This document shows positions 1 to 34,585 of a DNA stretch of 34,585 bases, one piece after another. Source of the DNA: Spirochaetaceae bacterium. GTDB taxonomy: Bacteria > Spirochaetota > Spirochaetia > Treponematales > Breznakiellaceae. Where the stretch lies: NCBI GenBank assembly GCA_031276945.1, contig JAISMB010000010.1, positions 1 through 34,585 on the forward strand, given 5' to 3'. Positions within the stretch are counted from its first letter, which is position 1. Every line of letters begins with the position of its first letter. The position numbers were made by a program, and so were the translations under genes. The notes under the pieces were generated by a model. The model did not search any database, was not told the origin of the DNA, and saw only the letters and a list, made by a program, of their open reading frames with translations.

Positions 1-32
1 TCATAGCAGCCTAATTCCTTTCTTATATCCTC

Positions 33-49
33 AGAGTACCTTTTACTCT
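33..49. other. short hairpin before first gene
   Basis: AGAGTA (33-38) and TACTCT (44-49) form a 6-bp stem with a 5-nt loop in the 79-base leader before the first gene. It could be the foot of an upstream gene's terminator or part of the leader. No T-tract follows and no clear -35/-10 pair was found in bases 1-79. Confidence 0.25.
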
Positions 50-79
50 ATCTCATATCCATACAAAGGAGATTTAGTT

Positions 80-793
80 ATGCTTGACTATTTCTTGGAG
101 CTTAATATGCTCACCAGCGACAATCCGGATGATATGCGCGCCCAGACGGCTAACGTCATATCTTACAATCAAGAAGACATCATTGAGCGGATCTTAAAAA
201 GTGGTGCAGGTCTTACCCGCAGCGATGTGGTATCCGTGCTTGAGGCGCAGCGGCAGATCATCTACGACCTTTTAGCCGAAGGCGCTGCGGTTACCACCGA
301 TCTCTTTAACGCCTTCCCCAGCATACAGGGGGTCTTCATCGGTGCGGAGGATTCCTTTGACTCTAAGCGCCACCGCGTCAAGATACATTTGACCGAAGGG
401 CTGGGGCTGCGAACCGTTGAGGAACGGGTGAAGACAAAGAAGATACTGCCTCTGCAAACCAGCGCGTACATTACGTCAATCACGGATGTAAAGAGCGGCT
501 CGGTCAATAACCTTTTGACGCCGGGGAAGAACCTGCGTATTCACGGCAGCAAGCTGAAGATACTGGGTGATGATCCGTCTGTTGGGGTGTATTTTACTGG
601 AGCAGGCGGTGATGTGAAGGTGGAAGAGACGGATATTATAGAAAACAAACCGACTGAGGTGATGATAATAACCCCTACGCTGAGTCCGGGAGAGTATTAT
701 GTAAAACTAGTAACGCAGTTTACCGGAAGTGCGAAGCCTGCAAAGGGCGTACACACGGCGACTTTTGAGAGAGCGCTCACGGTTACTGCCTAG
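80..793 (+). CDS. HU-like DNA-binding / DUF4469-type Ig-fold protein
   Basis: A 237-aa protein with two apparent parts. The N-terminal ~125 residues resemble the HU/IHF-related DNA-binding domain seen in Bacteroidetes and spirochaete proteins (helical start, TRSDVVSVLE helix, then strands with VFIGAEDSFD and VKIHLTEGLGL). The C-terminal ~95 residues are beta-rich with LTPGKNLRIHGSKLKI and LSPGEYYVKLVTQ, typical of the Ig-like DUF4469 module (assignment from memory). No signal peptide, so probably cytoplasmic. The start at 80 is fixed by AAAGGAG about 8 bases upstream. The gene stands alone and is followed directly by a tandem hairpin array. Likely a nucleoid-associated or DNA-binding protein; DNA targets cannot be read from the sequence. 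Confidence 0.75.
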   Translation: MLDYFLELNMLTSDNPDDMRAQTANVISYNQEDIIERILKSGAGLTRSDVVSVLEAQRQIIYDLLAEGAAVTTDLFNAFPSIQGVFIGAEDSFDSKRHRVKIHLTEGLGLRTVEERVKTKKILPLQTSAYITSITDVKSGSVNNLLTPGKNLRIHGSKLKILGDDPSVGVYFTGAGGDVKVEETDIIENKPTEVMIITPTLSPGEYYVKLVTQFTGSAKPAKGVHTATFERALTVTA

Positions 794-794
794 T

Positions 795-880
795 GTCAGA
801 GTGGCTGACTGGGTGCAGTCAGAGTGGCTGACTGGGTGCGGTCAGAGTGGCTGACTGGATGCAGTCAGAGTGGCTGACTG
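795..880. repeat. tandem hairpin array, four 23-bp units
   Basis: Four head-to-tail units start at 795, 818, 841 and 864 with period 23. Each holds GTCAG-AGTGG-CTGAC, and CAGTCAG/CTGACTG can form a 7-bp stem where units join. Units differ by single bases in the spacer (gggtgca, gggtgcg, ggatgca). The array starts two bases after the stop codon of the preceding gene, so it could act as an end-of-transcript structure, although no T-tract follows. Confidence 0.85.
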
Positions 881-896
881 CAAAGTGTGGCTATAA

Positions 897-1051
897 CAAA
901 AAAGAGACCCCAGCAACCGGCGCTTATTCTTGGCAGGATGACACCGGTTACCGGGTACAACTGAATACGGTACTATAATACTATGAACGAAACCCTTTGA
1001 CCATAAGGATCGTTCACTGGGTAAAACGACAGTATTCAGTCCTCTTTTTTG
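897..1051. other. large nested inverted repeat, candidate structured RNA or MITE-like element
   Basis: Four nested or side-by-side complementary pairs are visible: CAAAAAAGAG (897-906) with CTCTTTTTTG (1042-1051); AACCGG (915-920) with CCGGTT (944-949); ACTGAATAC (960-968) with GTATTCAGT (1032-1040); TGAACGA (984-990) with TCGTTCA (1010-1016). This gives a closing stem, a side hairpin and a long interrupted arm, a three-way-junction layout. The 3' end of either strand is a T6 run. It matches no riboswitch or housekeeping RNA that I recognise. A small inverted-repeat element with terminal repeats is the main alternative. Confidence 0.6.
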
Positions 1052-1080
1052 ATGCTCCGCCCTACAAGGGGCGGATATAC

Positions 1081-1123
1081 GCACAGGACACGTAAGGGCG
1101 CGTTGCGTACACAGTGTCCGTGC
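1081..1123 (+). other. leader hairpin upstream of lipoprotein gene
   Basis: GCAC-A-GGACAC (1081-1091) pairs with GTGTCC-GTGC (1114-1123), ten base pairs with one bulged A and a 22-nt loop. It ends 12 bases before the Shine-Dalgarno of the lipoprotein gene, so it may shape its leader. No ligand-binding class is recognised. Confidence 0.45.
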
Positions 1124-1147
1124 CTTTCCTAAAAAAGGAGGATGACT

Positions 1148-1507
1148 ATGAAGTTATCCAGATTTTTAGTAGGTATTATCGCTATAGGGGCGATAATCGG
1201 TATGGTTCTTACAGGCTGTGAATCCACTGATTGGGCGGCAGTTTCGGAGAGTCTTGATACTGCGAATAATGAGTTTACCAATGCGTACAGCAGTAACAGT
1301 GAAGAAGGGCTGACTTATACTATTTATAACAAGTCATCAGTACCGGTTACCGTGCAGGACTCAACTGGTGCGATAACTATTGCACCAAACGGCCGGGGAA
1401 GCGCGCGCTTTAACAAGAACGCGAGTATTTACGATGTTGTGTATGACGCGGACGCCCCTGTAGAGGTTGACCAGTCAGGCACAACTTTTACCTTTACCGA
1501 TAGATAG
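1148..1507 (+). CDS. small lipoprotein, unknown function
   Basis: A 119-aa predicted lipoprotein. The N-terminus MKLSRFLVGI is followed by a hydrophobic stretch and a lipobox VLTGC with Cys at residue 24, so it should be lipidated and membrane-anchored. The mature part is short and beta-like: TYTIYNKSSVPVTVQDSTG and APNGRGSARF are reminiscent of small beta-sandwich modules, but no family is recognised. An in-frame ATG lies at 1142, but AGGAGG occupies 1136-1141 directly before it; the ATG at 1148 has a proper 6-base spacing and is preferred. A hairpin lies upstream of the Shine-Dalgarno. The next small exported protein follows in the same direction after about 95 bases with an intervening hairpin. 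Confidence 0.75.
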   Translation: MKLSRFLVGIIAIGAIIGMVLTGCESTDWAAVSESLDTANNEFTNAYSSNSEEGLTYTIYNKSSVPVTVQDSTGAITIAPNGRGSARFNKNASIYDVVYDADAPVEVDQSGTTFTFTDR

Positions 1508-1530
1508 TCTTTTACCGTAATCGTTCAAAT

Positions 1531-1557
1531 GCTGCCACAAGAAGAGCTTGCGGCAGC
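1531..1557 (+). other. intercistronic hairpin
   Basis: GCTGCC (1531-1536) pairs with GGCAGC (1552-1557), and CAAG (1538-1541) with CTTG (1547-1550), around the loop AAGAG. It is a strong stem between two small exported-protein genes. With no T-run after it, it is more likely an mRNA-processing or stabilising structure than an intrinsic terminator. Confidence 0.5.
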
Positions 1558-1602
1558 TCATCAAATGCTCCGCAATGAGGATAAACTATGAAAGGATATG
1601 TT

Positions 1603-1935
1603 ATGAAAAAAAAGAGTATTATTACCTTGATCTTATTGATCACTTTTGTTATTGGAAGTGTTTATGCTTTGCAAGATGAACCGAGGATCTCTGGAAAAGG
1701 GACAAAGGTGCTGCTGTTAGCGAATACAAATCCCAAACCGCCCAAGAAAAACGAGGATCTTGGACGTCTCGAAGGTGAACTTTGTGTTTATTACCTAGAT
1801 GCAGAAGGGGAAAAACGGGAAACCTCTGTAGATTACAATCTTCTGGCAGGCGGCACTAAGACTGTCCCAATACCCGGTAAAATTATTGGATGGGCTACAC
1901 TCTATTGTTCAGTTATAGACGAAATTAAAAACTAA
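1603..1935 (+). CDS. small secreted protein, unknown function
   Basis: A 110-aa protein with a classical signal peptide: MKKKS, then a long hydrophobic core (IITLILLITFVIGSV) and a probable signal peptidase I site VYA/LQ. The mature domain of about 88 residues holds two Cys (in ELCVYYL and TLYCSVID) that could form a disulfide if it is periplasmic. No lipobox. An in-frame ATG at 1588 exists, but AAAGGA at 1591-1596 sits before the ATG at 1603, which also gives the cleaner signal peptide. No family recognised. It ends 25 bases before a strong terminator and is probably co-transcribed with the upstream lipoprotein. Confidence 0.65.
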   Translation: MKKKSIITLILLITFVIGSVYALQDEPRISGKGTKVLLLANTNPKPPKKNEDLGRLEGELCVYYLDAEGEKRETSVDYNLLAGGTKTVPIPGKIIGWATLYCSVIDEIKN

Positions 1936-1960
1936 CTAGTGCTTTTTTAGATATAGAAGA

Positions 1961-1996
1961 AAAGCCCCCTTTACGGGGGCTTTCTACTTTTTTATT
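1961..1996. terminator. bidirectional intrinsic terminator
   Basis: AAAGCCCCC (1961-1969) and GGGGGCTTT (1975-1983) form a 9-bp GC-rich stem with loop TTTAC, followed by CTACTTTTTT on the plus strand. On the minus strand the stem is followed by a pyrimidine-rich CTTTTCTTCT stretch. It separates the plus-strand small secreted protein from the convergent minus-strand ABC importer operon and can serve both. Confidence 0.9.
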
Positions 1997-2008
1997 ATAC
2001 TATTCTAT

Positions 2009-3322
2009 TTATTTTTTAGATAAGCGGGTGAGCAAGTCGTAGATCTGTTGACCGCCCTGCACGGGGGTGATCCGACCAAAAGCCACTTGCTGATAAATGA
2101 AGTTAAGCGTACTGTTCAATTCCGTGTCATTGGGCAGATGGGCTGTTTCCGGTGAGGTGTGCGGACCTGCTATGTCGTGGTATTTGAATACCTTCTGGTC
2201 TGCCGGAGTTGCCACAGCAGCAGCGCCTTCACGGAAGGTCGCCGAAGAGGAAATACCGCGATCATTACCGATGATCTTTCCAGCATCAGGACTATTGACA
2301 AGGAAGTTGACGAATTGCAACGCCGCTTGAATGTTTTTTGATGCCGCATTGATCGTGTAAACCTGACTCAACTGCGGCCACAATGCCTTAGTCGCAACAG
2401 CACCGGGCAGCTCAATAAGATCCAACTCATCGGTTGTATTTGCTTGATAACCGGCAAATTGATTTGACACTATAAAGCCTATAGCAACTTTACCGGCAAT
2501 AAGCGATGAGCTGTCAGCGCCTGTTTCTGCATAACCGGCTGCTATATCAGCCGGAGGAATGAGTCCATTATCCCGATAGTCTTTGAAAAGCTCAAGAAAC
2601 TTCTGGGCATCCGCCGCTTTCACTTTGGTTGTTCCGGATACTTCATCATAAATTGGTGTGCCGTTCCAGCGAAGCCAATAGCCAAAACCGGTAGAACCGG
2701 AGGCTGTAGAACCAAAATCCTGAAGCGGGAATACACCGGCAGGCAGTTTTGACTTAATGGATGCCAAGTATGCACGGAATTCTTCCCATGTTGAGCTAAC
2801 CGGCGGCAGAGGCGCACCTACTTTTGTCAGAAGCGTCTTGTTATAGACAAATGCCGGTATGGTAGCACCGGTGGAGAGAGCATAGAGGTGCCCTTCTTTA
2901 GTTCCGGCTGCTATAGCGCCCGCATCTATCTTTGATGTATCAAGCACGGTTCCAACATAAGGATCCAAGTTGAGCGGGATACCCTTTGCAATATAATCCG
3001 GATAATTGCCGCCCATCTGAATAATGTCAGGAGCATTACCGCCGGCAAGCTGTGTATCCACCTTGTTGAAGTGATCTCCTGTTCCACCGGAAACCTCTAT
3101 ATTAACAATAATTCCCGGATTGGCAGCCTGAAACACGTCAATAGCAGCTTGGCTTGCCTTTATTCTACTTTCGCTGCCCCAAAATGCCCATCGGATAACC
3201 GTTGCACCGCCGGGGGTTGTTGCTGCCCCTCCGGTACTCGTACCTCCCTGCGTACGACCACTTGCAAAAACCATTGCTGAACTCGCCCAAAGAGCCAACA
3301 ATACAAATGCAATTTTCTTCAT
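2009..3322 (-). CDS. sugar ABC transporter substrate-binding protein (family 1)
   Basis: A 437-aa extracellular solute-binding protein of the MalE/UgpB type, the sugar-capturing part of an ABC importer. The signal peptide MKKIAFVLLALWASSAMVFA is followed by a flexible SGRTQGGTSTGG start typical of treponemal binding proteins. TVIRWAFWGSES begins lobe 1; further landmarks are GGNAPDIIQMGGNYPDYI and GKVAIGFIVS. There is no lipobox, so it is periplasmic or loosely held. The reading frame stays open to a TTG at 3334, but GGAGG just upstream of the ATG at 3322 fixes the start there. It is the last of three genes in its operon, after two permeases. No ATPase is in the window, so a shared MsiK/UgpC-like ATPase is probably encoded elsewhere. 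The ligand is not predictable. Confidence 0.9.
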   Translation of the reverse strand: MKKIAFVLLALWASSAMVFASGRTQGGTSTGGAATTPGGATVIRWAFWGSESRIKASQAAIDVFQAANPGIIVNIEVSGGTGDHFNKVDTQLAGGNAPDIIQMGGNYPDYIAKGIPLNLDPYVGTVLDTSKIDAGAIAAGTKEGHLYALSTGATIPAFVYNKTLLTKVGAPLPPVSSTWEEFRAYLASIKSKLPAGVFPLQDFGSTASGSTGFGYWLRWNGTPIYDEVSGTTKVKAADAQKFLELFKDYRDNGLIPPADIAAGYAETGADSSSLIAGKVAIGFIVSNQFAGYQANTTDELDLIELPGAVATKALWPQLSQVYTINAASKNIQAALQFVNFLVNSPDAGKIIGNDRGISSSATFREGAAAVATPADQKVFKYHDIAGPHTSPETAHLPNDTELNSTLNFIYQQVAFGRITPVQGGQQIYDLLTRLSKK

Positions 3323-3353
3323 AAAAACCTCCAAAAAATTTATATTGAGGGAT

Positions 3354-4202
3354 TTACCCCTTCATACCTGTTGTAGCTATGCCTTGTACAAAATACTTCT
3401 GCAATGAAAAGAACAGCACAAAGCAGGGAACAATAGAAAGAACCGCCATAGCAAACATAGAACCCCATGATGACATACCAGAAGAATCAATAAAGAGCCG
3501 CAACCCCATAGGAACCGTATATTTTTCAGGCGAATTAAGATACAAAAGCTGGTTAAAGAAATCGTCCCATGTCCACAAAAAAGTAAAGAGTACGGTTGTG
3601 ATAATAGCCGGTATTGATAAGGGAAGAATTATCTTAAAATAGATGCCGAATTTACTACAGCCATCAATGACCGCAGATTCATCTAAATCCTTAGGAAGAG
3701 CGCGGATAAACTGTACTAAAAGAAAAATAAAAAAAGCATCGGTAGCGAACAGTTTGGGAACGATTAAGGGAAGATAGCTGTCAATCCAGCCGAAGCCGCG
3801 GAAGATAATGTACCGGGGAATAGTGGTAACATGACCGGGCAGCATCAGAGTCAACATCATAAGAGCAAACCAGAAATTCCTGCCCACAAATTTGAGACGG
3901 GCGAAGGCGTAGGCGGTAAAAGTGCAAAAAACCGCGTTACATATAACGCACAGAATACAGACAATAAAGGAATTCTTAAAGAAAGCGCCAAAACTGACGA
4001 TACCTATTCCTCCCCAGCCGTTCACGTAATTCTGTAGTGTTACTGATTTCGGAATCAGACTGGGGTCGCTGAAAATCATATTGCCTTCCTTAAAGGAAGC
4101 GGCTATGAGCCAGATGACCGGATACAGCATTCCTATACCCAGCACGATAATAATTATATTAGAAAAACCTGCAAAGAGCAGTTTTGTTGTTTGCCGTCTC
4201 AT
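3354..4202 (-). CDS. carbohydrate ABC transporter permease, MalG/UgpE type
   Basis: A 282-aa inner-membrane permease with six likely membrane segments (first near IIIIVLGIGMLYPVIWLIAAS). The EAA loop that docks the ATPase is visible as ESAVIDGCSKFGIYFKIILP near residue 190, where the usual EAA alanines are partly replaced (ESAVIDG). The frame is open further upstream, but the ATG at 4202 overlaps the stop of the preceding permease by one base (TAATG), a standard coupling arrangement, and begins with the expected MRRQTTK. Partner of the adjacent MalF-type permease and the binding protein at 2009-3322. Confidence 0.92.
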   Translation of the reverse strand: MRRQTTKLLFAGFSNIIIIVLGIGMLYPVIWLIAASFKEGNMIFSDPSLIPKSVTLQNYVNGWGGIGIVSFGAFFKNSFIVCILCVICNAVFCTFTAYAFARLKFVGRNFWFALMMLTLMLPGHVTTIPRYIIFRGFGWIDSYLPLIVPKLFATDAFFIFLLVQFIRALPKDLDESAVIDGCSKFGIYFKIILPLSIPAIITTVLFTFLWTWDDFFNQLLYLNSPEKYTVPMGLRLFIDSSGMSSWGSMFAMAVLSIVPCFVLFFSLQKYFVQGIATTGMKG

Positions 4203-5128
4203 TATTCTCCACTCCCGTAAGTAACTAATGATCCTGATGCACGGAATGTCAAGACCGTTAAACCAGCGATGATAAGCAGGAGTACCCATGCCATAGCGGA
4301 GGCATAGCCCATTTCATAGAAGGCAAATCCCTTGAGATACAGGTACAGGCTGTAGAACATAGTTGAATCGACCGGTCCTCCTGATCCTCCGGAGACAATA
4401 AATGCCTGAGTAAAGGATTGGAAGGCGCTTATCATCTGCATAACAAGGTTAAAGAAGATTATAGGGGACAAACTCGGCAGAGTAATAGCCAAGAACTGTC
4501 TTACTTTTCCGGCGCCGTCCACACTTGCCGCCTCGTAGTACTCCTGAGGAATCTGTTTAAGACCGGCTAAAAAGATGATCATAGGCGAGCCGAATTGCCA
4601 TACTGCCAGCAATATTAAGGTATACAGAGCGTATTGAGGGTTAGAAATCCATGCCGGCGGGTTTGCATTAAATACCGCGCGGAGAATGGCATTTATGATT
4701 CCATCCGCCGCAAAGAGCCGCCGCCACAAAACCGCAATAGCTACAGAACCTCCCAGCAGCGTGGGAATATAATAAATTGTTCGGTAAAAGGGAATAAGGC
4801 GCAGCTTCTGATTCATCAACATCGCGACAGCAAGCGCGAAAACCAATTTAAGCGGTACTGATATAAACACAAAACGGAACGTAACAAACAAAGAATTAAG
4901 GAAACGGGTATCTTTGGGATACTGGTCATTCCCTCCAAACATAACAAAGAAATTGCGTATTCCTATCCATTGCGGCGGTCTCAGTATATCGTATTGGGTA
5001 AAAGATAAGTACAAAGAGTAAATCATAGGATAAAAAGTGAGAACAAAAAAACCAAGAAGCCATGGAATAAGAAAAACATAACTTGAAATATTATTGTGGA
5101 TTAGTTTACCTAAACTCTTACCTTTCAT
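4202..5128 (-). CDS. carbohydrate ABC transporter permease, MalF/UgpA type
   Basis: A 308-aa first permease of the importer. The N-terminus leads into SYVFLIPWLLGFFVLTFYPM, the usual first membrane helix of this family, and the EAA motif reads EYYEAASVDGAGKVRQFLAI near residue 200. The start ATG at 5128 has AAGGAGG six to seven bases upstream. It is the promoter-proximal gene of the operon permease-permease-binding protein; a typical gene order puts the binding protein first, so the order here is reversed. Together they import an unidentified mono- or oligosaccharide. Confidence 0.93.
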   Translation of the reverse strand: MKGKSLGKLIHNNISSYVFLIPWLLGFFVLTFYPMIYSLYLSFTQYDILRPPQWIGIRNFFVMFGGNDQYPKDTRFLNSLFVTFRFVFISVPLKLVFALAVAMLMNQKLRLIPFYRTIYYIPTLLGGSVAIAVLWRRLFAADGIINAILRAVFNANPPAWISNPQYALYTLILLAVWQFGSPMIIFLAGLKQIPQEYYEAASVDGAGKVRQFLAITLPSLSPIIFFNLVMQMISAFQSFTQAFIVSGGSGGPVDSTMFYSLYLYLKGFAFYEMGYASAMAWVLLLIIAGLTVLTFRASGSLVTYGSGE

Positions 5129-5152
5129 AAATCCTCCTTGGATACTTCATAG

Positions 5153-5180
5153 ATTATAGTATGCTTTTATATTACGCAAG
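5153..5180 (-). promoter_or_regulatory. candidate promoter of ABC importer operon
   Basis: On the minus strand a perfect TATAAT (5153-5158) lies 15 bases from TTGCGT (5174-5179), or 16 from CTTGCG. The predicted transcript start near 5146 leaves an 18-base leader carrying the AAGGAGG ribosome site. No operator was identified. The remaining DNA from about 5190 to 5373 holds nothing I can name. Confidence 0.45.
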
Positions 5181-5373
5181 ACAAAAGTGAGTAGTCTGCT
5201 TTGAAATACCGTGTATTCTAATATTAACTCGTATTTATCAGCCGTGAATGGATAATACAACAAACGTGATAGATAAAAAAGTCAAATCAAGCGCGCCATA
5301 ATCAGTATTCATAATCCTTTTTCAAAGTTTCGGCACTGTATCAAAAGCGGTGTACGACTCTTCGTCTCTCAGC

Positions 5374-5385
5374 GGTCAGACCTCG
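5374..5385. repeat. dispersed palindrome copy (GGTCAGACCTCG)
   Basis: One copy of the odd palindrome family whose full form is TAGGTCAGACCTCG. It lies 34 bases left of the 21-bp tandem array, between convergent ends of the repeat array and the importer promoter region. Confidence 0.7.
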
Positions 5386-5419
5386 CTCAAAGCAAGCCCG
5401 CATCCCCGATGAGCGTGCT

Positions 5420-5713
5420 ATGCTTAAGGTAAAACAGGCTATTCTTAACCAAGAACGAGTCATTCTTAAGGTAAAACAGGCTATTCTTAACCAAGAATGA
5501 GTCATTCTTAAGGTAAAACAGGCTATTCTTAACCAAGAATGAGTCATTCTTAAGGTAAAATGAGGCATTCTTAACTAAGAACGAGTCATTCTTAAGGTAA
5601 AATGAGGCATTCTTAACTAAGAACGAGTCATTCTTAAGGTAAAATGAGGCATTCTTAACATAAAACAGGCGATTCTTAACCAAGAATGAGTCATTCTTAA
5701 GGTAAAATGAGCG
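5420..5713. repeat. 21-bp tandem repeat array, 14 units
   Basis: Fourteen 21-bp units run from 5420 to 5713, nearly all starting ATTCTTAA, with a partial unit following. Two unit types mostly alternate: ATTCTTAAGGTAAAACAGGC-type and ATTCTTAACCAAGAACGAGT-type, giving a 42-bp higher-order period. Because 21 is a multiple of 3, two minus-strand frames stay open (SLFYLKN/DSFLVKN and FTLRMTHSWLRI peptides), but neither looks like a genuine protein. The array sits just downstream of the nitroreductase stop codon. Sequence differences between units are few (C/T at two or three positions), suggesting recent expansion. Confidence 0.9.
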
Positions 5714-5786
5714 ATTCTTATACAGCTCCACAGGGGGATTGTGCTGCAAGGCGTATTTGCACGATCAGCGGCGGCTTTATATCTCT

Positions 5787-6539
5787 TTATTCTGTTCGTT
5801 CTTGGTCTTTGGTGAATGGTGCGCTGAAACACAGCACAGAACGATTCATTTCCTGCGCAAAATCAGACAGGTATTTCCGCTTACAAAAGGCAGTCATGTA
5901 CTGGTTGAAATCTCTGCCCGGAGATAAATCATTGAAGAGCCGGCGCAATTCAGGTTCAGAAAGAGCGGAATAGTAATTCTTCCTGACAAGATATTCCCGC
6001 GGGGGTCTTTTGGGTTTGTTCCGTTCCGCCGCCTGTTGAGTGGGATAGCCGAACACGAGCATCGTTGCCGGTACAACCCACGAATCTAAGTGGAGAAGCG
6101 CTGCTACCTCTTCTTGATTTTCAAGAATATCCCCAATATAGCAGGAACCAAGTCCTAAAAAATGGGCTGCCATGACCATATTCTGCGCCGCAATGACGGC
6201 ATCTTCACAGGCAAGAAGCATATCGCCCAGCCCGGGACGGCGCGGATCGAGACCGGCGTAATGATAACAATCAAGCCAGCGGCGGCAATCGGCAAGCAGC
6301 ACCAGCACAAAAGGAGCTGTGGCAATAAAAGGCTGATTATCACAGAGCAGCGCCAATTTTTCTTTAAGCGCCTGTTCTTCAAGAACAATGATAGTGTAGA
6401 GCTGCTGATTACCCGCGCTGGGAGCCGCGATTCCCGCATCAATGATAAGCTCTTTTATCTCTTGCGGTACTGCTTTGTCCAGAAAAGATCGGACTGATTT
6501 ACGGTCGAAAAAAGCTTGAAGCGCATCGTTCTGTATCAT
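5787..6539 (-). CDS. nitroreductase family protein (NfsA-like, FMN-dependent)
   Basis: A 250-aa nitroreductase-fold oxidoreductase that would bind FMN and use NAD(P)H to reduce nitro compounds or quinones in the cytoplasm. Visible hallmarks: RKSVRSF (residues 13-19, FMN phosphate contact), APSAGNQQ (39-46), a middle helix ending LGLGSCYIGDI, the dimer/flavin region near 130, and the basic KRPPREYLV tail typical of the NfsA/Frp branch. Length fits NfsA-like enzymes (about 240-250). No ribosome-binding site precedes the ATG; instead a -10 box ends six bases before it, so translation is probably leaderless. It is divergent from the 664-aa gene at 6668. The true substrate is unknown. Confidence 0.88.
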   Translation of the reverse strand: MIQNDALQAFFDRKSVRSFLDKAVPQEIKELIIDAGIAAPSAGNQQLYTIIVLEEQALKEKLALLCDNQPFIATAPFVLVLLADCRRWLDCYHYAGLDPRRPGLGDMLLACEDAVIAAQNMVMAAHFLGLGSCYIGDILENQEEVAALLHLDSWVVPATMLVFGYPTQQAAERNKPKRPPREYLVRKNYYSALSEPELRRLFNDLSPGRDFNQYMTAFCKRKYLSDFAQEMNRSVLCFSAPFTKDQERTE

Positions 6540-6545
6540 GGATTT

Positions 6546-6574
6546 ATTGTAGAGGGATTAAATGAGAAATACAA
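6546..6574 (-). promoter_or_regulatory. leaderless promoter of nitroreductase
   Basis: Minus-strand TTGTAT (6569-6574), 17-base spacer, TACAAT (6546-6551), then six bases to the ATG at 6539. Transcription would start on or next to the A of the start codon, and no Shine-Dalgarno is present. Confidence 0.6.
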
Positions 6575-6632
6575 GGCTTACGCGTGCGGCGCAGGCGTTA
6601 CTGATTATGCCTTTATACGAATGACAGAGAGC

Positions 6633-6661
6633 TTGAGCTTTCACTATTATCACTATATAAT
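6633..6661 (+). promoter_or_regulatory. leaderless promoter of 664-aa gene
   Basis: TTGAGC (6633-6638), exact 17-base spacer, perfect TATAAT (6656-6661), then six bases to the ATG at 6668. The expected transcription start coincides with the start codon and there is no ribosome-binding site. It faces away from the matching promoter of the nitroreductase 60 bases to the left. Confidence 0.65.
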
Positions 6662-6667
6662 AAAATT

Positions 6668-8662
6668 ATGGATAAGAAAAAAGCCGTTTATGCCCACGGT
6701 GAACTAGAAAAAGTACGACAGCATTTAGGAGAAATAGACCCAGAAGAAGCTGTACGAGTTGCAAAACTCCTCGGTGGTGAAGTCGGTGTTGAACAGCCGC
6801 CGCCGCCGCCGCCTGCTTTGCACCCATCTAAACCGGATGCGCACAAGAGCGCCTCTGAGGTGGATACGCCTGTTCAGCGCCGTGAAGACGAATCTCATGA
6901 ACAAGAAGCGCAATCAGCAGCGCCGAGCGCGCAAAAAGCTCAGCCGCCGGTCGAAGATGACCCTACACAGCCTCCAAAAGTCCGCTACTTTGACCGGATC
7001 CGCCTTGACCGCTACATGGCTTACGAGGAATTTGGGATAAAATCACCCGCGCAGGTCTTCCGTTCAATAGTCTGTTTTATCAGTCCGCCTCCGGATTATG
7101 TTAATCCGCTTTTTGTACAGAAACGCATAAATGAATACTATGCAACCCTTGAGCAGCTGGTGATCTCGACACGCAAAATATTTTTCCAGCAGGATGAGTC
7201 CCTTGATGAACGGCTCAAGACGATCTCCCCCCTTGCCTTTTCCATTGTGGATATTATCCGCTCATGGGACATAGAACAGCTCGCTCGGGAGATAAGCCGT
7301 CTCCAAGCTAATCCGCGCCACATTATTGTCAGTGATTTTACCGTTATGCTCCAAATAATTTACAAACCGCTCTTTCGATTAGATGAGCTTGATACTGAAA
7401 CGCATATTAAAGCGACATTTTTTCTGCTCTATCAGGTCCTTTTGGAGCAGGAAAACAAAAACGGACTGTCTGAAAATTGCCCGATGCTTATCGGTAAAGC
7501 TCTGTCAGCTTACAGCACCCTACGCAACGAAATACACTACCTGCTCTATCCGCTGCTCTTAAAATTACTTTCAAACAAATTTATCAGTTATGATCTGTTC
7601 TTTACTGAAAGGAGAAAGCGGTACAAGGCATTTTTGGGCGTGCGAGACGGAGAGCGTTTGACGCCTGATACCATTCCGTCCCATATACCTGAAGCGAGTG
7701 AGGAAGCAAAAACACCTGAGCAAGCGGCGGAAAGGGTCGCCTCACCCCAAGAGCAAGAGCAGGAACGCGTTGCACTCGAATATAAAGCGGTACAACAAGG
7801 CTTACAGATTATGGAAACTCTGTTCCCTAAATCCGGCTGGAAAACCATTGATGAGTTCCCCGATATTTACCCGTATTTTACCAATATTTTCAACTTAAAA
7901 CATGGCTTTGAGTTTATGTCGCCTGATGATCCGCTCTTGCAGGTGGCTGTCTTAATGCACGTACTGCAAAATATGTTTACCGGCATGCGTTCTATTAAAT
8001 TCAAAGCGAGCGCTCCCCACAACATTGAGACGGAACTCACCACTATTACCAATAACTGGGGCGCTGCTCTTGACATGATGTTTACCAAAGAATACCTGCC
8101 CCGACTCAATGAGTACCATACCATGTATGAAAACGCCGGTAACGCACGGGATGCAATATATATACGGCGGCTTTACAGTGAACTCCAATGGCTACGCCGC
8201 CTGTTCTTCTTCCCTTATTATAACTTTGATGTGAAATTTGGCGCTCCGCTTAAGCGGGAAGGGTTAACCTCTATCTATACTGAGATTAGGAAATTGCGGC
8301 GGATACTAACCACTATCGCCTGTGAGATAGACGCCGTTCACCGGAAGAGCAGCGGTATTATTGCCAATGCTTGGGCTCCCTACAATTTTCAGCTTGCCAA
8401 TTCTGTTTCAGTCCGCCTGAATGCGCTGCTTGTAGAAAAAAAACGTACCAATGCGTTGCTTATCTTTTTTACCCTGTCTATAGTCATGATTCTTGATTAT
8501 ATGCTCAATAACGAAAACAGTTGGGCGTATAGCGGTCATCCGCAGTTTCTCCTACGCAGCCCTGACGCTACTCTGACTGAAATCAAAATCAACACCGATC
8601 TGCTCTTCAGGCAGAGTCTGAAAGAGCTTGAAGTCGCTGACAAGGCAAAAAGCTCAAAATAA
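6668..8662 (+). CDS. large spirochaete-type conserved protein, unknown function
   Basis: A 664-aa protein I do not firmly recognise; it resembles the treponemal proteins annotated as DUF5312, but that is from memory. Order of parts: a short N-terminal segment (HGELEKVRQHLGEIDPEEAV), a run of prolines at residues 43-49, a low-complexity charged linker to about residue 103, then a long alpha-helical body beginning VRYFDRIRLDRYMAYEEFG. A second acidic, Gln/Glu-rich linker lies near 340-375 (EEAKTPEQAAER, SPQEQEQERV). A hydrophobic stretch NALLIFFTLSIVMILDYML near 598-616 may be buried or membrane-seated. No signal peptide, so the protein is expected in the cytoplasm. It appears to be transcribed alone from a leaderless promoter, divergent from the nitroreductase. 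Confidence 0.8.
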   Translation: MDKKKAVYAHGELEKVRQHLGEIDPEEAVRVAKLLGGEVGVEQPPPPPPALHPSKPDAHKSASEVDTPVQRREDESHEQEAQSAAPSAQKAQPPVEDDPTQPPKVRYFDRIRLDRYMAYEEFGIKSPAQVFRSIVCFISPPPDYVNPLFVQKRINEYYATLEQLVISTRKIFFQQDESLDERLKTISPLAFSIVDIIRSWDIEQLAREISRLQANPRHIIVSDFTVMLQIIYKPLFRLDELDTETHIKATFFLLYQVLLEQENKNGLSENCPMLIGKALSAYSTLRNEIHYLLYPLLLKLLSNKFISYDLFFTERRKRYKAFLGVRDGERLTPDTIPSHIPEASEEAKTPEQAAERVASPQEQEQERVALEYKAVQQGLQIMETLFPKSGWKTIDEFPDIYPYFTNIFNLKHGFEFMSPDDPLLQVAVLMHVLQNMFTGMRSIKFKASAPHNIETELTTITNNWGAALDMMFTKEYLPRLNEYHTMYENAGNARDAIYIRRLYSELQWLRRLFFFPYYNFDVKFGAPLKREGLTSIYTEIRKLRRILTTIACEIDAVHRKSSGIIANAWAPYNFQLANSVSVRLNALLVEKKRTNALLIFFTLSIVMILDYMLNNENSWAYSGHPQFLLRSPDATLTEIKINTDLLFRQSLKELEVADKAKSSK

Positions 8663-8835
8663 CCCCAGAGCAGCAGTGGAGCGTCTTAAAGCATGCGCCG
8701 CTGCACGCAGCTTAAAGCCCGCAAAGTCCGCTGTTCTTTTTTTGACACTGCCCTTTGTTCCCGCGCTACCCACGACGGTTCTCTTCTCTGCTCCCTGCTC
8801 CTTGTGTCTCTTTTCCGATAAGGGAAGAGAGCGCC

Positions 8836-8931
8836 GGCTGGGGAATATCTAGCTGTCTATGGCGCAGAGGGCGAGGTCTGACCTATAAGGATGGTTATGG
8901 CTGGGGAATATCTAGCTGTCTATGGCGCAGA
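8836..8931. repeat. 33-bp direct repeat flanking a dispersed palindrome
   Basis: Two identical 33-bp copies, at 8836-8868 and 8899-8931, begin GGCTGGGGAATATCTAGCTG and are 63 bases apart. A full palindrome copy CGAGGTCTGACCT (8872-8884) lies in the 30-base interval. The arrangement looks like a local tandem duplication that carried, or was seeded by, the palindrome. Confidence 0.85.
8872..8884. repeat. dispersed palindrome copy (CGAGGTCTGACCT)
   Basis: Full copy with the CG flank on the left and TA on the right, in the convergent spacer between the 664-aa gene and the GH13 gene. Confidence 0.75.
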
Positions 8932-9056
8932 AGGCGGTTGTCTCACCGTAACGCCTGCGTTGTACCGGAACAGGCGGGGCAAGACCGGCACGAAGCGCCA
9001 CGGGTGCGACAACCAGAAGGCGCGCCTTTTGCAAAAGAGGCGCACAAGCCCTTGCC

Positions 9057-10853
9057 TCAGCTTTTGTGGGCTGAGTGAGCGGAATGGTAGACCTTCAGCG
9101 TGTACGGCATGAAGAGACCTGAACTGTCATCGCCGGTCGTGAAGACCACAGTCTCATCATGAACGCTCAGCGGCACCCGTTCCGCTTCAGCATAGACGAG
9201 CCGCAGCGATTGTTTAGCATTTGCAATGCGCCAGCAGTGCAGACTTTCCAGCGGAACATATTCAAGAGTACCGCTCACAATAAGATCATGGTACTTTTTC
9301 CTTAATGCAATGAGCCGCTGAAAAAACTGAAAGAGGTCTTTATCCTGTTTCGCCTCATCCCATACCATGGGACGGCGGTTGTCAGGGTCCTGCCCGCCTT
9401 CCATGCCTATCTCTGTGCCGTAGTACAGGCAGGGAGAGCCGGGCAGGAGAAAGAGCAGGGTAAAGGCGTTACGCACCGCCACTTTGTCGCCGCCCGCTCT
9501 CGTGAGTATACGGTCGGTATCGTGCGAGTCAAAAAGGTTGAAGGCAAGACGGTTATGCAGATCGCTGTAGCGCGCAAGGAGCGTGATAAGCCGGTCGGAG
9601 AATTGCGTGGCGCTCACTGTCTTCTTGATAAAATAATCCACAATGAGAGCGCCCAAAGGGTAATTCATAGCCGCATCAAAGAGCCGTCTGTTTATCCAGT
9701 TTGAGGCATCGTGCCAGACTTCGCCGGTTATATAGAAATCCTTTTTGAGTGTCCGAACCTGATGGGAAAAATCGTGCCAAAACTCAAGAGAGACCTCATT
9801 CGCAACATCGAGCCGCCAGCCGTCAAGATCACATTCCCGTATCCAATAGGCGCTGACCTCAAGCAGGTAGGAGCGCACCTGAGGGTTTTCGGTGTTCCAT
9901 TTGGGCATACGGGTAAAGCCAAAGGTAGCGTAGGGTACTTTCTCATGCGCTGCATACCGTTCTTTGACCGGAAAGCTCTGGATATAAAAGTAATTCCGGT
10001 AGACAGAGCATTCCTGATTTTTAAGCACGTCTTGCCAGAAGGGGTGCGTTTCGCCGCAGTGATTAAAGACCGCATCAAGCATGATCTTAATGCCCTTGCT
10101 ATGGGCTTGAGCAACGAGTTCTTTGAGATCAGAGAGGGTGCCGAACTGTTCATCCACCGTAAAATAGTCCTGCGTATCGTATTTATGAGCTGACGGAGCT
10201 TGAAATACCGGCGTCAGATAGATACCGGTTATGCCCAGTTGCGTGAGGTACGGTAATTTTTGGATAATGCCGCTCAGATCGCCACCAAAGAAAGAGCGGT
10301 AGTTTGTACCGGTTTCCCAATCTTCAAGCGCCGACTGAGAGAGCGCCGGCTTGCCCTTACAAAAGCGTTCTGGAAAAATCTGATACCAGACGGTCTGTTC
10401 TACCCATGCCGGTTGCGACGGAGCCTCGCTTTCGTAGATAAAGGGGTAGAAGAAATGGTTGTGGGGGCGGTTGACCGCCTCGGAGCTGGAGGGTTCAAGC
10501 CCATTTTCAGAAAAATACCAGTCTCCGCTTGCAGTCTTGATCAAAAAAGCGTATTTTAGCCGCCGCTGCTGCGGAAGGGGAATCTCCACCTGCCAGACTG
10601 TCTTGGACGCTCCGATACTCTGCGGGTACAAGGGCTTTTCCTGAAAGCGCCAGACGTAGACCCGCTCCGCTCCTTTTTCCCATTCATGGGGATCGCCGTA
10701 GATCAGCTTGAGAGCGCCGATCTCCTGCTCGCCGCTTGCCTGCTCACCGGTTGTGATAACCCGTAAGACAATAGTTTTTGTCGTGCTATCGTAATAGCAA
10801 TAGGGTAATGCCGCTTTGTGTTCTATACTGGAAGATATGAGATTTGTCATCAT
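9057..10853 (-). CDS. GH13 neopullulanase / maltogenic amylase-type alpha-glucosidase
   Basis: A 598-aa glycoside hydrolase family 13 enzyme of the neopullulanase-cyclomaltodextrinase kind, expected to hydrolyse maltodextrins, cyclodextrins or pullulan in the cytoplasm (no signal peptide). An N-terminal CBM34-like beta domain spans about 1-140. The TIM barrel starts VEQTVWYQIFPERF (151 on), with conserved DAVFNHCG (260-267), nucleophile Asp349 in DGWRLDVANE, acid/base Glu378 in ITGEVWHDA and Asp445 in FDSHDTDR. All three catalytic residues are present. Two adjacent ATG codons at 10853 and 10850; no Shine-Dalgarno is obvious. The enzyme would feed glucose or maltose to glycolysis and complements GlgC in glucan turnover. 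Exact specificity among the subfamily is not decidable. Confidence 0.9.
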   Translation of the reverse strand: MMTNLISSSIEHKAALPYCYYDSTTKTIVLRVITTGEQASGEQEIGALKLIYGDPHEWEKGAERVYVWRFQEKPLYPQSIGASKTVWQVEIPLPQQRRLKYAFLIKTASGDWYFSENGLEPSSSEAVNRPHNHFFYPFIYESEAPSQPAWVEQTVWYQIFPERFCKGKPALSQSALEDWETGTNYRSFFGGDLSGIIQKLPYLTQLGITGIYLTPVFQAPSAHKYDTQDYFTVDEQFGTLSDLKELVAQAHSKGIKIMLDAVFNHCGETHPFWQDVLKNQECSVYRNYFYIQSFPVKERYAAHEKVPYATFGFTRMPKWNTENPQVRSYLLEVSAYWIRECDLDGWRLDVANEVSLEFWHDFSHQVRTLKKDFYITGEVWHDASNWINRRLFDAAMNYPLGALIVDYFIKKTVSATQFSDRLITLLARYSDLHNRLAFNLFDSHDTDRILTRAGGDKVAVRNAFTLLFLLPGSPCLYYGTEIGMEGGQDPDNRRPMVWDEAKQDKDLFQFFQRLIALRKKYHDLIVSGTLEYVPLESLHCWRIANAKQSLRLVYAEAERVPLSVHDETVVFTTGDDSSGLFMPYTLKVYHSAHSAHKS

Positions 10854-11033
10854 GGCTCAACCGTACCCTAAAAATGATTAGCTATGCAAGCAGTCCAGTA
10901 AGCGGCGGTTTCCGACACCGGGCGAGGCACACCCGCTGCCGGAAACAGACAGGGAATTACCTTCGATAAGCCTGTGGTGGACGGTCCTCAACAGCCCCTG
11001 AATCCGCCTGACCGGGGTGTATACTTACAGAAC
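10854..11033. other. structured intergenic DNA between divergent genes
   Basis: Contains the inverted pair GTTTCCG/CGGAAAC (around 10909-10946) enclosing CGGG/CCCG, a GGACGGTCC palindrome near 10981, and CCCC/GGGG further right. It lies upstream of both the GH13 gene and the small lipoprotein gene. No known riboswitch motif is complete here, so only base-pairing potential is claimed. Confidence 0.3.
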
Positions 11034-11063
11034 TTGAACTTTGATTAGAGGCGTGCCTATAAT
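11034..11063 (+). promoter_or_regulatory. candidate promoter of small lipoprotein gene
   Basis: TTGAAC (11034-11039), 18-base spacer, perfect TATAAT (11058-11063). The predicted start near 11070 falls inside the AAGGAG ribosome site (11068-11073), so the leader would be only about 12 bases. Confidence 0.55.
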
Positions 11064-11081
11064 GCCCAAGGAGTATAAGCG

Positions 11082-11396
11082 ATGAGAAAAATTATAATGT
11101 GTATGTGTAGCGCACTTCTTTGTTCAGCATGCCTCCAAAAAGCAACGGTGTTTGAAACCTTTGAACACCGCACGCCTGAAGAGCGATGGGCTATCATGCA
11201 GGAATACTACATAGTTCCTGGTGCTCCGGTTAGTGATGAACGTCCTTTGCTCAATGTCCTATCCGAGCAAGAAGTACTGCTTAAGGCGGCGGATTATGCT
11301 ATTGCAAAAGGTGTTCTTGATCCATCGTACTATGCGTATCAAAATAATCCTGCATTAATGACCGCGAAGATAGAAGCTCCAAGCGCGATGATATGA
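11082..11396 (+). CDS. small lipoprotein, possibly the N-terminal piece of a broken gene
   Basis: A 104-aa predicted lipoprotein: MRKIIMCMCSALLCSAC with a lipobox CSAC and lipidated Cys near residue 17. AAGGAG eight bases upstream supports the ATG. The mature part (ETFEHRTPEERWAIMQEYYI and LSEQEVLLKAADYAIAKGVL) is helical and not recognised. Its stop overlaps the ATG of the next reading frame (ATGA). The frame two bases over is already open upstream of that ATG and reads a plausible hydrophilic peptide (INDREDRSSKRDD), so the two may once have been a single protein separated by a frameshift. Alternatively they are two translationally coupled small proteins. Confidence 0.6.
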   Translation: MRKIIMCMCSALLCSACLQKATVFETFEHRTPEERWAIMQEYYIVPGAPVSDERPLLNVLSEQEVLLKAADYAIAKGVLDPSYYAYQNNPALMTAKIEAPSAMI

Positions 11397-11879
11397 ATGC
11401 ATCTTTTGTACATGGTCGTTCTATATCAGAACCTGTCGGGGCTAATAACCATATAATGACAAAACAAGAGGTTATAGAGTTGGTACAAAGCCAGTTTCCG
11501 GACGGAACGGTCAGCGAACCCATGGCAATAGGCAATCTCCGTTTAGTATATGACCCGTATAGTCATTATAGATATTTTTTGGTACTTTACGGTCAATGAA
11601 AACGGACGAAACGCAGAAGGCGCTGTTGAGGAATATGTCATTGCCGCAGGTATTACAGGGTATCGTTCTATTCCCGGCGGCGTATCTAATCGGGCAGCAA
11701 TAAATGGGGATCAAGGCAGAGGTAATCCTCATTTAGGGTGGCATAGGATGGCAAAACTTAATACGCCTCTCCGTCTTTTTGAGAAAAGAGAGGCAGCCCG
11801 TGCCGCAGGTGGCGCTTCATTTGCACTTTCCACGTATCCTACAGCGTCAATAGGTTTCACACCGGTATCGCTCAAGTAA
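11393..11879 (+). pseudogene. frameshifted continuation of lipoprotein locus
   Basis: Two overlapping frames appear to form one protein broken at a T6 run (11575-11580). The first frame (11393-11599) reads TKQEVIELVQSQFPDGTVSE and LRLVYDPYSHYRYF, then drifts to a stop. Skipping one base at the T-run joins it to a second frame reading WYFTVNENGRNAEGAVEEYV and continuing to 11879 (ASIGFTPVSLK). The joined product would be about 160 aa, with a sensible strand-turn flow across the junction. No family recognised. It is either a real pseudogene, phase-variable slippage, or a sequencing error. The following 12-aa-scale frames to 12145 are not convincing. Confidence 0.5.
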
Positions 11880-12118
11880 CGTCTTGAAACCTTCTTACTC
11901 ACTGACGCGAAGGGTCAACTTCCGTATTCAGCGTTCTTTCTTAGCTAAAGGTGTTAAGAGCTAAAGATGTTGAGAGGGGTGTTAAACTAATGGCGGTGGC
12001 GCTTGCTCAGTACAGTCTCAACTGTAAAGTGAAAAAGAAGAAAGTCGCAATAGGTTTTGTGCTTATCGGGCATTTTGAGGACCACAAAGCCCATTCTCCG
12101 TTTAACAGCCTTCTCAAG

Positions 12119-12142
12119 AGGAGGAGCATCAACGCTCCTCCT
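12119..12142 (+). terminator. GC-rich hairpin, possible terminator
   Basis: AGGAGGAGC (12119-12127) pairs perfectly with GCTCCTCCT (12134-12142) around a 6-nt loop. It follows the small lipoprotein locus and precedes enolase. No T-run follows, so intrinsic termination is uncertain. Confidence 0.4.
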
Positions 12143-12156
12143 TAGGTCGGCAGGCT

Positions 12157-12169
12157 AGGTCAGACCTCG
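12157..12169. repeat. dispersed palindrome copy (AGGTCAGACCTCG)
   Basis: Full copy with TA on the left side and CGA on the right, 15 bases after the 12119 hairpin and about 265 bases before enolase. Confidence 0.75.
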
Positions 12170-12258
12170 ACACCTCCCATAAGAACGCCGTAACTGAAAG
12201 ATAAGCTGTGAGCCTGTCAAGAACAGATAAAAGAGACAGTAATTTATAAAGACATGTA

Positions 12259-12287
12259 TTGACGAAGAGGCAATAACAATAGACAAT
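12259..12287 (+). promoter_or_regulatory. candidate promoter of enolase
   Basis: TTGACG (12259-12264), 17-base spacer, GACAAT (12282-12287). The -35 is good and the -10 matches four of six. It would give a leader of about 140 bases before the enolase ATG. Confidence 0.35.
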
Positions 12288-12413
12288 AAGTAAAAGTGTA
12301 TCATCAAGAATTGATGTTATATGAGAGTAGTACCGATGGAGATGCTCTTCGGACTTTAATCTCCCTGAACGGTTTTGCTCAATACAACAGAGGATTTTGA
12401 TTGAACGCTTTAG

Positions 12414-13730
<1,317 letters not shown>

Positions 13731-13750
13731 TACAAATACCAACAAGCTTT

Positions 13751-13787
13751 TTTTGTAAAACTCATCTTGTGGGGGAGTTTTACAAAA
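13751..13787 (+). terminator. 13-bp hairpin after enolase
   Basis: TTTTGTAAAACTC (13751-13763) pairs perfectly with GAGTTTTACAAAA (13775-13787) around an 11-nt loop, beginning 21 bases after the enolase stop. It is AT-rich and not followed by a T-tract, so it may be an RNA 3'-end stabiliser as well as a terminator. Confidence 0.5.
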
Positions 13788-13792
13788 CTTTG

Positions 13793-13949
13793 GGGGACTC
13801 TCATACATTTATTGAATGTCTTGAGAGAACCCCATAAGCCCTTTCCTTTGGGTCAAGGGCAACTCTAATCTTATATTACAAAGAGGTCGATCAGGTTTGA
13901 GTCTGGGTTACTGGTCATTGCAGAATATTTTAAGCAAAGCAACCAGTAA
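13793..13949. other. two further hairpins between enolase and small membrane protein
   Basis: A composite stem lies at 13793-13833 (GGGG/CCCC, CTCTCA/TGAGAG, ACATT/AATGT, with small bulges and loop TATTG). A second lies at 13908-13949 (TTACTGGT/ACCAGTAA). GCCC/GGGC pair in between. These occupy most of the 248-base space and could be an RNA of unknown kind or the leader of the next gene. Confidence 0.35.
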
Positions 13950-13978
13950 TCGATCTGCCATTCCTTATCCTAAAAATC

Positions 13979-14251
13979 ATGTTTTCTGATGAGTTAAAGG
14001 ATGTTATTATAAAAACTCTGACTTCATGGCAATTGCTTAGTGTCTGTGCGGTACTGACCCTGTATTTTCTTCTCGTTTCTTATGTAGCAAAATTACGGAT
14101 AAGACGCAGAGTAGCTGTGAAGCAAAAAGAGAAAGAAAAAAAGCCTAGTAACAAGAAATCCGCTACTTCTTCCCTTCCTGAAGAAGATCAAAATGAAGAC
14201 AGTGAACATGATGGTCCAAAAAGAAGAGAAAGCGATACTAATGAAGCGTAA
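13979..14251 (+). CDS. small single-pass membrane protein, unknown function
   Basis: A 90-aa protein with an amphipathic start MFSDELKDVIIKTLTSWQ, one hydrophobic helix (LLSVCAVLTLYFLLVSYVA, about residues 19-37), a basic stop-transfer patch KLRIRRRVAVKQKEKEKK, and an acidic, Ser/Glu-rich cytoplasmic tail. The charge pattern predicts the C-terminus inside. There is no clear Shine-Dalgarno before the ATG, so the start is tentative. Its 3' end overlaps the 3' end of the convergent secreted-protein gene by 14 bases. Similar short membrane proteins occur beside envelope genes in treponemes, but no function can be assigned. Confidence 0.6.
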   Translation: MFSDELKDVIIKTLTSWQLLSVCAVLTLYFLLVSYVAKLRIRRRVAVKQKEKEKKPSNKKSATSSLPEEDQNEDSEHDGPKRRESDTNEA

Positions 14252-15119
14252 CCTTCAATACTGATGAATCAAGAACAATAACCATTTTACTTTCACGGAG
14301 CAGCCGGCGGTTTTCTTCTGAACTGATGATACGTAGCGCATCATCACGGTCTATGATCAGATCCGCAGGACGTATACCGAAGAGAGAACGTGCTATAATA
14401 CGAAGGGGATTGGGACCGACTAAATTTAACAAATCTTCGTCCATACCAGAAGGGCTGTCATAGAATATGCGTTCCGGTGAAATGTAGGTAACCAGCGTGC
14501 TGCTTTGCGCCCTGAGAGGCTCAACAGTATTTCGTTCATAGATCAAATTCATATTAGTATCCCAAATCTTTGGAAACAGTGTCGGCACTGCAAGTGTTGT
14601 GCTATTTCTCCCATGGACCGGCAGCGGATTATTGGCAATAATAATGATACCAGTATGGGCTTCTGTCGGCACCGGCATAAGGCTTCGTGGAATGTTACTA
14701 ACAGTAGTATGCCGGATAAGAGCGGTGCTGATAGTGTCAATATCAATGGTATACCAGTCCTGCAAGCTACTCATGTCGGTTGATAGTACCGGTCCTGTTG
14801 ACCGGGCTGATTGTACCAGCGCCTCAACCTGATGAGCAGAAAATTCTCCTTGATTGATTAAATCACCTATAGTAGTAGCAGAATTAACTGACAATGATAA
14901 AAGTAAGGAATTCATAAAATGACCATATTCACTGTGTAAGATACGCGCAGCTTGCGCTCTTCCAGAAGGAATATGAATACCGGCAGACTTAAGGTTAAGC
15001 GATACGGTTACGTTAATTTCACGAGCACCCCAGTCAACAGCACCGGTAATACTTGCTGCCTGTGCATATAAAGGTGAACCAAAGGCGATAAGGACGCAAA
15101 ATATAAAAGCTTTGTGCAT
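14238..15119 (-). CDS. secreted protein, unknown function (loosely LPP20-like)
   Basis: A 293-aa exported protein. The ATG at 15119 has AGGA five bases upstream and begins a clean signal peptide, MHKAFIFCVLIAFGSPLYA, with a likely cut before QAAS; longer upstream frames lack this. The early mature region (GRAQAARILHSEYGHFMNSL, then SVNSATTIGDL) loosely recalls the LPP20-type pattern of Ala-rich helix followed by a short strand. The middle holds TGIIIIANNPLP. The end, ESKMVIVLDSS, is followed by VLKVTLH. Function is unknown. It is the last gene of the minus-strand envelope run, 25 bases after the lytic transglycosylase, which suggests a periplasmic or surface role. Confidence 0.7.
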   Translation of the reverse strand: MHKAFIFCVLIAFGSPLYAQAASITGAVDWGAREINVTVSLNLKSAGIHIPSGRAQAARILHSEYGHFMNSLLLSLSVNSATTIGDLINQGEFSAHQVEALVQSARSTGPVLSTDMSSLQDWYTIDIDTISTALIRHTTVSNIPRSLMPVPTEAHTGIIIIANNPLPVHGRNSTTLAVPTLFPKIWDTNMNLIYERNTVEPLRAQSSTLVTYISPERIFYDSPSGMDEDLLNLVGPNPLRIIARSLFGIRPADLIIDRDDALRIISSEENRRLLRESKMVIVLDSSVLKVTLH

Positions 15120-15144
15120 AGTATTCCTCACAGTTACCTCTGAA

Positions 15145-16428
15145 TTATTCTTTTTCAGGCGTTTTGATGACTTTCCCTTCACGGAGTATATCATTTAAGC
15201 GCATATCATTCATTGCAGCAAGAGCTTCCGGACTCGTATTATAGATACGTGCAAGGGACCAGAGCGTCTCTCCCTTTTTGACGAGATGACTACCCGTGTC
15301 CATCGTTCCCATTTTAACCATTTTTCCTTGGTATGGATCGATGTCTTTATACGCCGGGATTAGCAGACGAGAACCGATTTTTAAGGCACGCTCTCTTATA
15401 CCAGGGTTGTTGGCATAGATAGTGTCTACTGATACTCCATACTGCAATGCCAGAGCTAATAAGGTGTCGCCGGATTTTATCGTATAGAAATAGTACTTGA
15501 TCAGCGAACTATCCTTTTGTTCCAAAGCAGCGCGTACTGCCTGAGCATGCACTGCGCGTACCTTTATATGGTAGGTGGTATCAGGCGGGCTAACCCGGTA
15601 TTTCAATTCATAGTTTGCCTCTGAAAGCGTATCAGCCGGTATACCAGCCACAGCTGCGACGAGACTAAGATCAACTTGCCGATCAACGGGGAGAAGTACC
15701 CACTCTGTTGATCGGGGCCACAAAAAATCAAGATTAAAGCGGCGCGGCTGTGATAAAATATAGGAAACGGCAAGCAATTTGGGGACAAAATGAATAGTTT
15801 CAGTGGTAAATTCTTTTCTTTCTGAAAGAAGCCAGTAATCAGCCAGTTCATTCTGGGAAAGAATCTTCTGTATGCTGCCCATGCCGGCGTTGTATGAAGC
15901 AAGCGTCAAAGCCCAATCTGAAAAGTACGCATAATTTTCTTGTAATTTGTCAAGCGCGCCTCTTGTCGATTTCCAAAAATCCATCCGTTCATCGATCCAT
16001 TCAGTTACCTGCATATCAAAAGGTTCTATACTGTTCTGCATAAATTGCCATAAGCCGACTGCTCCTGATCTGCTTTTTGCATTTACCCGATACTCTGATT
16101 CAATAACCGGCAAATAAAGCAGTTCCGGCGGCAGATTACGATTTTCAATCTCTTGCCGGATAAAAGCAAGGTATGGTTCAGCGCGCTGTATAATCTCTAC
16201 AAGCCACTGCGACCATCGGGGGTTTAGATATTGTGCAATGTAATCTTGCGTTAACGCCTGTTCTCTGCCGGGTATGGCAAAAAGCACTGGTTCTGCCGGC
16301 GCCCGATAATTAAGGAAACGTTCCGGTAGCAGTTCTTCTTTCTGCCGTAGCGGACGATTAAACTGCTCATCACTTTGAGCATGGAGCGGAAAACTTATGA
16401 TAATACACACGAGAATTATTTTATTCAA
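15145..16428 (-). CDS. LysM-containing lytic transglycosylase (MltD-like)
   Basis: A 427-aa periplasmic murein lytic transglycosylase that would cleave the MurNAc-GlcNAc bond in peptidoglycan. The signal peptide MNKIILVCIIISFPLHA is followed by an SLT domain around 80-220, with catalytic Glu near 110 in LPVIESEYRVNAKSRSGAVG and the family motif ASYNAGMG. Two LysM modules close the protein (YTIKSGDTLLALALQYGVSV, about 320-368; LVKKGETLWSLARIYNTSPE, about 380-425), which bind peptidoglycan. The preferred start is a TTG at 16428, whose last bases overlap the upstream stop (TTGA), with GGAG seven bases before it; the upstream ATG at 16458 would bury the signal peptide. It is coupled to the lipoprotein gene. 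Confidence 0.88.
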   Translation of the reverse strand: MNKIILVCIIISFPLHAQSDEQFNRPLRQKEELLPERFLNYRAPAEPVLFAIPGREQALTQDYIAQYLNPRWSQWLVEIIQRAEPYLAFIRQEIENRNLPPELLYLPVIESEYRVNAKSRSGAVGLWQFMQNSIEPFDMQVTEWIDERMDFWKSTRGALDKLQENYAYFSDWALTLASYNAGMGSIQKILSQNELADYWLLSERKEFTTETIHFVPKLLAVSYILSQPRRFNLDFLWPRSTEWVLLPVDRQVDLSLVAAVAGIPADTLSEANYELKYRVSPPDTTYHIKVRAVHAQAVRAALEQKDSSLIKYYFYTIKSGDTLLALALQYGVSVDTIYANNPGIRERALKIGSRLLIPAYKDIDPYQGKMVKMGTMDTGSHLVKKGETLWSLARIYNTSPEALAAMNDMRLNDILREGKVIKTPEKE

Positions 16429-17525
16429 AATTTTTCTCCATAATAAACGCCTGACCATTCCCAACGTCCATGTATTTCAGGATCAGACGGAAAATAAATT
16501 TTACGAAAACACAAATACCAGACTGAATATTGCGCCCAGCCCCAGGTACGCAAATAGACTTCGCTGGCATTAGAACCGGCGTCAAGGGTGCTGTTGTAAT
16601 AAATCCGGTTACCACGCATGAATTCCGTCAAGTTAAAGTCTGCCATACCAGAATCATCGGTATTTTCTTGCGCCCATGAACGCGCAAAAAAATTAACCTT
16701 CGCCCGATACTGCCAAAGACGGGTAGCATTCCCCGAATCAAGGGCAGCCTTAATGGTAGCTACCAAAGTTCCTACATTGTCAAATGTCCAATCTTTAGAA
16801 GAATTGTTGAAATCCACTAATTGTTTAGCATAATGATCGGCATTAGGGAAGCCGGGAATAATAGTGTCGCTGAAGGAGAGATACTGTGCATATGTTTCGA
16901 CCGCACTGCTCCATTCACCGGTCTGCTCATAAGCTTGGGCAAGCATAAAGTACGCAAGCCCCAGATCAATATCGTTCGAGAAGCGTTCAATAAGTTCTCG
17001 GTAATACTTAACCAGCCGTGCCGGCTCCTTGACAAGACTAATCAACTGGTTAAGACAAGCTAAATGAATGGATTGCCCTGAAACGATCAAATCCGGATAA
17101 TTTTTCAGGATAATATCAAAATAGAGGGCTGCAACCGCCTGTGCATCCTGCTCTGTCCAACTATAAGCTATCATTAAAAGATAATAGGCATTGTAATTGT
17201 CCTCAGGCTGTGCATTGATACGCGCATGTAAGAAAGTTACCAGCGGACCGTAAGCTTTCTGCTGGAGATAGCTGGTGGCAATCTCTCGTACCACGGCGAA
17301 TTGCAAAGGACCGGCTTCCTTTTCTTTATCTAAAAGCGTAAATAAATCGTATAATGCAGCTTTTTGTACGGTGCTGCCGGTCAGGTAATAGCGGGAAACC
17401 GGTACGGTAGTGGTGTCAGGGCTTTTCAGCACAGCGAAAGTGGCAAGCTGCGTCCTGATCACCTCGCAACCGGCAAGCATAAAAAGACAAAAGAGGAGCA
17501 GAGGAATACTGCTTTTCTTCACCAT
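16425..17525 (-). CDS. lipoprotein with TPR-like helical repeats
   Basis: A 366-aa lipoprotein. MVKKSSIPLLLFCLFMLAGC gives a lipobox LAGC with Cys at residue 20. The body is helical, with tandem TPR-like pairs (for example LGLAYFMLAQAYEQTGEWSS and AVETYAQYL), suggesting a protein-binding scaffold at the membrane. The C-terminal ~90 residues are different (YYNSTLDAGSNASEVYLRTW), with Trp/Tyr-rich strands. Translation is coupled to the lytic transglycosylase downstream (TTGA overlap), so a role in cell-wall remodelling is an inference. The ribosome site before the ATG at 17525 is weak (GGGG). A close family is not recognised. Confidence 0.75.
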   Translation of the reverse strand: MVKKSSIPLLLFCLFMLAGCEVIRTQLATFAVLKSPDTTTVPVSRYYLTGSTVQKAALYDLFTLLDKEKEAGPLQFAVVREIATSYLQQKAYGPLVTFLHARINAQPEDNYNAYYLLMIAYSWTEQDAQAVAALYFDIILKNYPDLIVSGQSIHLACLNQLISLVKEPARLVKYYRELIERFSNDIDLGLAYFMLAQAYEQTGEWSSAVETYAQYLSFSDTIIPGFPNADHYAKQLVDFNNSSKDWTFDNVGTLVATIKAALDSGNATRLWQYRAKVNFFARSWAQENTDDSGMADFNLTEFMRGNRIYYNSTLDAGSNASEVYLRTWGWAQYSVWYLCFRKIYFPSDPEIHGRWEWSGVYYGEKF

Positions 17526-17557
17526 TGCGCCCCATCTTTTGGTTCTATGAGCGGCAA

Positions 17558-17576
17558 AGAGCGCAGACTGCGCTCT
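17558..17576. other. near-perfect palindrome between acpS and lipoprotein gene
   Basis: AGAGCGCAG (17558-17566) and CTGCGCTCT (17568-17576) face each other around a single A. It is in the 82-base gap between acpS and the lipoprotein gene on the minus strand, where it could form an mRNA hairpin or be a protein-binding site. Confidence 0.5.
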
Positions 17577-17607
17577 CGTTTATCTTTGAGTCTGGTATTC
17601 TTGTGCA

Positions 17608-17979
17608 TTATCCCTCCAGTACGACCATTGCCAGGGCATAGTCTTTTTCATGGGAGAGCGACAAGTGGATACTGCGTACATGGTTTTGTTCTGCTTTTTG
17701 CTGCGCGCTACCAAAGAGCGCCAAGGTTGGTTTTTCTCCCTGCCGGCGCATAACAGCTATGTCCTTGAGCTGTATCCCCACCAATCCTATACCTAAAGCT
17801 TTGCCAAAAGCTTCTTTTGCTGCAAATCGAGCTGCAATTGATTCACATTGACCTTTACCACAGGAGCGGGCGTAACTCAGTTCATCTGGGTGAAAAAAGC
17901 GCTCAAGAAAGCCGTCTTTTTTAAGCCAAGACTCAAAGCGATGAACCGCAACTATGTCGGTGCCTATACCGATTATCAT
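17608..17979 (-). CDS. acpS: holo-[acyl-carrier-protein] synthase
   Basis: A 123-aa AcpS, which transfers phosphopantetheine from CoA to the serine of acyl carrier protein. Hallmarks are GIGTDIVAVHRFESWLKK at the N-terminus with the Mg-binding Asp, FHPDELSYA, the signature RFAAKEAFGKALGIGL with its Lys-Glu pair, and HLSLSHEKDYALAMVV at the end. Length is normal for the family. The ATG overlaps the stop of the YbbR gene (ATGA), so the two are translationally coupled. Confidence 0.96.
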   Translation of the reverse strand: MIIGIGTDIVAVHRFESWLKKDGFLERFFHPDELSYARSCGKGQCESIAARFAAKEAFGKALGIGLVGIQLKDIAVMRRQGEKPTLALFGSAQQKAEQNHVRSIHLSLSHEKDYALAMVVLEG

Positions 17980-18971
17980 TCAAAATCCTCCGGCGTTTGC
18001 TCTGCCGGCTCAGGTTCGGGAGTATGAACTACAAGGGTAACAGCTTCCGGTTCTATGTGCAGCAATTTAAGCTGGGAAGGCGGCTGAGGAATACTGAGCC
18101 TGACCGTATAGGTGCCAGGTTTGGTAATAGTAACGCAATCGGCGACCAGAAAACGAGGCGGCGCTTTCCATTGTTCCAAATCTTGCCGGCTCCCCTCAAA
18201 TTCTACCTGTGCAGCACTGATATCCATGGTTGCGGTAAACTGCGTATTAAGCCGGGTAATGGTAATCGGAACATCAAAACGGCTTACAGAGCCTCTTTTC
18301 TGTATGGAACAGCGAAATTCGACAAAGGTATCGCGCTGAATAACCAGCAAAGGATCCCTGTTGAGGATGGCTGTCATGATCGAAAAGTCTTCGGTACGTC
18401 CTTCAAGAGCTATGCTTTCTGTTGAAAGGCTTGTAAGATTTCTTATAATCCGTGCAGGACCGTAAACTTGCACCTGCATAGGATTGAGGCTGTAGGCAAT
18501 CAGTTCATAGCCTTCTGCCACTGTCCCCTCTAGGTTTGCCGAAATCGGCACCATCTTGCTCACATTATAATCCAAATCAATATTGACCATCATTGGTTCC
18601 ACGTTTATTTCCAAGGGGGCAAGCCCGATTGCATTGCCTCTCTTACGCACCTGTACCGGCACTTTGTAAAAACCTGCTTGGCTGTGTTTAGTGAGGTCAA
18701 GGTAAGCTTCAATATCATCTTCAATGAGGATTCCGATTTTAGTCATATCGCCGCGCACCGTAATGCGCACCACATGCGGATAGGATGAGGCAGGGATCAT
18801 TCCTTCCCGCGTTTCAATGATGAGCGGGATCGAGAAAAAGCGTTCTCCTAACGAGCCGACTTCATGGAATATGAAAAGGACTATTGCAAGAGCAATACAG
18901 AGCACTTTCACTATCCAATTCTCTGTAATGGTATTTAATAAAGCTTTTGTATCTATATCTTTAATATTCAT
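17976..18971 (-). CDS. YbbR-domain protein, CdaA regulator-like (CdaR)
   Basis: A 331-aa membrane-anchored YbbR-domain protein. After MNIKDIDTKALLNTITENW, one transmembrane helix (IVKVLCIALAIVLFIF, residues 20-36) leads to an extracytoplasmic region with repeated YbbR beta units, each with the pattern of FSIPLIIETREGMIPAS, YKVPVQVRKRG and VPISANLEGTVAEGYELIAY. In firmicutes this protein (CdaR/YbbR) modulates the diadenylate cyclase CdaA, encoded just upstream here, though a 120-base gap with a dispersed palindrome separates them. The frame opens with GTG at 18977, but the ATG at 18971 starts MNIK, the usual beginning. A short tail EPEPAEQTPEDFE follows. Confidence 0.85.
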   Translation of the reverse strand: MNIKDIDTKALLNTITENWIVKVLCIALAIVLFIFHEVGSLGERFFSIPLIIETREGMIPASSYPHVVRITVRGDMTKIGILIEDDIEAYLDLTKHSQAGFYKVPVQVRKRGNAIGLAPLEINVEPMMVNIDLDYNVSKMVPISANLEGTVAEGYELIAYSLNPMQVQVYGPARIIRNLTSLSTESIALEGRTEDFSIMTAILNRDPLLVIQRDTFVEFRCSIQKRGSVSRFDVPITITRLNTQFTATMDISAAQVEFEGSRQDLEQWKAPPRFLVADCVTITKPGTYTVRLSIPQPPSQLKLLHIEPEAVTLVVHTPEPEPAEQTPEDFE

Positions 18972-19079
18972 AAGCACTCTTAGTATGCGCCGTTCTCAAG
19001 GCATATACGGCACCCTCATCCTCTGGAGCAAATTCGATTTGAAAACAAAGACGCCGCTTGTGCCTGCAGTACCGGAGTT

Positions 19080-19094
19080 TAAGGTCTGACCTTA
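19080..19094. repeat. dispersed palindrome fully symmetric copy at cdaA stop codon
   Basis: TAAGGTC-T-GACCTTA, a 15-bp palindrome and the most symmetric copy of the family. On the minus strand its first three bases are the TAA stop codon of cdaA, and it lies in the 120-base space before ybbR, where it could form a hairpin in the mRNA. Confidence 0.7.
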
Positions 19095-19928
19095 GAGTTT
19101 CTTTGCAAATTGCTGCACCGCATCCGGTTTTACCGACAGGGCGCCTTTGCCGGAGATTTGCCCCTTGCCTTGTTCAATCAGATCAGAAAGTTTCCTCGTT
19201 GCTTCCGCTGGAGAAAGATCGTAGTACAGTTTGCCGTCAAAAGCCACCGATAACGCGCCGGTCTCTTCTGAAACAACCAGCACGACCGCATCTGATTGCT
19301 CCGACATACCTAATGATGCCCTATGCCTCGTGCCAAAACTCTTCTTAATATCCTGCTGTTCAGAAAGCGGCAGGAAACAACCAGCCGCAGCAATTTTGCC
19401 GTTCTGTACAATCGTTGCCCCATCGTGCAGCGGACCGTCAAATTCGAATATGGCAACCAGTAAACTCGTAGAAATATCACCGTTAATACGCGTGCCAGTA
19501 TCAATGACATGTTGGATATTGACCCGCCGAGGAAAAACAATGAGCATACCACGGCGTTCCCGCGATAAAACTTCCGCCGCCCCGACCACAGCATCAAGAT
19601 GACCGGGTAACGGCTTACTATTGGAGCGAAATAATTCACTTTGACCGAGCCGCAGTATTATTTTACGCAGCTCAGGCTGAAAAATAATCGCTACTGCAAC
19701 CAAAAAGCCCGGTACCAAAGCTTGCAGAATCCATAAAAGCGTCTTGAGCTGTAAGAGAATCGCAACCCCGTAGAGCAAAGCAAGGTAACCAGCTCCCTTG
19801 AGCATCTGGGCGGCTTGCGTTTTGATCAAAAGTTCATAGACTGCGTATATTAAAAAACTTAATACCGCTATATCAAGTACCGGGCGAATAAAATCATAGA
19901 TACCGCGTAAGCTTTGAAACCATTCCAT
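19092..19928 (-). CDS. cdaA: diadenylate cyclase (c-di-AMP synthase) CdaA
   Basis: A 278-aa membrane diadenylate cyclase that condenses two ATP into c-di-AMP. Three membrane helices fill the first ~85 residues (AVLSFLIYAVYELL, GAGYLALLYGVAILL, LVPGFLVAVAIIF). The DAC domain follows, with the DGA motif at 169-171 (FDGPLHDGATIV) and the RHR motif at 201-203 (FGTRHRASLGMSE), then SDAVVLVVSEETG. The frame is open to a TTG at 19952, but MEWFQSLRGI at the ATG 19928 matches the family start; the ribosome site is weak. c-di-AMP typically controls potassium and osmotic balance and cell-wall homeostasis, which fits the transglycosylase further down the same strand. The gene is followed by YbbR. Confidence 0.95.
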   Translation of the reverse strand: MEWFQSLRGIYDFIRPVLDIAVLSFLIYAVYELLIKTQAAQMLKGAGYLALLYGVAILLQLKTLLWILQALVPGFLVAVAIIFQPELRKIILRLGQSELFRSNSKPLPGHLDAVVGAAEVLSRERRGMLIVFPRRVNIQHVIDTGTRINGDISTSLLVAIFEFDGPLHDGATIVQNGKIAAAGCFLPLSEQQDIKKSFGTRHRASLGMSEQSDAVVLVVSEETGALSVAFDGKLYYDLSPAEATRKLSDLIEQGKGQISGKGALSVKPDAVQQFAKKL

Positions 19929-19986
19929 ACCACTTGTTCCCACTAATACCAAAGAATAGCATAAAAACCGCCTGAGAAGGAAGAGC

Positions 19987-22278
19987 TTATACGCTCAATT
20001 TCTTACCAAAATCCCCTCTTGAGTCTCCGGCTCTATCGGCAGGCTTCCGTTCTTCTTCCGGTAAAGTCGCCGTGCCGTGTCTAATAACGAAAAGCTCTCC
20101 AAAAAAGTCTCCCCGTTTTGTAACATAGGTCGCATCAAGCAAAAGCCCTCCGTACATAAGTTCATCGCCCCCGCGTTGACCGCAGTTATAGCTCTTGTCC
20201 TGCTCTTCAAAACCGCCCTCTTCCCAAAGCGAAACATCGTAGACAAGAGCCGGCTCAAGACCGGCAAGGTGGAGACGGACCGGCGGGCGATTGGGCTGCG
20301 CGAGTAATTTATAAAAGCCTACCAGTGTTTCTGCCTCTGATGAGACCTGCCATGCTGCATACAAAGCAGGGTCTGGAACAGCAAGCCTGAAAAACCGTCC
20401 GTACTGGAATGTTCTGCGGTGCGCTTTGTAAAAAGCACAGACGCTTGCGATCGCTTGCTTTTCTTCCGGTGAAAGTGTAGTCGGATCAAGTTCAAAGCCA
20501 AGATTGCCGAAGAATGCCACCATTGCCCGAAAGTTCAGGGAAGTAGAGCGACCGGTCTGATGATTAGGCACAGCCGAGACATGAGAACCCCAGGAGCTTT
20601 GCGGATACACTAAGCTCGCACTTGCTTGCAGGCGCAGGCGTTCAAGCGCATCGGTATTGTCAGAGAGCCAAGCTTGCGGCGCAAAGGCAAGGATTCCCGG
20701 ATCAAAGCGCCCGCCGCCACCGGCACAGGATTCAAAAAGCACCTGCGGGAAACGCGTGGTCAGGCGGTCGTACAGCTCATAGACCCCCAGAATATACCGG
20801 TGAAAGAATTCCCCTTGACGATCAGGAGGAAGGCTCAGGCTGAACGGTTCAGTAATCGACCGGTTCATATCCCACTTTATGTACGAGATAGGCGCGGATT
20901 CGATAAGATCGGTAATGATAGTCGTCAGATAGTCAACAATCTCCTGCCGAGACATATCCAGTACGTACTGGTTGCGCTGTTCACTGCGGCAGCGCCCCGG
21001 CACACCGATTGCCCAATCAGGATGTAGCTCAAAAAGACGGCTCTTTTTGCTTATCATCTCAGGCTCTATCCATAAACCGAATTGCAGCCCCATGCCAGTG
21101 ATCTGCTCCGCCAATCCGGCTATGCCTGAGGGGAGTTTGCGGGTATCGGCAAACCAATCGCCTAAGGAAGAACTATCATTGTCGCGCTCTCCAAACCAGC
21201 CGTCATCAAGTACAAAGAGTTCTATGCCCAGTTCTTTGGCAGCAGACGCCATAGCAAGGAGTTTATGCTCTGTGAAATTGAAGTACGTCCCTTCCCAGTT
21301 GTTAAGCAGCACCGGCCGTTCCTTATCACGCCACGGTCCCCGTGCCAGCCTGCTTTGGTAGACCGTATGAAAAACCTGCGATAAACGGTTAAGACCATCA
21401 GGCGAATACACGAGCACAGCTTCCGGCGTATCAAAGGACTCGCCTTTTTCCAGCTTCCATGAAAACGTTTCGTCATTGATACCGAGCTGTACCCGACTGG
21501 TACCATAACAGTCGCTTTCTACAGTGGCGCTGAAATTGCCTGAATATAAGAGGCTAAACCCCCACGCCTCGCCTCCAGAATCAGTCGTAGCAGGACGTTT
21601 GAGAATCAGAAAAGGATTCTGTTGATGCCCTGAATTACCCCTGCTGCTCTTTATGCCTTGAAAACCGGGCATGAGCGGTTTCTCGCTTATCTGCAATTCA
21701 CGCGCCCATGCTCCGCTCACAGTCAGCAGGTGCCAATCTCTATCCGGCAAGTCAAGGTTAAGGCTCATAGCTTTGCGCACCCTACACGGCTCTTCCCCCG
21801 CATTGATAAAGCGGGCGCGGCGGGCTATAACCGGCAGGTCGGTAAAGATGGTGTAGTAAAGGATGATGCGCACGCCGGAAGGCGCATCAAAGAGCGTCAG
21901 CTCCACGGTTTGAGCCTCGTCCTCTCGCTCGGTATAAAGCGCCGGCAGAGCCGACACTGACGGCTTTCCGTCATAGATTTTGTGGCTCTGATAGAGCGGC
22001 TCCGTTACCGTAGAACCGTTGCGGCTTTGGATGACAAAGGCAGGCGTGCGGTAATCGCCTGTGCCGTAAGCCGGATACTCAAAGCGTACGGTATTTTTAT
22101 CAGGATGAAAGACCCCGCCTGAGGCTGATAAGGCTAAGAACGGGTAGCTGCGCGGTGCAAGCGGCGCACCGCAGTAAACCTGCCCGACAGCGCCGGTATA
22201 AAGAAGGGTGAACAGATAGCTCAGAGAGCTATTGTAAAGATGCACTGTTTTGGTTTGCTGATCAAAACTAATCGGCAT
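19987..22278 (-). CDS. alpha-galactosidase, GH36
   Basis: A 763-aa glycoside hydrolase family 36 alpha-galactosidase, cleaving terminal alpha-galactose from melibiose or raffinose-type sugars. It is cytoplasmic, with no signal peptide. An N-terminal beta-supersandwich of about 325 residues precedes the barrel, which starts RPVLLNNWEGTYFN; FVLDDGWFGERD and GLWIEPEM follow. The nucleophile Asp470 is in YIKWDMNR, and the acid/base Asp540 is in LSDNTDA. Length matches the bacterial GH36 norm (about 730-750). The start has GAGGAG nine bases upstream. It lies 33 bases downstream of the EEP-fold gene. A short charged tail (RKPADRAGDSRGDFGKK) is unusual. Confidence 0.94.
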   Translation of the reverse strand: MPISFDQQTKTVHLYNSSLSYLFTLLYTGAVGQVYCGAPLAPRSYPFLALSASGGVFHPDKNTVRFEYPAYGTGDYRTPAFVIQSRNGSTVTEPLYQSHKIYDGKPSVSALPALYTEREDEAQTVELTLFDAPSGVRIILYYTIFTDLPVIARRARFINAGEEPCRVRKAMSLNLDLPDRDWHLLTVSGAWARELQISEKPLMPGFQGIKSSRGNSGHQQNPFLILKRPATTDSGGEAWGFSLLYSGNFSATVESDCYGTSRVQLGINDETFSWKLEKGESFDTPEAVLVYSPDGLNRLSQVFHTVYQSRLARGPWRDKERPVLLNNWEGTYFNFTEHKLLAMASAAKELGIELFVLDDGWFGERDNDSSSLGDWFADTRKLPSGIAGLAEQITGMGLQFGLWIEPEMISKKSRLFELHPDWAIGVPGRCRSEQRNQYVLDMSRQEIVDYLTTIITDLIESAPISYIKWDMNRSITEPFSLSLPPDRQGEFFHRYILGVYELYDRLTTRFPQVLFESCAGGGGRFDPGILAFAPQAWLSDNTDALERLRLQASASLVYPQSSWGSHVSAVPNHQTGRSTSLNFRAMVAFFGNLGFELDPTTLSPEEKQAIASVCAFYKAHRRTFQYGRFFRLAVPDPALYAAWQVSSEAETLVGFYKLLAQPNRPPVRLHLAGLEPALVYDVSLWEEGGFEEQDKSYNCGQRGGDELMYGGLLLDATYVTKRGDFFGELFVIRHGTATLPEEERKPADRAGDSRGDFGKKLSV

Positions 22279-22311
22279 AAGAAGGACTCCTCGTAAATTA
22301 AGTATAGAAAG

Positions 22312-23217
22312 CTACCGGCTGCTCTGTGCCGTCATGCTGAACTCCGCCCAAATCGGATAGTGATCGCTTATATCCTGCGGCGCAATGCCGGCGCTGCCCA
22401 GATCATAGATTTCATCAAAGCGGATTACGCCGCAATTACCGGTATAATGGCGCTGAGCGCTCTTGGTAATAATAAAACGGTCATAGGTATTATTGCTCGG
22501 CGCAACGGTCGTATCGTATTCGTTGCCTATCACACTGTAATACTGCTCAGGCGGGAAGACGAGCGCCAATGCCTCTTCATCATAATACGTGCCGTCCGCA
22601 TTAAAATCACCTAAAACCAAGACATCCGTGTCATGCCACAAGTCCTGATAGTAGCGAACAAGCTCAGGCAGAGCGGCAATCTCCTTTACGGCGTCCGAAG
22701 GTTGTATATGGTTATCAATAATAATAAAGTCAAAGTTACCGGCTGTAAAGTAGACTGCCAAAGGATTTCGCTGAAAGGTATCCTGCGGGTCAGGATAGGT
22801 ATGCTCACCAATGACCGTTACCATCGTGCTGTCGTAAATAATCCAGTACTGTTCTTTAGAGGCAGTTCTGCCCTCACGCGGACCTAAGACAAAGCGGTAC
22901 TGCGGCGGCAGCAGCGCCATGAATTGTTCAACCGGCTCGGTGCTTACGGAGCGGACTTCCTGAACCGCAACAATAGTCGCACTGGAAATGAGGTCTACAA
23001 GAATAGCAACCACGTCCTGCTTTGCCATCTTTGCCACGCCGAATATTTGAATATTAAATGAATATATTCTCAATGGCTGCGCGCTGCTCTGCTCGGTGTA
23101 CTCTTCGACCTCCGCGCTTGTTTCATTGTCCTGCTGCCGGGGCAGGATTATGAACATGACCGCAATGACTGCGAGTATAAACGCAATGATTCCGCCTATG
23201 ATTTGTTTTATTTTCAT
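22312..23217 (-). CDS. membrane-anchored endonuclease/exonuclease/phosphatase-fold protein
   Basis: A 301-aa protein with one N-terminal membrane helix (QIIGGIIAFILAVIAVMFIIL) and then a DNase I-like domain outside the membrane. The four metal and catalytic motifs appear in order: IYSFNIQIFG, VAVQEVR, VLGDFNADG and ISDHYPIWAEF, including the final SDH. It could be an extracytoplasmic nuclease, a phosphodiesterase or a phospholipase. The frame extends to 23256, but AGAGAGGA five to six bases before the ATG at 23217 (MKIKQII) sets the start. It is the first gene of a two-gene run with alpha-galactosidase, and no functional link between them is evident. Confidence 0.82.
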   Translation of the reverse strand: MKIKQIIGGIIAFILAVIAVMFIILPRQQDNETSAEVEEYTEQSSAQPLRIYSFNIQIFGVAKMAKQDVVAILVDLISSATIVAVQEVRSVSTEPVEQFMALLPPQYRFVLGPREGRTASKEQYWIIYDSTMVTVIGEHTYPDPQDTFQRNPLAVYFTAGNFDFIIIDNHIQPSDAVKEIAALPELVRYYQDLWHDTDVLVLGDFNADGTYYDEEALALVFPPEQYYSVIGNEYDTTVAPSNNTYDRFIITKSAQRHYTGNCGVIRFDEIYDLGSAGIAPQDISDHYPIWAEFSMTAQSSR

Positions 23218-23291
23218 GGTATTCCTCTCTTTTCTGCTTCTGCTCTGCTTATTCAATCTGCTCCCCTCTCAACGGTCGGAAAGATCTAGGA

Positions 23292-23431
23292 TAGGTCAGA
23301 CCTCGAAGTTGGGTAAGTCAGACCTCGCCCCCTCACACCTCCTCCCTTCCTGCCCGCTTAAACACTTTGCACAGAGCAGGTCAGATCTTGAAGTCAGAGT
23401 CAGACCCCGCCCTCCCACGGTCAGACCTCGA
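23292..23431. repeat. cluster of five dispersed-palindrome copies
   Basis: Copies at 23292-23306 (TAGGTCAGACCTCGA, full), 23315-23327 (AAGTCAGACCTCG), 23378-23390 (AGGTCAGATCTTG), 23397-23409 (GAGTCAGACCCCG) and 23419-23431 (GGTCAGACCTCGA). All point the same way, in the space between the EEP-fold gene and atpD. The degenerate copies show the family decays in place. The atpD promoter lies immediately after the last copy. Confidence 0.75.
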
Positions 23432-23444
23432 CTGTTGTTCTCAC

Positions 23445-23473
23445 TTGATAGGATTGATTCTATAGGCTACACT
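23445..23473 (+). promoter_or_regulatory. candidate promoter of atpDC operon
   Basis: TTGATA (23445-23450), 17-base spacer, TACACT (23468-23473). Predicted transcript start is near 23480, giving a leader of about 54 bases with AAAAGGA before the ATG. Confidence 0.5.
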
Positions 23474-23494
23474 ACTTGCAAGATATGTGAATAG

Positions 23495-24919
<1,425 letters not shown>

Positions 24920-24921
24920 GT

Positions 24922-25350
24922 ATGGCAGAACAGTTTGCTTTTGAAATACATACACCCTACCGGCGGTTTTTTGCCGGAGATATTGAAACCTTGGTTATTA
25001 TGCTCAGCGACGGTGAAATTGCCCTCTACGCCTCCCATTCTTTTTTTATTGCGCCGGTAGAAACAAGCATACTGAAAATGAAGAACAAAGACGGAGACTG
25101 GCTTTTCGCCTGTATCAGCAGCGGGATTTTGGAAGTAAAGGGGCATAATACTATTCTTTTGGTTGAAGCTGCCGAATGGCCCGCGGAGATTGATCTGGCA
25201 CGGGCGCAGGCAGCAGAAAAAGCCGCGCTTGAACGTATAAACAACAGCGAGTCTTTTAAGATCGACCGCATGGCGGCTCATGCCGCACTCAAAAGAGCCA
25301 CGACGCGCATCAAGGCGCACGCCTTAGCAGCAGGGCATACAGGTGCATAA
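24922..25350 (+). CDS. atpC: F1-ATPase epsilon subunit
   Basis: A 142-aa epsilon subunit, part of the rotor and inhibitor of F1. An N-terminal beta-sandwich (FEIHTPYRRFFAGDIETLVI, FIAPVETSILKM, SGILEVKGHNTILLVEAAEW) leads to the C-terminal helical hairpin rich in Ala, Arg and Lys (ARAQAAEKAALERI, HAALKRATTRIKA). It begins two bases after the atpD stop with AAGGGG as the ribosome site, and its stop lies inside the next coding region (8-base overlap). The pair beta-epsilon in this order is typical of F-type operons. Confidence 0.93.
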   Translation: MAEQFAFEIHTPYRRFFAGDIETLVIMLSDGEIALYASHSFFIAPVETSILKMKNKDGDWLFACISSGILEVKGHNTILLVEAAEWPAEIDLARAQAAEKAALERINNSESFKIDRMAAHAALKRATTRIKAHALAAGHTGA

Positions 25351-27256
25351 GCCGGTTGCGTTTGATACCACAATCATGCTTAAAATGCTCCTCCCCTTCT
25401 GTGCAGCTTTTGCCGGTATGGTTTACCTTATTCTGCTCTTACAAGGACCAAAGCTTGGTTTTTACTATGATTTCTTGAATAGGAGCGCGCTCAGTCCGCA
25501 GGCTCTGCAAAATATAGTACTGATCGAGACGGACAGCCATAATCCTGAACAACAAACAGGCAGTGTTGATCTTGCCTTGTTCGTCTCCCTGCTCCTCGAT
25601 CTTATCGAGATAGGCGCTGAATCACTCGTAGTGCAAGTGCCGATTTATGCGCAGCAGCCCTCTGAGCCGGAGGCGCATACTACTATAACAAATATAACAA
25701 ACGAAGTATTTGCAGCAATGACGGCATTTGGACCGGTTGCCATTGATGAAGCTTTTTATAAGATGAAGTACACGGATCCGGATGGTGTATTACGCCGCAT
25801 AGCGCCGGTTGAGCCGGCGCACTCTGCCCTTGGGTATGCCGACGGACACCGAGAACATCCTGTCTACCGTGTCTTAAAAGACAAGCTCAAAGAGAACCGG
25901 CACGCTTCTTATCCGCTTTTAGTACGCGTGCCGCGCGGAGATGCGCCCTTTGTCCGTCTGTCGCTCACTGATTTTATTACCTATGAATGGCTTGCCTTTG
26001 ATTTACAGCGGCTTTTGTGGCAGAGCGATAGCTTGGACATCTACCAAGGGATGAGCATTATGGAGCGCCCCAGCTTCTTAGGCGAATACGTTCAGTCCGT
26101 GCGGAACATTATGCTTGAAGCGCCTGCACCGGATTCCGATCCTGCTACGCTTAAAGAATGGGTACAAACCCTCGACAAGAGAAAGCAGTTGTGGCTCAAG
26201 GCGCGGAGCGCTTATTTTGACTCCATTGAACGGGTCTTTTCTCAGCATGCGGTCCAAGAGTTGCTTGCAGCCTATGATAAGCGCATCGCAGCGGCATCTG
26301 AACAAGAGCGAGCCGGTATACAGGCGCTGCGTAATGAAATAGAGGCGTGCATTGCCGGTATTCAGAAGACCTATGCGGCTCTCATCTATAAAGGCGGCGC
26401 TTTGCAGTCGCATCTACAGGGCGCTCTGTGCATTATGGGTCCTCTTTACACAGAGCAATACCCGCCGGCTTTTGTCTCGGCGGTCTTGGCGCAAACGCTC
26501 CTTATGGACAATGCGGTCAGCCTCGGTTCAAGGATAGTCATTGTCCTTTTTTCTCTTGCCAGTGCTGTATTGGTGATAGGCGTGCTGTGGCGCTTCTCAC
26601 CGTGCAAGATTGCCGGCTTTGGATTGCTCTGTGTCATGCTGATTTTTATAGGCTTTTCCCTCAGTTTTGTCGTAACGGCGTATTGGATAGACCCCTTTAT
26701 CCCCGCCGGCACCGCTGCCGCCGCGGTGATCTGCTCATTGCTCTATGCACTACAGCAGGGGAACGGTCGGGTTCTGGTAGAGCCGGTTACCAAAGACATG
26801 ATCATTGTTGCGGTACACGATACAAACCCCCACAAAGATGCGGCTTTGTTTCAAACAGAGATCGGACGCTTATTCAAAGAAGCCGGCGCTTACCTTGCCG
26901 GCAGCAGTGAAGATACCATCTTTATTGCCTTTGAAACAGCAGCAAAAGCAAAAAGCCCGGCACAACGGGCTGCCACTTGTATTATGAACATCGTGCGCAA
27001 CCAAACAGAAAGTGCCCACTGGCGGTTTGGTCTTGATGCTGGACCGGTAAGCCTCAAGCAGATCGATAAAGAGTGGCAGGTTTCAGGCAATCCGGTCAAT
27101 CAGGCGAAGCTCCTTGCCCTGCTTGCTCCCCGCTACCAAGCCCATGCGCTCATAAGTGAACGGGCGTATAAAGGACTACACATGGCTGTCCAACAACTTG
27201 GCAGTCTGGAATCCAGCAGCAATACGCCCGAAGATTCATTTTATCAACTGTTCTAA
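25343..27256 (+). CDS. CHASE2 sensor protein with degenerate class III cyclase domain
   Basis: A 637-aa membrane protein. Order: one membrane helix (residues 12-34), an extracytoplasmic CHASE2-like domain to about residue 390 (VLIETDSHNPEQ, YTDPDGVLRRIAPV), three membrane helices (IVIVLFSLASAVLVIGVLW; IAGFGLLCVMLIFIGFSL; GTAAAAVICSLLYALQ), then a cytoplasmic cyclase-like domain from about 478. Within that, EDTIFIAF retains the second metal Asp and GNPVNQAKLL keeps the substrate Asn, but the catalytic Arg expected after it (as in VNxAaRL) is replaced and the first metal motif FxDI is lost. It is probably a non-catalytic sensor or adaptor. The GTG start overlaps atpC by eight bases; a later ATG at 25376 is possible. 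Translation coupling to the F1 genes is the notable context. Confidence 0.75.
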   Translation: MHKPVAFDTTIMLKMLLPFCAAFAGMVYLILLLQGPKLGFYYDFLNRSALSPQALQNIVLIETDSHNPEQQTGSVDLALFVSLLLDLIEIGAESLVVQVPIYAQQPSEPEAHTTITNITNEVFAAMTAFGPVAIDEAFYKMKYTDPDGVLRRIAPVEPAHSALGYADGHREHPVYRVLKDKLKENRHASYPLLVRVPRGDAPFVRLSLTDFITYEWLAFDLQRLLWQSDSLDIYQGMSIMERPSFLGEYVQSVRNIMLEAPAPDSDPATLKEWVQTLDKRKQLWLKARSAYFDSIERVFSQHAVQELLAAYDKRIAAASEQERAGIQALRNEIEACIAGIQKTYAALIYKGGALQSHLQGALCIMGPLYTEQYPPAFVSAVLAQTLLMDNAVSLGSRIVIVLFSLASAVLVIGVLWRFSPCKIAGFGLLCVMLIFIGFSLSFVVTAYWIDPFIPAGTAAAAVICSLLYALQQGNGRVLVEPVTKDMIIVAVHDTNPHKDAALFQTEIGRLFKEAGAYLAGSSEDTIFIAFETAAKAKSPAQRAATCIMNIVRNQTESAHWRFGLDAGPVSLKQIDKEWQVSGNPVNQAKLLALLAPRYQAHALISERAYKGLHMAVQQLGSLESSSNTPEDSFYQLF

Positions 27257-27549
27257 GACCACCTCCCGTCCTTATCAACGCTCTCTCATCTTTTCCCAAG
27301 GTCTGTCCTCTACCTACAAGACTTCGGCTGGTAGGTCAGACCTCGCCGTCAAAATAGTGGCGGGCGTTAGAGTACCTCGAGGACACCCCAATCACTCGCT
27401 ACTGCTCACTGTCCGCCGCTGGCTGAGATTGACCGCTGTCTCGTGCTTGCTTGCTATTATGCACAAAAACATCTCGACAGAATAATGAAATCAGGTTATA
27501 GTACAATAACTATTAACTATACTTTAATCCTAAAAGGAGACACACAATC
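27257..27549. other. 293-bp spacer with two palindrome copies, no gene
   Basis: Contains AAGGTCTGTCCT (27299-27310) and a full TAGGTCAGACCTCG (27333-27346). The rest is low-information sequence up to AAAGGAG before glgC. A TATACT at 27518-27523 and a TACAAT at 27502-27507 are present, but neither has a matching -35, so the glgC promoter is not called. Confidence 0.5.
27299..27346. repeat. two dispersed-palindrome copies
   Basis: AAGGTCTGTCCT (27299-27310, one mismatch) and TAGGTCAGACCTCG (27333-27346, full) in opposite orientation, 22 bases apart, between the CHASE2 gene and glgC. Confidence 0.7.
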
Positions 27550-28800
27550 ATGTCCGAGATTTTATCTGTTATATTAGGCGGCGGGAAAGGAACACGGTTG
27601 ATTCCTCTCACTCAGGAGAGAGCAAAACCGGCTGTTCCTTTTGGAGGGAAGTTTCGTTTGGTGGATATTCCTATATCTAATTGTATCAATGCTAATCTGC
27701 GTGAGATATATGTCTTGACACAATTTAATTCAGCAAGCCTCCATTTGCATATCTCAAAAACTTATTCATTTGATACCTTTTCTAAAGGGTTTGTTGAAAT
27801 CCTTGCTGCGGAGCAGACCTTTGAACATACAAGCTGGTATGAAGGCACAGCCGATGCAGTGCGTAAAAATTTCATCCATTTCCGCACTCACCATCCTTCT
27901 TACTATATGATTTTATCAGGCGATCAACTGTACCGTATGGATTTACTTGACTTTTTAGCGCAGCATAAAGCATCCAGTGCGGCTATTTCAGTAGCTTGTA
28001 CCACAGTCGATAGGCAGAATGCTAGTCAGCTCGGCATTCTCAAGGCGGATAAGAACGGTACGATTGTCGATTTCCTAGAAAAACCTGGTCCGACGAGAGA
28101 TATTTCTGATTATAGGGCGCCCGGTACGACCGACCGCTATCTGGCATCCATGGGTATTTATATTTTTAATGCCGTAGCAATGGAAAGCTCCCTTGATAAT
28201 GAACTGAAAGATTTTGGCAAAGAGATTATTCCTCATGTTATTAACCGGCTTAAAGTGCATGCCTACCGGTTTAACGGCTATTGGGAAGACATCGGTACCA
28301 TTAAGAACTTTTATGAGGCTAACCTTGAGCTTACAAGCGTACGTCCCCGTTTTGATATTTACGATGAAAAAAGTCCTATTTATACGCATATGCGTAATCT
28401 GCCGCCTTCAAAAATGAACTTTAGTAATATGAGCCAAGCTTTAGCCGCTGAAGGTTGTATCATTACCAATGCTTCAATCACCAATTCCATAGTCGGGGTG
28501 CGTACCGTTATCGAAAACGGAGCAAGCTTGAACGGTGTGGTCTGTATGGGCGCTGACTACTATGAAAGTGAGGTGCAAAAAAATGAGAAGAGCGAACAAC
28601 GCATCCCCATTATTGGTATTGGCAAAGGCTCAATCATTAAAGGTGCCATTATTGACAAGAATGCGTGCATAGGTGAAAGCTGCCGTATCGGTGTGGATGA
28701 TATTCCCCGTCCTGATGGTGATTATGGAAGCTATCATATTATTGATGGCGTTATTGTTATTGTCAAAAATGCTGTTATTTATCCCGGTACAACCATATAA
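27550..28800 (+). CDS. glgC: glucose-1-phosphate adenylyltransferase (ADP-glucose pyrophosphorylase)
   Basis: A 416-aa GlgC, making ADP-glucose from glucose-1-phosphate and ATP, the committed step of bacterial glycogen synthesis. The nucleotidyltransferase domain shows LGGGKGTRLIPLT, RAKPAVPFGGKFRLVDIPIS, EGTADAVRKN and LSGDQLYRMD, then FLEKPGP and GYWEDIGTI. The C-terminal left-handed beta-helix (about 290-416) has hexapeptide repeats such as IIKGAIIDKNACIGESCRI. AAAAGGAG sits upstream of the ATG at 27550. The enzyme is normally allosteric. It pairs with the GH13 glucan hydrolase elsewhere in the window in storing and using glucan. Convergent with radA. Confidence 0.96.
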   Translation: MSEILSVILGGGKGTRLIPLTQERAKPAVPFGGKFRLVDIPISNCINANLREIYVLTQFNSASLHLHISKTYSFDTFSKGFVEILAAEQTFEHTSWYEGTADAVRKNFIHFRTHHPSYYMILSGDQLYRMDLLDFLAQHKASSAAISVACTTVDRQNASQLGILKADKNGTIVDFLEKPGPTRDISDYRAPGTTDRYLASMGIYIFNAVAMESSLDNELKDFGKEIIPHVINRLKVHAYRFNGYWEDIGTIKNFYEANLELTSVRPRFDIYDEKSPIYTHMRNLPPSKMNFSNMSQALAAEGCIITNASITNSIVGVRTVIENGASLNGVVCMGADYYESEVQKNEKSEQRIPIIGIGKGSIIKGAIIDKNACIGESCRIGVDDIPRPDGDYGSYHIIDGVIVIVKNAVIYPGTTI

Positions 28801-28841
28801 AACCACTACTACTGTGCAGGCTGTGGCATCCCCCTATCCTT

Positions 28842-30176
28842 CTAACTGAACAATAAGCGTATTGCCTGTTTAATTGTTGCCACAGTTCCTGTTCCCGCCT
28901 CATCATCAGAGGCTGGTCCAACAAAGCTTTCAAAACCAAGACTTTTTGCCGCCTTTATCCGTCCGGAAAGGCGGCGTACAGGACGAACCTCGCCGGCAAG
29001 AGAAAGTTCGCCGGCTATGGCGGTACGTGCCGGCAGCGCAAGACCGGTGCGCGCCGAGTATAAGCAGGCGGCAAGAGCAAGATCAACCCCCACTTCACCG
29101 ATGCGTATGCCTCCTGCTACATTGATATATAAATCGTGATCCGAAAGCCGTATACCCACGTGCTTTTCCAAAGTTGCCGCAATCCGCGATACCTTGGCAG
29201 TATCAACCCGATCAGCAAAAACCCGACTTACTGAGCCCTTAGCCGGCACCGTAAGCGCCTGTAATTCAACAAGCAGTGCGCGTGTGCCTTCCAGTACCGC
29301 CGCCGTTGCAACTCCCGGCGGCAATTCACCCTCTCGGCTGACCAAAAAGAGCAGGGACGGATCTTCAACAATGGATAATCCCTTTTCCCCCATGGTAAAA
29401 ATGCCGATCTCATCAACGCTTCCAAAGCGGTTTTTCGCCGCCCGTAAAAACCGACTGTCCGCATCATTCTGCTCAAAATACAGCACCGTATCCACCATGT
29501 GTTCAAGCGCCTTAGGACCGGAAATAATGCCTTCTTTGGTAACATGAGCAACCAAGAAGAGCGCCGCATCATGCTCTTTTATCCAAGAAATCAGCTCCCA
29601 AGCACAGTACTTCATCTGATTAACCGTTCCCGGCACAAGCCCCAGCTCATCACTGTGCAGAGTCTGCACTGAATCCACCACGACTATAATCGGCTTGACT
29701 GCCTCAAGGAGGGGCGTAATATCCGCAAGCCTTCCTGTGCAGCACAGCTCAATACGGGCGCCGTCAATACCGAGCCGATCTGCGCGCATACGCACCTGTC
29801 CCGCTGATTCTTCGCCGGAAATATAGAGGATGCGCCCTTTAGTTACCGATGCAGCCGCAGCTTGGAGGAGCAGGGTTGATTTGCCGATACCCGGCTCTCC
29901 ACCGACTAAAATAGCGGAACGTTTCATAATGCCGCCGCCAAGCACGCGGTCTAGTTCCGCTATGCCGCTTGCAATACGCGTGCCTTCCTGCGGGTCAATG
30001 CTTGACAAAGGCACGGACTCAACCGGAGAACCGTGCAGCACTGCCGATGTAGCAGCGACCGCTGTCTGGTTCAGGGTATTCCACTGCCCACATTCAGGGC
30101 ATCGCCCCAGCCATTTTGCCTCTTCATGCCCACATTCAGTGCATCGGTAGACCGTGATCTTTTGTTTTTTTGCCAT
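28842..30176 (-). CDS. radA: DNA repair protein RadA (Sms)
   Basis: A 444-aa RadA/Sms, a RecA-like ATPase involved in branch migration and processing of recombination intermediates. The N-terminal zinc finger has the four Cys at 12, 15, 26 and 29 (CTECGHEE, CPECGQW). Walker A is GGEPGIGKST, and the RadA-specific KNRFG motif is in AAKNRFGSVDEIGIF near 255. The C-terminal Lon-protease-like domain starts near 330 (HVGIRLSDHDLYINVAGGIR). AGGAGG nine bases before the ATG at 30176 supports the start. It is convergent with glgC and followed by only about 40 bases before the glgC stop. Confidence 0.96.
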   Translation of the reverse strand: MAKKQKITVYRCTECGHEEAKWLGRCPECGQWNTLNQTAVAATSAVLHGSPVESVPLSSIDPQEGTRIASGIAELDRVLGGGIMKRSAILVGGEPGIGKSTLLLQAAAASVTKGRILYISGEESAGQVRMRADRLGIDGARIELCCTGRLADITPLLEAVKPIIVVVDSVQTLHSDELGLVPGTVNQMKYCAWELISWIKEHDAALFLVAHVTKEGIISGPKALEHMVDTVLYFEQNDADSRFLRAAKNRFGSVDEIGIFTMGEKGLSIVEDPSLLFLVSREGELPPGVATAAVLEGTRALLVELQALTVPAKGSVSRVFADRVDTAKVSRIAATLEKHVGIRLSDHDLYINVAGGIRIGEVGVDLALAACLYSARTGLALPARTAIAGELSLAGEVRPVRRLSGRIKAAKSLGFESFVGPASDDEAGTGTVATIKQAIRLLFS

Positions 30177-30326
30177 ATATTAAGAATCCTCCTCTTCTTC
30201 TTTGGTAAGAAGGAAAGCCGCCTCTCCGAGTCGCTCCCATTTAAGGTACAGGCGGCTCTGCTGTTTAGTGTAGCAGACCATGCAGAAGAAGGGAAGCTGC
30301 CGCTCTTTCTGTGCCGCTGTTCAGGA

Positions 30327-30340
30327 AGGGACAGACCTCG
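30327..30340. repeat. dispersed palindrome copy (variant AGGGACAGACCTCG)
   Basis: A one- or two-base variant of the family, immediately left of the second tandem hairpin array. Confidence 0.55.
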
Positions 30341-30347
30341 GCGGCGG

Positions 30348-30456
30348 GTTAGAGGTGGTCTAACGCATAGGTTAGAGGGTCTCTAACGCATAGGTCAGAG
30401 TGTCTCTAACGCATAGGTTAGAAGGTCTCTAACGCATAGGTCAGAGACCCTCTAAC
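30348..30456. repeat. tandem hairpin array, five 23-bp units
   Basis: Units at 30348, 30371, 30394, 30417 and 30440. Each is a 17-bp near-palindrome of the form GTTAGAG-GGT-CTCTAAC (7-bp stem, 3-nt loop) with a GCATAG spacer, so the period is 23. Units alternate GTTAGA and GTCAGA starts. The last unit runs into a CCAGCAG tail followed by the dispersed palindrome. Confidence 0.88.
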
Positions 30457-30463
30457 CCAGCAG

Positions 30464-30569
30464 TCGAGGTCTGACTTATTTTGATGGCGAGGTCTGTCCG
30501 TGTATTTTGATGGCGAGGTCTGTCCGTGTAGGTAGAAACCCTCTAACCCAGCAGCCGAGGTCTGACCTA
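30464..30569. repeat. cluster of four dispersed-palindrome copies
   Basis: Copies at 30464-30478 (TCGAGGTCTGACTTA), 30488-30500 and 30514-30526 (CGAGGTCTGTCCG, twice) and 30556-30569 (CGAGGTCTGACCTA, full), with a deletion variant CGAGGTGACCTAT at 30605-30617. CCCTCTAACCCAGCAG precedes two of them (30448 and 30539), so larger blocks were duplicated. Confidence 0.8.
30477..30528. repeat. 26-bp tandem duplication
   Basis: Two identical 26-bp units, TATTTTGATGGCGAGG onward, at 30477-30502 and 30503-30528. Each carries a variant palindrome CGAGGTCTGTCCG. Confidence 0.88.
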
Positions 30570-30657
30570 TAGGTTTATAGGTTTCTATGTATTTCTGGCT
30601 CTGCCGAGGTGACCTATAGGTTTATAGGTTTCTATGTATTTCTGGCTCTGCCGAGGT
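30564..30657. repeat. 47-bp tandem duplication reaching into ilvB
   Basis: Two identical 47-bp units at 30564-30610 and 30611-30657. The second contains the last 36 bases of the ilvB coding region and its stop (30622-30657). The first is therefore a downstream copy of the 3' end of ilvB plus a trimmed palindrome. Confidence 0.9.
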
Positions 30658-32259
30658 GAGTACTTCAATAAGAGCGGATTTGTGTTCAGAGAGCAGTTTG
30701 TTTGCATCTTCCAATGCAGCGGTAAAAGATGGCGCAGTAGCTGCCTGAAATCCGGTTATACCGTATGCCTCGGCTAGTTTTACAAAATCAGGCGGACGAT
30801 TGAGAATACTTTCAGAATACCTACCCTCATACCGGATAAACTGCCACTGTTTTATCATGCCCAAGGCATGATCATTTAAGAGCAGAATTAAAACCGGCAC
30901 ATGGTAGGCAACAAGCGTACTCAGCTCTGAACAGTTCATACGGAAAGAACCATCTCCGGTAATAAGCACGACCGGACGATCAGGACACGCAAAAGCGCTT
31001 CCCAGAGCAGCCCCTAGACCGAAGCCCATAGTCCCCATGCCTCCGGACGTTAAAAACGAGCGCGCTCTGCCAGTAAAAGGATAAAATTGCGCTGTCCAGA
31101 GTTGATGGCGTCCAACGTCCGTTACGATTAGAGCATCAGGACCGAGGGCGGCGGCAGCAGTTGCCATGATGTACTGAGGACTAAGAGCAGGAGAGCGCGG
31201 CACAGAGGGAACAGATACAGGAGGAGGTTTGTCGCGTGCTGGTGGTAAGAGGGCAAGAAGACGAGGAAGGGTCTCTTTGAGATCGCCGACGAGCGCAAGC
31301 GTTGCCCGAACAGTTTTGTTAATCTCCGCCGGATCAATATCACAATGCACTACCGTTGCTCCGTGAATAAAACCTTCAGGATCATTTCCCGTTACCCGCT
31401 CTGAAAAGCGGGCGCCTAAGGCAAGGATAAGGTCTGCCTGCCTGATAGCGGTAGCGGCATAATCCGTACCGTATGCACCGATTAAACCGACGCAGAGAGG
31501 GTGCCGGCTGGGAAAAGAGGCAATCCCCATAAGCGACAAAGTAACCGGCGCATTGAGACGTTCTGCAAGGGACAGTAAGTCAGCACCGGCATCCGCACTG
31601 ACGACACCGCCTCCGGCATAAATAACCGGTTTTTGTGCAGTACACAGCGCTTGAGCTGCCTGTTTAAGCGCCGTATCATGCACCGTCATAGTTTTTGAAA
31701 GTTTTTTGAGCCTGCAATGAGGAACAGATTTTACGGCGTAATAGTCTTCGAGAACATCGCTCGGAATATCAATGAGTACCGGTCCTGCCCGACCAGTCCG
31801 GCTCACCACGAAAGCTTCCCGCACAATAAACGCAAGGTCTGCCCCATCTTTGACAAGCCAGCTATGTTTCACAATAGGGATGGTTATGCCGGTACTATCA
31901 ACCTCTTGAAAACTGTCTTTGCCCAGCAGGGTCGTGCAGACATTACCGGTAATTGCCACAAGCGGCACTGAATCCATAAAAGCTGTTGCTATACCGGTCA
32001 TCAGATTGGTAGTGCCGGGACCTGAGGTCGCAAGGCACACGCCGACTGAACCGCTTGCGCGGGCGTAGCCGTCAGCAGCATGGGCGGCGTGTTGTTCATG
32101 GCTTACCAGAATATGCTGTATCCGATCTCGCCTGTGGTAGAGTTCATCGTAAATAGAAAGTACCGCAGCGCCCGGATACCCAAAGATAAGCTCAACTCCC
32201 TCTTCTATGAGGGCATCAACCAGTAGAGCAGCGCCGGTTTTCCTCGTCTGATCGTTCAT
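30622..32259 (-). CDS. ilvB: acetolactate synthase large subunit (IlvB-like)
   Basis: A 545-aa thiamine-diphosphate enzyme, probably acetohydroxyacid synthase, which joins two pyruvates (or pyruvate and 2-ketobutyrate) at the entry of Val, Leu and Ile synthesis. It starts TRKTGAALLVDALIEEGVEL with the ThDP Glu near 55 in VSHEQHAAHAADGYARASG. The pattern SGPGTTNLMTGIATAF, a central FAD-binding part, and the ThDP motif GDGSFRMNCSELSTL ending LLNDHALGM follow. Longer open frames to 32391 lack a start signal. The ATG at 32259 lies 13 bases after the tyrA stop, in one operon. No small regulatory subunit gene is adjacent. The last 12 codons are duplicated downstream. A catabolic-type synthase is less likely. 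Confidence 0.88.
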   Translation of the reverse strand: MNDQTRKTGAALLVDALIEEGVELIFGYPGAAVLSIYDELYHRRDRIQHILVSHEQHAAHAADGYARASGSVGVCLATSGPGTTNLMTGIATAFMDSVPLVAITGNVCTTLLGKDSFQEVDSTGITIPIVKHSWLVKDGADLAFIVREAFVVSRTGRAGPVLIDIPSDVLEDYYAVKSVPHCRLKKLSKTMTVHDTALKQAAQALCTAQKPVIYAGGGVVSADAGADLLSLAERLNAPVTLSLMGIASFPSRHPLCVGLIGAYGTDYAATAIRQADLILALGARFSERVTGNDPEGFIHGATVVHCDIDPAEINKTVRATLALVGDLKETLPRLLALLPPARDKPPPVSVPSVPRSPALSPQYIMATAAAALGPDALIVTDVGRHQLWTAQFYPFTGRARSFLTSGGMGTMGFGLGAALGSAFACPDRPVVLITGDGSFRMNCSELSTLVAYHVPVLILLLNDHALGMIKQWQFIRYEGRYSESILNRPPDFVKLAEAYGITGFQAATAPSFTAALEDANKLLSEHKSALIEVLTSAEPEIHRNL

Positions 32260-32272
32260 ACCCTGCCTGTTT

Positions 32273-33127
32273 TTAAGTATCCATCGCCGCACGCCGTTCC
32301 CGTACTGCCTGAAGCATTCTAACCAAGCTGCTCTGATCCTTATCAGCGATGAAAGTCTTGAGTGCAGCAAGACTCGTCTCAAATTCTTCAATGCGCCTGA
32401 GTAACTCGGTACTGTTTTCTATGAAAAGCTCGCTCCAGAGCGGGGCGTTCAGTTGCGCTATACGTGTCAAATCTTCAAAACTTCCGCCGCCAAACCGCGT
32501 GATAGTCGTATCACTTTGGCAGTCGATAAGAGAGGCTGCAATGACATGACAGAGCTGACTGGTAAAGGCAATATTGCGGTCGTGAGCCGCTGGGCTTGTT
32601 TCAGTAATACGACTAAAGCCCATCCTGTGAATCAGGTCTTTCAGAAAAGCAAGGTTTTCCGGTTTGTTCCGTTTAAGCGGGGTAAGAATATAATTTTTCC
32701 CCGTGAACGAACAGTTTTGTGCGTAGGCAAAACCCCCTTTTTCACTGCCAGCCATGGGATGTCCGGGGATAAAATCAAGATCAGCGCGCATACTGCTTTC
32801 AAGGGCAGCAACAATACTGCCCTTTATGCCGGCTATATCGCTTAACACTGCGCCGCTTTTGAATGAATGCTGCTGTTCCGCTACAAAGCGGATCAAAGTC
32901 GAGGGGGCAAGACAGAGAAATACCAGATCGCACCGGCTCAGCATTGACTGCGCCACGGTAAAGCCCTCGTCAATACAGCCTCTGCTTTGTGCTTCAGCAA
33001 GTGTTGGCTCTGAAATATCGTAGGCAAGTATGGATTGCGCCTTGCACCTGCGCAGCGCATAGGCAAAAGCGCCGCCCATCAGTCCTAGTCCGACAATGCC
33101 GGTGGTGCATCGTTCTATTGCTAACAA
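32273..33127 (-). CDS. tyrA: prephenate dehydrogenase
   Basis: A 284-aa TyrA-type dehydrogenase, oxidising and decarboxylating prephenate to 4-hydroxyphenylpyruvate with NAD(P), in tyrosine synthesis. The Rossmann motif is GIVGLGLMGGAFA at residues 10-22. FIPGHPMAGSEKGGF carries the conserved His and Ser region, and SQLCHVIAASL lies in the helical C-terminal dimer domain. It lacks a chorismate mutase or ACT domain. A TTG at 33127 is the only sensible start, overlapping the aroF stop by seven bases, with AGGA about five bases before it. Cotranscribed with aroF and ilvB. Confidence 0.88.
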   Translation of the reverse strand: MLAIERCTTGIVGLGLMGGAFAYALRRCKAQSILAYDISEPTLAEAQSRGCIDEGFTVAQSMLSRCDLVFLCLAPSTLIRFVAEQQHSFKSGAVLSDIAGIKGSIVAALESSMRADLDFIPGHPMAGSEKGGFAYAQNCSFTGKNYILTPLKRNKPENLAFLKDLIHRMGFSRITETSPAAHDRNIAFTSQLCHVIAASLIDCQSDTTITRFGGGSFEDLTRIAQLNAPLWSELFIENSTELLRRIEEFETSLAALKTFIADKDQSSLVRMLQAVRERRAAMDT

Positions 33128-34167
33128 AGCTCTTCCTCTTGTATGAAACGTCTCTCTTCAATCGCTGCATACCGGCGTATGGTTTGCATAAGCTGCTCAA
33201 AAACCGCCGGTGTAATTGATTGATCGCCGTCGCACAGTGCATGCTCCGGATCGTTATGCACTTCAATAATTATGCCGTCCGCACCCGCTGCAATAGCTGC
33301 TTTAGTCATAGCCGGCACCATCCAACTTAAGCCGGTGGCATGGCTGGGATCAACAATAACCGGCAGGTGGCTCTGTTTTTTGATAGCTGGAATAGCGCTT
33401 AAATCAAGAATGTTTCGGGTATAGGTATCAAAGCTGCGTATGCCGCGTTCACACAAAATGACCTGTTCATTGCCGCCGATCATAAGGTACTCAGATGCCA
33501 TGAGCAATTCGGTAATGGTATTTGCCAGTCCCCGCTTAAGCAGTACCGGCTTGCGGCAGCGTCCGAGTTCTTTGAGCAGGGTAAAATTCTGCATATTGCG
33601 GGCGCCTATCTGAATAATATCAACATCATCAAAGAACCGGAGATCTTTAATATCCATAAGTTCGGTAATAACCGGTATACGGTTTTGTTTTTTTGCTTCC
33701 AGAAGTAAGTGCAAGCCTTCTAATCCCAATCCTTGAAAACTATATGGGGAACTGCGCGGCTTATAAGCGCCGCCCCGCAGGAAGCCGGCACCGGCTTTTT
33801 TTACCAGAGCTGCGATGGCGCTGATCTGCTCTTGAGTTTCCACGGAGCAGGGACCTGCCATGACCGTCAGGTATCCGGCGCCGATATGCCGGGTTGCCTT
33901 ATCTGGTCCGACTATATTGATGATGGTATCGTGCGGATGAAAGACACGGTTTGCCATTTTATACGGCTCTTGTACCCGAATAACTTTATCAACCAGATGG
34001 TGCGCCTTGAGCGCCTCTTCATCAATGCCGGTTGTATCACCAACAAGCCCCAGAACGACATACGCTGCTCCCTGTGAGACATGAACTGTTACGCCGTATT
34101 TCTCAAGAGAACTGATGAAGGGCTGAGCTTGTTCCCGTGAAATGCCTGCTTTTAATGCAATAACCAT
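33121..34167 (-). CDS. aroF: DAHP synthase, type I-beta with ferredoxin-like regulatory domain
   Basis: A 348-aa 3-deoxy-D-arabino-heptulosonate-7-phosphate synthase, the first step of the shikimate pathway. Residues 1-70 form the ferredoxin-like regulatory domain seen in Thermotoga-type enzymes (QAQPFISSLEKYGVTVHV). The barrel follows, with VMAGPCSVE, FLRGGAYKPRSSPYSFQGLG, VLLKRG, and the metal site VDPSHATG and DGIIIEVHNDPEHA. All are intact. The start ATG is preceded by a good -10 but by no Shine-Dalgarno; only about four bases of leader are predicted. It heads the aroF-tyrA-ilvB operon. Feedback control through its extra domain is likely from the family. Confidence 0.95.
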   Translation of the reverse strand: MVIALKAGISREQAQPFISSLEKYGVTVHVSQGAAYVVLGLVGDTTGIDEEALKAHHLVDKVIRVQEPYKMANRVFHPHDTIINIVGPDKATRHIGAGYLTVMAGPCSVETQEQISAIAALVKKAGAGFLRGGAYKPRSSPYSFQGLGLEGLHLLLEAKKQNRIPVITELMDIKDLRFFDDVDIIQIGARNMQNFTLLKELGRCRKPVLLKRGLANTITELLMASEYLMIGGNEQVILCERGIRSFDTYTRNILDLSAIPAIKKQSHLPVIVDPSHATGLSWMVPAMTKAAIAAGADGIIIEVHNDPEHALCDGDQSITPAVFEQLMQTIRRYAAIEERRFIQEEELC

Positions 34168-34177
34168 AATGAAAACC

Positions 34178-34206
34178 AGTATAGCGAAAGTTATGGCAAG
34201 AGTGAA
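34178..34206 (-). promoter_or_regulatory. near-leaderless promoter of aroF operon
   Basis: Minus-strand TTCACT (34201-34206), 17-base spacer, TATACT (34178-34183), with ten bases to the ATG. Expected transcription start is about four bases before the start codon. Confidence 0.5.
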
Positions 34207-34232
34207 GGGGCGCAGAGGCTACAAAAGGAGGG

Positions 34233-34247
34233 TGAGGTCTGACCTAT
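34233..34247. repeat. dispersed palindrome copy (TGAGGTCTGACCTAT)
   Basis: Full core copy between aroF and the HPr gene, 25 bases before the hairpin at 34273. Confidence 0.72.
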
Positions 34248-34272
34248 CTGAACAAGGGCATGGAGTAATCAA

Positions 34273-34306
34273 AATGCCCCTGCACCATTCACGGCACAGG
34301 GGCATT
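34273..34306 (-). terminator. intrinsic terminator candidate of HPr gene
   Basis: AATGCCCCTG (34273-34282) and CAGGGGCATT (34297-34306) form a 10-bp stem. Read on the minus strand, toward which the HPr gene points, it is followed by TTTTGATT. It starts about 100 bases after the HPr stop. Confidence 0.6.
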
Positions 34307-34387
34307 CCTGCAAGAAAAGTAAAAAGACGGTACAGAAAACCGCAGCTTCCTACCCTACCAGCATAAATCAAAAATACTTACTCAGAT

Positions 34388-34416
34388 TTGACATCATTCC
34401 AGTCTCCCTTTATAAA
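34388..34416 (+). promoter_or_regulatory. consensus-like promoter antisense to HPr gene
   Basis: Exact TTGACA (34388-34393), exactly 17-base spacer, TATAAA (34411-34416). Transcription would run rightward, antisense to the 3' half of the HPr gene. No plus-strand gene is visible before the window ends, so it may drive an antisense RNA or be chance. Confidence 0.4.
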
Positions 34417-34585
34417 TGGGCGGAGAGAAAAGTTTCCGCGGCTTGTACCGCCGCCTCTTCGTCCGGACCTTCGGCTTGTACCACGATGGTTTCCCCCTGC
34501 TTTACCCGCATTTTCATCAAGGCGAGCAGTTTTTTCCCGTCGCAGCTATCGGCGCCCCGGGAAATTGTGATAACGCTGGAAAATT
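34410..34585 (-). CDS. ptsH: PTS phosphocarrier protein HPr, C-terminal part
   Basis: The last 57 codons of an HPr-family protein run in from the right edge; the N-terminal ~30 residues with the active His15 lie outside. Matching features are SSVITISRG, the helix KKLLALMKMRVKQG, ETIVVQAEGPDEEAA and a C-terminal helix ending FLSAHL, which follow HPr spacing residue for residue. The position of regulatory Ser46 is a lysine (DGKKLLAL). HPr carries phosphate from EI to sugar-specific EII proteins. A hairpin follows its stop, and an antisense promoter overlaps it. Confidence 0.85.
   Translation of the reverse strand, partial: FSSVITISRGADSCDGKKLLALMKMRVKQGETIVVQAEGPDEEAAVQAAETFLSAHL

Follow-up and report, generated by a model that had tools for sequence, protein, structure and literature searches.

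The open reading frame directly behind atpC in the analysed stretch of DNA (34,585 nucleotides from a Spirochaetaceae bacterium, hereafter the window) encodes a protein, here called X. Sequence comparison and structure modelling make it fairly probable that X is a membrane receptor whose ancestor was a class III adenylate cyclase of the CHASE2 type and which is no longer catalytic, with an envelope signal as its input and a pseudo-cyclase domain as its output. Judged by sequence, the X family is a conserved, catalytically degenerate branch of the CHASE2 cyclases, in which the gene has moved behind atpDC in a single genus. The genes at the locus are as follows.

23510–24919, + strand: atpD, F1 beta subunit, which opens the atpDC-X run (TIGR01039, 808 bits against a cutoff of 463)
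24922–25350, + strand: atpC, F1 epsilon subunit (PF02823, PF00401 and TIGR01216 above cutoff)
25343–25350, + strand: 8-bp overlap between the end of atpC and the GTG start of X (read from the sequence; the same 8 bp in the congeneric genome G003)
25343–27256, + strand: X, putative pseudo-cyclase receptor of 637 aa with a GTG start (open reading frame, family alignment A3 and structure model)

The end of atpD and the start of atpC are separated by a 2-bp gap. Upstream of atpD lies a gene on the other strand (22312–23256), while downstream of X is glgC, with its own promoter-like site at 27474–27502 (promoter-like matches were near chance level, with 6 found against 4.7 expected in shuffles). 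Additionally, no terminator-like site was found on the + strand between atpC and X. Together, these three features make atpD-atpC-X a plausible three-gene operon. Two terminator-like sites within X were near chance level. The eight-base overlap of the reading frame with atpC, which a preliminary description had pointed out, was borne out by the sequence and recurs in G003, where the bases around the start are identical and the X protein is 64% identical; the start and overlap of X are therefore conserved and not due to chance. Judged from this overlap, co-expression of X with atpDC in the window's genus is plausible, and X is probably transcribed together with atpDC without being a component of the ATP synthase. 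The window's own genome (G000, a 2.18-Mb assembly of 152 contigs, 82% complete) contains a single copy of X. The F1 genes are split in this genome, with atpDC (window 23510–25350) located apart from atpA (contig C133).

A structure model of X was built with 38 relatives (mean pLDDT 87, pTM 0.69). It comprises an N-terminal helix, an alpha/beta region with a bundle, three hydrophobic helices (residues 397–474) and an alpha/beta domain from residue 480. The following regions were assigned.

25367–25438, + strand: N-terminal transmembrane helix, residues 9–32 (predicted helix; presumed to lie in the membrane from its hydrophobic sequence)
25448–26527, + strand: CHASE2-like region, residues 36–395 (homology to intact CHASE2 cyclases; presumably on the periplasmic side)
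25964–26416, + strand: predicted helical bundle within the periplasmic region, residues 208–358 (model; generic helical-bundle matches only)
26531–26764, + strand: three predicted transmembrane helices, residues 397–415, 420–445 and 452–474 (model; aligned to the transmembrane region of intact CHASE2 cyclases)
26780–27253, + strand: degenerate class III cyclase domain, residues 480–637 (Z 17.5 to CyaB, 3r5g, and 18.1 to Rv1900c, 1ybu)

The modelled C-terminal domain (residues 476–637) adopted the class III fold, with Z-scores of 17–18 against solved cyclases. The highest value was obtained with 8qfi (18.4), and the comparison with 3r5g gave an rmsd of 3.0 over 156 aligned residues. A Foldseek search with the model matched solved class III cyclases at E 6e-6, and in a search of PDB sequences with a profile of 39 proteins CyaB was the sole match at E below 0.001 (8.5e-4). 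In the Pfam and NCBIfam searches, nothing scored above cutoff in X; CHASE2 (PF05226) and Guanylate_cyc (PF00211) gave no Pfam match in X at E up to 1, and PF00211 was matched in 0 of the 39 aligned members at E up to 0.1. With the limit set at E 0.1, 5 of the 39 matched CHASE2, the best value being 8.1e-6, and two sub-threshold CHASE2 matches were seen in relatives. A profile comparison with eight intact CHASE2 cyclases gave a probability of 96.6 and an E of 5.2e-10, with the alignment extending over the transmembrane region and the cyclase domain. The family profile also matched three intact cyclases (L144–L146) at 159–166 bits over most of its length; these proteins score 88–113 bits for CHASE2 and 65–73 bits for Guanylate_cyc, both above cutoff. 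The residues D-P-D-G-V-L-R-R at positions 145–152 of X fall in a stretch aligned to an intact CHASE2, and a direct local comparison of the N-terminal parts of the X family and the L123 group was weak (probability 8.8).

The periplasmic part of the model gave no PDB match below E 0.001, and what it did match were generic helical bundles, so no known fold is named for this part. The CHASE2 assignment is based on the full-length homology to L144–L146 and on the sub-threshold matches in relatives, which support it indirectly. The preliminary description had proposed a CHASE2 and three-helix layout. Three transmembrane helices and a cyclase fold were recovered in the model, and comparison with solved structures confirmed the fold; the CHASE2 part, which stays below the Pfam threshold, is supported indirectly.

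Five active-site positions were considered, namely two metal-binding Asp, the purine-binding Lys, the transition-state Asn and the Arg, whose roles we take to be those general to class III cyclases. Motif positions in X were obtained from two agreeing alignments, and column counts refer to the 39 members of A3 (X plus 38 of 51 loci; the other 13 were partial, contained N, or were omitted to limit size).

26813–26815, + strand: V491, first metal Asp position (two alignments; V/I/L in 39/39)
26912–26914, + strand: D524, second metal Asp position (two alignments; D in 33/39)
27098–27100, + strand: N586, transition-state Asn position (alignment; among the 39, N in the window protein alone)
27110–27112, + strand: L590, transition-state Arg position, after K589 (alignment; Arg at 590 in 0/39)

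The first metal position is occupied by V in 30 members, I in 8 and L in 1. At the second, D is found in 33, N in 4 and E in 2, and the motif of X is ED where GD is usual. The purine-binding Lys position corresponds to G520 in X and is Lys in none of the 39. Outside A3, Asn at position 586 is also present in G003, the other relatives having mostly Val; as aligned here, it is not a family feature. The loss of the first metal Asp and the Arg, and the retention of the other Asp and the Asn, had been proposed beforehand and were confirmed by both alignments, with V491 and L590 at the two positions concerned; the purine-binding Lys is also gone. All 39 aligned members lack the first metal Asp, the purine-binding Lys and the transition-state Arg, and by sequence X belongs to a wider family of degenerate CHASE2-cyclase relatives.

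The alignment also bears on whether X could still be an enzyme with an altered active site that would rely on R/K589, a conserved position, and on non-canonical metal binding. Position 589 is R in 34 members and K in 5 and thus basic in 39/39; being one residue off the expected Arg, it could in principle replace the Arg in a shifted helix. Asp at 524 in 33/39, an invariant G582 and a near-invariant D565 would also fit an active enzyme, and in X an Asp, D493, is found two residues away from the first metal position, in a column with D in 9/39. However, the first metal Asp is replaced by V/I/L in every member and no Lys occupies the Lys position in any of them, and we regard this explanation as improbable.

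A loss of catalysis could alternatively serve a dominant-negative role, in which X pairs with an intact class III cyclase of the same cell and the mixed dimer makes no cAMP, because both subunits must contribute residues to every composite site. This is the main rival to the explanation preferred here, although we judge it unlikely. In its favour, the cyclase-like domain has retained its fold and both of its half-sites are incomplete, and two cyclases are encoded in the window's own genome, an intact CHASE2 cyclase (G000:C36) and another one (C117). On the other hand, in the search for intact cyclases, which covered 15 chosen genomes, G107 (99% complete) gave no match to a CHASE2 cyclase, although it contains a homologue of X and cyclase domains, which means that X need not have a CHASE2 partner.

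Homologues of X were matched in 121 of the 195 genomes of the window's family, a count that includes two weak matches (G030, 6.4e-4, and G135, 8.2e-4), and in 2 of the 4 genomes of the window's genus (the window genome and G003). G135 gave no match in the wider homologue search. The matched genomes are 55–100% complete, so absence from a single genome is weak evidence. Beyond the window's family, full-length homologues were found in G257 (family f5) and G195 (family f2) of the same order. The tally of the wider search includes intact CHASE2 cyclases and is therefore not a count of pseudo-cyclases. A single-sequence scan of genome contigs with X found no relative.

The tree places the X family apart from the three intact cyclases L144–L146, with f2_L148 on the intact side; its root is the midpoint, so the branching order is tentative. 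L148 (1583–4333, f2) encodes a 917-aa homologue with Arg at the usual place, Asp in place of Asn and a TPR-like tail, in which Guanylate_cyc was not called. From its sequence, it looks like an intermediate between intact and dead CHASE2 cyclases. The stem branch of the window protein and G003 measures 1.63 changes per column and is the longest internal branch of the tree. Both proteins lack a stretch of ~30 residues between the third transmembrane helix (TM3) and the cyclase domain, as well as a periplasmic NIRNLFEAIR stretch, both of which are present in relatives.

The long stem branch and the reduced length of X (637 aa, against 685–850 for most open frames of the best relatives) could indicate a decaying remnant that lies behind atpC by chance. 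Against this, the open frame is kept in two species, the start overlap is conserved, and dN/dS between G000 and G003 is 0.275 (dS 0.88); we find a decaying remnant scarcely credible. X as a pseudogene was rejected on the same ratio. The values for the cyclase-like part (0.26) and the periplasmic part (0.27) are similar to that of the whole protein, and those used as yardsticks were 0.18 for atpC, 0.057 for atpD and 0.105 for an intact CHASE2 cyclase. Selection on X is thus weaker than on the intact CHASE2 cyclase (0.275 against 0.105), and by these sequence-derived ratios X is maintained by purifying selection.

The position behind atpC had led to the suggestion of a pseudo-enzyme sensor linked to F1, in which X would respond to a periplasmic signal by regulating F1 (e.g., by way of epsilon). 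The 8-bp overlap kept in two species and the lack of a terminator-like site on the + strand between atpC and X are consistent with such a role, whereas the distribution of the genes argues against it. Both X and atpC were found in 74 genomes, of which 72, with both places known, were compared (G030 and G087 were left out). The two genes are adjacent in 2 of the 72, both in the window's genus, and lie on the same contig in 5; the three distant pairs are 204 kb (G004), ~0.83 Mb (G140) and ~2.3 Mb (G138) apart. Among 30 atpC loci, the family profile detected X in the window and in G003 and in none of the other 28. Co-occurrence of X and atpC was at the level expected for independent occurrence (74 of 195 genomes against 75.7, from 121 x 122 / 195), and among the 26 genomes with X that are at least 90% complete, 17 had no atpC match. 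Homologues of X also occur in genomes without an above-threshold atpA. In G010 and G152, which contain full-length homologues, atpA matches were sub-cutoff only and no atpC match was found, which indicates a patchy distribution of F-type ATP synthase within the family.

The atpD-atpC pair is common in the window's family and the gene after atpC varies, which also speaks against a regulator of F1; in genus g16 (L039, L046, L048), atpC shares 1 bp with another gene, a 303-aa open frame whose start resembles a signal peptide. Three atpC matches were observed in G087 (C156, C128), two of them ~0.8 kb apart on one contig. Given the rare linkage and the chance-level co-occurrence, a dedicated F1 role is very unlikely for the X family, and X as an F1 regulator was rejected on these counts; we assign it very little probability. 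A new role confined to the window's genus is conceivable. From gene order, the position of X behind atpDC is most likely a recent relocation within one genus, seen in two species. The earlier proposal therefore stands for the pseudo-enzyme, in view of the fold, the family-wide catalytic losses and the purifying selection, and fails for the link to F1.

A different neighbour was observed in the relatives. In 29 of 49 loci, the gene immediately upstream of X is divergent and codes for a lipoprotein with a DUF4398 match (28.4 bits against a cutoff of 27.9; for example, L086:114–833); 49 of the 51 loci were examined for this count, and several are cut by contig ends. The lipoprotein gene is also found beside X in G004, G010, G014, G138, G140, f5 (G257) and f2 (G195), and the divergent pairing spans three families of the order. 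In G152, the two genes are on different contigs, and in the window's genus the DUF4398 lipoprotein was not found (0 of 4 genomes). By its distribution, the pairing with X is old in the relatives, and its depth suggests that the lipoprotein and X share function or control in the envelope.

In the preferred explanation, a membrane receptor with a catalytically dead cyclase domain, the CHASE2-like periplasmic part and the helical bundle would sense a signal in the envelope, at first together with the lipoprotein or supplied by it. X would dimerise in the manner of class III cyclases, and a conformational change would pass from the envelope side through its transmembrane helices. The cytoplasmic pseudo-cyclase may then relay the signal through contact with a protein, or by binding a nucleotide that it does not turn over, and not through cAMP. 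Within the window's genus, the gene would have been relocated to its place behind atpC, the segment that separates TM3 from the cyclase domain would have been lost, and X would have diverged fast in genomes with no detected lipoprotein. As a tentative extension, which we consider possible but doubtful, the DUF4398 lipoprotein and the dead CHASE2 cyclase may form an order-wide envelope signalling pair without a second messenger, whose output is given by protein contact, with the receptor in one genus having parted from the lipoprotein and become integrated into the atpDC operon.

If X works without cAMP, it would provide a clean case of the cyclase fold used as a signalling scaffold, with the divergent lipoprotein as a concrete candidate partner. 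The case of X also illustrates that an overlap with atpC need not imply a functional tie. The literature searched yielded no description of a family of CHASE2 cyclases that is conserved yet catalytically dead, and nothing on spirochete CHASE2 adenylate cyclases, degenerate CHASE2 class III cyclases or CHASE2 in ATP synthase operons.

Among known systems, Pseudomonas aeruginosa CyaB (3r5g), which carries a CHASE2 domain, shares the fold of the cyclase domain with X and is its best PDB sequence match by profile. Compared with CyaB, X lacks the first metal Asp, the purine-binding Lys and the Arg; in the window protein and G003 the segment that follows TM3 and precedes the cyclase domain is also deleted, and X has an additional periplasmic helical bundle. 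Within the same order, the intact CHASE2 cyclases L144, L145 and L146 (880–920 aa) are homologous to X over most of their length, including the helical region. Unlike X, they keep the catalytic residues, have a longer C-terminal tail, and contain CHASE2 and Guanylate_cyc above cutoff. In Sinorhizobium meliloti, the CHASE2 cyclases CyaD1, CyaD2 and CyaK respond through the outer-membrane protein NsrA (PMC13001267), which provides a precedent for a CHASE2 receptor signalled via an envelope protein. In contrast to X, these cyclases are described there as catalytically active, and their partner is a beta-barrel and not a DUF4398 lipoprotein (PMC13001267).
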